Assembly (NCBI GenBank): GCA_017399405.1
Contig: JAFQCT010000010.1
Coordinates: forward strand, 1-64,000
Direction: 5' to 3'
Origin: Clostridia bacterium
GTDB taxonomy: Bacteria; Bacillota; Clostridia; Oscillospirales; Acutalibacteraceae
Length of the DNA stretch: 64,000 nucleotides
The position numbers and the translations under genes were made by a program. Each line of letters begins with the position of its first letter. Within the stretch, counting starts at the first letter, position 1. Below, piece after piece: positions 1 through 64,000 of this stretch. Below the pieces are notes generated by a model. That model saw only the letters and a list, made by a program, of their open reading frames with translations, made no database searches and had not been told where the DNA came from.

Positions 1-1
1 C

Positions 2-337
2 TTTAACAGCATTATGCTGAAGGATGAAAACGGTGATCCTGCTCCCGTGTATTCCGTGGCAAGCGGTTTGGATTATCCATCCTGCGGACCGGAGCACGCA
101 TTCCTGCACGACTTGGGCAGAGTAAAATATGATGTTGTTACTGACGACGAAACCATTGATGCATTCTTTGAGCTTTCCAGAATGGAGGGTATCATCCCGG
201 CTATTGAAAGTTCCCATGCCGTTGCTTACGGTATGAAGCTTGCAAAGACAATGGGTAAGGGATCTGTGCTTATCAACCTCTCCGGCAGAGGCGATAAGGA
301 TATGGACTATATCATTGAAAAATATGGTATTAGATAG
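2..337 (+). CDS. trpB: tryptophan synthase beta chain, C-terminal part (partial)
   Basis: The last 111 codons of TrpB, cut by the window edge. The beta subunit condenses indole with serine to tryptophan using pyridoxal phosphate, in the cytoplasm as part of the alpha2-beta2 complex. Family hallmarks are visible: [14 protein letters not shown], the [16 protein letters not shown] block and the glycine/serine-rich [11 protein letters not shown] near the C-terminus, which binds the PLP phosphate. The gene ends at a TAG stop and is followed at once by a strong terminator, so it is the last gene of its operon. It is probably the only clearly core-genome metabolic gene in the window. Confidence 0.95.
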
Positions 338-357
338 TGTAAGAAACAAATAATTTC

Positions 358-393
358 AAAAGCCAAGATACAGTAATCGGTATCTTGGCTTTT
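358..393 (+). terminator. terminator of the trp operon
   Basis: A perfect 14-bp inverted repeat (358-371 and 380-393) with an 8-nt loop, starting with A4 and ending with T4. It lies 20 bp past the trpB stop and can work in both directions. Confidence 0.85.
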
Positions 394-495
394 CTAAATA
401 TGCGTTTTAATCGCCTGTATGCAGATATTATATCTCTTATTGTAGGATTATATATCTCGTTTAATGAGAGATGATATTTCTGTATAATATTATAA

Positions 496-810
496 ATAGA
501 CAAAATACAACAGGCAGTGAGCTTACACGGTGTTTTCACGCTTCCAAAGCCAACCTCAAAGCCGACAATGGCAATTGCTCTCAGCTGGCTTTCAAGTGCA
601 CGAGAAAAACTTAGAAAGACTGAAAAGAAAACACTATCCATTGAAGAAAAAATGAAAGAAATCCGTATCGTCAACCGAGCAAAATGGATACTTATCCGCG
701 AACTCAAGTTGGACGAACCGGAGGCACATCGTTACATAGAAAAACAGGCAATGGATCGTTGCGTATCCAAGAAGGTTGTTGCAGAAGAAATCATAAAAAC
801 ATACACATAA
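496..810 (+). pseudogene. headless ANTAR-domain response regulator remnant
   Basis: An open frame from 496 (stop codon at 493-495; GTG at 517) to TAA at 810. It matches the end of a receiver domain (GVFTLPKPTS, with the usual K-P pair) followed by a coiled-coil linker and a complete ANTAR domain (MKEIRIVNRAKWILI, EAHRYIEKQAMDR, VAEEIIKTY). ANTAR proteins bind paired RNA hexaloop hairpins to antiterminate transcription, often in nitrogen-assimilation operons. Full-length relatives are about 190 aa, so roughly the first 90 residues are missing, including the phosphorylated Asp. No ribosome site precedes the GTG. It is most likely a truncated relic at a rearrangement boundary, though the ANTAR domain itself is undamaged. 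Confidence 0.7.
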
Positions 811-818
811 TAGAAGTC

Positions 819-850
819 AGCACGGCTTACAGTTTTTTGAAAGTCGTGCT
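819..850 (+). terminator. weak terminator-like hairpin after the ANTAR remnant
   Basis: A ten-base stem (819-828 with 841-850, one G-U pair) around a T-rich loop. There is no clear T-run after it, so it may be a decayed terminator. Confidence 0.35.
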
Positions 851-869
851 ATTGCTATACAATAATTAA

Positions 870-1186
870 ATGCAATCTAACTTTTATCTGTTGGTACTAT
901 GAAAACAAATGCCGGCGGTGTAGCAACATCGGTTATCTCACAGCAGGTATATACTATGCTGTTGAAACTTCATTGGGCGATTACAATTTAACTCACCGTG
1001 CAAACAGTGCGGTGTTCAAGGCAACTGTAACTAAGGGTGGCACATATGACATTAGTACGGTCATAGACGAGCTTAGTACAGCAGGTGTTCCTTGACTGTA
1101 ACAATGAACTACATTGTATATTAGAAAGTGAAAGCTTCGTCGTCAGATTCAGATTCGCTGCAAAACTTATAATTGAATCCATGAAT
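870..1186 (+). other. gene-free stretch with a possible decayed coding fragment
   Basis: No convincing gene. One plus-strand frame stays open up to a TGA at 1096-1098 and reads YYAVETSLGDYNL, SAVFKATVTKGG and VIDELSTAGVP. This composition suggests the end of a secreted or surface protein, but there is no start codon with a ribosome site and I recognise no family. It is probably chromosomal debris beside the integrated module. Confidence 0.25.
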
Positions 1187-1187
1187 T

Positions 1188-1224
1188 AAAGGTGTTAGCC
1201 ATTGGCTAACACCTTTGTTTTTTG
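1188..1224 (+). terminator. strong intrinsic terminator
   Basis: A perfect 13-bp stem (1188-1200 and 1204-1216), 3-nt loop, followed by a T-rich tract. No intact gene ends just upstream, so it probably belonged to the lost gene whose debris lies at 870-1186. Confidence 0.8.
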
Positions 1225-1381
1225 TTCCCAATTGGTTAACGGTAAAATCATTACGCTAAAAACGATAAATAAACTACATAGGCGGTGTGATATGTTCGCA
1301 TATTATACCGGCTTTTTTGTTTTTTTAAGTGAGGAAATTATGTTTTTGAAAAATAATTCCGACCAAAATGTGTTTTTCTAC

Positions 1382-1550
1382 CCCTATACATATGAGAGGG
1401 ATTATTAATTTTCTGTAAACTTTAAAGATTTATGGTTGTCAAACGGTCAATTTCTTTCCTTATACATATGAGAGGGTTTTTATTTTCAAACAAAAATTCT
1501 CACAAAAATGGTTGTGAAATAACTCGAAAAATCCCTTATACATATGGGAA
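1382..1550 (+). repeat. three 76-bp-phased direct repeats upstream of the integration module
   Basis: The core TATACATATG occurs at 1385-1394, 1461-1470 and 1537-1546, exactly 76 bp apart each time, with flanking CC and GAGAGGG/GGGAA. A second match, ATGGTTGT at 1432 and 1508, keeps the same 76-bp period, so these are degenerate 76-bp tandem units. They lie just before an excisionase-like gene and a Rep-like gene. They could be iterons (replication origin) or arm-type binding sites for the integrase/excisionase. The periodicity is seen; the function is inferred. Confidence 0.7.
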
Positions 1551-1597
1551 GTATAAGCAATTATTATCAAACAAATTTTATTTAAGGAGTGATTTTT

Positions 1598-1807
1598 ATG
1601 AAAAAATCGAGCTACACAAACTATGAGGAGTTGCCATTATTCCTTAATGCAGAATTCATTTCTGAAATCCTAGGCATATCTATTTCATCAGCTTATGAGC
1701 TTATGCACGAAAAGGATTTCCCCACACTCAAGGTTGGCAATCGAATGGTTGTACCAAAAGAAAAGTTCAGAATGTGGGTCGAAAAGAATACAGGAGGTGG
1801 TTCGTAA
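1598..1807 (+). CDS. excisionase-family HTH DNA-binding protein
   Basis: A 69-aa protein with a single winged-helix/MerR-like HTH of the excisionase type. The pattern is ISEILGISISSAYELMHEK, a short linker, FPTLKVGNRMVVPKEKF, then a final W. Such proteins act as recombination directionality factors that bend attachment-site DNA and favour excision by tyrosine recombinases; some are repressors. The ATG at 1598 has AAGGAG 8 bp upstream, and an earlier in-frame GTG at 1589 lies inside that ribosome site. It is immediately followed (0 bp gap) by the Rep-like gene and shares the small integrative module with the integrase at 3063. Confidence 0.8.
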   Translation: MKKSSYTNYEELPLFLNAEFISEILGISISSAYELMHEKDFPTLKVGNRMVVPKEKFRMWVEKNTGGGS

Positions 1808-2209
1808 TTGCACAGAAACAGTAACTATTTTTTAGTGCCAAACGAGGTGTTTATTCTTGGTCTTGACCACGGTGAGTTGTCGGTTTATTTGTATCTTCTC
1901 TACTGCGAAGACAGAGCTACATATCAATGCCATCCAAGTTACAATACCATTGGTGAAGCTGTTGGAATGAGCAAAAAGACGGTGCAAAAGTATGTGCGAA
2001 GTCTTGAAAACAAGCATCTGATTAGTACAGAATATACCACCGTCACAACCAAGGATGGTCGAACACGAAATGGAAGTATGCTATACACAATCCTTCCCAT
2101 GAAAGATGCATTGCAGTATTATTATGAAACTAAGTTCCGTGAGATTGCAGATGAGAAACTAAGACGCAAGATTGAAGAAAAATTAAGGCGATTTAATATC
2201 GATTTGTGA
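1808..2209 (+). CDS. Rep-like helix-turn-helix protein of the integrative module
   Basis: A 133-aa basic protein starting at TTG, chosen because GGAGGT lies 8 bp upstream and there is no in-frame ATG. The N-terminal half resembles HTH_36/RepA_N-type winged helices of plasmid initiators: YFLVPNEVFILGLDHGELSVYLYLL, then the HTH core TIGEAVGMSKKTVQKYVRSL and ENKHLISTE. The C-terminus is charged and helical. Proteins of this type sit between the excisionase and integrase genes in many Clostridia integrative elements and may initiate replication of the excised circle. It is much shorter than autonomous plasmid initiators, so a regulatory role is also possible. The 76-bp repeats upstream are its likely DNA target. 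Confidence 0.65.
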   Translation: MHRNSNYFLVPNEVFILGLDHGELSVYLYLLYCEDRATYQCHPSYNTIGEAVGMSKKTVQKYVRSLENKHLISTEYTTVTTKDGRTRNGSMLYTILPMKDALQYYYETKFREIADEKLRRKIEEKLRRFNIDL

Positions 2210-2607
2210 GGCTTTTGGAGATAAATAAAAAACAATCCCAAACTGAGAGCAAAAACGATTTTAGGGGGATTTGTGAGGAAACGTGAAGAAACAAAACAAT
2301 AACTAAAAAGTTATTTTTAATTATTGAAAAAAGTATGAAAAAACTGTGCTTTCACCTCAAAATCGTCTGTCCGATTTTGTTGCAGGAAAAAGAGGAGGGG
2401 TTGCGAAGCAACCATTCCTCAATCACAACAGCCCGCAATGCGCACTGTTTCAAGGGACTTCGTACTTTCAAAAAATGGGTTGCAAATGGGACTAACAAAT
2501 CGCATTTTGACTGCAAAATCAACAAACCACGCTATTTAGCCATTTATAGCAGGGTTGCTGTTATGTTAAATGGTATTTTATGTAATGTTTAGGGTAAGAA
2601 AAAGTTC
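2210..2607 (+). other. gene-poor spacer between Rep-like gene and small orphan gene
   Basis: About 400 bp without a convincing gene. A frame at 2335-2592 starts at ATG but has no ribosome site, and its composition is unlike neighbouring proteins. The stretch at 2395-2530 has higher GC than its surroundings. I see no stable hairpin with a T-run. Confidence 0.4.
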
Positions 2608-2636
2608 TGGACTTCTCTCAATTCCTGTGATATTGT
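2608..2636 (+). promoter_or_regulatory. promoter of the small orphan gene (twin of the integrase promoter)
   Basis: A -35-like TGGACT (2608-2613), 17-bp spacer and extended -10 TGATATTGT (-10 hexamer 2631-2636). The flanks TCTGGACTTCT and TGTGTGTTG are repeated with the same spacing before the integrase gene. Confidence 0.6.
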
Positions 2637-2660
2637 GTGTTGAAGAAAGGAGATGATTAA

Positions 2661-2930
2661 ATGCCTGAAATTATTAAACAATACCCAAAAGCTCAACTTA
2701 TATCAGTTGAAAAACTTTCAGATATGGAATATCAAAAGTGGATGTGGAGAGAAATGTTTGGAGGATATATCGGCGCACTTAGTATATTAGAAAGCGAGAA
2801 TAAAAACCCTAACAAAAGGTATCTACATTTTAATAAATCAAAAGAATACCTAACAACAGGTTATGGAGAATATGAAATTAAAGATAATATCATAACTCAT
2901 ATAACACAAAACAGTAGATATGTATTTTAA
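2661..2930 (+). CDS. small orphan protein of the integrative module
   Basis: An 89-aa protein with AAGGAG 8 bp before the ATG and a dedicated promoter. It is rich in aromatic residues (YQKWMWREMFGGYIG) and predicted mixed alpha/beta, with no membrane segment and no motif I recognise. Its promoter matches the one before the integrase, which suggests shared control. It may be an accessory recombination or control factor of the element; that is inference from position only. Confidence 0.6.
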   Translation: MPEIIKQYPKAQLISVEKLSDMEYQKWMWREMFGGYIGALSILESENKNPNKRYLHFNKSKEYLTTGYGEYEIKDNIITHITQNSRYVF

Positions 2931-3000
2931 ATATTAAAGTAGTTGTGTAAAAAATACCACGCAATAAACAAAGAATGAAAAAGTAGTGTCAAAAAATGTC

Positions 3001-3029
3001 TGGACTTCTGCAAAATCTTATGGTAATGT
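3001..3029 (+). promoter_or_regulatory. integrase promoter
   Basis: TGGACT (3001-3006), 17-bp spacer and extended -10 TGGTAATGT (hexamer 3024-3029). It is near-identical in layout and flanking bases to the promoter at 2608-2636. Confidence 0.6.
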
Positions 3030-3062
3030 GTGTTGCTAACAAAGAGTATTGGAGTGAAAATT

Positions 3063-4280
3063 ATGTCCGAAAAGAAATTGTTAACAAATGGTAATGTGTT
3101 CAAGAGAACAGATGGTCGTTGGGGTGGAGTCGTGTGGTATATGGATGAAACTGGTGAGCGAAGAAGAAAAAGTTTCTCAGGTACAACCAAAGCCGAAGTC
3201 AATAAAAAGATGACCGAATATATAGCAAAGTTTGAAGAAGACTTGAAATCCTCGAACGAGAGCAATCAAACACTTAAAGAGAGTATGCAGACTTGGTTGG
3301 AAGTCTTCAAATATCCGTCTGTTGAGAGAACAACATACGATAGATTAGAATGCACAGCTAAGCATCATATATACACCGAAATTGGTGACAAGGTAGTATC
3401 CAGCATCAAAGCAGTTGATATTAAAAAGATACTCAACTCCCGGATGCAACAAGGATATGCATATACAACTATTAAGAAAATACACAGCCTTCTCAATGAG
3501 TATTTTAGGTATCTCACCGAGCAAGAAATCATAGATAAAAACCCAATGAGAAGTGCACCAATGATTAAAAGACATAACTTTATGTCCGCCCAAGGCAAAG
3601 AAAATCTTCCCACTAACGAAACCGTAACAGTGTTCACTGATGAGGAGATAGAAAAACTTGAAGAAGAATGTTTTAAAACTTGGGGAACAGGCAAAAGATT
3701 GTATCAGCAATCCGCCGCGTATATACTAATGCTCAATACAGGTATTCGCACAGGCGAAATGTTAGGATTACTCAATAGTGATATAGACCTTGACAACCGA
3801 GTAATGCACATACAACGAGGAGTGAAAGAAATTTATAAGAGAGATGGAACAACTGCTGAAACAGGACGAGAAATATCAATAGGTAAACTCAAGAGTGCAT
3901 CGAGCAAACGAGATGTACCACTCAATAACATAGCAATAGAAATGATAAAAGAACTTCGTAATGAATATTACTTCGGTGAGAATACACCACTTGTCTGTGA
4001 CGAGAATGGCAACTACACCCGACCAGTAAACTTCCGAAAGCGATTTTACAGGATACTGAAAGGTGCAAACATTGAAACCAAAGGACTTCATGCATTACGA
4101 CACACCTTCGCCACAAAACTTGTAAACGGCATAAAACAACCCGACGGAAGCATTAAATCGTTAACGCCTCGTCAGGTAGCAGACTTACTCGGACACTCAA
4201 CATCTGAAATCACCGAAAGATATTATGTCAAAAAAGATACAACATATCTTAACGGAATAACAGATGAGTTTGAGATGTGA
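3063..4280 (+). CDS. tyrosine recombinase (integrase) of an integrative element
   Basis: A 405-aa site-specific recombinase. The N-terminal arm-binding region (about 1-60) has the GRWGGVVWYMDETG and KSFSGTTKAEV pattern of AP2-like integrase domains. A SAM-like core-binding domain (about 65-170) follows. The catalytic domain (about 185-400) shows the Arg in TGIRTGEMLGL, the Lys in KSASSKRDVPL, HALRHTFATKL (H-x-x-R), LLGHSTSEITERYY (second His) and the nucleophilic Tyr in the ERYY pair. It is full length and looks active. ATG 3063 is preferred over an in-frame GTG at 3030 because GGAG lies 8 bp before it. It probably catalyses integration and excision of the module with the excisionase at 1598. 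Confidence 0.95.
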   Translation: MSEKKLLTNGNVFKRTDGRWGGVVWYMDETGERRRKSFSGTTKAEVNKKMTEYIAKFEEDLKSSNESNQTLKESMQTWLEVFKYPSVERTTYDRLECTAKHHIYTEIGDKVVSSIKAVDIKKILNSRMQQGYAYTTIKKIHSLLNEYFRYLTEQEIIDKNPMRSAPMIKRHNFMSAQGKENLPTNETVTVFTDEEIEKLEEECFKTWGTGKRLYQQSAAYILMLNTGIRTGEMLGLLNSDIDLDNRVMHIQRGVKEIYKRDGTTAETGREISIGKLKSASSKRDVPLNNIAIEMIKELRNEYYFGENTPLVCDENGNYTRPVNFRKRFYRILKGANIETKGLHALRHTFATKLVNGIKQPDGSIKSLTPRQVADLLGHSTSEITERYYVKKDTTYLNGITDEFEM

Positions 4281-4385
4281 GGAAAACAATTTAATTTGTG
4301 GATGAACGATTTTTTATGTAAGCATTACTTACTTCAACTTCAATTTTAATTTCATGTCGATCCTGTTCCATAAGCATTTCATGTG

Positions 4386-5081
4386 CTAGTCTAATATTTT
4401 ACCGTCAGTAGAAACTGTAACAACTCTCCACGGAATAAATTTACCACTTGTTTGTAGTGCTCTTTTTACGGCATTTTCAATTCCACCGCAACACGGAACT
4501 TCCATTCGTACAACAGTAACACTTTTTATGTTGTTATTTGCAATTATCGATGTCAGTTTATCTGCATAATCACCTTCATCAAGTTTAGGACAACCGATAA
4601 GTGTTACATGATTACGGATGAATTCATTATGAAAATTACCATAAGCGTATGCAGTGCAGTCTGCCGCAACCAAAAGATTTGCTCCATCAAAATATGGTGC
4701 ATTTACAGGCACAAGTTTAATCTGCACGGGCCATTGTGAAAGTTGACTTGTAGCAATTGTGGTTACGGGTACACTGCAAGGTTCACGATTGATAGACTTT
4801 GATTGAGTACCAGGACAACCACATGGAAGTGGAGTTGATGTCTTCCTTGCCTTTGATTCAAGAACTGCTGCTTCATTATAAGCAGGTGCTTCTCTTTCTT
4901 CAAATGTTATGGCATCAACAGGACAAGCAGGTAGACAATCACCAAGTCCGTCACAGTAATCTTCACGAGTAAGTTTGGCTTTACCGTTTATCATTTCAAT
5001 AGCACCTTCGTGACAAGCAGCAGCACAAGCACCACAACCATTGCATTTTTCTTCATCAATTTTTATTATTTTTCTAATCAT
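4386..5081 (-). CDS. dicluster 4Fe-4S ferredoxin-like protein
   Basis: 231 aa. The N-terminus holds two ferredoxin-type clusters: CNGCGACAAACHEGA (CX2CX2CX3C) and CDGLGDCLPACPVDA, the latter with an altered first spacing. Further conserved Cys occur at PLPCGCPGT, AADCTAY, IGCPKLDEGDY and VPCCGGIENAV, so more iron-sulfur ligands are likely. Such proteins often pair with Crp/Fnr regulators in anaerobic Firmicutes and take part in redox or nitrosative-stress electron transfer; the substrate is unknown. The start at 5081 has AAGGAG upstream; a longer frame would run into the neighbouring divergent gene. It is divergently transcribed from the regulator at 5176, with a palindromic operator between them. 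Confidence 0.85.
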   Translation of the reverse strand: MIRKIIKIDEEKCNGCGACAAACHEGAIEMINGKAKLTREDYCDGLGDCLPACPVDAITFEEREAPAYNEAAVLESKARKTSTPLPCGCPGTQSKSINREPCSVPVTTIATSQLSQWPVQIKLVPVNAPYFDGANLLVAADCTAYAYGNFHNEFIRNHVTLIGCPKLDEGDYADKLTSIIANNNIKSVTVVRMEVPCCGGIENAVKRALQTSGKFIPWRVVTVSTDGKILD

Positions 5082-5145
5082 ATATATATGACTCCTTATC
5101 TTGATTTTATTGGCATAATTATAATACAATAAATAAAACAAGTCC

Positions 5146-5159
5146 GTTGTATTTACAAC
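5146..5159. promoter_or_regulatory. Crp/Fnr-type operator between divergent genes
   Basis: The palindrome GTTGTA-TT-TACAAC lies in the 94-bp gap between the Fe-S gene and the Crp/Fnr gene, 17 bp before the latter's start. Its half-sites and spacing fit Crp/Fnr binding, suggesting autoregulation plus control of the Fe-S gene. Confidence 0.6.
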
Positions 5160-5175
5160 AGAAAGAAGATTCTTT

Positions 5176-5835
5176 ATGAAAAAATATATTTCAATTCTTA
5201 AACGAACCAGATTATTTGCAGGTGTTGGTGATAGTGAAATTGAATTACTGCTTCCTTGTCTTAGTGCAAGATTATGCACCTATAAAAAAGGTGAATATGT
5301 GTTGAGACAAGGTGAACATTTAAGTGATATAATTGTTTTAGTAGATGGTAATTTGCACATACAGAAAGATGATTATTGGGGAAACCGAAGTATCCTCGGT
5401 CAGATTTCTGTTGGAGAAATGTTCGGTGAAGCATATGTTACTCCTGAAAGTGGTGCTGTGCTTAATGATGTTGTAGCGTTAGAAGATAGTGTAGTTGTTT
5501 ATTTTGATGTAAAGAAAATCATTACTACTTGTTCTTCTGCATGCAGATTTCATGCTACTGTTGTCCAAAATATGTTTTTTGCAATATCTGAAAAGAATAG
5601 AAAACTTGTGCAGAAACTCGGTCATATGTCCAAGCGTTCCACACGAGAGAAACTGATTTCTTATTTGTCTGAAGAAGCAAAACGAAAGAAAAGTTCTAGT
5701 TTTACAATTCCGTTTAATCGTCAGCAACTTGCTGATTTTCTATCCGTTGACCGAAGTGCTATGTCAAATGAATTGTGTAAAATGCGAGACGAGGGACTTT
5801 TGGAGTTTCAGAAAAACAAATTTACATTACGATAA
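5176..5835 (+). CDS. Crp/Fnr-family transcriptional regulator
   Basis: 219 aa. An N-terminal cyclic-nucleotide-binding-like beta-roll (about 10-125) has YKKGEYVLRQGE, VLVDGNLHIQ and VGEMFGEAYV. After a dimerisation helix comes a C-terminal HTH_Crp domain (about 150-219) with FNRQQLADFLSVDRSAMSNE and LLEFQKNKF. There is no N-terminal Fnr cysteine cluster, so sensing is probably through a small ligand or heme. It is divergent from the iron-sulfur protein gene, and the palindrome at 5146-5159 is its likely site. A long hairpin terminator follows directly. Confidence 0.92.
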   Translation: MKKYISILKRTRLFAGVGDSEIELLLPCLSARLCTYKKGEYVLRQGEHLSDIIVLVDGNLHIQKDDYWGNRSILGQISVGEMFGEAYVTPESGAVLNDVVALEDSVVVYFDVKKIITTCSSACRFHATVVQNMFFAISEKNRKLVQKLGHMSKRSTREKLISYLSEEAKRKKSSSFTIPFNRQQLADFLSVDRSAMSNELCKMRDEGLLEFQKNKFTLR

Positions 5836-5869
5836 AGATTAGCCATCTCGTACCGAGATGGCTAATCTT
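5835..5869 (+). terminator. terminator of the Crp/Fnr regulator gene
   Basis: A 16-bp perfect stem (5835-5850 and 5854-5869) with a 3-nt loop starting at the stop codon. The T-run after it is poor, so the long stem must carry the function. Confidence 0.6.
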
Positions 5870-6036
5870 AACTATTTATCAAATCAAGTTTATTTTTTTT
5901 GATGCTATTTTGATGATGTAGTAGACGGAATGGTTCAGAACAGAAAAAATAATTGCGAAAAAATGCCAATTTTGACACACTTTTTGGCGCTCCAAACATC
6001 ACGAATTAACCCCGTGCCGACAATTGTAAACGACGA
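5870..6036. other. short gene-free spacer before tRNA-Trp terminator
   Basis: No gene or RNA signature seen. It marks the 3' flank of tRNA-Trp, where integrative elements often insert, but I could not find a duplicate of the tRNA 3' end. Confidence 0.4.
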
Positions 6037-6071
6037 AAAAAGCCTTGAAACCACGCAGTTTCAAGGCTTTT
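6037..6071 (-). terminator. terminator of tRNA-Trp
   Basis: Stem AAAAAGCCTTGAAAC (6037-6051) pairs with 6058-6071 around a 6-nt loop. It sits 5 bp after the encoded CCA on the minus strand and ends in a T-run in that direction. Confidence 0.85.
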
Positions 6072-6075
6072 AGTT

Positions 6076-6151
6076 TGGCAGGGGCAGAAGGATTCGAACC
6101 CTCGGCACGCGGTTTTGGAGACCGCTGCTCTACCAACTGAGCTATACCCCT
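6076..6151 (-). tRNA. tRNA-Trp (CCA)
   Basis: On the minus strand the sequence folds as a complete cloverleaf. The acceptor AGGGGTA pairs with TGCCCCT, the D-arm is GCTCAGTTGGTAGAGC, the anticodon stem-loop has CCA in the loop CTCCAAA, and the T-arm contains GGTTCGAATCC. The discriminator is G, followed by an encoded CCA (mature end 6079; CCA 6076-6078). It reads UGG as tryptophan. It has its own promoter at 6279-6308 and a terminator at 6037-6071. Confidence 0.96.
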
Positions 6152-6278
6152 GTATCAACGTTTCAGCGACCTGTGCGTTAAAAATGTACCAAATAATGTA
6201 CCAATTTTTACTGAAAAATCGCTGACTTCAATTGTGCTACAATTTGAAGGTAAGTATCCTCTCCAAATCGTTCGACTA

Positions 6279-6308
6279 ATTATAGCAGAAGCAAATGCGT
6301 TTTGTCAA
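6279..6308 (-). promoter_or_regulatory. promoter of tRNA-Trp
   Basis: On the minus strand TTGACA (6308-6303) and TATAAT (6284-6279) are separated by 18 bp, both perfect consensus hexamers. Transcription would start near 6270, giving a leader of about 120 nt before the tRNA 5' end. Confidence 0.8.
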
Positions 6309-6369
6309 CCTTAAAATTAAATTTTCTCTTGACGAAATGAAAAAGTTATGCTATGCAAAAATGCGAGTT

Positions 6370-6560
6370 ATCTATCATACTAATATTACCAAATTGACGA
6401 TTTGGTTTTTGCATGTGGGATTGTCTTTGCCTGCAGGGTTTTTCGATTTTTTCTCCTTGTGTGAATAACATCAAAGGCAATCCATATAACCTCCTTTCGA
6501 AAGAAAGACGAAAAATCTCTCGGGTTGCGTACTTACCGGGAGATTTTTTGTATATATAAA
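6370..6560 (+). repeat. noncoding element copy 1 (twin of 15565-15748)
   Basis: About 185 bp that align almost end to end with 15565-15748. It holds a first hairpin with T5 (6389-6410, stem CCAAAT/ATTTGG), a conserved middle (TAACCTCCTTTCGAAAGAAAG) and a second, 13-bp hairpin with T6 (6511-6549). The second hairpin differs in stem sequence between copies but still pairs, while its loop (GTTGC..TACTT) is conserved, so selection appears to act on RNA structure. It may be an attenuator or small RNA in front of short genes. No known riboswitch class was recognised. Confidence 0.65.
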
Positions 6561-6618
6561 CAAAATTCAATCATCTCTTTCATTCTTTAATTAAACGAGT
6601 GAAAGAGGTGATTTTTAT

Positions 6619-6816
6619 TTGAATATTTATGATATATTATATCCTCCATCAACCCAGTACAAAGGGTGGGTGCAAATTGCTACACTAAATAAAGACAAAC
6701 AAATGATTTCACTTGGGTACTATTACTTTGAACATTTAAAAGAAAAAGTAGAGAATGTCTGCATACCTTGTCTGGATTTTGTCGTAAGTACGAATAATTC
6801 CCTCGCACTTCTTTAG
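6619..6816 (+). CDS. small hypothetical protein after noncoding element 1
   Basis: 65 aa starting at TTG with AGAGGTG 8 bp upstream. There is no ATG alternative. The sequence (IYDILYPPSTQYKGWVQIATLNKD) is unfamiliar, has no signal peptide and contains two Cys (VENVCIPCLDF). It follows the repeated noncoding element, as the small gene at 15813 follows the other copy, though the two proteins are unrelated. A real gene is likely but not certain. Confidence 0.45.
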   Translation: MNIYDILYPPSTQYKGWVQIATLNKDKQMISLGYYYFEHLKEKVENVCIPCLDFVVSTNNSLALL

Positions 6817-7286
6817 TTTCTTCCTGGTGCATCTTCCAACTTTGAAATTCTTTGGTCTCATAAAACACCTCCTAAACATTGAAAAAATATTTCGCCAAAA
6901 AATCCCCCAAAATTCCCCCAAAAATATATTTTTGGGGGGAATACTATGTCGTAGCATTTTCTTTTTACTCTCTTCAGGGCAAAAATTTTTAGCGTGTGCA
7001 AGGTCATATTTTCTGTTACTTTTCCCGCTATTCAGGTTACTTTTTTCTCGAATTTTTTAAAATTTTTCTGGAATTTTTTCTTCAATTTTTCTTGAAACTT
7101 TCACAAAAGAAAACGCCTACAATCCACGCATTATAGACATTTGAAAGGGGAGTAAAGGGAGAACAACAGAAGAAAATAAAAGAAAGAACGAAATGCAGTA
7201 GAAGAGGCGTAGTAACGAGAAAAAATATATAAATATAGTTTTGGGAAATCTTTATTTAAAATAATAAAATATCTAACATAGTTTCG
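6817..7286. other. AT-rich gene-free stretch with a perfect 24-bp palindrome
   Basis: About 470 bp without a convincing gene. It contains the perfect palindrome C5A5TATAT5G5 at 6915-6938. A T-rich run (7010-7090) is followed by a purine-rich run (7140-7200). The palindrome could be a cruciform or a terminator for either strand. Confidence 0.5.
6915..6938. repeat. perfect 24-bp palindrome
   Basis: C5-A5-TATA-T5-G5 is exactly self-complementary. On the plus strand it follows the small gene 6619-6816, but no T-run comes after it, so a protein-binding or cruciform role is also possible. Confidence 0.6.
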
Positions 7287-7334
7287 TTGACAATTGCACT
7301 ACAATTGTATTATAATTTAACTTGTATAATTGTC
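7287..7334 (+). promoter_or_regulatory. promoter and candidate RHH operators of the TIR island
   Basis: TTGACA (7287-7292), 18-bp spacer, TATAAT (7311-7316). Three copies of an ACAATTG-type half-site (7290, 7301 and, inverted, about 7327-7333) overlap and follow the promoter. This fits autorepression by the ribbon-helix-helix protein encoded just downstream. Confidence 0.7.
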
Positions 7335-7356
7335 GAATAATGAAGGAGTGTGTCGT

Positions 7357-7542
7357 ATGGCAGATAAGAAATTAATCATTCCATTAAAACGCTTTAAGGG
7401 TGAGTCTGGTGTAGTGTCTGTTCGCTTACCAAATGACCTTATTAAATCACTTGATGAAATTGCTGATAAGACTGGCAGAACACGAAATGAAATAATTCAA
7501 AAATGTCTTGAATTTTCAGTTGAAAACCTTGAAATAAAATAA
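7357..7542 (+). CDS. ribbon-helix-helix (CopG/Arc-type) regulator
   Basis: 61 aa. After a basic N-terminus it shows the beta-strand VVSVRLPNDL and helices IKSLDEIADKTGRTRNEIIQKCLEF typical of MetJ/Arc/CopG repressors, which bind DNA as dimers through the strand. ATG 7357 is chosen because GAAGGAG lies 8 bp upstream. It is the first gene of the TIR island, 17 bp before the first TIR gene, and the repeated ACAATTG sites over its promoter suggest it controls the island. Confidence 0.85.
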   Translation: MADKKLIIPLKRFKGESGVVSVRLPNDLIKSLDEIADKTGRTRNEIIQKCLEFSVENLEIK

Positions 7543-7559
7543 GCTGAGGAGATAAAAGT

Positions 7560-9860
7560 ATGGCAATATTTAAATGTAAAATGTGCGGTGGCACATTAGA
7601 AATCAATAATAATGAAACTGTTGCAGTGTGTGAATATTGTGGCACTAAACAAACCTTGCCTAAATTGGATGATGAACGCAAGGCAAATCTTTATGACAGA
7701 GCAAACCATTTTCGCAGAAATAATGAGTTTGACAAAGCAATGGGTATTTACGAGCAGATTCTTAATGATGATAATACGGATGCTGAAAGTTATTGGTCAA
7801 TTGTACTTTGCCGTTATGGTATTGAGTATGTGGAAGACCCAAGAACTCATAAAAGAATTCCTACTGTAAATCGTGCTCAATATACATCTATCTTTGCTGA
7901 TGAGGATTACAAATCTGCAATTCAATATGCTGATGGAAATCAGAAAGAAATTTATGAGGCAGAAGCAAAAGCTATTGATGAGATACAAAAGGGTATTCTT
8001 GAGATTTCTCAAAAAGAAGAACCTTTTGATGTTTTCATTTGTTATAAAGAAACTGATGCAAATGGTCGTAGAACTCCTGACTCTGTTCTTGCAACAGAAC
8101 TTTATCACGAACTCACAAGAGATGGATTTAAGGTATTCTTCTCAAGAATTACGCTTGAAGACAAATTAGGTGAGGAATATGAACCTTACATATTTGCTGC
8201 ACTTAACTCTGCAAAAGTAATGGTTGTTCTCGGCACAAAGCCGGAGCATTTCAATGCTGTATGGGTAAAGAACGAATGGAGCCGCTACCTTGCACTTATT
8301 AAAAATGGTGCAAAGAAAATGCTTGTACCCGCATATAAAGATATGGACCCATATGACTTACCTGAAGAATTTTCACATCTTCAGGCACAGGATATGTCAA
8401 AACTTGGATTTATGCAGGATTTAGTGCGTGGTATCAGCAAGATTATATCCTCTGCAGAACCTAAAACAGAGGCAAAAGAAACTGTAGTTGTAAATAATGT
8501 GAATACAAATATTGCACCGCTTTTGAAAAGAGCGTTTATGTTCCTTGAAGACGGTGACTTTGCACGTGCCGATGAATTCTGTGAACAGGTGCTCAACCTT
8601 GAGCCTGAATGTGCAGAAGCATATTTAGGCAAGTTAATGTCTGAATTAAAAGTTTGCAGGCAAGAAGATTTAGGAAAACTTAATTATAATTTTACTGAGA
8701 ATGCTAATTATCAAAAAGCTTTTCGTTTTGCAGATAATAAATTAAAATCTCAACTTGATGAATATGTAATTTTATGTAATGAAATTATTGAAGAAAAAAG
8801 AAAAGATTCAATTCTTGATGAGGCAAAATCTCATATGACAGCTAATGAGATTTCAAGTTATGAATCTGCTATAAATATTCTTGAAACAATTTGCGGCTGG
8901 AAAGATGCTGACGAACAAATTACTATTTGTAAAAAGAATATTGAAAAAATTAAAGAACAAGAGGAAAATGAACGTTTAGAACGTGAGCAAAGATTAGAAA
9001 TAGCGAGAAAAGAAGCTGAACATAGGGCTAAGAGAAATAAGCGAATCGCTATTACTATAACACCAATTATTTGTGCGATTATTGCTTTTATAATTGTATT
9101 GAATACTATTATTATTCCAAGTGGCAAATATAAAGATGCAATAGCATTAATGGATGCAGGAAATCTTGATGATTCGTATACTATTTTTCGAGCATTAGGT
9201 GATTTCAAAGATTCTGCTTATATAGCTGATAATATTCGTTTGTTGAAAGCAAAAGAACAATTAAAAAATATAAGTGTCGGAGATTACATAACTTTTGGAG
9301 AGTATGAACAAGATAATGATATATCTAATGGCCTAGAGGATATCGAATGGCTTGTATTGGATGTAAAAGATGGTAAGGCTCTTGTTATTAGTAAATACGC
9401 TCTTGATTGTATGCCATATAGTACAAACAATTTTAATGTTACTTGGGCAACCTCCACAATTCGTTCGTGGTTAAACAACGATTTTATAGATTCTGCATTT
9501 TCCGTTGATGAACAAGGAATGATTCCAACGGTAACTGTTCCTGGTGATAAAAATCCAGAATATAACACAAGACCTGGTGATTCAACACAGGATAAAATGT
9601 TTTTACTTAGCATATCGGAAGTTAATAAGTATTTAAGTACAAATTTTGCAAAACAGTGCGAGCCCACAGCGTATACAGTTTCTTGTGGTGCTATGAAAAA
9701 TAGTAATGGTAATTGCTGGTGGTGGCTTCGTTCGCCTGGAGCTAGCCGTGATTATGCTGCAAGTGTTGATTATTTTGGACATGTTGCTGAACAAGGTGAT
9801 TTTGTCGATTTCGAGTATAATTCTGTTCGCCCAGCAATGTGGATTGAGTTTGAGAAATAG
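7560..9860 (+). CDS. zinc-ribbon/TIR/transmembrane/DUF6273 protein, copy 1
   Basis: 766 aa. An N-terminal zinc ribbon has CKMC (6-9) and CEYC (24-27). A helical TPR-like stretch (45-150) is followed by a TIR domain (about 156-300): FDVFICYKETD, FKVFFSRITLEDKLG, then YEPYIFAALNSAKVMVVLG and WVKNEWSRYL. Glu208 in YEPYIF aligns with the catalytic Glu of NAD-cleaving TIRs such as SARM1. TPR-like repeats lead to one membrane segment (about 494-520), more short repeats, and a C-terminal DUF6273 domain (about 570-766, with NCWWWLRSPG and VRPAMWI). The N-terminal TIR half probably faces the cytoplasm and DUF6273 the outside, linking an outer sensor to an NADase-type effector; this is inference. A paralogue is at 12526. 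Confidence 0.85.
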   Translation: MAIFKCKMCGGTLEINNNETVAVCEYCGTKQTLPKLDDERKANLYDRANHFRRNNEFDKAMGIYEQILNDDNTDAESYWSIVLCRYGIEYVEDPRTHKRIPTVNRAQYTSIFADEDYKSAIQYADGNQKEIYEAEAKAIDEIQKGILEISQKEEPFDVFICYKETDANGRRTPDSVLATELYHELTRDGFKVFFSRITLEDKLGEEYEPYIFAALNSAKVMVVLGTKPEHFNAVWVKNEWSRYLALIKNGAKKMLVPAYKDMDPYDLPEEFSHLQAQDMSKLGFMQDLVRGISKIISSAEPKTEAKETVVVNNVNTNIAPLLKRAFMFLEDGDFARADEFCEQVLNLEPECAEAYLGKLMSELKVCRQEDLGKLNYNFTENANYQKAFRFADNKLKSQLDEYVILCNEIIEEKRKDSILDEAKSHMTANEISSYESAINILETICGWKDADEQITICKKNIEKIKEQEENERLEREQRLEIARKEAEHRAKRNKRIAITITPIICAIIAFIIVLNTIIIPSGKYKDAIALMDAGNLDDSYTIFRALGDFKDSAYIADNIRLLKAKEQLKNISVGDYITFGEYEQDNDISNGLEDIEWLVLDVKDGKALVISKYALDCMPYSTNNFNVTWATSTIRSWLNNDFIDSAFSVDEQGMIPTVTVPGDKNPEYNTRPGDSTQDKMFLLSISEVNKYLSTNFAKQCEPTAYTVSCGAMKNSNGNCWWWLRSPGASRDYAASVDYFGHVAEQGDFVDFEYNSVRPAMWIEFEK

Positions 9861-9896
9861 TCTTATATCATTTTTGTGGTGCTTTTTAGGACAATA

Positions 9897-9945
9897 CCTA
9901 AATTCAAAATGTACCGTGGCACATTAGAAATCAATAACAAATACA
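9897..9945 (+). pseudogene. vestige of a third TIR-gene 5' end
   Basis: These ~49 bp match the first ~50 bp of both TIR genes: CAATA, TAAAT, AAAATGT, then GGTGGCACATTAGAAATCAA with one or two changes, and then diverge. It is a scar of a duplicated and deleted TIR gene, showing that the two paralogues recombine. Confidence 0.7.
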
Positions 9946-9980
9946 AATTATAATTATAATTTTTATGGGGGATAAATATT

Positions 9981-11120
9981 ATGGCAAAAATAGCAGACAT
10001 CATTAAATATGAGGGTGATAATACCACTTTTATATGGAAACACCCATGTGAAGATTTCAACACTCTTACTCAGTTGATTGTTCACGAATCACAAGAAGCA
10101 ATTTTCTTTATGAACGGTCAGGCACTTGATTTGTTCGGTCCTGGTCGCCATACACTTGAAACACAAAATATTCCACTTGTCGGTAAAACACTTAATATGC
10201 CTACAGGTGGAAAAACACCATTTCATTGTGAAGTTTATTTCATAAATAAAACTGAGCAAATGTCAATTAAGTGGGGTACCGATTCAAAAGTTCAGTATAT
10301 GGAGCCTACATATAACTTCCCACTTTCGATTGGTGCAAGTGGTGAAATGAGTCTTCGTGCAGAAAATTCAAGAAAGCTTCTTTTAAAACTCGTTGGTACT
10401 GAAAACTATCTCACACAAGCAAAACTTACATCATTTTTCCGTGCATTCCTTATGACTCGCGTTAAGTCATATATTGCACAGGTAATGAAGACAAACTCAA
10501 TCAGTATTTTTGAAATTGACGAAAATCTCGCAATGTTCTCAAATGTAATTAAAAATCTTCTTGTAAATGATTTTGCAGAATACGGCGTTGCACTTGAACA
10601 GTTCTTTGTAACAAATATCGTTAAGCCTGATGGCGACTCAATGTACGAAAAGTTCAAATCACTTCACTTCCGTCAGTATGCAGATATTGCTGAAGCAAAA
10701 CTTCGTCAGCAGACAGATTTGATTTATGCTGAAACAGAAGCACAGAAAGTTATTATCGACTCCAAAGCACAGGCAACAAAGCGTGCACAGGAAGGTTATA
10801 CATATCAGCAAGAGCGTGGCTTTGATGTTGCTGAGCAGGTTGCTCAGAATGAAGCGGTTGGCGAATTTACAAATATGGGTGTTGGATTTGGTACAATGGC
10901 AGGCGTTGGCGGAGCAGTAGGTGGTATGGTCGGAGGTATGATGAACGATGCTATCAATACTGCACAAGCACCTGCACCAACAACACCAGCACAACCAACT
11001 GATGATATGGCAGCATTCAAAGCAAAAATCGAAAAGCTTACAATGATGAAAGAAGCAGGAATGTTAAGCGAAGAAGAGTTTGATAATCTCAAAACACAGC
11101 TTCTCACAAGTATTTTATAA
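9981..11120 (+). CDS. SPFH/band-7 protein with SHOCT tail (YdjI-like)
   Basis: 379 aa. An SPFH domain (about 25-230) has EAIFFMNGQALDLFGPGRHTL and VYFINKTEQM, resembling B. subtilis YdjI and so-called virion core proteins. A helical, Gln/Ala/Glu-rich stalk (230-300) follows. Then come a glycine-rich segment GVGFGTMAGVGGAVGGMVGG, a Pro/Ala/Thr linker and a C-terminal SHOCT motif (KLTMMKEAGMLSEEEFDNLK). YdjI works with PspA and small membrane proteins in envelope stress, scaffolding membrane microdomains. Here it sits between two membrane-anchored TIR proteins and 11 bp before a multi-pass membrane protein, so it may organise or gate them. RBS GGGGGA is upstream of the ATG. Confidence 0.85.
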   Translation: MAKIADIIKYEGDNTTFIWKHPCEDFNTLTQLIVHESQEAIFFMNGQALDLFGPGRHTLETQNIPLVGKTLNMPTGGKTPFHCEVYFINKTEQMSIKWGTDSKVQYMEPTYNFPLSIGASGEMSLRAENSRKLLLKLVGTENYLTQAKLTSFFRAFLMTRVKSYIAQVMKTNSISIFEIDENLAMFSNVIKNLLVNDFAEYGVALEQFFVTNIVKPDGDSMYEKFKSLHFRQYADIAEAKLRQQTDLIYAETEAQKVIIDSKAQATKRAQEGYTYQQERGFDVAEQVAQNEAVGEFTNMGVGFGTMAGVGGAVGGMVGGMMNDAINTAQAPAPTTPAQPTDDMAAFKAKIEKLTMMKEAGMLSEEEFDNLKTQLLTSIL

Positions 11121-11131
11121 GGAGAATTATT

Positions 11132-12208
11132 ATGAAAAACGGTAAAGGTTTAGTTTTAATTATCACAAGTTTAATTTTAGTTGTTTTTGTTGGTTTGTCA
11201 TTCTTGATTTATGATAAATCTGACGCAGTAATTGTAAAAGGAACAACAGGTTCATATGCTGAAATTTTTGCAAAGAATAATGAATTGGAATTTATCGCAA
11301 TAGCAGATTCTGATAATCCAAATGTTGATATTCCTGTAAAAGATGAAGAGGCAAAAGACGAAGACACAACAGAAGAAAAAGAAGAAGTTCCAACAGTTAA
11401 AGATAACGGAACTTTCTCGTATAACTATGTAGATGATAAGTCAGTTACTATTGTTGCTTACAAAGGCACAGATAGTCTTGTTGTTATACCTGATACAATT
11501 GATACTTTACCTGTTACAAAAGTTACATTTAATCCACTTGAATCAAATATTGAAGTAATTCAGTTTTCTGATAATGTAACAACTATCGAGGGCGAATATT
11601 CAACAGCACGCTATACAGCAGAATTCTTTGTAGCAATTGCAATTATGGTTATTGGCTATGCTTATGCGGTTGTTGTAACCTTAATGGCGTTTAAAAAATC
11701 AGATTCTAATGAAAAAACTTTCTATGGAATCCCAGTTGTATATAATGGTTTTGCAACATTTGTTGTTCTTGCAATTGCATCTGCAGTATTTATGATTTTG
11801 AACTTACCAATAGTTGCAATGATTGTAGTAACTATTGTTATACTTGCAATTTCTGCAATTGGTCTTGTTAAAACAACAGTTGCACGTAACGCAGTTGAGG
11901 CAACAGGCGAGAAGGTTAAACAGCAGACAGCATTTATCAGATTACTCACTGCAGATGCCGAACATCTTATGGCAACAGCAAAAACTGATGAAATTAAGGC
12001 AGATGCTAAAAAAGTATATGAAGCAATCCGTTATTCAGACCCAATGAGTAATGATGCCCTTGCTGATGTTGAAACAAAGATTCAGTATCAGTTCAATGCT
12101 TTTACAAACGCAGTTAAGAACGAAGATGCAGAACTCGTGGCATCAATGTCAGTAGAACTTTTAGACCTTATTGATGCAAGAAATAAAAAGTGTAAAGTAT
12201 TAAAGTGA
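11132..12208 (+). CDS. multi-pass membrane protein of the TIR-SPFH locus
   Basis: 358 aa. An N-terminal membrane anchor (about 7-27) is followed by an acidic outside linker (65-90, rich in Glu/Asp) and a short LRR_5-like stretch (DSLVVIPDTIDTLPVTKVTF). Three hydrophobic segments come next (about 163-187, 207-226, 228-248), then a helical cytoplasmic tail. The partly duplicated membrane topology and the position 11 bp after the SPFH gene suggest the two proteins form a membrane complex, as YdjG/H do with YdjI. No enzyme motif seen. Confidence 0.6.
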   Translation: MKNGKGLVLIITSLILVVFVGLSFLIYDKSDAVIVKGTTGSYAEIFAKNNELEFIAIADSDNPNVDIPVKDEEAKDEDTTEEKEEVPTVKDNGTFSYNYVDDKSVTIVAYKGTDSLVVIPDTIDTLPVTKVTFNPLESNIEVIQFSDNVTTIEGEYSTARYTAEFFVAIAIMVIGYAYAVVVTLMAFKKSDSNEKTFYGIPVVYNGFATFVVLAIASAVFMILNLPIVAMIVVTIVILAISAIGLVKTTVARNAVEATGEKVKQQTAFIRLLTADAEHLMATAKTDEIKADAKKVYEAIRYSDPMSNDALADVETKIQYQFNAFTNAVKNEDAELVASMSVELLDLIDARNKKCKVLK

Positions 12209-12219
12209 GGAATTTTGTA

Positions 12220-12522
12220 ATGAATTTGTACAGTACTTGGATAAATGCAGAAGGTAAGGCTATTTTAGTTTCAAACATGGATAGTGACTATATTACAAAT
12301 TGTATACGTCAAATTAAGAAGTGTGCTGATGCATGGCGTTTTGACTCTTTTAACGATTTAAAACCAAATGAATTAAAAATGGTTTGTGAACCACTTCAAA
12401 AGGCTTGGTTTGTTGTAAATGCCCGACCATATCTATATTCGTTTATGGAAGAATTGAAAGCAAGAAATGAGGATGTTTCATATGTGAAACAAGTACTTGA
12501 ATATTTGGAATGTGAGAAATAA
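12220..12522 (+). CDS. small hypothetical protein between SPFH operon and second TIR
   Basis: 100 aa, helical, with Trp residues (STWINAEGK, DAWRFDSFNDL). ATG 12220 is chosen over an overlapping GTG at 12205 because GTGAGG lies 9 bp before it. It is 3 bp before the second TIR gene, so they are probably translationally coupled; an adaptor or regulator role is possible. No family recognised. Confidence 0.55.
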   Translation: MNLYSTWINAEGKAILVSNMDSDYITNCIRQIKKCADAWRFDSFNDLKPNELKMVCEPLQKAWFVVNARPYLYSFMEELKARNEDVSYVKQVLEYLECEK

Positions 12523-12525
12523 ATT

Positions 12526-14592
12526 ATGGCAATATTTAAATGTAAAATGTGCGGTGGCACATTAGAAATCAATAACAATGAAACTGTTGCAGTGTGCGAA
12601 TACTGTGGCACTAAACAGACATTGCCAAAACTCGATGACGAGAAACGGGTTCAGCTTTATGACAGAGCTAACCATTTCCGTCGTGAAAACGAGTTTGACA
12701 AGGCAATGGGTATTTATGAAATGATACTCAGCGATGATAAAGAAGATTGTGAAAGCTATTGGGGTCTTGTACTTTGCCGATATGGTATTGAGTATGTTGA
12801 AGACCCAAGAACTCATAAGAGAATACCAACGGTTAATCGTGCACAGTTTACATCGATTTTTGATGATGACGATTACAAAAATGCAATTAAATATGCCGAT
12901 GGTTATCAAAAAGATGTCTATGAAGCAGAAGCGACTGTAATAGATAAAATCCAGAAGGGGATTCTTGAAATTTCAAATAAAGAAGAACCTTTCGATGTGT
13001 TTATCTGCTATAAAGAAACTGACAGAGTTGGAAACAGAACGCAAGATAGCGTTTATGCACAAGATATTTATAAAGCTCTCACAAAAGAGGGTTACAAAGT
13101 ATTCTTTTCAAGAATTACCCTTGAAGATAAGCTCGGTACTGCCTATGAGCCATACATATTTGCCGCATTAAATAGTGCAAAGGTAATGCTTGTAGTTGGT
13201 ACAGAAAAAGATAACTTCAATGCAGTATGGGTAAAGAATGAATGGTCAAGATATATATCACTTATTAAAGCAGGAAAAGATAAAACCCTCATTCCTGTTT
13301 ATAAAGATATTAGCCCATACGATATGCCTGAAGAATTTCAATATCTCCAATCACAGGATTTAAGTAAAGTTGGTGCGATTCAAGATATTGTTAGAGGTGT
13401 AAAGAAACTTATTGAAGTAGGTGCCATTACAGAAACGCAAACAGCAGAAACAACATCTGTTATTGTTGAAACAATGCTTAAGAGAGCAACCGAAGCACTT
13501 GCAAATAAAGAATGGCAGAAAGCTTCAAGGTGCTATGATAATGTGTTAGACTATGATGATAAAAATGAATTAGCTTATATAGGAAAAATGTTAATTGATT
13601 TTAAAGTATCATCATTAAATGAATTATCATCCTTATCTACTCAACTTGATTCAAATAAATATTTTAAATATCTTATAGATAATGCGAGAAGTGATACTAA
13701 AGAAAGATTGTTATCAATTGAAGATGAGATAGAAAAACATTTGTTAGAAGAACGTGAACTTGTAACTGAAAAGATAAAGAAAAGAATTAAGATTGTATTA
13801 GCAATAGTGACATTATTTTTGATTATTTTTGTTACTATAATTATTAGTAAAAATGTTATTATTCCTAATATTAAGTACAACAAAGCGATGAGTCTTATTA
13901 AAGCAGGGAATCTAGATGAGGCATACACTATCTTTAACGACCTTGGTGAATATAAGGATGCAACAGATAAAGCAATCGAGATTAGATTAAGTAAGACTAA
14001 AGCTCAAATGGAAAATATAAAAATAGGGGACTATATAAAGTTTGGTGTATATGAACAAGATAATAATTTATCTAATGGTGGAGAATACCTTGAGTGGCTT
14101 GTTCTTGAAGTAAAGGATGGAAAAGCCTTGCTTATAAGTAAATATGCTATTGATTGTAAGCCGTTTAGTGTAAGTTATAAGAATGTTTATTGGGGAACAT
14201 GTTCATTACGTTATTGGCTAAACAATGATTTTGTTGAGGCGGCATTTTCAGCAAAGGAAGCGGCGATGATTTTTACTACTTCTGTTGAATATGAGTTTGT
14301 TATCGGTAATGGAACACAGGATATGGTATATTTGCTAAGTACAACTGAAGTAAATAAATATTTTGATTCTGATAATGAAAGACAATGTAAGCCCACTGCT
14401 TTTGCTATTGAACAAGGTGTATATACCAATGATGTTGATGGGAACTGTTGGTGGTGGTTGCGGTCGCATGGAAATAAAGATATTTATGCTACTGGTGTTG
14501 AATATGGCGGTGTTGTAAGCGAAAGTGGTCGCGATGCACTAAACGAAATCAGTGGTGTCCGCCCTGCTTTGTGGATTACATTAGATTCTTAG
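12526..14592 (+). CDS. zinc-ribbon/TIR/transmembrane/DUF6273 protein, copy 2
   Basis: 688 aa, paralogous to the gene at 7560 with near-identical first 110 residues (zinc ribbon CKMC/CEYC). The TIR domain (about 156-300) keeps FDVFICYKETD, FFSRITLEDKLG and the catalytic-type Glu in YEPYIFAALNS. The middle repeat region is about 75 residues shorter. The membrane segment lies at about 421-447 and DUF6273 at about 498-688 (NCWWWLRSHG, VRPALWI). The N-terminal and TIR parts are conserved while the outer domain diverges (the motif SPG becomes SHG), as expected if the C-terminal part senses different ligands or partners. Likely an NAD-cleaving or nucleotide-producing effector; not proven. Confidence 0.85.
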   Translation: MAIFKCKMCGGTLEINNNETVAVCEYCGTKQTLPKLDDEKRVQLYDRANHFRRENEFDKAMGIYEMILSDDKEDCESYWGLVLCRYGIEYVEDPRTHKRIPTVNRAQFTSIFDDDDYKNAIKYADGYQKDVYEAEATVIDKIQKGILEISNKEEPFDVFICYKETDRVGNRTQDSVYAQDIYKALTKEGYKVFFSRITLEDKLGTAYEPYIFAALNSAKVMLVVGTEKDNFNAVWVKNEWSRYISLIKAGKDKTLIPVYKDISPYDMPEEFQYLQSQDLSKVGAIQDIVRGVKKLIEVGAITETQTAETTSVIVETMLKRATEALANKEWQKASRCYDNVLDYDDKNELAYIGKMLIDFKVSSLNELSSLSTQLDSNKYFKYLIDNARSDTKERLLSIEDEIEKHLLEERELVTEKIKKRIKIVLAIVTLFLIIFVTIIISKNVIIPNIKYNKAMSLIKAGNLDEAYTIFNDLGEYKDATDKAIEIRLSKTKAQMENIKIGDYIKFGVYEQDNNLSNGGEYLEWLVLEVKDGKALLISKYAIDCKPFSVSYKNVYWGTCSLRYWLNNDFVEAAFSAKEAAMIFTTSVEYEFVIGNGTQDMVYLLSTTEVNKYFDSDNERQCKPTAFAIEQGVYTNDVDGNCWWWLRSHGNKDIYATGVEYGGVVSESGRDALNEISGVRPALWITLDS

Positions 14593-14652
14593 TTTTACAA
14601 CAACTTGTGGCTTGAACGCAACGAATATATTTAGAATTTGATAGGGATATAT

Positions 14653-15555
14653 ATGAAAAAATCTAATAGAACTTTATTTAATGAGTTTTTAGAAAAAGAG
14701 AATATAAAATATATTGAAAATCCATCAAAAACTATGTGTAAATGCTTTGTTGAAAGTTTTGATGATATAAAAAAAGTATTAAGTGCAACTAATGATATTT
14801 TCGGTTGGAATGATGAAGTTGTTCGTTTCAGGGGACAATCTTATGATAGGTGGGACATTGAACCATCTATTGCAAGGATTAAAGGACTTATGAAATACGA
14901 AAAAAGTATGCTTTTAGAGTTGTCGCCTCCTAAAATAGAAGTGGATTTAGAGCGAATAATTAAAGCTCAACATTATGGTTTGCCAACAAGATTGATAGAT
15001 GTTACAACTGATTGGAGAGTTGCATTATGGTTTGCTTGTCAATCTTTTAAAAAGAATAATGGTGAAGAGCATAACGGAGAAATCCTTTTAATGAACTCGA
15101 TTGTAGAAGATGATAGAATTATCGATTATGCACTTTGGCAAATAGAAAACTATGATTCTGTTATAAGAGAAACAAGTGAAAATAATATCAGAAAGTATGA
15201 ATCTGAAAAAGGTAAAATAACTGAGAAATCAGATTTTGAAAGATACTTTGTCCCTTGCGTAATCGACTTTTCAAAACGAAATATTGATGAGTTGAGGGTA
15301 AAAAATCAAAAAGCTTGCGGTATATTATCAATAATTAACACAAACGAAAGTAAACGCGGAGTATATTCTCTTTTTAATCATGTGTATAAGAAATATATGG
15401 TTTCTATAATAATACCGGGAGAATTAAAGAAATATTTTCTTGACGAATTAGAAAAAGAAGGTATAAACCATAAATACATCTACCCTAATAGTTTCGAACA
15501 CGAATGCAAATACATAAAAGAGAAATATTTTAAAATGTTAAAAAATAATGAGTAA
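14653..15555 (+). CDS. FRG-domain protein
   Basis: 300 aa with the FRG signature FRGQ (VVRFRGQSYDRWDIEPSI), then RIIKAQHYGLPTRLIDVT and the WRVALWFAC helix. FRG domains are common in defence islands and mobile elements and may be ADP-ribosyl/NAD-linked folds, but the activity is unproven. ATG 14653 is favoured over TTG 14638 because AGGG lies 6 bp before it. It is the last gene of the TIR island, 60 bp after the second TIR gene and just before noncoding element copy 2. Confidence 0.8.
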   Translation: MKKSNRTLFNEFLEKENIKYIENPSKTMCKCFVESFDDIKKVLSATNDIFGWNDEVVRFRGQSYDRWDIEPSIARIKGLMKYEKSMLLELSPPKIEVDLERIIKAQHYGLPTRLIDVTTDWRVALWFACQSFKKNNGEEHNGEILLMNSIVEDDRIIDYALWQIENYDSVIRETSENNIRKYESEKGKITEKSDFERYFVPCVIDFSKRNIDELRVKNQKACGILSIINTNESKRGVYSLFNHVYKKYMVSIIIPGELKKYFLDELEKEGINHKYIYPNSFEHECKYIKEKYFKMLKNNE

Positions 15556-15564
15556 AGTTGCAAT

Positions 15565-15748
15565 ATCTATCATATTAATATTACCAAATTGACGATTTGG
15601 TTTTTGCATGGTGGATTGTCTTTACTTGTAGGGTTTTTAAATTTTTTCATTGCGTGAATAACATTAAAAGGCAATTCATATAACCTCCTTTCGAAAGAAA
15701 GACGAAAACGCTACGGTTGCATACTTGCTGTGGCGTTTTTGTATATAT
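15565..15748 (+). repeat. noncoding element copy 2 (twin of 6370-6560)
   Basis: Same order of parts as copy 1: hairpin CCAAAT/ATTTGG with T5, conserved TAACCTCCTTTCGAAAGAAAG, then a hairpin at 15705-15738 with stem AAAACGCTAC/GTGGCGTTTT. Compared with copy 1, several stem bases changed on both sides while the loop stayed. Together the copies bracket the whole TIR island. Confidence 0.65.
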
Positions 15749-15812
15749 GAGAATTCATTTTGAAAGTTTCTTTCATATTTTATATATACAAATTTTGAAA
15801 GGACTGATTTGA

Positions 15813-16094
15813 ATGCCAAAAGAAAAGCAAAATATCATATATAAGAAAATGGGGAGTGCCAAACGCCGCCGCGACGGAGTGCTTGATGTGGAATACAATA
15901 TTAATAAGTTTTTGTTAAAGCATCCTGAACTTAAAAAGTACGAAGGTGACCTTAGAAAAGAAACACAACATTTTCATAAGGTATATAAGTTTCAGTATCT
16001 ACCACAGTATTATTTTTATGATATGAGAACTGACAGACCTAAAAAGACAACATCACAATATTGGCAAGTTTTTGCTACATATGTTGAAGAGTAA
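15813..16094 (+). CDS. small basic hypothetical protein after noncoding element 2
   Basis: 93 aa, basic (SAKRRRDG) with aromatic residues (YKFQYLPQYYFYDMRTDR). The ATG has GAAAGGA 9 bp upstream and a terminator follows 1 bp after the stop, so it is a single-gene unit led by the repeated noncoding element. It may bind nucleic acid, judging by its charge; no family recognised. Confidence 0.6.
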   Translation: MPKEKQNIIYKKMGSAKRRRDGVLDVEYNINKFLLKHPELKKYEGDLRKETQHFHKVYKFQYLPQYYFYDMRTDRPKKTTSQYWQVFATYVEE

Positions 16095-16095
16095 A

Positions 16096-16130
16096 AGGGG
16101 AGTGGTTATTTTTAACCACTTCCTATTTTT
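16096..16130 (+). terminator. terminator after small basic protein gene
   Basis: Stem GGGGAGTGGTTA (16097-16108) with 16113-16124, one G-U pair, then a T5 run. Confidence 0.85.
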
Positions 16131-16174
16131 ATATATTCGTGCGTTTTCGATTTAAATCTTTCATACTATTTTTA

Positions 16175-16700
16175 CGCCAGTTAACAGGCAGTTGATGTTA
16201 ACAGTAGGTTTATGGACTAATAACATAAACACTCGCTCAAGTAGTTAAATTGAGAGGGCATAATGGGGTGTACTCCAATATAACATTTCATTATGTACAC
16301 ACAGGAACAGGTGTATAAACTGTGGGTCTTATTCCGCCGATTCAGAAAAGGGATACGGTGTATGTTTTAGGGTGCGAAGACATGTTCCGTAAGACGTTAA
16401 GAGGCTTTGATGACGTTTGTCCTAACTGATTTATCTCAGAAGGATTAAGAATAATAGCCGGGGGTTAGAACTTGCCAGAGATACTGATTTGGATATGGTA
16501 TCAGGGACTACGTAAATACGAGAAATCGTATACCATCAGGGGCAAGGATGATGGTTAAATACGTAACATTAAATGTGAGTCCGCACCGCTTCGACAAAGA
16601 TACAATTCTGTGACGGAAGATGGCTTGTCCTTATTTTATATATAGGGACAAGTCTGCCCATCTCTAAAAACGTGTCCACTGCTCTGGAATAGGGGTTCTT
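16175..16700 (+). ncRNA. candidate large structured RNA (possibly ROOL-like)
   Basis: About 0.5 kb with no open frame, higher GC than its surroundings, and many strong nested hairpins. These include GTTTATG/CATAAAC (16208-16230), CTCAA/TTGAG (16234-16255), GTGTAC/GTACAC (about 16267-16300), AGACGT/ACGTTT (16391-16418), ATGGTAT/ATACCAT enclosing TACG/CGTA (16495-16537), and CTTGTCC/GGACAAG enclosed by GATGG/CCATC (16619-16663). Size, gut-Firmicute origin and position in a mobile element recall ROOL RNAs (about 580 nt, phage/plasmid-borne). I cannot confirm the family from memory of the sequence. Strand is assumed to be that of the downstream relaxase gene. Confidence 0.5.
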
Positions 16701-16730
16701 TATCAGCGGTTGTTACCAACTGCTTTATTT

Positions 16731-16830
16731 TTGAACGCTTTGGCGTTCAATTAACTTAATAACTGTTTGCACACTTTCGCGTGCAAGCCAGTGTTATCTA
16801 TCATAATAATAGTGTGCTCCGCAGGGTGTA
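16731..16830 (+). other. candidate oriT for the MobV relaxase
   Basis: Just upstream of the relaxase lie a perfect hairpin (TTGAACGC/GCGTTCAA, 16731-16750) and a second hairpin (TTGCAC/GTGCAA with one mismatch inside, about 16768-16786). TAGTGTG follows at 16810-16816. TAGTGTG is, as I recall, the core at which pMV158-type MobV relaxases nick. Position and hairpins fit an oriT, but the base after the nick differs from pMV158 (C instead of T). Confidence 0.5.
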
Positions 16831-16998
16831 TGTTTTTATGGTTAATGTTAACCACTTTATATTTTTTATATTAATGTTTTAATTTTTTGTTTTTTGTTTT
16901 TATTTTTCAACTGCATGGTTGTTAACTTATTTTTTTATTTTGTATTGCTTAATGTTTAACTTATTTACTTTTATTTTTTATGAAAGGATTTGATTCGT
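16831..16998 (+). other. T-rich leader before relaxase gene
   Basis: AT-rich spacer with an imperfect GGTTAATGTTAACC palindrome at 16839-16852, then long T-rich runs. No gene seen. The palindrome is a possible autoregulatory site of the relaxase. Confidence 0.4.
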
Positions 16999-18498
16999 AT
17001 GAGGACTAAGTCAATAAGTGGTCACTTCTCCCATAAGTATTATATTAACCACAATAATAGAATTGGTAAAAACTTATCATCAAACATAGATACCAGCCGA
17101 ACAAAAAATAACTATAACAAAGTAACGGCTGGTTCTAAAAACTGTGAAGGTGTTTACTGTGCCTGCATCGAGGAGATATTTTTAAAAATCTTTGAACCGT
17201 CGTGGCAAGAGTATCAACAAAAACAAAGACCGGCAAGACGGTTTAATGGCACTTACTTAGATTACATAAGACAAAAACAATTAGAAGAATCTAAAAATAA
17301 GAATTCTAATTCCAAATCTAAAGTTCCATATGAAGCATATGAAATTATTTTTCAAGTTGGCAACAGTGATGATACTGGCTACAACTCTAACCCGGACGAT
17401 TATGCTAAGGGTTGTGCTTTGATGCGTAAGACTATTGACTATATTTGTAATTTGCCTAATACTGCAGTTATTACTGAAAAAGAATTAAATGACCCTGATT
17501 GGAAGTTACCATTTGATAATGGACTTATAATTTTAAATAATGTAAGTAATGAAGATGAGAGTTCTCCTCACATACATGTAACCCTGATTCCAGTTGCATC
17601 ATCAACCAGAGGTTGTAAAGTTCAAAATTCTTTAAGTCGTTGTTTTGAAAATATGGGTTATCCAACAACTTATACTTATGCATTAGATGAAAAGGGGAAT
17701 CGCATTCCCAAAAGGGATAAGGAAGGATGCATTGTTACAGATGCTCAGGGTAATGTTGTATATAAAAAGGAAGTTGATAAAAAAGGTGTCCTTGATTGGA
17801 TTAGTGATATACAGGAGTATATTGAATACGAGATGGATGTTTCTTATGGTTGGAAAAGAGCCGAGCCCACAGGAAGCAAGCGTAAACATATGAGCGTTCA
17901 GGAGTATAAGGAATATGCTAATTCATTATCACAAATGAAAAAAGAAATCAATCATTCTTATGATGAGTATCAAACATTTAATAATAAGTTCTATGAGTCA
18001 ATATCAAAAAACAATTATAATTTAGATTACTTCAAAAGCAAAGAAATGTCTAATCTGTGGGAGCAATATAAAACCGTAAGTTCTGATTTCTGGGATTGGT
18101 ATAAAAGAGAAAAGACACTTTTATCTGTAACTCGTAAAAGCATTAAAACCCCAGAGGAGCAACGAAGATTAGAATTGCATTATATAAATCAGTTGTTATT
18201 TAGAAGCAATAGTTTATTAGAAATAATAATTCTTCTGATTGCAAAATTGATTATCTCATTAAAAGAAAGAGAGAACTATGACAACCAGATTAAATTAGTT
18301 ATAAAAAAACAAAATGAATTAAAACAACTTGCTAAGGATATGAGTACCAAAAATGCTGCAGTACGAAAGTCATTAAAAGATAATCATTGTCATGAAGAAC
18401 TAATTAAAGAAATGCAGGTTCTCAAAGATAAACTAATACAAGAATATGATGATTATGAACGCAAACAATTGGATGATATTTTTCATGTGTTTGATTAA
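16999..18498 (+). CDS. MobV-type (Mob/Pre) relaxase
   Basis: 499 aa. The N-terminus has SISGHFSHKYYINHNNRIG, matching the motif with HNxR in Mob/Pre proteins and the following S-R/D-rich segment. The metal-binding HxH block is SPHIHVTLIPV. WKRAEPTGSKRKHMSVQEY matches the conserved end of the catalytic domain. The C-terminal half is long coiled coil with one hydrophobic patch (LLEIIILLIAKLIISL). Relaxases nick oriT and stay bound to the 5' end for transfer. ATG 16999 follows GAAAGGA by 10 bp; a TTG at 16990 is less likely. The element lacks its own mating-pore genes in this window, so it is mobilizable rather than self-transmissible. Confidence 0.88.
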   Translation: MRTKSISGHFSHKYYINHNNRIGKNLSSNIDTSRTKNNYNKVTAGSKNCEGVYCACIEEIFLKIFEPSWQEYQQKQRPARRFNGTYLDYIRQKQLEESKNKNSNSKSKVPYEAYEIIFQVGNSDDTGYNSNPDDYAKGCALMRKTIDYICNLPNTAVITEKELNDPDWKLPFDNGLIILNNVSNEDESSPHIHVTLIPVASSTRGCKVQNSLSRCFENMGYPTTYTYALDEKGNRIPKRDKEGCIVTDAQGNVVYKKEVDKKGVLDWISDIQEYIEYEMDVSYGWKRAEPTGSKRKHMSVQEYKEYANSLSQMKKEINHSYDEYQTFNNKFYESISKNNYNLDYFKSKEMSNLWEQYKTVSSDFWDWYKREKTLLSVTRKSIKTPEEQRRLELHYINQLLFRSNSLLEIIILLIAKLIISLKERENYDNQIKLVIKKQNELKQLAKDMSTKNAAVRKSLKDNHCHEELIKEMQVLKDKLIQEYDDYERKQLDDIFHVFD

Positions 18499-18501
18499 AA
18501 A

Positions 18502-18534
18502 TAACCGCCCAAGTTTCAATAACTTAGGCGGTTA
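18502..18534 (+). terminator. terminator of the relaxase gene
   Basis: Stem TAACCGCC.AAGTT with AACTT.GGCGGTTA (one mismatch), loop 5 nt, starting 3 bp after the stop. Confidence 0.75.
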
Positions 18535-18599
18535 ATCTATTATATTCACCATTATCTGTCATACTTTTTGTAGAAACTTAAAGAAAAGAGGTGAATAAA

Positions 18600-18941
18600 A
18601 TGAATACAAAAGAATATGTTAAAATTGCTGAATTACTAAATGAATTCTGTATTCCAAAACATCTTCTCGGATATCGAATGATTTTAAATGCAATATACAT
18701 TCTATCTCAGGACCCAAACATTTCTGTGATAGAGTTGTATGAAAAAGTAGCCGAAATGAATAACTCAAATGTGTCTCGCACTGAACGTGCTATCAGATAT
18801 GCAATCGAAGCGGCGTATGAAAATTGTAAAATGTATAACATTAATACATTCAAAAGAGTTTCTTTTGCTAATGGAAAACCATCAAACCACGAATTCTTGA
18901 AGGCACTGTGTTTTGAATACGAACTCTCACAAGTTTGCTAG
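18600..18941 (+). CDS. free-standing Spo0A C-terminal (effector) domain protein
   Basis: 113 aa that match only the DNA-binding domain of the sporulation master regulator Spo0A. The landmarks are IAELLNEFCIPKHLLGYRM, LYEKVAEM, SRTERAIRYAIEAA and GKPSNHEFLKALC. The receiver domain is absent by design: the start at 18600 has AGAGGTG upstream. The protein may compete with host Spo0A at 0A boxes or regulate element genes. It follows the relaxase and is transcribed alone, ending near a bidirectional terminator. Orphan Spo0A_C proteins are known on mobile elements of Clostridia; the targets here are unknown. Confidence 0.85.
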   Translation: MNTKEYVKIAELLNEFCIPKHLLGYRMILNAIYILSQDPNISVIELYEKVAEMNNSNVSRTERAIRYAIEAAYENCKMYNINTFKRVSFANGKPSNHEFLKALCFEYELSQVC

Positions 18942-18991
18942 CCTTTTAACTGTTTGAATCAACACAAGTGTAGCCATTAATCAAAGCATAG

Positions 18992-19023
18992 AAAAAGACA
19001 GAGAATTAAGAATTCTCTGTCTT
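18992..19023. terminator. bidirectional terminator between convergent genes
   Basis: Stem AAAAAGACAGAGAATT with AATTCTCTGTCTTT, loop AAG, flanked by A and T runs. It serves both the Spo0A-domain gene and the minus-strand gene at 19032. Confidence 0.85.
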
Positions 19024-19031
19024 TATGTTTT

Positions 19032-19322
19032 TTATGAGTTCTTGCCAGCAATAAATGTTTCTGTGGCTGATTCAATCAAGAAAATATCAAATTCTGCAAT
19101 ATCGATAATCTCTGTTAGATTTGCTTCTAAAAAGTTATCTGTAGAATTTGGGTTGAAATTTTCTATAGTTTCTCCTAAATAATGAGTTATAATGCCATAG
19201 CCATCTTTCTGAATGTAATATGACATTACTTTCCTATCATTCTCTGGAATTAATAAAACATAGTATTTTTCACCATTAACTTCATATGTTCTTCTTTCGA
19301 TTGAAATTGTTTCTTTTGTCAT
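19032..19322 (-). CDS. small hypothetical protein (beta-rich, DUF6061-like?)
   Basis: 96 aa. ATG 19322 follows AAAGGAG; longer in-frame starts lie inside the upstream gene. The pattern TISIERRTYEVNGEKYYVLLIPEND suggests a beta-sheet fold, with an acidic C-terminal half (DIAEFDIFLIE). It probably shares a transcript with the LRR gene upstream (40 bp gap). I do not recognise the family with confidence. Confidence 0.6.
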   Translation of the reverse strand: MTKETISIERRTYEVNGEKYYVLLIPENDRKVMSYYIQKDGYGIITHYLGETIENFNPNSTDNFLEANLTEIIDIAEFDIFLIESATETFIAGKNS

Positions 19323-19362
19323 AATATAAAACTCCTTTAAATTTATTTTGTATAGTGAAAAA

Positions 19363-20133
19363 TTAAAACAGGGGAGTTTCATAATCACATGCACCTTTAG
19401 GTGCGGTAACGCTTTTAAGCGCTTCGCAACCTTCAAAAGCTAAGTAACCGATATGAGTAATGCTATCAGGCAATACAACATCTGTCAATTCAGTATTGTC
19501 CTTGAAAGCAAATGACGCAATCGTTGTAGTACCTTCTTTAACTTTATATGTATTTTTAACCTCTTTAGCTGTTACCAGACATTTGCCAACATAAAGAACG
19601 CCATCCTCCCAGTTAGAATTGTTGTTATAAAAGGCTGTGTTATCAAAAACATCTTTATTTAAGAGACATGAAGTTCCGGGCATATTAATTTTTTCTAGTT
19701 GCGTACATCCATCAAAAGCTTTATCTAATATAATCATTATGTCGTTCAAAAGAGAGACTGATTTAAGTGAAGTGCAGTTGGCAAAACTACACTCTTCTAT
19801 AACATTCACGCTGGATGGAATATTGATAGTTTTTAAGTTTTTGCAGTTTCTAAATGCATTCTTTCTAATGTTTTTTAACTGTTTAGGCAGAGTAACACGC
19901 TCAATGCTGTCGTTATTCTCAAAAGCAGACTCTCCAATGTCACCAATAAGAAATCCATTAATTTTATCAGGTAAAAAAACATTTTTTTGAGTTGTTTTAA
20001 CTTCTGTAATAATAATTTCTTTTTGTCTGATAAGGACTTCTTTATTGTCCTTGTTTGTTTTGCTGTATCCACGAATAATAGTTTTGTATGATATTAAATT
20101 TTGGTTTATTGTTTTTTTTATTATTTTTTGCAT
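19363..20133 (-). CDS. cytoplasmic BspA-type leucine-rich repeat protein
   Basis: 256 aa with about six LRR_5 repeats of the form IGESAFENNDSIERVTLP, IRKNAFRNCKNLKTINIP, IEECSFANCTSLKSVSLL and IGYLAFEGCEALKSV. There is no signal peptide, so unlike surface BspA proteins it is probably intracellular and mediates protein-protein contacts. ATG 20133 has AAAGGAG upstream. A related, shorter LRR protein is at 36224. Confidence 0.85.
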   Translation of the reverse strand: MQKIIKKTINQNLISYKTIIRGYSKTNKDNKEVLIRQKEIIITEVKTTQKNVFLPDKINGFLIGDIGESAFENNDSIERVTLPKQLKNIRKNAFRNCKNLKTINIPSSVNVIEECSFANCTSLKSVSLLNDIMIILDKAFDGCTQLEKINMPGTSCLLNKDVFDNTAFYNNNSNWEDGVLYVGKCLVTAKEVKNTYKVKEGTTTIASFAFKDNTELTDVVLPDSITHIGYLAFEGCEALKSVTAPKGACDYETPLF

Positions 20134-20297
20134 AATATTGACTCCTTTTAAATTAGATTTTGTTTTTGTTTAAGATTTTTTATTTTTTTGTCTGCAGTAT
20201 CACATTGTATTCGCCTCATTTCGTCAATGAAATTAATACAAATATGACAGATTTTAATTAAAATAAATTTTTATATATAAAAACTAAGATAAATAAT

Positions 20298-20326
20298 AAA
20301 AAGTTCCACAGCCGTGGAACTTTTTT
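20298..20326. terminator. bidirectional terminator hairpin
   Basis: Stem AAAAAGTTCCAC (20298-20309) with 20314-20325, loop AGCC, T6 run. It probably insulates the replication genes from read-through between the divergent units. Confidence 0.75.
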
Positions 20327-20393
20327 ACTGTGTTTTTTATCAAGTGAACAACATTTTGAAGATAATCAAAAAAATTATAAAAAATTTCAAAAA

Positions 20394-20410
20394 AGTGGAC
20401 CAAGTTCGTC
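20394..20410 (+). promoter_or_regulatory. repeated GGACC motif, copy 1
   Basis: AGTGGACCAAGTTCGTC preceded by TTTCAAAA. A copy differing at one base lies at 20941-20957, also in front of a gene. The GGAC..GTC arms form a small inverted repeat. Confidence 0.5.
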
Positions 20411-20473
20411 GAGAAAAACGGTAAATAAGGTGTAGGCAAAAGGATAAGAATTTTTAAGAGGAGGATTTATGTT

Positions 20474-20893
20474 GTGTATATTAATTCTACAGAAATCGTT
20501 AATTTAGAAGAAAGATGGAATGTTATAACAAATTTATCGTTAGAACATACTCCTATAAATGACAAAGTCTTTTGTTCTCTCATTCGTGACACTTTTCGCA
20601 TTTTAAGCACTTTTGATGAATGTACAACAATTCCAAAGAGTATATCTCGAGTGCTTATTTTGATGGCGGAATTTGCATCATATTCTCTTATGTCCGAGGA
20701 CAATAAAGGACTCGACACCGTTGTAATACATATGATTACAATACAATTGCTTTGGAGTTTTACAAACGGATTTCAAACAAGTGGTTCATCCTATCCAAAA
20801 TTGAAAATGCACGATGATTTTAATGTGAAATACATCAACGTGGAGACAAATGACTTGTTAAACCTACAAATCGATACAGAATGTTTGTTCTAA
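20474..20893 (+). CDS. hypothetical protein, first gene of replication region
   Basis: 139 aa, mostly helical, starting at GTG with AGAGGAGG 9 bp upstream; a nearby ATG at 20469 reads into an early stop. The sequence (SRVLILMAEFASYSLMSEDN, HMITIQLLWSF) has no motif I know and no signal peptide. It lies between two copies of the GGACC motif. Confidence 0.55.
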   Translation: MYINSTEIVNLEERWNVITNLSLEHTPINDKVFCSLIRDTFRILSTFDECTTIPKSISRVLILMAEFASYSLMSEDNKGLDTVVIHMITIQLLWSFTNGFQTSGSSYPKLKMHDDFNVKYINVETNDLLNLQIDTECLF

Positions 20894-20940
20894 TTTTTAT
20901 AATTTATATTTTTTTTGCATATTTTATAATTTTTTCAAAA

Positions 20941-20957
20941 AGTGGACCAACTTCGTC
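20941..20957 (+). promoter_or_regulatory. repeated GGACC motif, copy 2
   Basis: AGTGGACCAACTTCGTC, followed by CAG so that GGAC and GTCC form a perfect 4-bp inverted repeat. It is 40 bp before the gene at 20997 and is the twin of 20394-20410. Confidence 0.5.
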
Positions 20958-20996
20958 CAGTTAATCGATAAAGAATTTATGTGAGGTGAAAGCACG

Positions 20997-21278
20997 ATGC
21001 TTGAATTTGATTCGTTTACAGTATGCGGTGCAGAAAAAGAATTAACAGGGTTAAATGTAAATATTTATATGCCGACAGCAAAAGATGATGACTACCATAA
21101 AATCAAGCCATACTTATGGACTGAAAGCAATATAGGTTATGGTTTGGTATATATCAAAAATGATTATAAATTCCCTAATGATGTTGAAGAATGGATTGTT
21201 AAAAATTATGATGTTTTACTTAGGCATTGGAATTGTGAAATCACAGATAAAGAAACTTTGAATATTTTATCAGAATGA
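20997..21278 (+). CDS. hypothetical protein in replication operon
   Basis: 93 aa with GTGAGGTG upstream. Acidic, with several Trp/Tyr residues (WTESNIGYGLVYIKNDYKFP, EEWIVKNYDVLLRHWN). First gene of a run of closely spaced genes leading to the helicase and primase. No family recognised. Confidence 0.55.
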   Translation: MLEFDSFTVCGAEKELTGLNVNIYMPTAKDDDYHKIKPYLWTESNIGYGLVYIKNDYKFPNDVEEWIVKNYDVLLRHWNCEITDKETLNILSE

Positions 21279-21296
21279 TAAAAGGAGGATATAACT

Positions 21297-21842
21297 ATGC
21301 CCAAAATGATTTTAATTGCTCACAACAAACATCTCCACTCAACTCGTTGCGGAGCAAACTTAACCTTTTTTCATTTTGTTCAAAAGGTTATTGACGAGGG
21401 TAAAAGCTTTTATATTTATGACCCACCTGCAGAAAATCAGCCACGAATAGAAGAAGTTCCAAAATTCTTTCGTGCATATCTCAATGGTAAAATCAAAGAC
21501 ATACCATTTTATGAAGCACTAGAAGATGTTGCTTTGCTTGGCGCAAATATTTGGTGGACATGTTATGATAGATACACAGGTGGAGAATTCGAAAGAATGG
21601 TTGCTGAAATGAAAAAGATTTCAGAAGAATGCAATGTTGATGTTGTGTTATGGACAAAACACTACTTCATAAAAAAACGAATGAATATAACCGACTTTCA
21701 ACGAGAGAAAAGTACTATCGGCAATGTAGAAAAGTATTTTGATATTATCTATGCAGTTGACCCAGTTAAAACATTAAAAGGTTGTGTAGTGCGAGTACTT
21801 AAAAACAATTTCGGTGAGTTGTCCGAGCATTATATAGATTAA
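21297..21842 (+). CDS. hypothetical protein (possible RecA-fold relative) in replication operon
   Basis: 181 aa with AAAGGAGG upstream. Alternating strands and helices (PKMILIAHNKHLHST, SFYIYDPP, VALLGANIWWTCYDRYTG, NVDVVLWTKHYF, FDIIYAVDP) suggest an alpha/beta nucleotide-fold domain, perhaps a degenerate RecA/KaiC-like fold. No Walker A is present. Spaced 18 bp and 10 bp from its neighbours. Confidence 0.55.
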   Translation: MPKMILIAHNKHLHSTRCGANLTFFHFVQKVIDEGKSFYIYDPPAENQPRIEEVPKFFRAYLNGKIKDIPFYEALEDVALLGANIWWTCYDRYTGGEFERMVAEMKKISEECNVDVVLWTKHYFIKKRMNITDFQREKSTIGNVEKYFDIIYAVDPVKTLKGCVVRVLKNNFGELSEHYID

Positions 21843-21852
21843 AGGAGTTAAG

Positions 21853-22668
21853 ATGATGGAATACTATAAACTTAAAAAGTACTACGATTGGCTTGATGTC
21901 ATAAAAGAACAAGTTACTGATGATATGTTTGAAACATTGGTTTTAGATATGATTTTTGATTGTATCTTTGATGACTATGATGTTAAAGTTCTCGGGTGTG
22001 ATACAACTTTTGATAATATTAAAATTTATACTCTTAAAATAAAATTTATGAGCAAAGAAGTCTATTTGGTAATCAACCCTGATTGTAAGACTTTAGATGA
22101 GAATTTGTTCCCTGATGATAAATATATGATTGCTAATAAAGATAGAGCAACTTTAGCTTCGCTCTTGAATCACATGAATCATTGTTCATATGATGATGTT
22201 CCTGATAACATTAAATGGCTAATTCCTGTTTTATCAGACTTTAATAAAGAAGAATTGAAAAAAATTGCAAATTTTTATTGTTATAGTGCATTGAAGAATT
22301 TCTATAAATTTCACGGAGTCTTAAGTGAGAACCATAGCGAGTATTATGAAAAACTGAAAAAATTGTTTTATAAGGCCGAAGACTATACAATTGAAAAGCT
22401 TATAGAAGAAAAGTATATGAACAGTAAAAAAGATTGGAATAAAACAACAGGCGAAATAAAATTGACTGGTGAAAAAGGTGGGAATTTAACTTGCTATTGT
22501 AGTTCACCTATGGAAAACTATGTGAATTTTATAGTGCTTAAACCATGCAATCCTTTTCAGGTGTTTTTGACCCCTAAAAGCAACATTGAAAGATTTGCTG
22601 AAGAAATCGTTACGATAATAAAAGCAGTTAAAGAAGATAGGAGGATATTATGCGAAATTTCAGAATAG
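21853..22668 (+). CDS. hypothetical protein upstream of DnaB-like helicase
   Basis: 271 aa, with tandem ATGs at 21853 and 21856 after AAAGGAG; the second has the better spacing. Acidic helical protein (LKKYYDWLDVIKEQVTDDM) with a C-terminal beta-rich part. Its end overlaps the helicase gene by 19 bp, so translation is coupled and it may be a loader or regulator of the helicase; no motif supports this directly. Confidence 0.55.
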   Translation: MMEYYKLKKYYDWLDVIKEQVTDDMFETLVLDMIFDCIFDDYDVKVLGCDTTFDNIKIYTLKIKFMSKEVYLVINPDCKTLDENLFPDDKYMIANKDRATLASLLNHMNHCSYDDVPDNIKWLIPVLSDFNKEELKKIANFYCYSALKNFYKFHGVLSENHSEYYEKLKKLFYKAEDYTIEKLIEEKYMNSKKDWNKTTGEIKLTGEKGGNLTCYCSSPMENYVNFIVLKPCNPFQVFLTPKSNIERFAEEIVTIIKAVKEDRRILCEISE

Positions 22669-23690
22669 TTGAAGTGGCTTATGAAAAAGCTACACCTGAA
22701 AATAAAAGACTTGTGAGAAAAACAGTAGTTCCAGTTGTAAATAAAGTGAAAGTTACAGAAAAAACTGTTATGTATTTTGATAAACATAAAAATTGTGATA
22801 TTCGTCGTGGTAAGGGTACATCGGCACCCACAAAGGTAAGCGATATTATTGCTTTTGATGTTTTTGAACGAATGAAAAAACTTGCAAGTGATGACTCACA
22901 GGGAAAAGAGCAATATACAGCTATTCCTACAGGGCTTTTAGACCTTGATGAAGTTCTCAGTGGTGGTTTTCACTCTTCAGACCTTATAATTGTTGGCGCT
23001 TGTCCTGCTATGGGTAAAACGAGTTTTGCACTGAATATTGCAAGAAATATTGCAATGAAAGGTAAAAAGGTTCTTTTTTTCTCATTGGAACTGTCAAAAG
23101 AACAATTGGCACGACGAGTAATTTCAACAGAATCACAAATTTCAAGTATTAAACTTATGACCGAGAAGGTAAACCAAACGGAATGGGTAAGATTAGGACT
23201 TGCTTTGCAGAATCTTGCAAATTGTGAACTCTATTTTGATGATACTGCAAACATTACAGTTCCTGAAATAAAAGCCCGAGCACTTCGTATAAAAGATGTT
23301 GATTGCATTGTAATTGATTACCTTCAGCTTATGTTATGTAAAAAACGTAGCAATGGATTTGCACAAATCGCTCGTGAACTTAAAATGATGGCTAAAGAAC
23401 TTAATATTCCTGTTGTGGTTTGTTCGCAGTTGCCACGTAATTTGGCAAGCAATAATGGTGACTACCAACTAAAGCTGACTGACCTCCGTAAATCGGGTTT
23501 TACTGAGCAGGATGCCGATGTTGTTCTTATGCTTCATCGTGAGAATTATTATAAAACAGATGCTGAGTGTGATGATACAAATATTGCAGAGATTATTGTT
23601 GCCAAAAACAGACACGGTTCAACCGAAACAGTAAAAGTTGCGTGGACTCCGGAGTTTACAATGTTTTCAAATATTGAAAACGAAGACTAA
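22650..23690 (+). CDS. DnaB-type replicative helicase lacking the N-terminal domain
   Basis: 346 aa. After a 90-residue unrelated start it has a DnaB_C RecA-like core: IPTGLLDLDEVLSGGFHSSDL, Walker A CPAMGKTSFAL (about 117-127), FSLELSKEQLARR, the Walker B segment DCIVIDYLQLM, NIPVVVCSQLPR and the arginine-finger region LRKSGFTEQDADVV. The hexamer unwinds DNA at a replication fork. The usual ~150-residue DnaB N-terminal domain that contacts primase is missing. The primase two genes downstream is also shortened, suggesting a matched minimal replisome of the element. Confidence 0.9.
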   Translation: MRNFRIVEVAYEKATPENKRLVRKTVVPVVNKVKVTEKTVMYFDKHKNCDIRRGKGTSAPTKVSDIIAFDVFERMKKLASDDSQGKEQYTAIPTGLLDLDEVLSGGFHSSDLIIVGACPAMGKTSFALNIARNIAMKGKKVLFFSLELSKEQLARRVISTESQISSIKLMTEKVNQTEWVRLGLALQNLANCELYFDDTANITVPEIKARALRIKDVDCIVIDYLQLMLCKKRSNGFAQIARELKMMAKELNIPVVVCSQLPRNLASNNGDYQLKLTDLRKSGFTEQDADVVLMLHRENYYKTDAECDDTNIAEIIVAKNRHGSTETVKVAWTPEFTMFSNIENED

Positions 23691-23721
23691 ATTTATTTTT
23701 ATGATAAAAGGAGAAATCAAA

Positions 23722-24405
23722 ATGACAGAAAAATCAAGAAAATCTATTGTAAACAAAATCATAAAAAATCATAAGCACGATGAAAATGTAAAAGCTCAAT
23801 ATCACGCTTATTGGAAAAAGTATTCAATAAGATTATCAATAGTGGCAGTTACATATTTCATTTTCTATGCAATACTCCACGCAGTTTGCAGACCAAAAAT
23901 TTTCAGCGGTTGGCTTTTTGGATTTATTTTTATTGATATTATTGCAGCTTGTACAATGCTTTCTTGTGCATTTATGCAATCAAATTTTTATTTGTCAGAT
24001 GGCAAAAAGTACAATTCTCGTAAAGGAATACTTATGAAAATGCTTTGCTTTTTTGACTCAATGGTGCCAATTATGTATTTGGTAGCATATTTCTTTTATG
24101 ATGTCAAAACAGATAGTCTTACAGCACCAATCTGGAAAATTATATTATATGCACCTTTAGCATTTGGCGTAATGGTCTTAATGGGTGCATATATGAGCAC
24201 AGGTGGAGCGTATTCGTCAGATAAATCTAAAATGACAAAACAAGATTGGGTAACATTGCGTCAGCAACAAGAAATCGCAGGACTTGACCCCGACAAAATG
24301 CCAGTTACACTTTCACCTGAACAAATGAAATCAATGTCAAAAGCCGATTGGTATGAGCTTGGCATGGACTTACAAATCGCAGGATATGATGTGTTTAAGA
24401 AATAG
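23722..24405 (+). CDS. four-helix membrane protein in replication operon
   Basis: 227 aa. Hydrophobic segments at about 35-55, 62-84, 110-130 and 144-166, then a soluble tail (TKQDWVTLRQQQEIAGLDPDKM, then MSKADWYELGMDLQIAGYD) holding two copies of a W-x-x-L/E-G-x-x-x-Q/D-I-A-G motif. ATG 23722 has AAAGGAG. The function is unknown. It may anchor replication proteins at the membrane, because it lies between helicase and primase genes. Confidence 0.6.
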   Translation: MTEKSRKSIVNKIIKNHKHDENVKAQYHAYWKKYSIRLSIVAVTYFIFYAILHAVCRPKIFSGWLFGFIFIDIIAACTMLSCAFMQSNFYLSDGKKYNSRKGILMKMLCFFDSMVPIMYLVAYFFYDVKTDSLTAPIWKIILYAPLAFGVMVLMGAYMSTGGAYSSDKSKMTKQDWVTLRQQQEIAGLDPDKMPVTLSPEQMKSMSKADWYELGMDLQIAGYDVFKK

Positions 24406-24466
24406 ACGATGGAACATATTTGGTACGCTATAAATGTTAATCTTTTTATAAAGAGAGGTGTTTATG

Positions 24467-25483
24467 ATGGACGATAGAAACAACTATGATAGTACAATCA
24501 ATAAGCAAATAACTCGTATATTATCGATGAATCGTGAAGCAACAAAATTTTTTCATAAATGTCTGCAGACAGAAGACGGAACGGCAGGTTATAAATATCT
24601 CAAAGAACGAGGACTTACAGATGATACAATCAATAAATTTTGTTTAGGCTTTGCACCAGCGTCTTTTAATGCGTTAACAAAGCATCTTATGAAAAAAGGT
24701 TATACAAGAGATGAACTCGTTTCAGCAAATCTTTCAAGGCATTCACCTAAAAATCCGAAGTACATATATGACAACTTCCGCAATAGAGTTATTTTTCCTA
24801 TAAGTGATATTAACGGGAATATAATTGCTTTCGGAGGACGAGTTATGGATGATTCGAACCCTAAATATCTTAATACAGCAGATACTTTGGCTTATAAAAA
24901 GAGTAAGGGTGTTTTTGCTTTAAATTTTGCTAAGAAAAGTGGAAAAGACAGTTTGATTCTTTGTGAAGGATATATGGATGTCATTGCTATGCATCAGGCA
25001 GGATTTACAAATACTGTGGCAGGATTGGGTACTGCATTGACAAGTGAGCAGGCAAATCTACTTTCACAATATGCGTCAGAAGTTTTGCTTTGTTATGATG
25101 CTGATGAAGCAGGACAAAGAGCAACCGAGAGAGCGTTAAGAATATTCGAAAATACAAATGCAGAGATTAAAACTTTACAGTTAAGTGGTGGTAAAGACCC
25201 TGATGAAATTATCAAAAATTGTGGCGTTGAGAAAATGAAAACTTTAATCAAAGAAGCTGAAAATAAAGTTGAATTTATACTTCGCCACAAGCGTAATAAA
25301 TATAACCTTGCAACAGATGATGGCAAAATACAGTATATTAAAGAAGCAATAAAGATAATTTCAGGTTTAAGTGAAATTGAACTTGAAATATATGCTTCAA
25401 GACTTGCTGATGAATTTTCTGTTTCCAAGGAAGTAATTATTTTTGAGGCAAGGAATTGGGTGGAAAATCATGCTGCAAAATAA
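24467..25483 (+). CDS. DnaG-type primase without zinc-binding domain
   Basis: 338 aa. The RNA-polymerase core starts directly (FFHKCLQTEDGTAGYKYL, LGFAPASFNAL, NRVIFPISDINGNIIAFGGR). The TOPRIM domain follows with the catalytic Glu in LILCEGYMDVIAMHQAG and the DxDxxG in LLCYDADEAGQRATERA. The N-terminal CHC2 zinc ribbon (about 90 aa) and most of the helicase-binding C-terminus are absent. It makes RNA primers for element replication. ATG 24467 is preferred by spacing to GAGAGG; ATG 24464 is possible. Confidence 0.9.
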   Translation: MDDRNNYDSTINKQITRILSMNREATKFFHKCLQTEDGTAGYKYLKERGLTDDTINKFCLGFAPASFNALTKHLMKKGYTRDELVSANLSRHSPKNPKYIYDNFRNRVIFPISDINGNIIAFGGRVMDDSNPKYLNTADTLAYKKSKGVFALNFAKKSGKDSLILCEGYMDVIAMHQAGFTNTVAGLGTALTSEQANLLSQYASEVLLCYDADEAGQRATERALRIFENTNAEIKTLQLSGGKDPDEIIKNCGVEKMKTLIKEAENKVEFILRHKRNKYNLATDDGKIQYIKEAIKIISGLSEIELEIYASRLADEFSVSKEVIIFEARNWVENHAAK

Positions 25484-25808
25484 TAAATTAACATTACCAT
25501 TATTCCATTGGTTTGTAAGTAAATTTGAGGGGAAACCAGTATCAAATACATACACAGGTTCTTGTGGAACTGACCCAAATCGAGGTTGTATGGCAACAAC
25601 TACATTTCATTATAAAGTGTTTGTAAAAGATGTCGGTCAAGAGAGTTCTCGTATTATATGCGAATGTTTTGTACGAGAGCCAAAAGGAAAAGACATTATA
25701 AAGAAAAATTTTGAAAGCACAGATTTTGAATGTTCGCCAGAAGGTTTAACAAAAGCAACAGAGTGGTTAAACGAGAAGTATAGTGCTTTTCTAAATGCAA
25801 AAGCGTAA
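25470..25808 (+). CDS. hypothetical protein overlapping primase gene
   Basis: 112 aa, starting inside the last codons of the primase gene (14-bp overlap), so its translation is coupled. Beta-rich centre (TTTFHYKVFVKDVG, RIICECFVREP) with four Cys. It could be a small DNA-binding or primase-partner protein. A terminator follows immediately. Confidence 0.55.
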   Translation: MLQNNKLTLPLFHWFVSKFEGKPVSNTYTGSCGTDPNRGCMATTTFHYKVFVKDVGQESSRIICECFVREPKGKDIIKKNFESTDFECSPEGLTKATEWLNEKYSAFLNAKA

Positions 25809-25840
25809 AAAACCTCCCCTTTGAATAAGGGGAGGTAATT
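25809..25840. terminator. bidirectional terminator between convergent genes
   Basis: Stem ACCTCCCCTT with AAGGGGAGGT around 5 nt, A-run before and T-rich after. It ends the replication operon and the minus-strand UDG-like gene. Confidence 0.85.
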
Positions 25841-25841
25841 T

Positions 25842-26630
25842 CTATTTGTTGTATTGTAATAGCGCTTCTTGTAACAATTTGATAAAACTATTGAACACTT
25901 CTTCTTTTTGCCAGATGCCGTGTGATGTTGGGTGATAAGCATCAATAATATGAAATTTATGAGTAGTGGTTTCAGCAGGATATAGTCCTTGTTCATATTT
26001 GCAAGTCTTTTTATCATATTTAATAGTTGCTTTCAATGGTATAACATCTTTATCATATTTAATTTTTTTATCCCAAAATGTAGGGTGTCCTTTACCTTGA
26101 ATAATAACAATATTAGGTTTTAGTGCGTCTATTTCTTTTATTAAAATATCAGCACAATTTCGTTCCATTTCTTCTGAGGTTTCTTTGCCACTTCTTTTTG
26201 GGTCATCTGTAAAAACACACTTGTAATAATTAGTCATAGCAAAACAATGACGAAGTTCTTCATATCTTTCAAAAGCCATATCGTCTTTGCGATATGATTT
26301 TGGCAATTTATCATCACTTAAAAGTAATCTTGCAACAGTATAAAAAGTGCGTAAATAATGGTCGTTGTAACCGGCATCTTTCATTGTGCAAGGTTCTTCA
26401 ACCTGATATGTAATTTTTTCTTTATTGTAGGACTTTGGAAAAACGGGTTCTTTACCAACTATAAGGATTTTAGGAATATTTTTTCCGTAATCTTTACCGA
26501 CACGACATCTATAAAAATTTAATGAATATTTACAATCCTTTTTGCAGTATTCATATGACGAACAGATGCCGTTACAGTATATTTCATTATACATCTCATT
26601 GAGTTTACTTACATATTCATCATAGTTCAT
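25842..26630 (-). CDS. uracil-DNA-glycosylase-superfamily-like protein with Cys cluster
   Basis: 262 aa. The core pattern fits the UDG fold: IPKILIVGKEPVFPKSY (motif near the active site), CFAMTNYYKCVFTDDPKRSG, PNIVIIQGKGHPTFW and the C-terminal HIIDAYHPTSHG loop, resembling the H-P-S motif of family 4/5 UDGs. An N-terminal CNGICSSYEYCKKDC may bind an Fe-S cluster or zinc. It may excise or bind uracil or modified bases. It has a strong promoter (26669-26697) and is divergent from the helicase operon. The assignment is by motif only. Confidence 0.5.
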   Translation of the reverse strand: MNYDEYVSKLNEMYNEIYCNGICSSYEYCKKDCKYSLNFYRCRVGKDYGKNIPKILIVGKEPVFPKSYNKEKITYQVEEPCTMKDAGYNDHYLRTFYTVARLLLSDDKLPKSYRKDDMAFERYEELRHCFAMTNYYKCVFTDDPKRSGKETSEEMERNCADILIKEIDALKPNIVIIQGKGHPTFWDKKIKYDKDVIPLKATIKYDKKTCKYEQGLYPAETTTHKFHIIDAYHPTSHGIWQKEEVFNSFIKLLQEALLQYNK

Positions 26631-26668
26631 TGTTGTAAACCTCCGACAACTTTTTAATATCCTCTCTT

Positions 26669-26697
26669 ATTTTACCAACAAGCCGTTTTACTGTCAA
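26669..26697 (-). promoter_or_regulatory. promoter of the UDG-like gene
   Basis: Minus strand TTGACA (26697-26692), 17-bp spacer, TAAAAT (26674-26669). Confidence 0.75.
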
Positions 26698-26716
26698 CAC
26701 TACAATAATAAACACA

Positions 26717-26734
26717 ATGGTACAAAAATGGTAC
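26717..26734. promoter_or_regulatory. ATGGTAC direct repeats (operator candidate)
   Basis: ATGGTAC at 26717-26723 and 26728-26734, 11 bp apart (one helical turn), in the divergent region before the large helicase operon. Similar paired TGGTACAT elements occur at 6184-6203. Confidence 0.45.
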
Positions 26735-26783
26735 ATCGATATTTATATAATTGTGTCACAATATCACTAATGGAGGTTCAATT

Positions 26784-29700
26784 ATGAAGAATAAAAATAA
26801 TAAGAAAAATGCTGAACTTAGAGGACAGCTTTCCATATTTGATGAGTTTTTTCAGAATATGAGAGATTTTGGTAACAATTTATCAAAAGAAGATTTAGCT
26901 GTGGCAATTGAATCTCTTAATATAGCTTTAAGTGAAGTCAAAAAACAAGAAGCAAGGCAAAAAGAACTTGAACGAAAACAAAAAGAAGAAGAAAAACGCA
27001 GAAAAGCTGAAGAAAAAGCACAAAGAGAAAAAGAACGCAAAGAAAAACATGTTGCAGAGGTCACATCAATGGATTTACCTCTTGACTGGAATAATTACTT
27101 TGATTCTGACGAGCGAACAAAAGGTGTACATATAGAAACAGTTGCTGATGCACTCATAATGTCACTTACAACACTTGGCAGAGTTGACATTGAGTATATC
27201 TCATCTGTAACAGGCAAGGATTACAAAACTTGTATAAAAGAATTAAAAGGCTCAATATATCAGAATCCGGATACTTGGAACGAATGCTTCTATAAAGGAT
27301 GGGAAACATCAGATGAATATCTTTCAGGTAATCTTATGCGCAAATGGCAAACTGCAAAAACGGCGAATGAAGAGTATAACGGATATTTTTCACAGAATGT
27401 CAAAGCGATTGAAAAAATTCTTCCACCAACAGTTGCTACAAAAGATATTTATATCACACTAGGCTCTCCTTGGGTGCCGACTGACATTATTGATGATTTT
27501 ATAACTCATCTTTTGGGCTCGTGTAGTGGTTATGGTTGGGGAAGTCTAGAAACAATGCACGACGAAATTACAGGCACTTGGGAAATACCTTTCAAAACAA
27601 GATATAATTACACAAGAAATTCTGTGGCTGCTAACACAACTTATGGTACAAGTCGGATTAGTGCTCTTCACATTATTGAAAAAACACTTAATATGAAAAC
27701 AATATCAGTTACAGATGAGGTGTCTTGTCCGACAAACAAATCAGGCGTAAAGAGAGTAATCAATAAAAAAGAAACTCTTATTGCTATGGAAAAACAGAAA
27801 CTGATTATTGAAGAATTTCAGAAATGGGTGTGGCAAAACCCACTACGCAAAGAAAGACTTGAAATAATCTTTGAAAATAATTTCAGTTGTGTAAAAGCAA
27901 GACATTTTGATGGCTCATTTCTTAGTTTTCCAGGCCTGTCAGAAAAAGCGTCACTTTACCCTTATCAGAAAAACGCAGTTGCACGAATTTTATTTTCTCC
28001 TAACACATTGTTGGCTCATGATGTGGGAGCAGGCAAAACATATATTATGATTGCTGCAGCAATGGAATTAAGACGAATGGGACTTTCAAAGAAAAATCTT
28101 TTTGTAATTCCTAACAATCTTACAGAGCAGTGGAGAAATATCTTTCTTGAATTATACCCAAACGCAAATATTCTTTGTGTAACACCTAATAAATTCAGTG
28201 TCCAAAAGCGTGAAGAAATGCTGGAAACTATTCGCGATAATGATTATGATGCAATTTTAATGGCATATAGTTGTTTTGAACTTATTCCATTATCAAGAGA
28301 ATATTATAAAAATGCAATTGAAGAGCAAAAGGCAGTAATAGCACAAGCGGCACAAGCACGAAATAAAGCAACATCAAAGCTTAAACAAAAGGAAAAAGCA
28401 CTCAACGAAGCTCTTTTTGACCTTGAAACTGCAATTGATAATTTATATAACTCGGTATATTTTGATGAGTTAGGCGTGAATTATCTTTTTGTTGACGAGG
28501 CACATAATTTTAAAAATGTTCCGATTACTTCAAAGGTAGATAAGGTGCTTGGTATCAATAAAAAAGGCTCGTCAAAATGTCAGGATATGTTGGACAAGGT
28601 CCATTGTGTACAAAGACAGAATGACGGAAAAGGTGTGGTTTTTGCAACGGGTACGCCTATTACTAATTCAATAACTGATGCATATATTATGCAATCTTAC
28701 CTGCAAAGTGGCGAACTTGCTCTTTTAGACTTGCAAAGTTTTGATAGCTGGATTGGTATGTTTGCAGAAAAGGTATCAGAATTTGAAATTGATGTTGATA
28801 CCAATAATTATCGTCTTGCAACAAGATTTGCAAAATTTCATAACCTTCCTGAGCTTACATCACTTTTGGCGTCGATTGCAGATTTTCATAGTGTGGCATC
28901 AACTTCTGAAATACCTGAAACTGATGGCTATACTGATGCACTTATCGGAAAAACAAAGGAGTTTGCAGATTATCTTGATAACATTTCTGTGCGTGCTGAT
29001 ATGGTCCGTGGTGGAATGATTAGCCGTAAAGATGATAATATGCTTAAAATCACAACAGATGGTCGAAAAGCAGCTCTTGATTTACGCCTTGTTGATAGTA
29101 ACGCACTTTTTACATATCAATCAAAGGTTGCAAGATGTGCTGAAAATGTTTTCGATATTTACAATAAAACACATTCCAATAAAGGGACTCAACTTATCTT
29201 TTGCGATACCTCAACACCTAAGAATGATTTTAATATGTATGACGAACTTGCGAATCTTCTTGTTGATATGGGCATTTCAAGTGATGACATTGCATATATT
29301 CATGATGCTGACACAGAAAAGAAAAAAGACGAGCTGTTCCGCAAGATGAGAGCAGGGGAAGTAAGAATTCTTATCGGTTCGACATTCAAATTAGGTCTTG
29401 GTGTCAATGTTCAGGACAAGCTTATAGCACTTCATCATCTTGATGTGCCGTGGCGACCTGCCGATATGGTACAGCGTGAAGGACGTATTTTAAGACAAGG
29501 TAATACGAACAAAAAAGTGTATATCTATCGATATATAACCGAAGGTAGTTTTGATGCATATTCATGGCAATTACTTGAAACAAAACAACGGTTTATTAGT
29601 GACTTGCTTTCTGGGTCACTTTCTCAACGCTGTGGTGCAGATATTGATGATACAGTATTAAACTATGCTGAGGTAAAAGCTCTTGCAATCGGTAATCCTT

Positions 29701-30293
29701 TAATCAAAAAGCGAGTTGAAACTGCAAATGAGCTCACAAGATACATGACCTTGCAGAGAAAGATGATTGAAACTAAGCAAAATCTTGAAAAAGAATTGCT
29801 TGAAATTCCTGCAGAGATTGCACAACAAGAGGACTATATCGAAAAATGTAAAAATGATATTGTGTTTTATTCGAAGAATAAGGTTGAACACGATAAAGAC
29901 CAACGAAAAGCGATTCGCGACAATATCTTTGAAGCAGTACAGAAAAACTTTTTAAGAGAAAATGAATCAAAATTGATGTGTTATTGTGGATTTGATATTA
30001 TTCTTCCTAAAAACATGGTGAATGAAAAACCATTTGTATGGTTACAGAAAAACGGAAGGTATTATGTTGAATTGGGTGACAGTGCAGTGGGTACTCTTGT
30101 TCGTATTGATAACTGTCTTGATGACCTTGAAGCAAGACTTGTGCGCCTTGAAGATAAGCTTTCAATACTTAAAGCAAAAAGAGAGTCAATAATAAATGAA
30201 CTCAATAAAAAAGAGAGCTATACTGATGAAATTCAAGCATTACAAACAAAACTTGAAGAAATTGATAAAGATTTAGGAGTGAACAAGAAATGA
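26784..30293 (+). CDS. large SNF2-like DEAH helicase of mobile-element type
   Basis: 1169 aa. A charged coiled coil (about 50-90, Lys/Glu-rich) and a unique region (100-370) precede a superfamily 2 core. Its motifs are Walker A AHDVGAGKTY (about 410-420), LFVIPNNLTEQWRN, motif II VDEAHNFKN (about 569-577), motif III ATGTPITNS, IGSTFKLGLGVNVQ and the SNF2-type motif VI QREGRILRQGN, then a C-terminal coiled coil. Relatives on phages and conjugative elements usually have an N6-adenine methyltransferase domain before the helicase; it is missing here. ATG 26784 follows GGAGG. The stop overlaps the MoxR gene start by 4 bp, so helicase, MoxR and VWA proteins are probably made together. Confidence 0.88.
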   Translation: MKNKNNKKNAELRGQLSIFDEFFQNMRDFGNNLSKEDLAVAIESLNIALSEVKKQEARQKELERKQKEEEKRRKAEEKAQREKERKEKHVAEVTSMDLPLDWNNYFDSDERTKGVHIETVADALIMSLTTLGRVDIEYISSVTGKDYKTCIKELKGSIYQNPDTWNECFYKGWETSDEYLSGNLMRKWQTAKTANEEYNGYFSQNVKAIEKILPPTVATKDIYITLGSPWVPTDIIDDFITHLLGSCSGYGWGSLETMHDEITGTWEIPFKTRYNYTRNSVAANTTYGTSRISALHIIEKTLNMKTISVTDEVSCPTNKSGVKRVINKKETLIAMEKQKLIIEEFQKWVWQNPLRKERLEIIFENNFSCVKARHFDGSFLSFPGLSEKASLYPYQKNAVARILFSPNTLLAHDVGAGKTYIMIAAAMELRRMGLSKKNLFVIPNNLTEQWRNIFLELYPNANILCVTPNKFSVQKREEMLETIRDNDYDAILMAYSCFELIPLSREYYKNAIEEQKAVIAQAAQARNKATSKLKQKEKALNEALFDLETAIDNLYNSVYFDELGVNYLFVDEAHNFKNVPITSKVDKVLGINKKGSSKCQDMLDKVHCVQRQNDGKGVVFATGTPITNSITDAYIMQSYLQSGELALLDLQSFDSWIGMFAEKVSEFEIDVDTNNYRLATRFAKFHNLPELTSLLASIADFHSVASTSEIPETDGYTDALIGKTKEFADYLDNISVRADMVRGGMISRKDDNMLKITTDGRKAALDLRLVDSNALFTYQSKVARCAENVFDIYNKTHSNKGTQLIFCDTSTPKNDFNMYDELANLLVDMGISSDDIAYIHDADTEKKKDELFRKMRAGEVRILIGSTFKLGLGVNVQDKLIALHHLDVPWRPADMVQREGRILRQGNTNKKVYIYRYITEGSFDAYSWQLLETKQRFISDLLSGSLSQRCGADIDDTVLNYAEVKALAIGNPLIKKRVETANELTRYMTLQRKMIETKQNLEKELLEIPAEIAQQEDYIEKCKNDIVFYSKNKVEHDKDQRKAIRDNIFEAVQKNFLRENESKLMCYCGFDIILPKNMVNEKPFVWLQKNGRYYVELGDSAVGTLVRIDNCLDDLEARLVRLEDKLSILKAKRESIINELNKKESYTDEIQALQTKLEEIDKDLGVNKK

Positions 30294-31408
30294 GTGAAAT
30301 AAAACTTACAAATATTCCGTCAATGAACATTAATAGAATTATTGATGAACTTTCAAATGCGTATGTTTCGGTTATAAATCAAAAATTGCCTATAAGAACA
30401 ATACCGTCAGTAATGCTATGGGGTGCACCAGGTGTCGGTAAATCTCAGGCGGTGCGTCAGCTGGCAAAAATAATTGAATCACAAACAGGCAAAAAAACGG
30501 TTGTAACTGATGTTCGTCTTTTATTGTTTAATCCTATTGATTTGCGTGGTATTCCAACCTCAAATGCAGATAAAACACTTGCAGTGTGGCTTAAACCACA
30601 AATTTTTCAAATGGATGATAGTGATGATATTGTCAATATATTATTCCTTGATGAAATTTCAGCTGCACCACAATCAGTTCAGGCAGCGGCATATCAGATA
30701 ACACTTGACAGAGTTGTTGGCGAGCACAAATTGCCCGAAAATTGTATCGTAATTGCAGCAGGTAACCGTACAACCGATAAATCTGTTGCATTCAAAATGC
30801 CAAAAGCCCTTGCTAACCGTCTTTTACATATTGAAGCAGAAGGTAGTTTTAAATCATGGAAAAAATGGGCAGTTGCCAATGGTATAAATCATAAGGTAGT
30901 GGGCTTTTTGTCATTCCGTCAGAATTATCTTATGAGCTTTGATTCTTCATCAGATGACCTTGCTTTTTCGACACCTCGTTCTTGGGAAATGGTAAGCAAT
31001 ATACTCAATTCTGTAAGTGATGATGTGGACAAAATGTATCATTTAATTGCAGGACTTGTAGGCACAGGTGTAGCTGTTGAATTCAGGACTTGGGCAAAGG
31101 TTTACAATTCACTTCCTAATATGGAAGATATTTTTGACGGCAAAATGCCACAATTGCCTAAAAATTCAGATGCAATGTATGCTTTGATATCATCAATGAC
31201 AGCCTATGCACGAGAACATAAAACTGAAATGAACAGAATAGCAAATTCAATTGTTTATGCTGAGCATATGCCACCTGATTTCTCAGCAGTATTACTTAAA
31301 GATTATATGTATATTGAAGATGGATATAAAGAAAAGCTTATGAGAATTCCCGAGTTTGCCAGATGGCTTTCAACGAAGGGGAGGTTATTGAATGGCTCTG
31401 TCAAATGA
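30290..31408 (+). CDS. MoxR-type AAA+ ATPase
   Basis: 372 aa with Walker A GAPGVGKSQ (about 45-53), Walker B ILFLDEISAAP, sensor-1 VIAAGNRT and sensor-2-like ALANRLLHIE. MoxR ATPases act as chaperones and remodel metal-ion or protein complexes together with VWA partners. It overlaps the helicase gene upstream by 4 bp and the VWA gene downstream by 17 bp. Such MoxR-VWA pairs with a third variable component have been described as conflict systems by comparative genomics. Confidence 0.9.
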   Translation: MSEIKLTNIPSMNINRIIDELSNAYVSVINQKLPIRTIPSVMLWGAPGVGKSQAVRQLAKIIESQTGKKTVVTDVRLLLFNPIDLRGIPTSNADKTLAVWLKPQIFQMDDSDDIVNILFLDEISAAPQSVQAAAYQITLDRVVGEHKLPENCIVIAAGNRTTDKSVAFKMPKALANRLLHIEAEGSFKSWKKWAVANGINHKVVGFLSFRQNYLMSFDSSSDDLAFSTPRSWEMVSNILNSVSDDVDKMYHLIAGLVGTGVAVEFRTWAKVYNSLPNMEDIFDGKMPQLPKNSDAMYALISSMTAYAREHKTEMNRIANSIVYAEHMPPDFSAVLLKDYMYIEDGYKEKLMRIPEFARWLSTKGRLLNGSVK

Positions 31409-32696
31409 TAAAATTCAGGAATACACAAAACGCCTTTTGAAATCAAGATTAAGATTATTGTGTAATCACGGCTTTTACGGACTGCTTTTAATGCATATGA
31501 CTTATACCATTGATGAAGAAGCACCAACTGCATATACAGACGGATTTCGTATAGCATTTGGTCCGGAATTCCTTGATAATTTATCAGATAATGAATTGGA
31601 TTTCGTTATGATGCACGAGATTATGCACGTTGTTTTACAGCATTGTTTTCGTGGAGCAAAATTTGATGGTGAAAGATATAATATTGCCGCCGATATAGTT
31701 GTAAATTCAAATATTTTATATGAAAATAATATGAATGCACAAAGCATTACCTTGAGCAATTGTGGTGAGTCAATGCACCTTACCCCAAGTGGAGATGAAG
31801 GCTATAAATACACTACAGAAGAGGTTTATCAAATGGTACCACAACCACCTAAAACAAATCCTGTTTCCCTTAGTGGCGGAACTGTTGAAGGTGATAACAA
31901 TGGCCCTAAAAAGAATGCTAAAAATGGTGGCTCAGCATTAGGCAGAGCAAAGAGAGAACAAGCCGAGAAAAATGATTGTGGTGGCAGTTGGGATGACCAT
32001 GCACATTGGGGAATGCTTGAAGAAGATGATGTGCTTCGTGATGTGTGGGTTAAGCGCTTTGAAGATGCTGTTGAGGCAATTTCAATAAGGGACCCCTCGA
32101 ATACACGAGGCCTTCTTCCGTTGTTTGCTGAAAGAATACTTGAGGAGCTAAGAAAGCCACAAACTGATTGGCGTACAATACTCAATGATTTTATTCAGGA
32201 AGAAGTTGTAGATTATTCATTTTCACCACCTGACAGACGCTTTGGCGAAAGTCCTTTCTTTCTGCCTGACTTCAATGGTAAAGAGGATATGGTTGAAGAT
32301 ATTCTTTTTATGATTGATACATCCGGGTCAATGAGTGATGAGATGATTACTGCAGCTTATTCTGAAATTAAAGGTGCTATTGACCAGTTTGATGGTAAGC
32401 TTAAAGGTTGGTTGGGATTTTTTGATGCAGCAGTTATAGAACCCAAGCCATTTGCAGATGAAAAAGAATTCAAGGCAATTCGAATGGCAGGTGGCGGTGG
32501 CACAGATTTTCAAATTATTTTCGAGTATGTACATAAGCATATGACTGATAAACCACCTGCAAGCATCATTATACTTACAGATGGATACGCACCTTTTCCA
32601 CAAGAAAAACTTGCCTTTGGAATTCCGGTACTGTGGCTACTTAACAATGAAAATGTTGACCCACCTTGGGGCAAGGTGGCAAGAATAACAATTTAA
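31392..32696 (+). CDS. metallopeptidase-like/VWA protein (DUF2201 type), MoxR partner
   Basis: 434 aa. N-terminal putative zinc metallopeptidase domain with HEIMHVVLQH (HExxH at about 75). A low-complexity linker (about 155-200, Gly/Pro/Asn-rich) is followed by a C-terminal VWA-like domain whose MIDAS DTSGSMS lies at about 310, with GGGGTDF and the strand IIILTDGYAPFP. VWA domains bind metal-dependent ligands; with MoxR they form a chaperone or effector pair. ATG 31392 lies 12 bp after GGGGAGG and within the end of the MoxR gene. Confidence 0.88.
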   Translation: MALSNDKIQEYTKRLLKSRLRLLCNHGFYGLLLMHMTYTIDEEAPTAYTDGFRIAFGPEFLDNLSDNELDFVMMHEIMHVVLQHCFRGAKFDGERYNIAADIVVNSNILYENNMNAQSITLSNCGESMHLTPSGDEGYKYTTEEVYQMVPQPPKTNPVSLSGGTVEGDNNGPKKNAKNGGSALGRAKREQAEKNDCGGSWDDHAHWGMLEEDDVLRDVWVKRFEDAVEAISIRDPSNTRGLLPLFAERILEELRKPQTDWRTILNDFIQEEVVDYSFSPPDRRFGESPFFLPDFNGKEDMVEDILFMIDTSGSMSDEMITAAYSEIKGAIDQFDGKLKGWLGFFDAAVIEPKPFADEKEFKAIRMAGGGGTDFQIIFEYVHKHMTDKPPASIIILTDGYAPFPQEKLAFGIPVLWLLNNENVDPPWGKVARITI

Positions 32697-32722
32697 TGTT
32701 TTGCTTATAAAGGAGTGATTTA

Positions 32723-34264
32723 ATGTCAAACAAAAGAATTGATTTGTGGGGCTTTTCATGGCTTGAACAGGCAAGAGATATATTTAATTGGGAAATTCTA
32801 CATGCAAACCTTGAAGACTTTATAGAACCACATTTAAAATATCTTTCGCGGACAAATGATAGTGGGGTGGCTCCTATATGCAATTATGCGGTTATGGATT
32901 TTATGCCTGAATTTGTTGAAGTATGTAAAACATATAAAATCAAACCATTATGTGGTTTGAAATTTAGAATTAAATTGCCTAAAGATATTAAGAGTTCTTA
33001 TTTAGATGTTATATGCTATGCCGAAGATGAAGAAGGTTGCGAAGAACTTCGTATGCTTGCAGCAAGATGTAATGGAGAAATTTTAAAGTATAATGATTTT
33101 AAAAGTTTTTCTAATTATTTACAAATAGGATTAGATTTATTCAATTTAGAGACACTGCTGAATATCGAAAATATAATAAAAAACTTTATTACGCTTGATT
33201 TTGTGCTTATTGATAGAAAATTACATCGTTTCAATAATTGGAACGATGTGTTAAAGCAGTGCGATGACAATAATATTTTAATTTGCGCAACAGAGCATCA
33301 AAGTGAAAAAGTAACGGGCGAAAAAAATCAATATTCGGTAGCACTTTCAGATGAGAAAATGCTTGAGGAATTTTCATTTTTAGGTAACAGAGCATACGAG
33401 TGTGTAATAGAAAATCCACGAAAAATTGCTGATAGAATTACAGGTGAAACAAAATTTGATGAGAAGTTTATTGCCGATGAATTTGATTCGCGGTGGGATA
33501 ATACTTACGAAGAAGATTGTTTTTTAAATAAAAGAATAGATTTATCAGGAACCTGCCACGGTGGTTGGTGGCTTGCACCTAACGGTAGATTTCGCACAGG
33601 TGAGCTTTATACTGATGTGCTTACTTTTTGCGAATTTGATGGAATAAATTGCTTGCCACAGTTTGCATTTGAATGCATGAAAAATAACATCAAGCCACTT
33701 TGCGGAGCATCTTTTATACTTGAAACTCCACAAGAGTGTTTGTGTGATGAGGTAATGATTCGTTGCTATGCGGAAGATGAAGATGGTTGTAAAGAATTAT
33801 TGCGTCTTTACAATCGCAGTGATGAAGCAAAAATAAAGTATGGGGATTTTTGTAACTTTTCAAATCATCTTCAAGTAGGGCTAGATTTAATTTGGGACGA
33901 ACGAATTATGCTTATTATTGACAATGTACTTGAATATGTACTGGTTCCCGATTTTATACTCATAAATTCAGAAAATTATATTTTTCGTTGTTGGGAGCGG
34001 ACTCGCAAAATTCTCGAAGACAGAAATATTCTTATATGTGGTGGAGAACTTTGGGGTGAAAATGATGAATCAGATGATGAAGTGGTAAAAGATTTTGCAG
34101 CATATGGTGAGAAAGCATACGAATATGTAATTGAAAATCCACGAAAAATTGCTGACAGAATTACAGGAAACATATATTTTAATTTTTATGCTATTGAGAG
34201 TATTCAGTTTTTCAAAGAAGCCGGACTAAAGATTGATTATCCATTTGAACGCATAGAATATTGA
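32723..34264 (+). CDS. tandem-repeat protein related to PHP domains of DNA polymerase III
   Basis: 513 aa made of two related halves (about 1-265 and 270-513). Each has CYAEDEEGCEEL-type and SNYLQIGLDL-type segments, and each ends with ENPRKIADRITG. The last motif and FVEVCKTYKIKPLCGL recall the PHP domain of PolC/DnaE (as in ENTNKIADMI and GIKVIYG-like strands). The HxH metal ligands normally at the start of PHP are not visible, so it is probably a catalytically dead, duplicated PHP-like protein. It follows the MoxR/VWA genes by 26 bp with AAAGGAG. It may act on polymerase or DNA ends, but that is inference. Confidence 0.55.
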   Translation: MSNKRIDLWGFSWLEQARDIFNWEILHANLEDFIEPHLKYLSRTNDSGVAPICNYAVMDFMPEFVEVCKTYKIKPLCGLKFRIKLPKDIKSSYLDVICYAEDEEGCEELRMLAARCNGEILKYNDFKSFSNYLQIGLDLFNLETLLNIENIIKNFITLDFVLIDRKLHRFNNWNDVLKQCDDNNILICATEHQSEKVTGEKNQYSVALSDEKMLEEFSFLGNRAYECVIENPRKIADRITGETKFDEKFIADEFDSRWDNTYEEDCFLNKRIDLSGTCHGGWWLAPNGRFRTGELYTDVLTFCEFDGINCLPQFAFECMKNNIKPLCGASFILETPQECLCDEVMIRCYAEDEDGCKELLRLYNRSDEAKIKYGDFCNFSNHLQVGLDLIWDERIMLIIDNVLEYVLVPDFILINSENYIFRCWERTRKILEDRNILICGGELWGENDESDDEVVKDFAAYGEKAYEYVIENPRKIADRITGNIYFNFYAIESIQFFKEAGLKIDYPFERIEY

Positions 34265-34287
34265 AAAGAAAGGGGAGTTGTAGTATA

Positions 34288-35307
34288 ATGCACTTATCAA
34301 ATAAAAGTGAGGACACATATATGGATGCATTAGAACCTAAAAAGTTAGCACTAATCAGAATATTGCAAATTCTTAAAACTCATAGTGATTTCAATCATCC
34401 TTTGACACAGGAAGATATTTCTCATTATCTTGAAAATGATTATGGTATTTTTATTGAGCGTAAGGCAATCAGCCGTAATATCTCTCTTTTGAGAGAAGCA
34501 GGATATGAAATCGAGTCAACTAGAACAGGTAGTTATCTCGACTGTCGCGACCTTGAAGACTCTGAACTTCGTATGCTTATTGATGGCGTTCTTTCAAGCA
34601 AGTATATTACTGCAAAGCATTCAAAGGATTTAATTGAAAAACTCTGCAATATGTCAAACAAATATTTCCGTTCTCATGTAAAAAATATTTTCTCTGTCAA
34701 TGATTGGAGCAAAACTGATAATCAGGCACTTTTCTATAATATCGAAATTATTGATGAAGCAATTGAGCTTGGTAAACAAGTTAAATTTGATTTCAATAAA
34801 TATGGACTTGATAAAAAACTTCATCGCACAACCACTCACTACGCAAGCCCCTATCAGTTGATTTTGCATAATCAAAGATATTATCTTATGGCATTAAGTG
34901 AACGATGGAAAAATATGGGCTATTACAGGGTTGACCATATTACAAATATGTCAATAGTTGATGAGCCACTTACACCAATAACTTCAGTTGATGGCTACAA
35001 AAACGGAATTGACTACAAAAAACTTGCTACAGCATTACCGTATATGTATAATGACAAACCAGAAACTATTGAAATGATTGCAGATAAATGTATAATTGAC
35101 CAGCTTGTTGATTGGTTTGGTAAAGACATTAAATTCACAGAGCTTAATGAAAATCAAATCAAAGTGGAACTTGTAGCAAGTCCATTAGCTATGGAAAACT
35201 GGGCAATGCAGTTTGTGAAACATGTTGAAGTAATAAAACCAGTTTCACTTCGTGAATCGTTAAAAGAGATTATTGACTCTGCTCAAGAGAAATATAATAT
35301 AGTTTAA
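34288..35307 (+). CDS. WYL-domain transcriptional regulator
   Basis: 339 aa. N-terminal winged helix (LALIRILQILKTHSDFNHPL, TQEDISHYLENDYGI, RKAISRNISLLREAGYEIES), a WYL domain (about 140-230: ALFYNIEIIDEAIELGKQV, YASPYQLILHNQRYYLMAL, YYRVDHITNM) and a WCX-type C-terminal region. WYL proteins sense nucleic-acid ligands and often repress defence systems. It overlaps nothing and follows the PHP-like gene by 23 bp. ATG 34288 has AAAGGGGAG upstream. Confidence 0.88.
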   Translation: MHLSNKSEDTYMDALEPKKLALIRILQILKTHSDFNHPLTQEDISHYLENDYGIFIERKAISRNISLLREAGYEIESTRTGSYLDCRDLEDSELRMLIDGVLSSKYITAKHSKDLIEKLCNMSNKYFRSHVKNIFSVNDWSKTDNQALFYNIEIIDEAIELGKQVKFDFNKYGLDKKLHRTTTHYASPYQLILHNQRYYLMALSERWKNMGYYRVDHITNMSIVDEPLTPITSVDGYKNGIDYKKLATALPYMYNDKPETIEMIADKCIIDQLVDWFGKDIKFTELNENQIKVELVASPLAMENWAMQFVKHVEVIKPVSLRESLKEIIDSAQEKYNIV

Positions 35308-35347
35308 ACATTTTTTTGTGTTAATTATTATGAAAAGAGGAAAACAG

Positions 35348-36100
35348 ATGAACGTAAAATCTGCAGTGTACACAGCCCAACAAACAGAAGAAGTCAAAAA
35401 AGCAATTGAAGAAAAGTTTGGCAGTTTAGATAAAGCGGTTATTAGTAAACATACTAATGAATATGTTCAATTTGATATTTTTGGAATTGATAGTAAAAAT
35501 TTCGATGTAAATGTATGGGCAACTGTTGGTGTTGGTGCGAGGGACCACACTCGTCCGTTTTCTGATGTCAAAAGAGCAGAAATTATTATGGTGACCACAA
35601 AAGCTATAGATATTGATTCGGATAAAGCTCAGGTTTTGTCTCAACAATTATCAGAGATAACAAAGAACCCATTTGAGACAGAGTGGTGGTGTGGTTATGG
35701 AGATATTGTCAACGCTCGTGACGATTTTAAAGAACTATTTGGATATGATGGTTTTACATTTGTTCCAGAAGGGCTTATGGTTGAAGTTTCGGAAATTGGC
35801 AAGGTTGAGTATGTTGTAGTAGTACCTATTTTTAAGGATGAAATGAAATACATAGAAGAAAATGGTGGTGCGGCATTTTTAGAACCATTTGCCAAAGAAT
35901 CAAAAAAATTTTTACTTAATGTTGATGTAAGAAGAAAACGTTGGTTGCCAAAGAAGAGAAAATGGAAATGGAAAAAGAAAAAATCTGATATGGAAGATAT
36001 TCTTATGAGTTTATTTGACCCTACTACAGAAGAAGCAGCTAATGTTAATGATTGGTTTCTAGAAAACAAAAATTCAGAAGATGATGAATCTATTGAATAA
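35348..36100 (+). CDS. suppressor-of-fused (SUFU) domain-like protein
   Basis: 250 aa. The pattern FGIDSKNFDVNVWATVGVGA, YGDIVNARDDFKELFGYDGF, FVPEGLMVEVSEI and VVVVPIFKDEMKYI fits bacterial SUFU-like proteins, often immunity or adaptor proteins linked to toxins. A very basic strip RRKRWLPKKRKWKWKKKK precedes an acidic tail. ATG 35348 is chosen by the ribosome site; 35330 is possible. It is followed by a terminator and probably ends the operon that starts with the large helicase. Confidence 0.6.
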   Translation: MNVKSAVYTAQQTEEVKKAIEEKFGSLDKAVISKHTNEYVQFDIFGIDSKNFDVNVWATVGVGARDHTRPFSDVKRAEIIMVTTKAIDIDSDKAQVLSQQLSEITKNPFETEWWCGYGDIVNARDDFKELFGYDGFTFVPEGLMVEVSEIGKVEYVVVVPIFKDEMKYIEENGGAAFLEPFAKESKKFLLNVDVRRKRWLPKKRKWKWKKKKSDMEDILMSLFDPTTEEAANVNDWFLENKNSEDDESIE

Positions 36101-36126
36101 AAACTATTGTTGCGTTAATAATTATT

Positions 36127-36156
36127 AAAACCTGCCTGAAATATGGCAGGTTTTTT
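36127..36156 (+). terminator. terminator after SUFU-like gene
   Basis: Stem AAAACCTGCC with GGCAGGTTTT, 8-nt loop, T6 run. Confidence 0.85.
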
Positions 36157-36223
36157 ATGCACCAAAAACGTCACATCAACTCTTTTATAATAAACTCATC
36201 AATTATAAAGGAGTATGAAAATT

Positions 36224-36853
36224 ATGACAATTGTAAATGGTATATTATTTGATGTTGAAATCGAAAACAAAGCTTCACGCCTTGTTTTCCCCCGTACTAT
36301 GCAAAAAATTGATAAAATGGCTTATGAAAGCTTAAATCTTTTGACTTCCACTCTTGAGTCAATCGAGGTTGAAGAGGGCAACGAGTATTTTCACAGCAAA
36401 AACAATTGCCTTATTGAAACAGCAACAAAAACTCTTGTGCTTGGTTGTAAAAACAGTATTATTCCTAATGATGGCTCTGTTGAAATAATCGGTGAATATG
36501 CATTTAATTGTTGTATGGGTGAAAAAAACATTGAAATCCCTGAAGGTGTAAAAGAAATTCACAATATGGCTTTCGCCTATACTGATTTTGAAGAAATTCT
36601 TATTCCTGAAAGCATTGAGTTGATTGCTGAAGATTGTTTCGCATTAAACCCACAACTTAAATCTATCACAATTAAAAGCAAAAATGCTTTTATCAACGAT
36701 ATGGCATTCGGTACAATTCTTGAACTTTATGACTTCTATCAAGAAGAAGCATATCCTGCAAATTCCGATGACCTTGTAATCAAAGCACCAAAAGATTCCA
36801 CAGCAATAGCATACGCTCAAAGGTTTGGAATCAAATGCGAAGAACTTGTATAA
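36224..36853 (+). CDS. short BspA-type leucine-rich repeat protein
   Basis: 209 aa with LRR_5-like repeats (IGEYAFNCCMGEKNIEIP, IHNMAFAYTDFEEILIP, IAEDCFALNPQLKSITI). No signal peptide, so probably cytoplasmic. ATG 36224 is 10 bp after AAGGAG; the first ATG (36215) is too close. Related to the protein at 19363. Confidence 0.75.
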   Translation: MTIVNGILFDVEIENKASRLVFPRTMQKIDKMAYESLNLLTSTLESIEVEEGNEYFHSKNNCLIETATKTLVLGCKNSIIPNDGSVEIIGEYAFNCCMGEKNIEIPEGVKEIHNMAFAYTDFEEILIPESIELIAEDCFALNPQLKSITIKSKNAFINDMAFGTILELYDFYQEEAYPANSDDLVIKAPKDSTAIAYAQRFGIKCEELV

Positions 36854-36938
36854 TAGTTGAATTTTGATTTTTAATAGTGTATAGTTGAGTAAAGGAAATA
36901 AGGGACAAATCCATCAAACTAAAAAGGAATGAAACGAA

Positions 36939-37334
36939 ATGCAGAAAGCTTATTTTGTTCAAGATTTAAAATTAACAGTAAATAAAGTTCGGTTGATGAC
37001 AAAAGATGAATTTGTTAAGTATAGTGAAATTATTCCTGAATCAAATCTCGAAGATTGCAGATTTATATCTCAACTTAATGATAGTGTTGACTACACACCG
37101 GGCTCTTTTGTTGAAGTGGATGTACTTTGTTTTGCTGATGAAAAAAACATATATGTCCGCCCAGTGATTGAAATTGAATGGTTAGAAACTACAAATCTTA
37201 ATGTAGGAGATGAAATTATATATAGTGGATGTTTCTTTACAATTATTGATAAGAACTTGGCTATAGCAACTAATTTTTTAACAAATAAAAACTTGAACAA
37301 GAGAACTCTCGAGAAATTCTTGGATAACCTATAA
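36939..37334 (+). CDS. hypothetical protein
   Basis: 131 aa with AAAGGA before the ATG. It mixes strands and helices (KAYFVQDLKLTVNKVRLM, FVEVDVLCFADEKNIYV, LNVGDEIIYSGCFFTII). A beta-barrel-like middle is possible. No known family. Confidence 0.6.
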   Translation: MQKAYFVQDLKLTVNKVRLMTKDEFVKYSEIIPESNLEDCRFISQLNDSVDYTPGSFVEVDVLCFADEKNIYVRPVIEIEWLETTNLNVGDEIIYSGCFFTIIDKNLAIATNFLTNKNLNKRTLEKFLDNL

Positions 37335-37368
37335 AATTAATATTTACTTTTGAAATAAGATAACAAAT

Positions 37369-37401
37369 AACCCGACTATTAATCTAGTCGGGTTTAGTTT
37401 T
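37369..37401. terminator. bidirectional terminator between convergent genes
   Basis: Stem AACCCGACTA with TAGTCGGGTT, 6-nt loop, T-run TAGTTTTTT. It ends the genes on both sides. Confidence 0.85.
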
Positions 37402-38967
37402 TTATTTCGATTCATTTATTAATTTTTGCATTTTTCTTTTCATTATTTCTTCAAAGTCAATATCTCGCTCTTTTGTGTGCTTTTCAATCGCTTTAAGAAA
37501 ATCTCTTAAATACATATCCTTTTCTAAAACTTCTGGTTGTTCCTTAAAAAAATTACAAAAAGTTCTATATATTTCACTATAGTAAATTACTCTATATTTG
37601 TTTTTAACATTTTTGCTAAACTTGCTAGAATCAATTTTATTGTAATTTGGAGAAATAATAAAATAATGTTTGTTTAAGTTGCTGTATTCCGCTTCGACAT
37701 ATTTAACATAATTATCAAGTTGAGTTTGAATAGTATCACCATATAAATTATGTTTTTCACCATTGATTCCAGATTTGATTTTGTTTTCTATGACGAAGAT
37801 ATCATTTTTACATTTAACAAGTATATCAATGTGCTTTTCTTCACGACAGACTTCAAAGGTGCTTTTAAAATCTACATCATCACTTAAGATAGTTTTTTTA
37901 TCTCTATCTTTTGCATGTGTAACAAAGTATTTAAACAAATCATTATACTTATCAAAATAGTATGCGAACATATTTGAGTAAGACAATTCATCATATTCTT
38001 TTTTTATCAATGAAAGGAAAGTGAAATTCTCATCTTCTATTTCACTAGGTTCATACTTTTCGACTTCAGTATCCCACAACTTATCATTTTTAAGTATATC
38101 TTTAAGTAAATTGTAATTATCTTCTTCAACTTTTTCGTTATAAAAAGTGGCAGCAGCACTACCTGAAAGACGACCTCTCTTAATCAAAAAGAATTTTTGG
38201 CCATCTAATTCATAAAGATTTTCTGATTTTTTATTTAATTTATTATCAACAATAAACGTCTTTGTTGATAAGAAAAATGGTTCTTTAACTTTTGTCAATT
38301 TTTCAGCAGAAAAAGTAATGAAGATTGACATATTATATTGTGTTGATGGATTTTTAGAAAACAAATCATAAGCTAATGCACCACCATAACTAATATCATT
38401 ATCTTTGATGTATTTTTTTTGGTATTCATTTGCAGCCTGAAAATGAGCTTTTTTGCTATCTCGATTTTTGCCTTCTTCTTTTAGATATTCGTAATCGTGT
38501 TCACCCATCCAGTTGAATTCTTTAATTTTGTGATTATTATTTTGGGGGTCTTTAAAATTTTTTAATCCAGTCCATCCATCAAAATTAAAATAATTTGAAT
38601 ATTCACAGTCACTTTTTTCAAGAAATTCTTTATATATTGATTCGTTTTTATTTTTCTTTGCAAAGTCGTTTGTATCAAAAATGCGCTTGATACCTGTTGC
38701 TTTTGCCAAAACTTCAACACAATCTTTGGTTCGACCACGTACTAGCAAAACGGCATCAATATTTGTTTTTGTGCTACCATGGTCACTTGAATAATCACCA
38801 TAAGGGAGAAGATAAAGATAGTATTTATCTCCATTATCTGGTTTATATAAATTTATTATTTCGTGACCTATGTTGCCCTCGTTTTCTAAATATTCGCCAG
38901 AAAACATTCGGTTAATAATAATTTCATTGTATTTAGGTTGTTCATTACTTTTATTATTTTTACCCAT
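37402..38967 (-). CDS. PD-(D/E)XK nuclease-superfamily protein
   Basis: 521 aa. The C-terminal part (about 350-500) has a PD-(D/E)XK-type core: HIDILVKCKNDIFVIENKI, with the Asp and the E-x-K active-site pair, followed by LDNYVKYVE and HYFIISPNYN. The N-terminal two-thirds are Lys/Asn-rich with no recognised fold. GAGGTG precedes ATG 38967. Proteins of this type occur in defence islands as candidate DNases. It stands alone between terminators. Confidence 0.65.
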   Translation of the reverse strand: MGKNNKSNEQPKYNEIIINRMFSGEYLENEGNIGHEIINLYKPDNGDKYYLYLLPYGDYSSDHGSTKTNIDAVLLVRGRTKDCVEVLAKATGIKRIFDTNDFAKKNKNESIYKEFLEKSDCEYSNYFNFDGWTGLKNFKDPQNNNHKIKEFNWMGEHDYEYLKEEGKNRDSKKAHFQAANEYQKKYIKDNDISYGGALAYDLFSKNPSTQYNMSIFITFSAEKLTKVKEPFFLSTKTFIVDNKLNKKSENLYELDGQKFFLIKRGRLSGSAAATFYNEKVEEDNYNLLKDILKNDKLWDTEVEKYEPSEIEDENFTFLSLIKKEYDELSYSNMFAYYFDKYNDLFKYFVTHAKDRDKKTILSDDVDFKSTFEVCREEKHIDILVKCKNDIFVIENKIKSGINGEKHNLYGDTIQTQLDNYVKYVEAEYSNLNKHYFIISPNYNKIDSSKFSKNVKNKYRVIYYSEIYRTFCNFFKEQPEVLEKDMYLRDFLKAIEKHTKERDIDFEEIMKRKMQKLINESK

Positions 38968-39025
38968 ATTTCTCACCTCATAATATTTTTTTCTTCATTA
39001 TATAAAATCAAATTTTAAAATTCAA

Positions 39026-40528
39026 CTATTTTGCCACTCGTTCAAGGTCTTCCCAAAGTTTTACCATAGCATATGTGTCAAGCTCGCAATATTTAAGTAA
39101 ATTGTGTCTTGCTTTTTCTTGCTCTTCGGGTGGTAAATCCTTAATTCTTGGGAAAATAGTCATTGCTTCTGTACCATTATGCACACCCTCAAGATTATGA
39201 TAATCAAGTTCAGGGTCATTAGGGAAAAGTGCAGGCAAAACAGTTTTAATTGAGAAGTTTCCACCCATAGCCATTGCCTTGTTGTAATAATATCCTGAAC
39301 GGAATGGTACAAGGAAGTCAGCCATATTGTCGTTGATATTCAACAAATGTGTTGCTAAATCAGGAAATGCCCTTGCCAATTCTCTGATTCTGCCACATTC
39401 AAAACCCTTGTTATATGCAGTAACACACACGTTCATTGGAATGTCTTCACAAAGCTGTTCTGCAAGTGCACGACGAGGGTCAACACCTGATTCTGCAAGA
39501 AATTCCTTGTGTTTTAATTCTCCACCTTCATGCTCAATGTAGTGCAAAGAGTATTGGAATGGAATTTGGTCATAAGGACTTGTGCCTTTGTACTGTGGAA
39601 TTACTTGCTGCATTGTTTCAAAGTCAAGAAAATATAAAGGATATGAAAGTGTATCGAGAAAATCTCTGATACCATCCTTATCAATATATGGTTCCTGATT
39701 TGTAGTAGTAAACATCATCTGTCGAATCTGCATTTCGTTTGAAATCTTGCCACTGAAAAGTAAATCGTTATGCGAAATCAAACCTTGATAATAATAATCA
39801 ATCTTTTTCTTGAATGGCAATCTGTAAAGATTAAATACAGAAGGAGACGGAAGATGTTTAGTGCAATAATTCCAAAATGCACAGTCATAAGGGTCTTCGC
39901 ATTGTAGCCCAATATCAATATCAGGGTCATCTTTTAATGCCATAACTTCTTCTGCACGGCGCAAAAGTGATGGCACATTCTGAATTTCAATATCAACAAA
40001 TGGAGCCATATCAATAATTTTAAATAATTTATCAATTTCAAGCTCATCGCCACGAATATAACTACTGTCAATACACACAAGATAAGTGCCGGTAACATTT
40101 ACACCGCAATGCTCAAGTACATACTTCTGATATGAAATGTCAACGCCATAAATGTATTTTTCTTCAGTTGAACTCTTAACCTCATAAATAGCATATCCGT
40201 CGCCGTCTTTACGAAGAATATCAACTGCGCAGTAAAGCCCGTTGTAACTGAACGATGCCTCACAGATGTTTTCTACACCTTCATCTATGTATTGCTGAGT
40301 GAGTCGCATCATTTCGTCAAGGTCAAGCTTGCCATCATCCTTGAAAGATGTAACCTCAACAAAATCACCGAATAAACCCATAGCAAGGTCGCCCACAACA
40401 TTACCTTCGTCAAAACGAGCTTGTAATGCCGGGTCTTCTGTTTTTTCTTCAGGTTTGAATTTGTTAAGCCATAATAGTTTTGGGCATTGCCACAAATTAC
40501 AGTATTTTGATTTTGATAAATAAAGCAT
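39026..40528 (-). CDS. DUF2779 protein: Cas4/RecB-like plus RNase H-like nuclease
   Basis: 500 aa. The N-terminal half (about 1-230) resembles a RecB/Cas4-type nuclease: SKYCNLWQCPKLLW, YAIYEVKSSTE (E-x-K), and the iron-sulfur-like Cys cluster CEDPYDCAFWNYC. The C-terminal DUF2779 half begins with YPLYFLDFETMQQ (DFE, exonuclease motif I) and ends with LLKYCELDTYAMVKLW, a DEDD-type exonuclease pattern. So it probably joins two nucleases. Its start overlaps the dGTPase stop by 1 bp, so the two are co-translated. A role in defence or DNA repair is inferred. Confidence 0.75.
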   Translation of the reverse strand: MLYLSKSKYCNLWQCPKLLWLNKFKPEEKTEDPALQARFDEGNVVGDLAMGLFGDFVEVTSFKDDGKLDLDEMMRLTQQYIDEGVENICEASFSYNGLYCAVDILRKDGDGYAIYEVKSSTEEKYIYGVDISYQKYVLEHCGVNVTGTYLVCIDSSYIRGDELEIDKLFKIIDMAPFVDIEIQNVPSLLRRAEEVMALKDDPDIDIGLQCEDPYDCAFWNYCTKHLPSPSVFNLYRLPFKKKIDYYYQGLISHNDLLFSGKISNEMQIRQMMFTTTNQEPYIDKDGIRDFLDTLSYPLYFLDFETMQQVIPQYKGTSPYDQIPFQYSLHYIEHEGGELKHKEFLAESGVDPRRALAEQLCEDIPMNVCVTAYNKGFECGRIRELARAFPDLATHLLNINDNMADFLVPFRSGYYYNKAMAMGGNFSIKTVLPALFPNDPELDYHNLEGVHNGTEAMTIFPRIKDLPPEEQEKARHNLLKYCELDTYAMVKLWEDLERVAK

Positions 40529-41730
40529 TAGAAATACCCCTTGTAAATTATCTTTTTATCACTATCCGGGAACAAGTGTGCATACAAATCAACAAAATAA
40601 TCGTCTGTCATACTCGCAATATAATCTACCACAATCTGATTTGGCTCAGTTTCTTCGTAAGGGATTTCACGAGTATAATGTGCTTGATTTACATAATCAA
40701 TATGATGAGTAAAAATAGGGGAGGACTTGTCGCCTTTAATCAAATCCTCAAGCAGTTTCTCATACATTTCTGCCATCATTGGTTTGATTGTATTGTACGC
40801 TTCTCCGACCTTTTCTTGCTTGTAGATAAGTGAGTAGTTATCACTCTTCGCCTTTCTAAGTGCATCAAAATGCTCTTGGTCCATCTTGATATACGGCTTG
40901 CCGTAACTATTTTCAACTATGTTTGTAATAAGATTGTTGATAATCTGTGAATTGTAAACACCGATTGTACCATCCTCAAAATCACGATTATTAACAATAT
41001 TAGCTTTTTCTGCATCCTGACGGTCTTTGCCGAGATAGGCAATAATGTCGGAAATTCGCATTACACAGCCCTCAAGAGTAGCAGGTACCAACTTTCGCAC
41101 ATTCCCTTTGTCTATGTAGCAAGCTTCAATCTGCTTGTCAAATTCTTCAAAGCTTTCAAGTGGTTTTGGGTAGTATTCGCACAACTCCATTTCGCCGTCG
41201 TGTGCTGCAATACCATTAAGAGTCTGTAAACTTATGTTGTATGGGAAAATTTTATCAAGCACTCGCACAGAGTGAATGTTGTGGCTGAAATGTCTGCCGG
41301 TGTGTGAATATAAAAGCTCATCAAGAAAGCTCTCTCCTGCATGACCAAATGGCGTATGACCAATGTCGTGGCCAAGAGCGATTGCCTCAATCAAATCAAG
41401 GTTAAGATTTAACGCCTTGCCGATAGTACGAGCAATTCTTGACACCAACTGCACATGCAGACCGCGTCTTGTAATATCATCGTTTTTATAGAATGAAAAC
41501 ACCTGTGTCTTGTCAGCATATCGGTTGTAATAAGGACAATGCATAATCTTGTCAATATCACGGATAAACGCTGTTCGAAGAATATTCGCCTTATCACGCT
41601 CATTGTTTCTACGGATTACTTTATCTTCATCAAAACTTAACGCAGGCAAAGTGTTGTTGCCTATATCTTCATTCATTTTCTGCTCAATTTCAGCGGATAA
41701 TCTTTCATAACGAAGTTCGTTTTTTGACAT
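40528..41730 (-). CDS. dgt: dGTP triphosphohydrolase (HD superfamily)
   Basis: 400 aa. HD-phosphohydrolase signature ALGHDIGHTPFGHAGE, upstream RIARTIGKALNLNLDLIE, the arginine-rich start RNNERDKANILRTAF and C-terminal region typical of dGTPases. It hydrolyses dGTP to deoxyguanosine and triphosphate; some dGTPases deplete dNTPs during phage infection. The pairing with a DUF2779 nuclease by a 1-bp overlap suggests a functional pair. It could be a housekeeping gene carried in, but all neighbours are accessory. Confidence 0.88.
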   Translation of the reverse strand: MSKNELRYERLSAEIEQKMNEDIGNNTLPALSFDEDKVIRRNNERDKANILRTAFIRDIDKIMHCPYYNRYADKTQVFSFYKNDDITRRGLHVQLVSRIARTIGKALNLNLDLIEAIALGHDIGHTPFGHAGESFLDELLYSHTGRHFSHNIHSVRVLDKIFPYNISLQTLNGIAAHDGEMELCEYYPKPLESFEEFDKQIEACYIDKGNVRKLVPATLEGCVMRISDIIAYLGKDRQDAEKANIVNNRDFEDGTIGVYNSQIINNLITNIVENSYGKPYIKMDQEHFDALRKAKSDNYSLIYKQEKVGEAYNTIKPMMAEMYEKLLEDLIKGDKSSPIFTHHIDYVNQAHYTREIPYEETEPNQIVVDYIASMTDDYFVDLYAHLFPDSDKKIIYKGYF

Positions 41731-41951
41731 AAAAACACTCCTTTTCTACAAGTATATCACAAAAGAAATGATTTGAATACACAAATATTTTATAATTAAA
41801 TTATAACATTTTTCTGTTCCCATTTTGGTACATAATAACCATCAGAAGAATTAGCGTATGTAAAAATTGATTAATAAAAAATCTTATGATTGAGTATTGT
41901 GTTCGTTCGTGGTATTATAAATCTATGATGAAATCCTTTGGAGTGGTACAA
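41731..41951. other. divergent promoter region dgt/SGNH
   Basis: Contains TTGGTACATAATA at 41825-41837, a relative of the TGGTAC repeats seen at 6184 and 26717, and a -10-like TATTATAA before the SGNH gene. No gene seen. Confidence 0.4.
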
Positions 41952-42707
41952 ATGAACAAAAAACTCAAAATCCTGATTTCGATTATATTGGTAGTTATAC
42001 TTATAGCAGGGGGTTATGTAGGCAATATGTTTGGCGTATTCAATCGTGGCAACTATGGTGAGTATTCACTCAAAAATACCGATACCGCACAAGATAGCCC
42101 AATCAAAGATAAAACCGTCATATTCCTTGGCAGTTCTGTCACTTACGGATACGGCTCAATGGGCGTGAGCTTCGCCGATTACCTCGAAAAGACTGACGGA
42201 ATCCACGCAGTAAAAGAAGCGGTGTCAGGTACAACTCTTGTGGATGTGAAAGACAATTCTTATGTGTCCCGAATGAAGACAATCGACAAAGATATCAAAG
42301 CCGATGCATTCGTTTGCCAGCTATCCACCAACGATGCAACTAAAGAAATGCCACTTGGAGAAATCAGCGAAAGCTACGACATAAACGATTTTGATACCCA
42401 GACTATCACAGGTGCAATCGAGTACATAATCGCATATGCGAAAGATACTTGGAATTGCCCTGTAGTGTTCTATACCCAAGCAAAATACGACAGCGACCAC
42501 TATGCGAAAATGGTGGATTTACTCCTCGATATTCAAGATAAATGGCAAATTACCGTAATCGACTTCTGGAACGACGCAGAAATCAACAACATTACAGAAA
42601 CTCAACGCAACCTCTATCTCATCGACCACATCCATCCAACCAAAGCCGGCTACCACGACTGGTGGCTCCCCATATTTCAAGAATGTTTGTATGAAGTTAT
42701 AGAATAA
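41952..42707 (+). CDS. membrane-anchored SGNH/GDSL hydrolase
   Basis: 251 aa. N-terminal membrane anchor or uncleaved signal (KILISIILVVILIAGGYVG). The SGNH fold shows block I FLGSSVTYGYGS (catalytic Ser in GSS), block III CQLSTNDATKEM (Asn) and block V DHIHPTKAGYHDW (Asp and His). It probably removes acyl groups from a cell-surface polymer. ATG 41952 has GGAGTGG upstream and a terminator lies right after. Unlike its neighbours it looks like a surface-metabolism gene, and its codon use is slightly more GC-rich. Confidence 0.85.
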   Translation: MNKKLKILISIILVVILIAGGYVGNMFGVFNRGNYGEYSLKNTDTAQDSPIKDKTVIFLGSSVTYGYGSMGVSFADYLEKTDGIHAVKEAVSGTTLVDVKDNSYVSRMKTIDKDIKADAFVCQLSTNDATKEMPLGEISESYDINDFDTQTITGAIEYIIAYAKDTWNCPVVFYTQAKYDSDHYAKMVDLLLDIQDKWQITVIDFWNDAEINNITETQRNLYLIDHIHPTKAGYHDWWLPIFQECLYEVIE

Positions 42708-42713
42708 AAGCAT

Positions 42714-42744
42714 AACACCCCAAACGGTATTGTTTGGGGTGTTT
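42714..42744. terminator. bidirectional terminator
   Basis: Stem AACACCCCAAAC with GTTTGGGGTGTT, 6-nt loop, T-run. It serves the SGNH gene and the minus-strand gene 42750. Confidence 0.85.
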
Positions 42745-42749
42745 CTCAA

Positions 42750-44024
42750 TTATTGTGGCAAGTAATATAATTTGCCTTGCTTTGCAATTACTTGTACGTC
42801 CTCTTGAAATAAATCGATTGAATTTGTGTTTTGTAAAATAGAAGAACTTTGATTTTCTATCATTTCAATAGTCGATTCGGACACATTTTTGTAATTCCAT
42901 TTGTCATCTATAAGACCAGGAAGCTTAAACACGAGTCCTTCAAAACCTAAACGTTTCCTTTTTGCATTAGCTATATCAATTGCAAATTTTTCTTCGTGAC
43001 TTTGATGCCATTCTTGTAATTGCGTTTGAGTATTTTGTACTTGTTTTGTGTATGTTGAGCAAATTGAATAGCATTGCTCTTTAGAAAGAGTACCTAAATG
43101 TAATGTATGGTCCAATTCACTAATTCTGTACAACAATTCGAAAAGAATATTTTGATACTTATACCAATTATTAGCACTTAAAATATCCTTTTCATAGTTT
43201 TTATATTCAGATGATGGTTTTGCAATGATTTCTTGTATAGTTGAGTTAGCTTGCCCAAGTAAAGTAGTACAGTCATATCTCAACTGTTGAAGATGATTTA
43301 TTTTAGCTTTTCGCTCTTCATCATTTTCAATTATGTTAAGTTGAAATTGGCTAACAGTTTGAATTTCTGCAATCAAAGCACATACTTTAGATTTGTATTT
43401 ATTTTCTTGGAAAGATGAAATTTTCTCTATATCATCCGTTAAGATTTTTAACTTTTTATCAATTTCTGCCATATAGTGTTGTCCAACAACTGCAGCTGCT
43501 AAATTATATCCTGCATTTGCCATATTAGTGTGTGCCATTTTATTAGTTAATTCATCAACATCAACTGGAACCCAATTTGCATCTCCACTAATTCTTCCTC
43601 TGTTTGCTTTATCAAAACCTCTAAAGGAACCTATAACTGCTCCTTTCATATTTTTTGAATTGTCAAGTATAGCACCCTTTGGAATAACTGCTTTATATAA
43701 TTTTTCTCCAGTTTCAATAGTTTCTTTAATTTGCTTACTGTCTTTAATATTGTTAAGTACTTGATTCGCATTGGGAACAAGGTCGACGAAACGCTGAATA
43801 AGTGCAGAATCTTTAATTTCAACTAATTGTGTTTCGTCAATTTTAGTTGCAATAGAAAGTTCTTCAAATTTTACGATTAAGTCTTGAGTGTCAGTAACAA
43901 TGGTTTCATTTTCAATTACTGTTAAAGAATTATTACTATCATTGTTCTTTTGTTTGCTTGTTACAATAAAAACTATTACAAGGCCAATTATTAACAAGCA
44001 TATTAACGGGATAATTATTTCCAT
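42750..44024 (-). CDS. membrane-anchored hypothetical protein with long helical domain
   Basis: 424 aa. N-terminal hydrophobic segment (IIIPLICLLIIGLVIVFIV) leaves the rest inside the cell. The middle has a conserved-looking glycine segment (KGAVIGSFRGFDKANRGRI). The C-terminal half is mostly helical and coiled coil (about 200-340). Relatives annotated as hypothetical exist in Firmicutes; I recall no function. ATG 44024 has AAGGGA upstream. A single-gene unit. Confidence 0.6.
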   Translation of the reverse strand: MEIIIPLICLLIIGLVIVFIVTSKQKNNDSNNSLTVIENETIVTDTQDLIVKFEELSIATKIDETQLVEIKDSALIQRFVDLVPNANQVLNNIKDSKQIKETIETGEKLYKAVIPKGAILDNSKNMKGAVIGSFRGFDKANRGRISGDANWVPVDVDELTNKMAHTNMANAGYNLAAAVVGQHYMAEIDKKLKILTDDIEKISSFQENKYKSKVCALIAEIQTVSQFQLNIIENDEERKAKINHLQQLRYDCTTLLGQANSTIQEIIAKPSSEYKNYEKDILSANNWYKYQNILFELLYRISELDHTLHLGTLSKEQCYSICSTYTKQVQNTQTQLQEWHQSHEEKFAIDIANAKRKRLGFEGLVFKLPGLIDDKWNYKNVSESTIEMIENQSSSILQNTNSIDLFQEDVQVIAKQGKLYYLPQ

Positions 44025-44220
44025 ATTACAATTCCCTTCAAATATTTTCAATAAAAGCTCTGTATTTTTCACAAATATTTTATTCGTTTGAATTATATCA
44101 CAAGGTGGAACTGTTCGCAATATTTCAACAATTAAAAATATAAAATGTGTAAAAATTTGTCACATAATGTAAGTGTATAACGATTAAAAGAATAACAACA
44201 CATAAGAAAGAGGAGATATT

Positions 44221-44373
44221 ATGAAAAATTTATTTGATTGGTTTAGAAAGCGATATTTATGTATTAAATACGGAACAAAAAATTGTGCTGATTGTAAGTT
44301 TTGTGCAAATGACTTTGATTTTAGCGGATGTTCTATGTTCTTGAAAAATTTTAGAAATCGATTTTTTAAATAG
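44221..44373 (+). CDS. 50-aa Cys-rich small protein before HEPN gene
   Basis: Fifty codons with AGAGGAG 5-10 bp before the ATG. The sequence has CADCKFCAND and SGC, a C-x2-C-x2-C arrangement plus a fourth Cys, enough for a zinc site, between basic ends (WFRKRYL and NFRNRFFK). It is 14 bp before the HEPN gene, so it could be a partner or antitoxin. Not a shadow frame: it has its own ribosome site and no overlapping gene. Confidence 0.6.
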   Translation: MKNLFDWFRKRYLCIKYGTKNCADCKFCANDFDFSGCSMFLKNFRNRFFK

Positions 44374-44387
44374 TGTAGGATAAATAG

Positions 44388-45614
44388 ATGGAAATACAAT
44401 ATATTTTTATTAGTAAAAGTAAATCAAATATAGAAGCAAATAATACTGATGAACTTTTAAAAAAGACGTTTAATGATGTGTTTGATAATGTTACAAAGAA
44501 TACATTTCAAATCTCAATTTCAGGTTTAACACAGACTATTTCTTTTAAAAGAAGTCCCACAAACGAAGGGGTAACATATTTAACGCTTAACTATGAAGGA
44601 AGTCCATATCTTAGTGCAAAAACGTTGTCAATAGTCAATGACCGATTACAAAAAGGTGAACATCGAAAAAATTTTCATATTATTCTGTCATATGATGGTC
44701 CATCAGAATACTATTGCGATATGCTTGCTTCACGTTTTGGAAAATTTGAACGATTAATGCGTTCGTTCATCTATATATCTCTTACCAAAAGCTTAGGCAT
44801 AGAATGGTTTGAGAATTCCTTTACAAAAGAAATGAAAGTGCTAATTAAAGAAAAAGGAAATATTTCTGATGGAGATTTAATTGAGCATGGATTATATGAA
44901 ATGACTTTTGCCCAATTATATGATTATCTTTTTAAGGAGTTTTCATATTGTTCTCCAGATACAGCAATTTACAATCAATTGTTAGGTCAAAATTTAGATG
45001 GAATGGAAAAGTCCGAAATTATTGAAATCATTAATTCATGTAAAAAAGAATGTTTGTGGAATAGATTTTTCAGTGATGCAAAATTCAATTTAGAAGAACC
45101 CCTTCGCGATATGAGAAAATACAGAAATATAGTTGCTCATAATAAACTTATTAAATACGAAGAGTACAACAAGTGCAAGTGGAGTTTGATAAAAATCAAT
45201 CGAACATTGGAATCTGCAATTGAACAACTTAATTTGGAAATTTATACAAAAGAACATTTAACAAATTCTGTTATGTCTTTAGTTGCATTATTCGCAGGAC
45301 TATTAAAAAATGAGTATGGAGACTTTTCTGTATTACAAAACAATTTTAATGCGTTAGGAAAAGTATTTTTAAAAGCATTCGAACCATATGCTGACACTTC
45401 AAAAATATTAAAGTATTATCAATTCGGGTCTGTGCTTTCTGATTTGCAAAAACTGAGCACATCACTATCTGATAGAAGAATAGTTGAGATGTTGGCAAAT
45501 TTATATTATGAGAAACAAAATAAAGAAATAGATGCTCTATGTGAAAATTCGAAGGCTGAAATTGCTGACGAAAGTGAAGAATTAGACGCTGAAAGTAATC
45601 ATGATAACGATTAA
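44388..45614 (+). CDS. HEPN-like protein (candidate RNase)
   Basis: 408 aa. A helical domain (about 120-300) contains MRKYRNIVAHNKLI, whose R-N-x3-H (RNIVAH) is the Rx4-6H signature of HEPN ribonucleases. The C-terminus is acidic and low in complexity (ADESEELDAES). HEPN proteins cut RNA in many abortive-infection systems. It follows the small Cys-rich gene by 14 bp and is followed by a terminator, so the two form a compact operon. The HEPN call rests on one motif. Confidence 0.55.
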   Translation: MEIQYIFISKSKSNIEANNTDELLKKTFNDVFDNVTKNTFQISISGLTQTISFKRSPTNEGVTYLTLNYEGSPYLSAKTLSIVNDRLQKGEHRKNFHIILSYDGPSEYYCDMLASRFGKFERLMRSFIYISLTKSLGIEWFENSFTKEMKVLIKEKGNISDGDLIEHGLYEMTFAQLYDYLFKEFSYCSPDTAIYNQLLGQNLDGMEKSEIIEIINSCKKECLWNRFFSDAKFNLEEPLRDMRKYRNIVAHNKLIKYEEYNKCKWSLIKINRTLESAIEQLNLEIYTKEHLTNSVMSLVALFAGLLKNEYGDFSVLQNNFNALGKVFLKAFEPYADTSKILKYYQFGSVLSDLQKLSTSLSDRRIVEMLANLYYEKQNKEIDALCENSKAEIADESEELDAESNHDND

Positions 45615-45625
45615 ATGGATTTTTT

Positions 45626-45649
45626 AGCCTTGGTTATCCAAGGCTTTTT
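45626..45649 (+). terminator. terminator after HEPN gene
   Basis: Stem AGCCTTGG with CCAAGGCT, 4-nt loop, T5. Confidence 0.85.
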
Positions 45650-45692
45650 CTATGTCCTTAAAATTGTACTGACCAACAATCTTTTATTTGTG

Positions 45693-45719
45693 TATCACAA
45701 TAAAATGTGATATTATAAG
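45693..45719 (+). promoter_or_regulatory. promoter with palindromic operator
   Basis: Inverted repeat TATCACA-ataaaa-TGTGATA (45693-45712) overlaps an extended -10 (TGATATTAT, hexamer 45711-45716) before the metallopeptidase gene. Binding there would block transcription. Confidence 0.6.
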
Positions 45720-45744
45720 AAAATAAAGGGTGTGAGTCAATCCA

Positions 45745-46308
45745 ATGAGCAATGAAATAAAAGTTACAATTATTCGTAGCAACAGAAAAACTCTTTCAAT
45801 TGAGTTAAAGCCAAACGAAATTATTGCTCGTGCTCCTACTCGTATGAAAGAAAAAGAGATTTACAAATTCATCGAGTCAAAGAAATCATGGATTGATAAG
45901 CATCTCACAAAACTCAACGAAAGGCAAAAAGTTTTGGATGACTTAAAGCCATACACACATGAAGAAATAAAGCAATTTACTGCGAAAGCTAAAACTGATA
46001 TTCCAAAGCGTGTGGAGTTTTATGCAGAGAAAATCGGTGTAACATACAACAAAATAACTATTAGATGTCAGCAGACACGATGGGGGAGTTGTTCGTCAAA
46101 AGGCAACTTGAATTTCAACTGTCTTTTAGTGCTATTGCCCGACGAAGTTATCGATAGCATTGTTGTGCATGAACTGTGTCACCTTAAGCAAATGAATCAT
46201 TCTGCACGATTTTATGCAGAGATTGATAAAGTTTTTCCAAACTACAAACAATGCCACTTATGGCTCAAACAAAATGGCGGAATGTACCTTAATCGTATTC
46301 CCAAATAA
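45745..46308 (+). CDS. YgjP/WLM-type zinc metallopeptidase
   Basis: 187 aa with the YgjP-like M48 pattern: TRWGSCSSKGNLNFNCLLV, the zinc motif VVHELCHLKQMNHSARF (HExxH plus downstream His) and the terminal HLWLKQNGG. Intracellular minigluzincins of this family are often genome-neighbours of restriction systems. GGGTGTGAG is only a weak ribosome site before the ATG. Confidence 0.88.
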   Translation: MSNEIKVTIIRSNRKTLSIELKPNEIIARAPTRMKEKEIYKFIESKKSWIDKHLTKLNERQKVLDDLKPYTHEEIKQFTAKAKTDIPKRVEFYAEKIGVTYNKITIRCQQTRWGSCSSKGNLNFNCLLVLLPDEVIDSIVVHELCHLKQMNHSARFYAEIDKVFPNYKQCHLWLKQNGGMYLNRIPK

Positions 46309-46402
46309 CTCAAGTCCGTTTTTTAGTACACAATTGAAAAATAAAAAAGTGAACATCTCCTATTCTGTGATATTATGTAATCAGAAAAGGAGATGCTTTT
46401 TT

Positions 46403-47221
46403 ATGACTACAAAAATCGGTTTTAATTTTAGCGAAAATACAACAGAAAAAAGAAAAATTGTAATTCCAGAAGTTATTGAAGATGAGCAGATAATCCGTAA
46501 ATCACTTGTAGAAATCAAGTTTCCTGATGTGTATAAGCCATACACTTATTACAATGATTCATTCAATCTTAAACTTGGCGACCGTGTGTTTGTTGATGGT
46601 AAGCTTGAAGGTGTTATGGGTGTTGTTGTAAATATCACTTACAACTTCAAAATCAAATTGTCAGATTACAAGCGTGTAATCGGTAAGGCAGATGCAAATG
46701 TTCAAGGCGAATTCCACTTTGCAGGCAGTCATTTTCTCACATTCGACCCGAATGCATTACCATATAACAAGGCAGAAACCTGGTTCAAGGCTCCTGAAGA
46801 AGATGAAGAATATGTAAGTGGTACTGACGGCTCATCGTTCCCATTAGAAACTCTTGAAGGCTTGAAATTCGATGAATACGACCTCGAAAATGGTAAAGAA
46901 ATCTATATGGAGAACGGCGTGGAGTACCTTGAACTTAATGGTACAAAGGGCAGAGCAATCGTGATAACATCAAAGCCGTATATCGTAGATTTCACATATA
47001 AAAACGGCGAAATTAGCGAACTTTACTGTGAATGCTACCATGTAACACCATGCAAGCACTGCTTCGCAACCCTCTTCCAACTCCGCGAAACGCTCAAATC
47101 CATCGAGCAAAACTATTCTGAACAATACACAAAAACAAACTACTTTGCAACAATCCTCAAAGGCAAATTCTTCACAATCGCAGTTGATACAAAGGCAACA
47201 GGCTCAATCAATTTGAAATAA
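46403..47221 (+). CDS. SWIM-type zinc-finger protein
   Basis: 272 aa. Near residues 215-235 CECYHVTPCKHCFATLFQL matches the SWIM signature C-x-C-xn-C-x-H. The N-terminal part has a beta-barrel pattern (LKLGDRVFVDGKLEGVMGVV). SWIM fingers bind DNA or protein and often accompany helicases; none is adjacent. ATG 46403 has AAAGGAG upstream and an extended -10 TGATATTAT (46371-46376) before it. Confidence 0.65.
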   Translation: MTTKIGFNFSENTTEKRKIVIPEVIEDEQIIRKSLVEIKFPDVYKPYTYYNDSFNLKLGDRVFVDGKLEGVMGVVVNITYNFKIKLSDYKRVIGKADANVQGEFHFAGSHFLTFDPNALPYNKAETWFKAPEEDEEYVSGTDGSSFPLETLEGLKFDEYDLENGKEIYMENGVEYLELNGTKGRAIVITSKPYIVDFTYKNGEISELYCECYHVTPCKHCFATLFQLRETLKSIEQNYSEQYTKTNYFATILKGKFFTIAVDTKATGSINLK

Positions 47222-47232
47222 GAGGTGTGATT

Positions 47233-47391
47233 ATGTTTGAGGACAGTATTTTTGGTGGATTATTCGACCTTGACGGAGATGGCAAACTCGATGCTTTCGA
47301 GCAGGACCTCGAATTTATGGCAATATCAGGATTGATGGAAGAAGACGAAGATTCAGACCTTGATTTCTGCTCTGATGATATAGATTTTTAA
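47233..47391 (+). CDS. 52-aa acidic protein with one EF-hand-like loop
   Basis: 52 codons after AGAGGTG. The loop LDGDGKLDAFEQDLEF has the D-x-D-G-x-L-D ligands of an EF-hand or dockerin calcium site. It is followed by an extremely acidic tail (EEDEDSDLDF and SDDIDF). It is 11 bp after the SWIM gene and probably co-transcribed. It may be a calcium-responsive modulator or a DNA mimic; neither is shown. Confidence 0.55.
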   Translation: MFEDSIFGGLFDLDGDGKLDAFEQDLEFMAISGLMEEDEDSDLDFCSDDIDF

Positions 47392-47673
47392 TAGTTCAAC
47401 ACAAAAAGTCCGGGGTTAATTAATCCCGGGCTTTAATTATTATTGTTGAATATATTTTTGTATGTATTTGCATTTGTGTAATTACTTATGCAAGTACTTC
47501 ATATCTCATTTCGATGGTAGGGTTGTTGTAGCTCAATTCAAATTGAAATAGTAAGAAAATTGTAATTTTATGTCACAAAATACAAAAATAATTCGATTAT
47601 TATTTAATAGAGATATAATTGTTAAACATACAATTTATAAAATTAGAACTTTATAGAGGGAGATACTATATTA
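47392..47673. other. spacer before PRTase cassette
   Basis: 280 bp. A terminator hairpin at 47406-47434 (CCGGG stem) ends the SWIM unit. Further on TATAAT (47614-47619) may be the -10 of the cassette. No gene seen. Confidence 0.5.
47406..47434 (+). terminator. terminator after the EF-hand-like gene
   Basis: Stem AAGTCCGGG with CCCGGGCTT (one G-U), 10-nt loop, followed by TTAATTATTATT. Confidence 0.7.
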
Positions 47674-48606
47674 ATGGAAAATTTCAACGTAAATAAGTGT
47701 AAGGCTTTCATCAATTTTATGCTTACACAACAGCAATGGTCTGGTATAAATAAGCAAGATATTGATAAGTGGTTTCTTAATTTCAGAAGTTTAGATACTG
47801 ATGAAATAAAATTAGTTTATAAATTGTTAGTAAATATAATTTATTTTTCTGAAAAAGATGTAACCGATGCTTTGAGATATGGAGTTTTAAATTGTTTGTC
47901 ATATAGTGATATTTTAGAAAAACAAAAAGAAACTTCCTTTGCCCTGAGTCCAAAAGCATTATTGAACATATATAATGAAAAACTGAACAAATCTTGTTTT
48001 GTGCCATTACTTGATAGCGACTCGCCACACGAAAGTGGAAATTCTATTTCAAGATTATTAGTTCAGCAAGGGATTGTAACTGATGATTGTTCTATGTTTA
48101 TAGACAAAGTGCCAGAATTCTTTAAATCACGGGTAGTAGAAAACTTAGTTATAGTAGACGATTGTGTAGGGAGCGGAGACCAATTGACTACATTTTGGAC
48201 GGGTACTATGGTTGATGATGGTGAAGGAGCAATAACAATTAAAGAATTGTGTGAAAAATATAATGTTAAAGCTAACTATTTAACACTTTTTGGATATAAT
48301 AAAAACATCGATTCGTTAAGGGATAATTTCAAGGACTTGAATATCCACTGTGTGCGGTTGTTAAATGACAGTCACCGAGTGTTTTCTGATTTGTCGTATG
48401 TTTGGGAGAGTAAAGAGGAAAGAGACAGTGCTTTTTCTTTGTTTGAATCTTTAACCAAAAATGCAGGCATTCCCTTATTAGGGTATAAAGAATTGGATTT
48501 TGCATTTATAATGCATCGAACCATTCCCGATTGGTCGCTACCGTTGTTTTGGAAAGAAAATAATGACTGGAAGCTGTTATTAAGGAGGAAAAATTCTAAT
48601 GGTTGA
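47674..48606 (+). CDS. phosphoribosyltransferase-like protein of a conflict cassette
   Basis: 310 aa. VENLVIVDDCVGSGDQLTTF (about 155-173) is a PRPP-binding-type loop (hydrophobic strand, two acidic residues, then G-x-G), as in type I phosphoribosyltransferases. N- and C-terminal parts are alpha/beta without another motif. Such proteins beside ORC-like ATPases are annotated as PRTase-CE in recent family collections (recalled, not checked). It may transfer phosphoribose or act on a nucleotide signal. GAGGGAG precedes ATG 47674. Its end overlaps the ATPase gene by 8 bp. Confidence 0.7.
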   Translation: MENFNVNKCKAFINFMLTQQQWSGINKQDIDKWFLNFRSLDTDEIKLVYKLLVNIIYFSEKDVTDALRYGVLNCLSYSDILEKQKETSFALSPKALLNIYNEKLNKSCFVPLLDSDSPHESGNSISRLLVQQGIVTDDCSMFIDKVPEFFKSRVVENLVIVDDCVGSGDQLTTFWTGTMVDDGEGAITIKELCEKYNVKANYLTLFGYNKNIDSLRDNFKDLNIHCVRLLNDSHRVFSDLSYVWESKEERDSAFSLFESLTKNAGIPLLGYKELDFAFIMHRTIPDWSLPLFWKENNDWKLLLRRKNSNG

Positions 48607-50521
48607 GCAGTATAACCCTTTTAAAGAAAATAGAACAGAACAAATGAGAGATTTGTGGAAGTATTATGTGCCTTTTTCTGGTCTTGATGGTGCAGGAAAA
48701 CCGTTGGTGGTAGAAGGTGGCCGCGGAAGTGGAAAAACAATGCTTTTTCAATGTAATTCTTGGAGACAAATAATGCTGCAGATAAAAAAGAATGGAGACC
48801 TTGTTACCGACATTCTTGATAAGAAAGAATTTATTGGCATTTATTATAGAGTTGACACTACATTTGTTGCATCTATGCGTGAACGTGAAGAACAGAATTG
48901 GTCGGCTATATTTGAAACATACTTAAGCATTTGTTTACTTAAAGAATTTTTAGACTTAATAAGTGCGTTAAATGAAAATATGGATTTAGATGCAGAAAAG
49001 ATATCTGAATTTTCACAGACATTTTCCAAAAAGTTATGCCCACAAAGTTCGGTTGATTCAATTAATCTATTCAAAATTGCATGTGACGAGTATTTAGATG
49101 CAATTGAAAATAAAATTAATGGTTCAAACATTGATTCGAAATTTAGATATGTAAAAACTAATCGTTTTGTTACTGATTTGTGTGTTGCTTTTGGAAATTT
49201 GGTTGGTAGAGAAAATCTATTATTTAAAATTTTTATTGATGAATATGAAACCCTTCAAGAGTATCAACAAAAAATTATTAATACATTTATAAAGCATAGC
49301 TCATTACCAGTAGTATTTAATATTGGAATGAGACCCAAAGGTATGAAAACTTCGGGAACTATATCAGAAACAGAGACTATTGAAGCTCCGCATGATTATG
49401 AGGTTCTCCCATTAGGATTTGATGAAAAAGATTATCCCAAAATTGTAAAAGATATTTGTCAAAAAAGAATAGTATTAGGAAAGGAACAAGGGAGAATTCC
49501 TGCTGAAGCATCAGAGGATATTGAATACTATTTGGGCAATTATTCGTTGGAATATGAATTAAATGAAATTGAACAGGTGAAAATGGAATTATCTCATTTA
49601 GATAAACTAAGGGAATTGATAAAAGAAAGGGGAACAGAAGAGGGTCTTACAGAAACAGAAATAATAGATTACAGTGAAAAATTGTGTGATGACGCACCTA
49701 TTCTTAATTCTCGTATTCACTACGCATTATTATGCAAAAAGACTCAATATACGCCCAAATTAACGCAACTATATGATTCTTATGAAAAAAATGATGAACG
49801 TTATGCAGATTGGATGCACAATAGAAAAAATGGTGCAATATTTTTGCTTTGCAAGGAATCAAAAAGAGAAAAGATGTACTATGGGTTTGATGTGTATACA
49901 GCTTTATCCTCCAATATTGTTAGATATTTCTTGGAGTTGTGTGAACATGCCTTTAAAATTGCGTTTTTAAATGGTTATTCATGGGACAAGCCTATCCCTG
50001 AAAAAATGCAATCAGAAGCTGCACGATATGTGAGTGATTATAAAGTTGATGATATCGCAGGTTATGAACCGTTTGGTAAAGAACTCCGTATTTTTGTACA
50101 ATATCTTGGACAAATATTTTATAAATTGCATACGGATGAAGAAAATACTTTAGGTGAACCAGAGCCAAATCATTTTTATACGAAAGACCTTTCATTGCCA
50201 CCTGAAATAAAAAATCTAATAGCTTCTGCCGTTATGTGGAATGTTTTACAAGAGGGTGAAACAACAAAGAAAAAGCAGTCAAAACTATCTCCTGAAACGG
50301 TAGATTATTATTTGAATAAAATATATGTCCCATATTTTGGTATATCATATAGGAGTCAGAGAAAAATCTTTTTGGATGTGAATATATTAGAAAATCTTTT
50401 TAGTGGGGAAGATTCGGTGGCAAAAAAAGGATGGAGGAATTATTTCCAAAGTTCAAAAAATGGCACTGCACTTTCATTAGACCAAATATCATTATTTGAT
50501 AATTGCGGAGGGAATATATGA
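48599..50521 (+). CDS. ORC/CDC6-like AAA ATPase of the same cassette
   Basis: 640 aa. Walker A GGRGSGKTMLFQ (about 40-51) and Walker B LFKIFIDEYETLQE (about 207-220) with a STAND/ORC-like core follow a short start (NPFKENRTEQMRDLWKYYVPF). The rest (about 300-640) is helical. ORC-type ATPases in prokaryotic conflict systems are thought to sense DNA or invader molecules and drive an effector. It is coupled on both sides: 8-bp overlap with the PRTase-like gene and a 4-bp ATGA overlap with the next gene. Confidence 0.75.
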   Translation: MVEQYNPFKENRTEQMRDLWKYYVPFSGLDGAGKPLVVEGGRGSGKTMLFQCNSWRQIMLQIKKNGDLVTDILDKKEFIGIYYRVDTTFVASMREREEQNWSAIFETYLSICLLKEFLDLISALNENMDLDAEKISEFSQTFSKKLCPQSSVDSINLFKIACDEYLDAIENKINGSNIDSKFRYVKTNRFVTDLCVAFGNLVGRENLLFKIFIDEYETLQEYQQKIINTFIKHSSLPVVFNIGMRPKGMKTSGTISETETIEAPHDYEVLPLGFDEKDYPKIVKDICQKRIVLGKEQGRIPAEASEDIEYYLGNYSLEYELNEIEQVKMELSHLDKLRELIKERGTEEGLTETEIIDYSEKLCDDAPILNSRIHYALLCKKTQYTPKLTQLYDSYEKNDERYADWMHNRKNGAIFLLCKESKREKMYYGFDVYTALSSNIVRYFLELCEHAFKIAFLNGYSWDKPIPEKMQSEAARYVSDYKVDDIAGYEPFGKELRIFVQYLGQIFYKLHTDEENTLGEPEPNHFYTKDLSLPPEIKNLIASAVMWNVLQEGETTKKKQSKLSPETVDYYLNKIYVPYFGISYRSQRKIFLDVNILENLFSGEDSVAKKGWRNYFQSSKNGTALSLDQISLFDNCGGNI

Positions 50522-51432
50522 TTAACGAAGAATATTCATTTGATGATTTAAAAGATTTTTTGTTGGATACGGTTGATTTATTGATTGTAGGATGGCCTAA
50601 TCAAGAAGAACGCAGTTGTTTTTTTTATGAGAAATGGTATAATACCGATACAAAGATACTTTTAGTTAAAAGAGAAAAAAACGAAAAAGTTTACTGTAAA
50701 TTACTGGAAAATAAAACAACTGTTTTCGAGAGAAACATTGATTTGTGTGTTGGACTTTCACAGTTGTTAAATCGTTTAAACATAAATCAGAAAAATGTCC
50801 TTATTGATTTATCTAGTTTAGATAATGTATTGATAATGTTTTTAACAAAACAACTTCTTACTAGAGTTGCACCAAAGTCACTGTTTGCATCATATATTCG
50901 ACCAGAGAAGTATAGCAGTCAATCTGGTGATGTTGGATTTGCACTTTCAGAACAAGTAAGTGCTATCGAATCGGTTCCGGGATTTACAAGGCGTGAAAGC
51001 GACAATCAAACACTATGTACATTTCTGGGTTTTGAGGGCAAACGATTAAAGGGAATTTTAGAAACCATTCATGGCTTTGAAAAGTTGGTTCCAATTGTTG
51101 CGTTTCCATCGGGAACACCACAGTGGTATAATGTTACAATGTGGAATAGTATGGATATATTACAAAGTGAAACTAAAGATTTATTGGTATATAAATGCTA
51201 TTCAGAAAGTGTTTTCGATGCAGTAAGATTGTTAAATGAGACGATTGCTCAAGATGAAAATGTGGTGTTGGCACCGTTGGGGACAAGGCCGCATTCTATG
51301 GCGTGTGCAATTTTTGCATGTCAACATCAGGCTACGCGCATAATTTATGATTTTGTTATTGAAAGTGAACATCGCGCAATAGGTGTTTCAGATATAACCA
51401 TATATCATTTATCATCATTTATTAAGTGCTAA
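50518..51432 (+). CDS. unknown third component of the PRTase/ORC cassette
   Basis: 304 aa. Alternating strands and helices (FLLDTVDLLIVGWPN, KNVLIDLSSLDNVLIMFL, VPIVAFPSGTPQWYN, NVVLAPLGTRPHSMACAIF) suggest a Rossmann-like fold. The FLGFEGKRLKGILE and PLGTRPHSMA segments look like conserved motifs of the family, which I know only as uncharacterised. It starts at an ATGA overlap after GGAGGG; a TTG at 50503 is unlikely. No catalytic residues assignable. Confidence 0.65.
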   Translation: MINEEYSFDDLKDFLLDTVDLLIVGWPNQEERSCFFYEKWYNTDTKILLVKREKNEKVYCKLLENKTTVFERNIDLCVGLSQLLNRLNINQKNVLIDLSSLDNVLIMFLTKQLLTRVAPKSLFASYIRPEKYSSQSGDVGFALSEQVSAIESVPGFTRRESDNQTLCTFLGFEGKRLKGILETIHGFEKLVPIVAFPSGTPQWYNVTMWNSMDILQSETKDLLVYKCYSESVFDAVRLLNETIAQDENVVLAPLGTRPHSMACAIFACQHQATRIIYDFVIESEHRAIGVSDITIYHLSSFIKC

Positions 51433-51445
51433 AGAGAGGAATGTT

Positions 51446-52531
51446 ATGGATTATAGCAAGTTTTATACACCACCCTCAATTGCATTTCAATTGGTTAATG
51501 AACTTAATATACCGTCTCCAAACAAGATAATTGATATTTGTTGTGGAAGTTGCAATTTGTTAAGTGCTGCTAAAAAACGATGGGATAAGGCGCACTTATA
51601 TGGTGTTGATATTAATGAGCATATAGTAGAGAGTATCAAATTTAAGCAAATGGATGGGCGTGAATTTGCGCTTGAACATATGGGTGAATTCCCATTGGTT
51701 GTGGCTAATCCTCCATTTGATTATGTTGAAGAAAATATGCAATTTCCCAAATTATTTTCTGGACCTTTTAAGGATTTTAAGACTTCCAGATTGGAAATAG
51801 AAATGTTGATTGCGAATTTGCTTTTATTAAAAGAAAATGGTGTTCTATTAATTATTCTTCCAAGCAGTTTCGTTGAAGCGGAGCGCTTCTTGAAAGTAAG
51901 AAAGATAGTAGCAGAAAAATTTCAAATTGAAAGCATTATACAATTAGATGACGCTACATTTGGAAGCAGTCTTATACGTAGTTATGCATTAATTATAAAA
52001 AATTGTGAACCTATGAATGGCGCTGTAACAAAAATAGGAAGTGCACCATGTAAAGAATTTAAAAATACAATTGTTTTTAAGGACAGTATATCGCTTGAAA
52101 AAATGCGTAGCGGTAATTGGATAGGTTATGAAGATACATATATAGATAACTTAAGAATAAATATAAAACGCGGGAATATTTCAAGTGCTTATTTTGTAAA
52201 GCGGGGCATACCAATATTACACACTGCAAAGTCTAGTGATAGTTGGTCACCCTCAAAGCGATATGTATCCAAGAAAGCTACTCCATCGGTTTATGCGGAA
52301 AAAGGCGATATATTAATTAGTCGTATAGGTAAATCGGCAGGGCAATGGTGTGTATATGACGGAGAGAAAATGCCAATTTCAGATTGTTTGTATTGTATTA
52401 AAGATGTTGACGGTTCTGTCTTGAAAACGATTAATGGTAGAACATATAATTTACCACAAAAAGGCGTTGCAACTAGATATATAACAATGACTGATTTTGT
52501 ATTTTGGATAAATACTTGTAAACAAAACTAA
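51446..52531 (+). CDS. N6-adenine DNA methyltransferase-like protein of the cassette
   Basis: 361 aa. Methyltransferase motif I IIDICCGSCNLL (about 30-41, F-x-G-x-G replaced by C-C-G-S-C), motif IV VVANPPFDYV (NPPF, about 84-93), strand ENGVLLIILPSSFV. The C-terminal 150 residues (GIPILHTAKSSD, KGDILISRIGKSAGQW) resemble the target-recognition part of HsdS and single-chain type I/IIG enzymes, so it may both recognise and methylate DNA. Gap to the previous gene is 13 bp, so it belongs to the same operon. At 361 aa it is shorter than type IIG proteins and has no visible nuclease. Confidence 0.75.
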   Translation: MDYSKFYTPPSIAFQLVNELNIPSPNKIIDICCGSCNLLSAAKKRWDKAHLYGVDINEHIVESIKFKQMDGREFALEHMGEFPLVVANPPFDYVEENMQFPKLFSGPFKDFKTSRLEIEMLIANLLLLKENGVLLIILPSSFVEAERFLKVRKIVAEKFQIESIIQLDDATFGSSLIRSYALIIKNCEPMNGAVTKIGSAPCKEFKNTIVFKDSISLEKMRSGNWIGYEDTYIDNLRINIKRGNISSAYFVKRGIPILHTAKSSDSWSPSKRYVSKKATPSVYAEKGDILISRIGKSAGQWCVYDGEKMPISDCLYCIKDVDGSVLKTINGRTYNLPQKGVATRYITMTDFVFWINTCKQN

Positions 52532-52564
52532 TGGAACGCTCGTCTTCTTTGATAGTTGTGTATA

Positions 52565-52598
52565 AAACAGCACCTACCATAATGGCAGGTGCTGTTGA
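52565..52598 (+). terminator. terminator of the PRTase/ORC/methyltransferase cassette
   Basis: 13-bp stem AACAGCACCTACC with GGCAGGTGCTGTT (one mismatch), 5-nt loop. Weak T-run. Confidence 0.7.
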
Positions 52599-52662
52599 AT
52601 TAATACCTGTAACGATTGGTGAATATGTCCGTAAAAACGTACCAGTAAAGTGAACGCTTTAA

Positions 52663-52691
52663 TTGACATTATATATATTTTTTTGTAAAAT
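52663..52691 (+). promoter_or_regulatory. promoter of the type I restriction operon
   Basis: TTGACA (52663-52668), 17-bp spacer, TAAAAT (52686-52691), then an alternative TATAAT overlapping at 52691-52696. Confidence 0.75.
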
Positions 52692-52746
52692 ATAATGGAT
52701 TAATTGTATGCATTTATACTCAAAATTGATTTTAGGAGTTGAGGAT

Positions 52747-55155
52747 ATGTTAGGTGCGATTATTGGTGATATCGCAGGTTCCAGATTTGAATGGAATAAC
52801 AATAAAACAAAAGATTTTGATTTGTTAACATACAAGTGTTGTCCAACAGATGATAGCATTATGTCACTTGCGATAGCAAAAGCAATTCTCATATCAAAAA
52901 ACAATGATGAACTTAGTCAAAATGCAATCACTTGCATGCAGGAATTTGGTAATAAATATCCTGATGCCGGTTATGGTGGAAGTTTTGCTTTCTGGCTTAC
53001 TGATAACAACCCGAGACCGTATAACAGTTGGGGTAATGGTGCTGCAATGCGTGTAAGTGCCTGTGGTTTTGCTGCAGCATCTCTTGAAGAAGCAAAAGTG
53101 TTATCAAAGCTCGTTACAGAGGTCACTCACAATCATCCTGAAGGCATAAAAGGAGCAGAGGCAACTACTGTTGCAATTTATATGGCCAAGAGTGGTAGTA
53201 GTTTACTCGAGATTCAGGATTATATAAATAAGAATTATTATAAAATCGATTTTAAACTTGACGATATCCGTGCTGAATATACATTTGACGTTTCATGTCA
53301 GGGTTCTGTACCACAGGCTCTTGAAGCGTTTTTTGAATCAACAAGTTTTGAAGATGCAATAAGAAATGCAATTTCTATTGGTGGTGACAGTGACACCATA
53401 GCTGCAATTACTGGTGGTATTGCGGAAGCATATTATGGCATTCCTGCAGATATCAGAAAACATGCGTTAACATTTCTTGATGAAACACAGCTTACTATTC
53501 TCAATGAATTTGAAAGCAAATATGGTATGATTTCAATGAAGAAAACTTCAACAGGAACAAAAACAGTTAAATATACACCAGACAAAACAACATCAGTTTC
53601 TCGCGAACAAGCTATGTTGGGTGCTGTAAAAATTGCAGAAGAAGCAGATAAAGATAGTGTCGAATGGAAAAAGACAACCAGCAATATGTTATACAACCAT
53701 TTATATGAAGGTTGTAATATTCTTCGTGGACCTATCAACCAAGACGAATTCAAAACTTATGAAATTCCTATATTGTTCTTAAAGCGTATTTCAGATACTT
53801 ATGATGAAGAAACTCAAATCGCAATTGAAGAATATGGTGATGATGTAGCAGATTTTGACGAGGATGAAATTCATAAGTTTATCATTCCGGACGGTTGTCA
53901 TTGGAATGATATAAGAAATACAAGTGAGAATGTTGGTGCAGCTATCGTTAATGCAATGATGGGCATCGAAAGAGCCAACCCTGATACATTGCAAGGTCTG
54001 TTTTCAAGCTTTGATGATGCAAACTGGACTGATAAAACAAAGCTTTCTGACGAAAGACTCAGAGATTTAGTTGAGCACATGTCAAAGCTCAAGGTCGGCA
54101 ATAACAATTACTCTGCTGATGTTATGGGAGATGCCTATGAATACCTTCTTAAGAAGTTTGCAGACTTATCAAAGAAAAATGCAGGTGAATTTTACACTCC
54201 TCGCTCAGTTGTTAAATTACTTGTAAAAATTCTTGCTCCTAAACCCGGCGACACAGTTTATGACCCTGCCTGTGGTACTGGTGGTATGCTTATTGAAGCA
54301 ATTCGCCAGATGAATGACACAAAAGCTACCTATGGACGTATTTATGGACAAGAAAAAAATCTTGCAACATCTGCTATTGCAAGAATGAATCTATATTTGC
54401 ACGGCGCAATGGATTTCAAAGTAACGCAGGGCGATACTCTTCGTTCACCCAATTATATGCACAGAGGTGAATTGAAAACTTTTGATTGCTGTATCGCAAA
54501 TCCACCTTTCGGTCTTTCAAAATGGGGTGCAGACCAATTCTTAACAGATATTTACGGTAGAAATATCTGGGGATGTCCTTCTGATTCCAATGCTGACTTT
54601 GCTTGGTTACAACACCTTGTAAAATCAATGGACCCTAAAGCAGGTCGTTGTACAGTTATACTTCCTCAGGGTGTTTTGTTCCACGGCGGAAAAGAGGGTG
54701 AAATCCGTCAAAAACTTATTGAATCTGACAAGCTTGAAGCTGTAATAACCTTTGTCGGCGGTTTGTTCTATGGTGCTGGTGTTTCAGCATGTGCGCTGTT
54801 CTTGAATAACAATAAACCTGCTGACCGTAAAGGTAAAGTTATCTTAATTGATGGTTCAACAATTTACACTCCACAGAGAGCACAAAACATTATGACAGAT
54901 GATGATGTTGAACGTGCTTATAAACTTTATGCAGATTATGAAAATGTAATTGATTTAGCCAAGGTTGTTACAATTGAAGACATCGCAGCTAAAGACTATA
55001 CACTTTCTGTTAATACATATATTGAAAAAACAGAACAACCAACAGCTGACCCTGCTGTGGTAAGACAGCAGTATTTTGAAGCAGTTGCAGAAGTTGCTGC
55101 AGCTGAAGCAAAACTTATGGAATTATTAAAAAAGGAGGGCTATATCAATGAGTAA
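52747..55155 (+). CDS. hsdM: ADP-ribosylglycohydrolase-HsdM fusion (type I methylase subunit)
   Basis: 802 aa. Residues 1-255 are an ADP-ribosylglycohydrolase (ARH/DraG) domain: IGDIAGSRFEW at the start, the metal ligands in CPTDDSIMSLA (about 34-44) and GGDSDTIAAITGG (about 211-223), and YGGSFAFWL. A linker (about 260-300) leads into a full HsdM. HsdM_N has NHLYEGCNILRG and ILFLKRISDTYDEETQIA. The methyltransferase domain has motif I VYDPACGTGGMLIEA (about 503-517), AGEFYTPRSVV and motif IV CIANPPFG. ARH domains remove ADP-ribose from proteins or nucleic acid. Fusion to HsdM is very unusual. ATG 52747 follows AGGAG 8 bp upstream; an ATG at 52708 is less likely. Its end overlaps the second hsdM by 8 bp. 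Confidence 0.85.
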   Translation: MLGAIIGDIAGSRFEWNNNKTKDFDLLTYKCCPTDDSIMSLAIAKAILISKNNDELSQNAITCMQEFGNKYPDAGYGGSFAFWLTDNNPRPYNSWGNGAAMRVSACGFAAASLEEAKVLSKLVTEVTHNHPEGIKGAEATTVAIYMAKSGSSLLEIQDYINKNYYKIDFKLDDIRAEYTFDVSCQGSVPQALEAFFESTSFEDAIRNAISIGGDSDTIAAITGGIAEAYYGIPADIRKHALTFLDETQLTILNEFESKYGMISMKKTSTGTKTVKYTPDKTTSVSREQAMLGAVKIAEEADKDSVEWKKTTSNMLYNHLYEGCNILRGPINQDEFKTYEIPILFLKRISDTYDEETQIAIEEYGDDVADFDEDEIHKFIIPDGCHWNDIRNTSENVGAAIVNAMMGIERANPDTLQGLFSSFDDANWTDKTKLSDERLRDLVEHMSKLKVGNNNYSADVMGDAYEYLLKKFADLSKKNAGEFYTPRSVVKLLVKILAPKPGDTVYDPACGTGGMLIEAIRQMNDTKATYGRIYGQEKNLATSAIARMNLYLHGAMDFKVTQGDTLRSPNYMHRGELKTFDCCIANPPFGLSKWGADQFLTDIYGRNIWGCPSDSNADFAWLQHLVKSMDPKAGRCTVILPQGVLFHGGKEGEIRQKLIESDKLEAVITFVGGLFYGAGVSACALFLNNNKPADRKGKVILIDGSTIYTPQRAQNIMTDDDVERAYKLYADYENVIDLAKVVTIEDIAAKDYTLSVNTYIEKTEQPTADPAVVRQQYFEAVAEVAAAEAKLMELLKKEGYINE

Positions 55156-56635
55156 CAGAATAACACTTGATGAATTAAAGTCCTACCTTTGGAACTCTGC
55201 TGTTTTGCTTAGAACAAATATTGATGCAGGCGCATATAAGCAGTACATATTTCCATTACTTTTCTTTAAGCGAATTTGCGATGTATATGATGAAGAAACT
55301 CGCTTAGCAATTGCTGAATATGGTGATTCCTACACGGATTTCAGTGATGATGAAATTCACACATTTGTAGTTCCTGAAGGTCATCACTGGAGTGATGTTC
55401 GTCAAGTTTCTGAGAATGTTGGCCTTGCGATTGTTAATGCTTTTCATGCGATTGAAAAAGCAAATATTGACCAGCTTCAGGGTGTGTTTGGAGACGGTGC
55501 ATGGACTAATAAAAATCGTTTGCCTGATGCTTTACTCAAGGATTTGATTGAACATTTCAGTAGTAAGACACTTTCTATTGAAAACTGTCCTGAAGATGAA
55601 CTCGGTCAGGGATATGAATATCTTATCAAAAAATTTGCTGATGACAGTGGTCATACAGCACAGGAATTCTATACTAACCGTACTGTTGTTCATCTTATGA
55701 CAGAAATATTGAAGCCTCAACCGGGCGAATCGATTTATGACCCTACTTGTGGTAGTGCAGGTATGCTGATTTCTTGTATTGCTTACCTCAAAAAACAAGG
55801 TAAAGAGTGGCGTAATGTTAAAGTTTTTGGTCAGGAAATCAATCAGCTGACATCAGCTATCGGAAGAATGAATTTGTTCCTTCACGGTGTACAAGATTTT
55901 AAGATTGTAAATGATGACACATTAAAAGCTCCAGCGTTTATTAATAACGGTGAACTTCAAAAGTTTGATTTGGTCCTTGCAAATCCACCTTATTCTATCA
56001 AGCAGTGGAATCGCGAAGCTTTTGAGTCGGATAAATATGGTCGTAATTTTTTAGGTACTCCACCGCAGGGTAGGGCTGACTATGCATTCTTTCAGCATAT
56101 TCTTGCAAGTATGAAACCTGGGACAGGAAGATGTGCTATTCTTTTTCCTCATGGCATTTTATCACGCGATGACGAGAAAGCTATGAGGAAAAAACTTATT
56201 GAATATGACCTTGTTGAGTGCGTTATAGGAATTGGCAAAAGTCTTTTTTATAACTCTCCTATGGAGGCTTGTATTGTAATTTGCAGAACAAATAAACCTC
56301 TTGACAGAAAGGGTAAAGTTCTTTTAATCAATGCAAAAAATGAAGTTGTTCGAAAAAATACACAAAGTTATCTAAAGGACGAACATATCATAAAAATTGC
56401 AAATGCATATCATGAATTTTCTGAAACTGAAGGTTTTTCTGCAATTGCTACTACCGAAGAAATTGTCAATAATGATAATAAATTGAGCATTCCTCTTTAC
56501 ATAAATAATGTTGGAACAGTCAACATAAGTAGTATAGATGATGCAGTAGCTGAATGGATGGAAAGTTCCTCGGCAACTCGTGAAGAATTCAATAAGTTAA
56601 CAGAATTGATAAAGGCTGGTGAAATAAATGCCTAA
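55148..56635 (+). CDS. hsdM: type I restriction-modification methylase subunit HsdM (second copy)
   Basis: 495 aa, complete. HsdM_N has LLFFKRICDVYDEETRLA, DDEIHTFVVPEGHHW. The catalytic domain has QEFYTNRTVVHLMTEIL, motif I YDPTCGSAGMLIS and motif IV LVLANPPYS. It is clearly paralogous to the HsdM part of the preceding gene (e.g. KRI.D.YDEET..AI.EYGD), so tandem duplication is likely. M2S1 complexes need two M subunits; here they could be a heterodimer, one carrying the ARH domain. GGAGG lies upstream, and 8-bp overlaps exist with both neighbours. Confidence 0.92.
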   Translation: MSNRITLDELKSYLWNSAVLLRTNIDAGAYKQYIFPLLFFKRICDVYDEETRLAIAEYGDSYTDFSDDEIHTFVVPEGHHWSDVRQVSENVGLAIVNAFHAIEKANIDQLQGVFGDGAWTNKNRLPDALLKDLIEHFSSKTLSIENCPEDELGQGYEYLIKKFADDSGHTAQEFYTNRTVVHLMTEILKPQPGESIYDPTCGSAGMLISCIAYLKKQGKEWRNVKVFGQEINQLTSAIGRMNLFLHGVQDFKIVNDDTLKAPAFINNGELQKFDLVLANPPYSIKQWNREAFESDKYGRNFLGTPPQGRADYAFFQHILASMKPGTGRCAILFPHGILSRDDEKAMRKKLIEYDLVECVIGIGKSLFYNSPMEACIVICRTNKPLDRKGKVLLINAKNEVVRKNTQSYLKDEHIIKIANAYHEFSETEGFSAIATTEEIVNNDNKLSIPLYINNVGTVNISSIDDAVAEWMESSSATREEFNKLTELIKAGEINA

Positions 56636-57770
56636 GGTAATATTAAAAGACGTCGTTGAAAGAATAAAAGACAAAGTGGATAAAGATACTTCTAATCTTG
56701 AATATTATATCGGTGGCGAACATTTTGATTATGCCGAAGTGTGTATAACAAGACGTGGAGTTATTCAAGGAAGCACCATTGGACCGGCATTTCATATGCG
56801 ATTTCAACCGGGGGATGTTCTTTTGATGTCAAGAAATCCGCATTTGCGAAAAGCGGGCACTGTTGATTTTGAAGGTATTTGTTCTGATGTTAGTTATGTT
56901 TGCAGAACACGTGATGAAAATGTTTTACTTCAAAAATTTTTGCCGTTCATTTTTCAGTCTGATGATTTCTGGGGATTTGCTGAAAAAAATAAAAAAGGTT
57001 CAACAAATTTCTTTTTGAATTGGTCCGATTTCGAAAGGTATGAATTTTATTTACCCGAAATTGAGGAACAAAAAAAGTTAGCAGAGTTATTATGGGCAGC
57101 ACAAGACACGAAAACATCATATAAAAATCTTATAAAGCAAACTGATGAACTAGTGAAATCGCAATTTATCGAGGAGTTCGGAAAACTTGAATTCAACACG
57201 AAACACTATCCAATTAAAAAGCTGAACGAAATTGCTGACTATTGGAATGGGCTGACTTACAAGCCGACTGACGCAGTTCAGGATGGTAGCGGAATATTGG
57301 TTTTGCGCTCAAGTAATATTCAAAACGGTTCATTAGCATTCACTGATAATGTCCGTGTTGCTTGTCAAATCAAAGAAAAATTGTTTGTCAAAGACAACGA
57401 TATTCTTATGTGTTCACGAAATGGCAGTGCCGCATTAGTAGGTAAAACCGCTCTAATTAAAGGATTAACGGAGCCAATGACTTTCGGTGCATTTATGATG
57501 GTCATCAGAAGTTCATACTATCCATTCTTGAAAACCTACTTTGAATTGCCAGTGTTCAGAAACCAAATTTCAACAGGCACTTCCACTATTAATCAGATTA
57601 CAGGAAAAATGTTGAATGATATCAATATCCCTGTCCCTGATATGGCGGCTATTGAGCGATTCAGAGTATTTGTTGAACAGAGCGATAAATCAAAATTTGA
57701 ACTCAAACAAGCAATCGAAAATATATCAAAACTAATGAAATCTCTCATTCAGCAGGATTTTAATCAATAA
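56628..57770 (+). CDS. hsdS: type I specificity subunit HsdS (active copy)
   Basis: 380 aa. First target-recognition domain (about 1-150, ending FERYEFYLPEIEEQ), central coiled coil (KKLAELLWAAQDTKTSYKN, then VKSQFIEEFG), second TRD (about 185-340) and C-terminal coiled coil (FVEQSDKSKFELKQAIENIS). HsdS fixes the two half-sites of the recognition sequence. TRD2 starts at the repeat TCGCAATTTATCGAG (57159-57173) and ends at CAGAGCGATAAATCAAAATT (57678-57697). The same two repeats bound silent TRD cassettes at 58818 and 59348. Confidence 0.88.
   Translation: MPKVILKDVVERIKDKVDKDTSNLEYYIGGEHFDYAEVCITRRGVIQGSTIGPAFHMRFQPGDVLLMSRNPHLRKAGTVDFEGICSDVSYVCRTRDENVLLQKFLPFIFQSDDFWGFAEKNKKGSTNFFLNWSDFERYEFYLPEIEEQKKLAELLWAAQDTKTSYKNLIKQTDELVKSQFIEEFGKLEFNTKHYPIKKLNEIADYWNGLTYKPTDAVQDGSGILVLRSSNIQNGSLAFTDNVRVACQIKEKLFVKDNDILMCSRNGSAALVGKTALIKGLTEPMTFGAFMMVIRSSYYPFLKTYFELPVFRNQISTGTSTINQITGKMLNDINIPVPDMAAIERFRVFVEQSDKSKFELKQAIENISKLMKSLIQQDFNQ
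57159..57173 (+). repeat. TRD-cassette left repeat, copy 1 (in hsdS)
   Basis: TCGCAATTTATCGAG, encoding S-Q-F-I-E. Identical copies at 58818-58832 and 59348-59362. Confidence 0.85.
57678..57698 (+). repeat. TRD-cassette right repeat, copy 1 (in hsdS)
   Basis: CAGAGCGATAAATCAAAATT, encoding Q-S-D-K-S-K. The same 20 bases recur at 59316-59335 and 59801-59820. The inner CGATAAAT is the reverse complement of ATTTATCG inside the left repeat. Confidence 0.85.
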
Positions 57771-57826
57771 ATTACTAAAAATAATCAATTTAGCGGTGGT
57801 AGACGTCGGTATCAAAGGAGATACTT

Positions 57827-58795
57827 ATGGATAAAAATACTATTGCTAAGATAAAAAAAGAAATGGACCCTATATTGACTGATGTTCAAATGGAACATTT
57901 GTTGAATGTGTTAGTTAGTTGTATTGAAGGCGATGAAACAACAATTAATAATAAAAATATTGATATTGTGCAGCTGTTTCTCGCCGCAAAACGCGTTGAA
58001 GGATGCTCAGAAAAAACAACTCGTTATTATGATTCAACAATAAGAAACGTAATATCAGCAATAAATAAGGATGTTTTTGATATTACAACAGATGATTTGA
58101 GAGTTTATTTGGATGAATATCAATCAAAAAGCGGAGCAAGTAAGGTAACAATTGACAACATTCGCAGAATCCTTTCAAGCTTTTTTGCATGGCTTGAGGA
58201 TGAAGATTATATTGCAAAGAGTCCTGTAAGAAGAATTCATAAGGTTAAAACTTGTAAAACAGTAAAAGAAACATATTCTGATGAATCACTCGAGCTTATG
58301 CGAGACCATAGTGAATGTGTTCGTGACTTAGCTATCATTGATATGTTAGCTTCTACTGGTATAAGAGTTGGTGAACTTGTTAAACTTAACCGTGCTGATA
58401 TTGATTTTGAAAACCGTGAGTGTGTTGTTCTTGGCAAAGGCAATAAACAGCGACGAGTGTATTTCGATGCTCGTACAAAAATTCATTTACAACGGTATTT
58501 AAATAGTCGTACAGATGATAATGATGCACTGTTTGTGTCATTGCAGAAACCACATAATCGACTTTTAATCAGCGGTGTTGAAATAAGACTGCGTGAATTA
58601 GGAAGAAAACTTGAACTCAGTAAGGTTCATCCGCATAAATTCAGGCGTACATTAGCTACAATGGCAATAGATAAAGGTATGCCAATTGAACAAGTGCAAC
58701 AATTACTCGGTCATCAGAGCGTTGACACCACGCTGCAATATGCTATGGTCAATCAAAACAATGTAAAATTATCACATCATAAGTTTATTGGATAA
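57827..58795 (+). CDS. tyrosine recombinase for hsdS shuffling
   Basis: 322 aa, XerC/D-like. SAM-like N-terminal domain (NKNIDIVQLFLAAKRVEG, YYDSTIRNVISAI). The catalytic domain has the Arg in STGIRVGELVKL, Lys in LGKGNKQRRVYF, HKFRRTLATMAI (H-x-x-R), LLGHQSVDTTLQYAM (second His) and the Tyr in LQYAM. AAGGAG precedes ATG 57827. Position between active hsdS and the silent cassettes is typical of recombinases that switch type I specificity. Confidence 0.92.
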   Translation: MDKNTIAKIKKEMDPILTDVQMEHLLNVLVSCIEGDETTINNKNIDIVQLFLAAKRVEGCSEKTTRYYDSTIRNVISAINKDVFDITTDDLRVYLDEYQSKSGASKVTIDNIRRILSSFFAWLEDEDYIAKSPVRRIHKVKTCKTVKETYSDESLELMRDHSECVRDLAIIDMLASTGIRVGELVKLNRADIDFENRECVVLGKGNKQRRVYFDARTKIHLQRYLNSRTDDNDALFVSLQKPHNRLLISGVEIRLRELGRKLELSKVHPHKFRRTLATMAIDKGMPIEQVQQLLGHQSVDTTLQYAMVNQNNVKLSHHKFIG

Positions 58796-58817
58796 AGTTT
58801 GAACAGTTCCAAACGAG

Positions 58818-58832
58818 TCGCAATTTATCGAG
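58818..58832 (+). repeat. TRD-cassette left repeat, copy 2
   Basis: TCGCAATTTATCGAG, identical to 57159-57173. Confidence 0.85.
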
Positions 58833-59315
58833 CTCTTTTATAACAGGAATTATCCTATGGTTCAGATTGGCTCTGTATTAAAACAACATTTGACAACCGA
58901 ACGAATTACAGATACTTTGTGCGAAAAATACGTTACTGTTGCAATGCATGGTAATGGAGTACGAGAAAGAAACATTGACATATATGACCCAAAACCATTT
59001 TCTGCTTATCGTGTTTCGAAGGGACAATTCATCTATTCAAGAATTGATGCAAGGAATGGTGCTTTTGGGGTAATACCAGAGAACTTGCAAAATGCAGTGG
59101 TTAGTAAAGATTTCCCAGTGTTTAATATTGACGATAATATGATATTACCGAGTGTTCTTATGTTTTCGGTTTTAAATGAAAACTTTTTACAGCAAATTAA
59201 GAGGAATAGTTTAGGGACAACAAATCGGCAAAGAATCAAAGAGGAAGTCTTTCTAAAATATTTGATTGTATTGCCGCCGATGAATGTTCAAAAGAAGTTT
59301 GATGATATTATGAAA

Positions 59316-59336
59316 CAGAGCGATAAATCAAAATTT
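59316..59336 (+). repeat. TRD-cassette right repeat, copy 2
   Basis: CAGAGCGATAAATCAAAATT, same 20 bases as in hsdS; the TTTG after it is also shared. Confidence 0.85.
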
Positions 59337-59347
59337 GTCGTTTCAAA

Positions 59348-59362
59348 TCGCAATTTATCGAG
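59348..59362 (+). repeat. TRD-cassette left repeat, copy 3
   Basis: TCGCAATTTATCGAG, 12 bp after the end of right repeat copy 2, so the cassettes are packed head to tail. Confidence 0.85.
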
Positions 59363-59800
59363 ATGTTTGGGGCTATAGATTGCGAAGGAACACATCCTCG
59401 TGTGCAATGGAAAAATGTCCTTACTATTGTTAATGGAAAAGACTATAAATCAGTCGCGCAGGATGATGGTGAGTATCCTGTGTATGGGACCGGCGGAATT
59501 ATGGCAAAGGCATCACAGTATCTTTGCCCTGAAAACACAATTTTGATGGGTAGAAAAGGAACTATAGATAATCCATTGCTAATTCGGGAGAAATTCTGGA
59601 ATGTTGACACAGCTTTTGGCGTAGTTCCTGATACTGATAAGTTAAATTGCGTGTACTTATATTGGTATTGCAAACAGTTGGATTTCACTAAACTTAACAA
59701 GGCAACAACACTGCCGAGTACAACCAAAGCAGACCTGCTTAATTTGTGGATTAACATACCGGAAATGGGTAGACAAATTGAGTTTGCAACATTTGTTGAA

Positions 59801-59820
59801 CAGAGCGATAAATCAAAATT
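59801..59820 (+). repeat. TRD-cassette right repeat, copy 3
   Basis: CAGAGCGATAAATCAAAATT, as in the other two copies. Confidence 0.85.
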
Positions 59821-59861
59821 AATTATTGAAAACACAAAAAATTTAGTCAGGAGGATACTAA

Positions 59862-62780
59862 ATGTTTACAGAAGCAGATTTTGAAAGTATGGTGTGTAAA
59901 ACGCTATCCCAAAACGGATGGAAATACATACCAGCAGAAGAATTGCCAAGAGAACACTCCGATGTTCTTGTTGAGTCTATGGTGAAGTCTGCCCTCATAA
60001 GGCTTAATCCTGTTATAGCGGAAGACCCTTCAAGGGCTGATGAAGTTATATATAAGCTTCGTACGCTTATCCTCTCTGCACAGGCTAATAACCTTGTTGC
60101 AGCAAACGAAGAGTTTAAAAAGCTTGTATTTGAAAATAATTCATTTCCTTTCGGCGAAAACGGAAGAAGTGTGTCTATAGATTTCTTTGGAACATTAACA
60201 CCTGAAAGACTTGCTCTCAATGAGTATGTTGTTACAAATCAGTGGGTTTATCCAAAAGCTGAAGGCGGAAAAAGACTGGATATCGTTTTGCTTGTAAACG
60301 GATTTCCAGTTTCAATTGGTGAGCTTAAAACACCTGTTCGAGAAGCTATTTCATGGATGGATGGTGCCGGTGATATTCTCGCTTACGAAAAAAGTATTCC
60401 TCAAATGTTTGTTACTAACATTTTCAACTTTGCATCTGAAGGTAAAATGTACAGATACGGTTCAATTAATGCACGATTAACTGTTTGGGGACCATGGCAC
60501 ACAGAAGCGCATAAGAGTGAAGGTACATTGCTTGATGTGCAGTATGCACTTACAGATATGATTAAGCCTGAAATCATTATGGATATTTTCAGGTTCTTCA
60601 CCCTTTTCGCAACGGATAAAAAGTACCGAAAGTATAAAATTATCTGCCGTTATCAGCAGTTTGAAGGTGCAAATGCAATTGTAAAACGAGTTGTCGAAGG
60701 AAAAACAAAGCAAGGTCTTATATGGCACTTCCAAGGTTCCGGTAAATCATTGCTTATGGTTTTTGCCGCTCAAAAACTCAGAATGATGCCCGAACTTAAT
60801 GCACCCACAGTTGTAATTGTCGATGACCGTATTGACCTTGAAACTCAGATAACTGCAACATTTAATGCTTCTGATATACCAAACCTTGCAAAAGCAACAA
60901 GTAAAGAAGCTTTAATTGACTTCTTTAAAACTGATATGAGAAAAATCCTCATTACAACTATTTTCAAGTTCGGTGAGGTTGAAGGTGAACTGAATGCACG
61001 TGACAACATAATTCTTATGGTTGACGAAGCTCATCGTACACAGGAAGGCAATCTTGGTGAAAAAATGCGTGCCGCATTACCAAATGCTTTTTTCTTCGGT
61101 CTCACAGGTACACCTATAAATAAACTTGACAAAAACACCTTCCGTACTTTTGGCTCAATTGATGATAAATCCGGTTATCTCAGTAGATACTCATTTGCAG
61201 ATTCAATCCGTGATGGTGCAACACTTCCACTTAATTTTGAACCTGTACCGGTTGAACTCCATGTTAACCAAGAGGTTGTTGATGAAGCGTTTGATAGATT
61301 AGCTCGTGAAGCGGGACTTACAGCATCAGAAAAATCAGATGTAGCAAAGCGTGTTCGCATGGAAGCTATTATGAAGTCTCCTGAAAGAATCGCAAAAGTA
61401 TGTGAGCATATTGCAAACCACTTCCTTACAAAAATTGACCCTAATGGCTTTAAGGGACAAGTTGTTTGTTATGACCGAGAGTGTTGTATGCTTTATAAAA
61501 AAGAACTTGATAAGTATCTTGGTGAATATGCAACAACTATTGTAATGGATACTAATAATGACAAAGAAGATAAATATAAAGAGTGGCGTAGGGACCGTGA
61601 CCAAGAAGCAAAAGTTCTTGACAACTTCCGTGACCCACGTCATCCATTGAAGCTTGTTATTGTTACATCAAAACTTTTAACAGGTTTTGATGCACCTATT
61701 CTTCAGGCTATGTACCTCGATAAACCAATGAAAGACCATACTCTTCTTCAGGCTATTTGTCGTACAAATCGTGTGTATGGTCAGGATAAAACAAACGGCT
61801 TAATCGTTGACTACATTGGTATTTTTGATGATGTTGCAAAAGCACTTGATTTTGATGAAAAGAGCATTCAGAAAGTAATTACTAATATCGAAGAAGTAAA
61901 AAAAGAGTTCCCGAAACTTATGGAAAAATGCTTGATGCATTTTATTGGTGTTGACCGTACTGTTGAAGGTTGGGAAGGCTTAATGGCAGCGCAGGAGTGC
62001 TTGCCTACAAATACAGAAAAAGACAGCTTTGGGGCAGACTATCGTGTTGTTAACCGTGCTTACAATGCACTTTCACCAGACCCATTCCTTGATAGGTATC
62101 GTTATGATTACAGATGGTTATCAAAAGTGTATGAGTCAATCAGACCTGTTGATACAAGAGGACCATTGATTTGGGCATCGGTAGGCGCGAAAACACTTGA
62201 ACTTGTCCATGAAAATATTGATGTTGAAGGTGTAAAAGAAGCAACTGAAGCTGATATTCTTGAGCTTGATGCAGACTTAATTGAAGGATTTATTGAAGGT
62301 GCTGAAGGAGCAAAGAAAAAAGCAAAAAAGATAGAAATTGACCTTGTTGCAAAAATTCTCTCACATACTAAGGATGAACGCTTCATAAAACTCGGTGAAC
62401 GCCTTGAGGAACTCCGTGAAAAGCATGCACAAGGCTTGATTACAAGCATCGAATTTCTCAAGCACTTGCTTGAACTTGCAAAAGAAGCCGCACAGGCAGA
62501 GCGTGAAGTGGTTCCTGTTGCAGAAGTTGACAAAGGCAAGGCGGCTCTTACAGAATTGTTTAATGGAGTGAAAAATTCAAATACTCCCGTTATTGTTGAA
62601 CGTATTGTAACAGATATTGATGATATTGTAAGAATTATTCGCTTCGATGGTTGGCAAGATACAAACGCAGGTAAACGTGAAGTCAAGAAAGCTTTGAGAA
62701 GTGTTGTATCAGTAAAATACAAAATTAAAGATAAAGATGTTTTTGATAAAGCGTACAACTATATTGAAATGTACTATTAA
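59862..62780 (+). CDS. hsdR: type I restriction subunit HsdR
   Basis: 972 aa, complete. N-terminal PD-(D/E)XK nuclease: RLDIVLLVNGFPVSIGELKT (Asp, then E-L-K). SF2 motor: motif I WHFQGSGKSLLMVFAA, VIVDDRIDLETQ, motif II LMVDEAHRTQEG, motif III LTGTPINK, VIVTSKLLTGFDAP and QAICRTNRVYG. The C-terminal region is helical and binds the methylase core. It translocates DNA and cuts far from unmodified sites. GGAGG precedes ATG 59862, inside cassette c. Confidence 0.95.
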   Translation: MFTEADFESMVCKTLSQNGWKYIPAEELPREHSDVLVESMVKSALIRLNPVIAEDPSRADEVIYKLRTLILSAQANNLVAANEEFKKLVFENNSFPFGENGRSVSIDFFGTLTPERLALNEYVVTNQWVYPKAEGGKRLDIVLLVNGFPVSIGELKTPVREAISWMDGAGDILAYEKSIPQMFVTNIFNFASEGKMYRYGSINARLTVWGPWHTEAHKSEGTLLDVQYALTDMIKPEIIMDIFRFFTLFATDKKYRKYKIICRYQQFEGANAIVKRVVEGKTKQGLIWHFQGSGKSLLMVFAAQKLRMMPELNAPTVVIVDDRIDLETQITATFNASDIPNLAKATSKEALIDFFKTDMRKILITTIFKFGEVEGELNARDNIILMVDEAHRTQEGNLGEKMRAALPNAFFFGLTGTPINKLDKNTFRTFGSIDDKSGYLSRYSFADSIRDGATLPLNFEPVPVELHVNQEVVDEAFDRLAREAGLTASEKSDVAKRVRMEAIMKSPERIAKVCEHIANHFLTKIDPNGFKGQVVCYDRECCMLYKKELDKYLGEYATTIVMDTNNDKEDKYKEWRRDRDQEAKVLDNFRDPRHPLKLVIVTSKLLTGFDAPILQAMYLDKPMKDHTLLQAICRTNRVYGQDKTNGLIVDYIGIFDDVAKALDFDEKSIQKVITNIEEVKKEFPKLMEKCLMHFIGVDRTVEGWEGLMAAQECLPTNTEKDSFGADYRVVNRAYNALSPDPFLDRYRYDYRWLSKVYESIRPVDTRGPLIWASVGAKTLELVHENIDVEGVKEATEADILELDADLIEGFIEGAEGAKKKAKKIEIDLVAKILSHTKDERFIKLGERLEELREKHAQGLITSIEFLKHLLELAKEAAQAEREVVPVAEVDKGKAALTELFNGVKNSNTPVIVERIVTDIDDIVRIIRFDGWQDTNAGKREVKKALRSVVSVKYKIKDKDVFDKAYNYIEMYY

Positions 62781-62795
62781 GGAGGATGTATCTGT

Positions 62796-64000
62796 ATGAT
62801 TGATAAAACCAGATTACACCTTATATTAAAAGAATATAAAAAAGATTTTCCTAAACTTTTCTGGACCAATAAAACTCAAAACGAAAAGTACAAGTGGGTG
62901 GCGGTAAAGCACTTTCAGGATAACTGGGATATAGATGCACCAGATTTCTTGGAGATGTTTACTCGTGCAACAGCAAAAACAGAAAATCTTCTTGCAGCTA
63001 CGAATTACTTTCCCAGAGGAATGATTATGGCTTTTTGTAAGGTGGCGCCTGAAGAAGTGCGCAATATGTTCAGAGATTTGTTCGATGAAAGTAAAAGTGT
63101 GGTTACTCGTGTTGAAACTTTTATAAAAGAATCTGAAAGACTTCGAGTTAAATATAAACCAGAAGATGATTGGAAAGCACACTATCAAAATACCAATTCC
63201 GTTACAACATATTTATGGCTTCGTTATCCTGATAAATATTACATTTATAAATATTCGGAATGTAAAGCTGTAGCAAGTGAACTTGATAATTCATACAAAC
63301 CAACCAAAGGAGCAAAACCCGAAACGTTGCTTGGCTCAATTAAGCTTTATGACGAAATTTCGGAATATCTTGCAACAGATTCTGAATTGGTTAATCTTAT
63401 GAGAAACTCATTGGATGATACTTGTTATCCTGATGCAAATTTTAGAACACTTGCTATTGACGTAGGTTTTTATATAAGTAGATATTATTCTAAAGGAGAA
63501 AAGCCTTTTATGACAAAAGTTGACCACGCATGGTATGTTGGCGCTGTAATTGATGATGTTGATATGCTTGATACATTTATTGCTGAGGGTAGATGGGAAA
63601 ATGGTTACGAAGATAAACATTTAGATGATGTTTTGAATATGAAACCTGGCGATAAAATTGCAATAAAATCATCATACACAAAGAAAAAAGTTCCATTTAA
63701 AACAAATGGTGCATATGTTTCCGTTATGGGTATTAAAGCAATTGGCATGGTGCTTGAAAATAAGGGTGACGGAAGAAATGTAAAAGTTAAATGGGAAAAA
63801 GTTTTTGACCCTGTTAAAGAATGGTACTTCTTTACAATGCGAAGTGTATTGTGGTACGTTGACCGTAAAGAAGAATTTTGGGGTTATGGGGCTCTTTTGG
63901 ATTTCACTTTTGCAGATGTTGAACAAGATTATGAAAAGTTCTTATCAATGCCAGGATGGAAAGAACAATATGGTTTTGAGTTAACCGATGAGAGTTCTGA
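62796..64000 (+). CDS. McrB-like restriction protein, N-terminal part (partial)
   Basis: At least 401 codons, open to the window end. AAGGAGG lies 10 bp before ATG 62796, 15 bp after hsdR. The visible part has a helical domain (KTENLLAATNYFPRGMIMAF, ESKSVVTRVETFIKESERL), a short WLRYPDKYYIYKYSE segment and an EVE/PUA-like beta domain (MKPGDKIAIKSSYTKK, VKWEKVFDPVKEWYFFTMR, TMRSVLWYVD). This order is what I recall from the N-terminal regions of McrB-type AAA GTPases that restrict modified DNA. The AAA core would lie beyond the edge. It probably adds a modification-dependent layer to the type I system. Confidence 0.65.
   Translation, partial: MIDKTRLHLILKEYKKDFPKLFWTNKTQNEKYKWVAVKHFQDNWDIDAPDFLEMFTRATAKTENLLAATNYFPRGMIMAFCKVAPEEVRNMFRDLFDESKSVVTRVETFIKESERLRVKYKPEDDWKAHYQNTNSVTTYLWLRYPDKYYIYKYSECKAVASELDNSYKPTKGAKPETLLGSIKLYDEISEYLATDSELVNLMRNSLDDTCYPDANFRTLAIDVGFYISRYYSKGEKPFMTKVDHAWYVGAVIDDVDMLDTFIAEGRWENGYEDKHLDDVLNMKPGDKIAIKSSYTKKKVPFKTNGAYVSVMGIKAIGMVLENKGDGRNVKVKWEKVFDPVKEWYFFTMRSVLWYVDRKEEFWGYGALLDFTFADVEQDYEKFLSMPGWKEQYGFELTDESS

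Follow-up and report, generated by a model that had tools for sequence, protein, structure and literature searches.

In the window, the 64,000-nucleotide stretch of DNA analysed here, an ADP-ribosylglycohydrolase (ARH) domain is joined to the first methylase subunit of a type I restriction-modification (R-M) operon (Table 1). The order of the operon, as given by gene spacing, is M1-M2-S-recombinase-half S-half S-R with the fusion first; neighbouring genes are at most about 60 nt apart where they do not overlap, and the fusion is about 215 nt from the gene that precedes it.

Table 1. Features of the fused gene and of its operon, with positions in the window
Feature	Position	Strand	Basis or remark
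Promoter-like site TTGACA-17-TAAAAT	52663..52691	+	11/12 matches, upstream of the fusion
AGGAG ribosome-binding-like site	52734..52738	+	Sequence, 8 nt 5' of ATG 52747
ADP-ribosylglycohydrolase (ARH/DraG) domain	52747..53526	+	Residues 1-260 of the 802-aa fusion; Pfam, motifs, fold
Linker	53527..53661	+	Between ARH and HsdM
HsdM, M1 subunit (HsdM_N + N6_Mtase, NPPF, predicted m6A)	53662..55155	+	Pfam, 7vru_A match
Second HsdM, M2 subunit (NPPY, predicted m4C)	55148..56635	+	Pfam, 7vru_B match
HsdS, two Methylase_S stretches	56628..57770	+	Pfam
Direct repeat D2 in hsdS	57156..57181	+	Other copies 58815-58840 (69%), 59345-59370 (88%)
Direct repeat D1 in hsdS	57668..57697	+	Other copies 59306-59335 (83%), 59791-59820 (100%)
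Tyrosine recombinase, Phage_integrase with SAM-like N domain	57827..58795	+	Pfam
Half-length HsdS cassette, 173 aa	58857..59378	+	Pfam
Half-length HsdS cassette, 173 aa	59363..59884	+	Pfam
HsdR: HSDR_N nuclease with D...ExK-like motif, SWI2/SNF2-type motor	59862..62780	+	Pfam, motifs

The fusion frame in the list of open reading frames (52708-55155, forward strand, 815 aa) is one frame open throughout, with no stop codon between the ARH and HsdM domains. Three Pfam families score above their cut-offs within this one protein (815-aa numbering): ADP_ribosyl_GH (PF03747; residues 14-245, E 2.9e-32, 112.9 bits against a cut-off of 26.2), HsdM_N (330-457, E 5.5e-20) and N6_Mtase (469-776, E 1e-92). 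The reading frames and Pfam thus bear out the initial annotation, which had described a complete ARH in frame with a complete HsdM and no stop between them. The start that it gave is likewise upheld, since ATG 52747, which yields 802 aa, is likelier than 52708 given the AGGAG 8 nt upstream and a methionine kept in at least 90% of the fusions in a 32-sequence alignment. The promoter scan overall did not rise clearly above background (6 sites against a mean of 3.4, sd 2.4, in shuffles), and NCBIfam holds no model for the fusion, all 9 matches falling under their cut-offs.

In the 802-aa numbering the ARH motifs GDIAGSRFE, TDDS, THNH and GGDSDT stand at 7, 34, 127 and 212, and the HsdM motifs DPACGTG and NPPF at 506 and 585. 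The metal motifs TDDS and GGDSDT are intact, and the metal-binding and catalytic residues present in the window are nearly invariant across the fusions. Outside the metal site and the TH motif, the roles of the catalytic residues are those of general knowledge on ARHs; the binuclear metal site and the TH motif are described in a passage of PMC9503650. We infer that the fused ARH is an active ADP-ribosyl hydrolase. Its fold is borne out by one predicted structure (pTM 0.48) and a structure comparison, the latter a VIA re-examination of the top 1000 chains from Foldseek, and the nearest solved folds include ARH3 with ADP-ribose and with alpha-NAD. The ARH is well modelled (means of 10-residue blocks 75-94), but the linker and parts of HsdM are poorly modelled, and the arrangement of the two domains was therefore not used. 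Across 47 fusions the linker is nearly constant in length (50-61 residues; 53 in the window, measured over 53503-53661) and variable in sequence (mean identity 34%).

The two methylases find their best matches among solved chains in the subunits of PacII, M1 in 7vru_A (E 1.2e-130) and M2 in 7vru_B (E 5e-166), and the fold of the window's M1 agrees with this assignment in the structure comparison. Among the related loci, every M1 piece that reaches the motif carries NPPF and every such M2 piece NPPY; 5 M1 and 3 M2 pieces without it are fragments that end before the motif position, and the sets counted as lacking ARH (29 M1, 28 M2; 27 loci were first scored so) include copies from the window (by our reading L002 and L005 for M1, L002 for M2). 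In 2016, Morgan et al. reportedly divided m6A from m4C enzymes by NPPF versus NPPY. PacII itself is presented in PMC9613975 as a non-canonical type I system whose M1 makes m6A and M2 m4C, in which DNA passes through a tunnel of M1, M2 and S, and whose assembly begins with the binding of M1 to S. In the window there are two different tandem HsdM genes, an HsdS, and an HsdR bearing a D...ExK-like nuclease, a Walker A-like and a DEAH motif, that is, both nuclease and motor. By its sequence, this is a complete type I R-M system of the non-canonical m6A/m4C kind typified by PacII, with functions carried over from the family. The initial annotation was right on the architecture, an ARH fused to HsdM, but had missed the m6A/m4C (M1M2S) kind of the enzyme and the place of the ARH on its m6A subunit.

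All three hsdS copies (56628-59884) have direct repeats of 26-30 nt within them or immediately upstream, the D2 copy at 58815-58840 sitting just 5' of the first half cassette. Because these repeats are common to the three copies, switching of specificity is suggested, and the system is probably phase-variable through hsdS.

Upstream of the fusion, the methylase at 51446-52531 was considered as a part of the system and dropped, as it belongs to a separate four-gene operon. This operon (47674-52531) comprises a PRTase-like protein, an ORC-like ATPase, a CARF6-like protein and a methyltransferase with a TRD-like tail (TRD and ORC by eye). L259 has the whole operon in the same order at 59-69% identity, with no ARH-HsdM in the 14 kb retrieved, and L260 has its first three genes. 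PADLOC returned only domain-level CARF6 and PRTase_III-A matches and generic methyltransferase matches for it, and it is possibly an undescribed defence system. In 23 related loci (L020:7394-9010, L062:4294-5934 and 21 others) another gene, absent from the window and about 535 aa long, immediately precedes M1, or R where R comes first. It encodes a methylase-like domain fused to a half HsdS; NPPF- and DPACGTG-like motifs were found in none of the 23 proteins, and the product looks like a pseudo-methylase with a target-recognition domain.

A scan of a collection of 84,980 species gave 99 stretches, of which 85 were confirmed and 80 kept; loci without ARH may be over-represented among the five that were discarded for their low score. 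The HsdM search peptide is present in 80/80 loci, so that recovery was independent of the ARH. M1 carries the ARH in 53 of these 80 loci and lacks it in 25, while two (L067, L093) begin at a contig edge and were left unscored, L067 showing linker sequence by our reading. Counting the window, 54 fusions were collected; 47 are uninterrupted frames longer than 780 aa, and the remaining 7 (L025, L056, L059, L060, L064, L087, L088) are truncated at a contig end or broken. The initial annotation would have given up the fusion had it occurred in this assembly alone; with these 53 loci elsewhere the fusion is real, and less isolated than that annotation had rated it. The fusion is found in Bacillota, Verrucomicrobiota, Spirochaetota, Synergistota, Deferribacterota and Pseudomonadota and in an archaeon, Methanomicrobium; many of the records are metagenome-assembled. 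M2 and S follow M1 wherever the contig continues, except in L088, which has a broken-off M1 and in which M2 was not found, and R, where seen, comes after S or before M1. The system is rare and patchy: M2 is found in 2/245 genomes of the order (E 1e-150) and M1 in 3/398 genomes of the phylum (1e-120), one of them at only 42% identity, the window's genome being included in both counts. In the viral_contigs set the fusion is present in 6/7 related loci, one of which is cut at its start, and some neighbours there are recombinase-like by eye, fitting mobile elements. The upstream gene of L193, from that set, is identical to that of L020, and the two may be the same genome. Among nine plasmid records with a match to M1, none covers the ARH.

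The history of the domain can be read from quick trees. On the M1 tree (SH-aLRT support only) the presence of the ARH needs 14 changes, at least 7 of them forced by well-supported branches, or 16 and at least 9 if L067 and L093 are scored as lacking it. The fused ARHs form nearly one clade, with 4 changes among 109 ARHs and three standalone ARHs (L094, L135, L137) within it. The trees are best explained by a single old fusion, after which the domain was lost and exchanged repeatedly. Exchange is visible in single pairs: in L024/L048 and in L036/L044, identity is about 87-97% across most of the stretch from the upstream gene through ARH and linker to the start of M1 and falls to about 70% past it, and the window and L014 share 89% identity in M1 but only 71% in the ARH. 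In fifteen close pairs dN/dS is 0.03-0.16 for the ARH and similar, 0.01-0.14, for M1. The ARH domain is under purifying selection, and it is accessory and horizontally exchanged.

It is pertinent to ask which ADP-ribosyltransferase (ART) the domain would oppose. By eye, no ART-like family is among the neighbours that recur in at least 4 loci, and six seeds (three ART-PolyVal, three DarT) matched none of 4657 frames in 54 fusion loci; the seeds cover part of the ART families and flank lengths differ, so an ART may be missed. At the level of genomes, ART-PolyVal exceeds its cut-off in 4/60 relatives and not in the window's own genome, while DarT is absent from the latter and present in 1/60 relatives; of the 53 fusion genomes 32 were searched, and 3 of these have it. 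A partner ART within the locus was accordingly dropped, as was membership of a DarTG or DraTG toxin-antitoxin system, DarT being found neither in the own genome nor, with its three seeds, in the loci. With no ART found in this limited search, the ARH probably does not belong to a toxin-antitoxin pair, and its opponent, if any, would come from outside.

The domain has a match at 1e-50 in 52/398 genomes of the phylum, the window's included, and the context of its standalone relatives was surveyed. In 50 of 57 standalone loci no R-M-like gene lies in the stretch fetched (4-18 kb, scanned with profiles made from sequences of this analysis). An R-M gene adjoins the ARH in three: at the end of a type I M-S-R operon (L142), beside type III-like Mod and Res and a GmrSD_N protein (L143), and upstream of R-M-S (L177). 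Such adjacency is found for 3/56 ARH genes against 1/567 control genes (p 0.0026); the type III and GmrSD queries were taken from L143, so that this locus counts itself, and without it the figures are 2/55 against 1/567 (p 0.022), or 5/55 against 4/567 for R-M genes within 5 kb (p 0.0004). The 56 genes come from 57 of 60 loci, the fused L134 and L147 and L101 being left out, and the controls are first or arbitrary parts, many of them short, of one contig per genome, for 40 of the 52 genomes in which the ARH has a match.

On plasmids, 11 records have an ARH match, of which nine were inspected and H36 and H39, an unannotated pair, set aside. Two related Sulfurospirillum plasmids (L197, L207) carry the ARH after a restriction gene (annotated as restriction endonuclease or as McrC family) and DUF4268. 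A Methylomonas plasmid (L201) has it before DUF1819 and DUF1788, which we take to be the BREX genes brxA and brxB, with WYL, YbjN and 5'-deoxynucleotidase genes upstream; as this set is the make-up of published ARG-centred systems, the BREX-like pair may be a mere neighbour. In two Pseudomonas plasmids the ARH lies by NAD-salvage genes and in a Selenomonas plasmid it adjoins a macro domain, vWA and DUF262 genes being more distant; no R-M gene is annotated in the ARH stretch of the Prevotella, Bosea and Pseudomonas FeN3W plasmids. Other architectures were also seen. In the stretch L143:7340-15943, a 628-aa protein that begins with an ARH, and whose C-terminal half matches no Pfam family above its cut-off, adjoins the GmrSD_N protein, a ResIII helicase and the type III-like methylase. 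Two 748-aa proteins contain an ARH (L098:7012-9255, L145:7797-10040), that of L098 being followed by sequence that is SseB-like and macro-domain-like by eye, and phages of Porphyromonas and Bacteroides (L198, L208) encode ARHs of 45-47% identity near structural genes.

Overall, the explanation that we favour, tentatively and at slightly less than an even chance, is that of a PacII-kind, probably phase-variable R-M system whose M1-borne ARH serves as an on-board eraser of ADP-ribose made by invaders. By family function, M1 would make m6A and M2 m4C, S would set specificity, and R would translocate and cut. An ART injected with phage or conjugative DNA would place ADP-ribose on the R-M subunits or on nearby host proteins; the ARH would strip it, so that restriction continues during entry, and fusion to M1 would hold the eraser on the complex that meets incoming DNA. 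With a little more reserve, the same domain can be proposed to strip either DNA or the restriction complex, so that an invader could neither hide nor disarm the enzyme by ADP-ribosylation: an anti-anti-restriction device with a shuffled eraser module, which would pass among systems together with the gene next to it and the N-terminal portion of M1. Section 3.8 of PMC9503650 predicts that orphan ARH systems without a coupled ART undo viral ADP-ribosylation, and the fusion fits this prediction because it is the defence complex meeting incoming DNA that carries the eraser. Of the three ideas in the initial annotation, the countering of phage ADP-ribosyltransferases is thus the best supported, given that a limited search found no dedicated ART in the loci, the kept residues, the exchange of the domain and that prediction, and its interpretation as a whole holds in part. 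Several observations speak against the on-board eraser: 25/80 close relatives do without the ARH; ART-PolyVal is as sparse as given above; the operon genes include no Nudix or WYL regulator, phosphatase or chaperone by Pfam; most standalone loci lack an R-M-like gene and some neighbourhoods are metabolic; and the predicted model leaves the position of the ARH relative to HsdM unfixed. A limited literature search found no publication in which an invader ART strikes type I enzymes.

The main rival, which we consider unlikely, is a DNA eraser: the ARH would clear recognition sites or their surroundings of ADP-ribose borne by the DNA, so that M1M2S and R can read it, whether by restoring ADP-ribosylated host DNA or by exposing invader DNA shielded with ADP-ribose. 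The domain does sit on a subunit of a complex that embraces DNA, as the tunnel described for PacII suggests (PMC9613975); DarT enzymes are reported in a passage of PMC12255303 to ADP-ribosylate DNA; and a few standalone ARHs adjoin type I, type III-like or McrC/DUF4268-type genes or the DUF1819/DUF1788 pair. However, DarT is missing from the own genome, from all but 3 of the 32 fusion genomes and, by its seeds, from the loci, and the erasers of DNA ADP-ribose named in passages of PMC12255303 and PMC9503650 are DarG and the Macro or NADAR partners of DarT, not ARH. Removal of ADP-ribose from host DNA, as the initial annotation had also proposed, is hence possible but without specific support, and nothing was found to favour its suggestion of ADP-ribosylated DNA as a mark.

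Less probable still is a regulatory role, in which the ARH would bind or hydrolyse a soluble derivative (ADP-ribose, O-acetyl-ADP-ribose or alpha-NAD) and adjust methylation or restriction according to NAD levels or forms in the cell under infection. The ligands of the nearest solved ARH3 folds and the NAD-salvage or macro-domain contexts of some standalone relatives are in keeping with it. Nevertheless, the catalytic residues are kept, though a pure sensor could lose them, ARG domains are argued in PMC9503650 to prefer macromolecular conjugates, and the predicted model has no fixed arrangement of ARH and HsdM. It is more improbable again that the ARH guards the cell against ADP-ribosylating toxins of competitors, like Tri1 or Lmo0067, with HsdM a mere carrier within a mobile island: the tight fusion, the nearly fixed linker length and the grouping of fused ARHs in one main clade point to a role bound up with the complex, and by fold and sequence the domain is somewhat closer to ARH3. 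That the fusion is a functionless passenger or an assembly artefact is scarcely credible, as the 25 loci without ARH that would agree with it are outweighed by 46 uninterrupted fusions in other genomes, some from cultured isolates, a nearly invariant active site and the low dN/dS, and it is already opposed by the data on selection and distribution.

If the on-board eraser is indeed what the domain provides, a host counter to invader ADP-ribosyltransferases would be physically part of a restriction enzyme, ADP-ribosylation of restriction enzymes or DNA would be suggested as a real anti-restriction strategy in Bacillota and beyond, and the published prediction on orphan ARHs would become directly testable in one protein whose methylase has a solved relative in PacII.

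Among known systems, PacII (PDB 7VRU/7VS4) shares with the window the tandem M1 (NPPF) and M2 (NPPY), one HsdS and one HsdR, but its solved M1 chain (499 residues) has no ARH domain, and the term 'ADP-ribos' is absent from the main text of its paper (PMC9613975). Solved ARH3, an ADP-ribosylserine hydrolase (PDB 6G1Q, 2FOZ), is 23-27% identical to the window's ARH, a level at which specificity is not transferable. DraG, Tri1 and Lmo0067 are bacterial ARHs with a coupled ART or toxin, unlike that of the window, for which a limited search found none. DarTG, in which DarG is a macrodomain-type hydrolase, likewise places an ADP-ribose-removing enzyme in a defence setting, but no DarT partner was found for the window's ARH. 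A candidate precedent, PMC3900703, was set aside, as the passage concerned has the ADP-ribosylglycohydrolase as a separate gene by a permease and a ribokinase, and an R-M system of type III. The term 'ADP-ribos' is absent from the BREX survey PMC12839542 and the review PMC12707154, and no description of an ARH-HsdM fusion was found among the papers listed by full-text searches (mostly titles and starts of abstracts, with most subscription journals and bioRxiv outside the literature covered). Also close are the orphan ARG (ARH) systems of PMC9503650, a text in which a search for the term 'HsdM' found nothing. As outlined there, these have an ARH without a coupled ART, and a limited search found no such ART in the window's loci either; the defence setting and the variable modules are shared. 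They often, though not universally, include Nudix or WYL regulators, phosphatases or chaperones, and sometimes genes with a restriction-endonuclease fold, whereas in the window the ARH is fused to a type I methylase; since the operon lacks such partner genes, the fusion is taken to work like these systems and is not filed as a member. Each half of the fusion, and the idea of ARHs acting against viral ARTs, is thus already known; what seems to be new is that an ARH is fused into a type I enzyme of the m6A/m4C kind, along with the spread and the exchange of this fusion.
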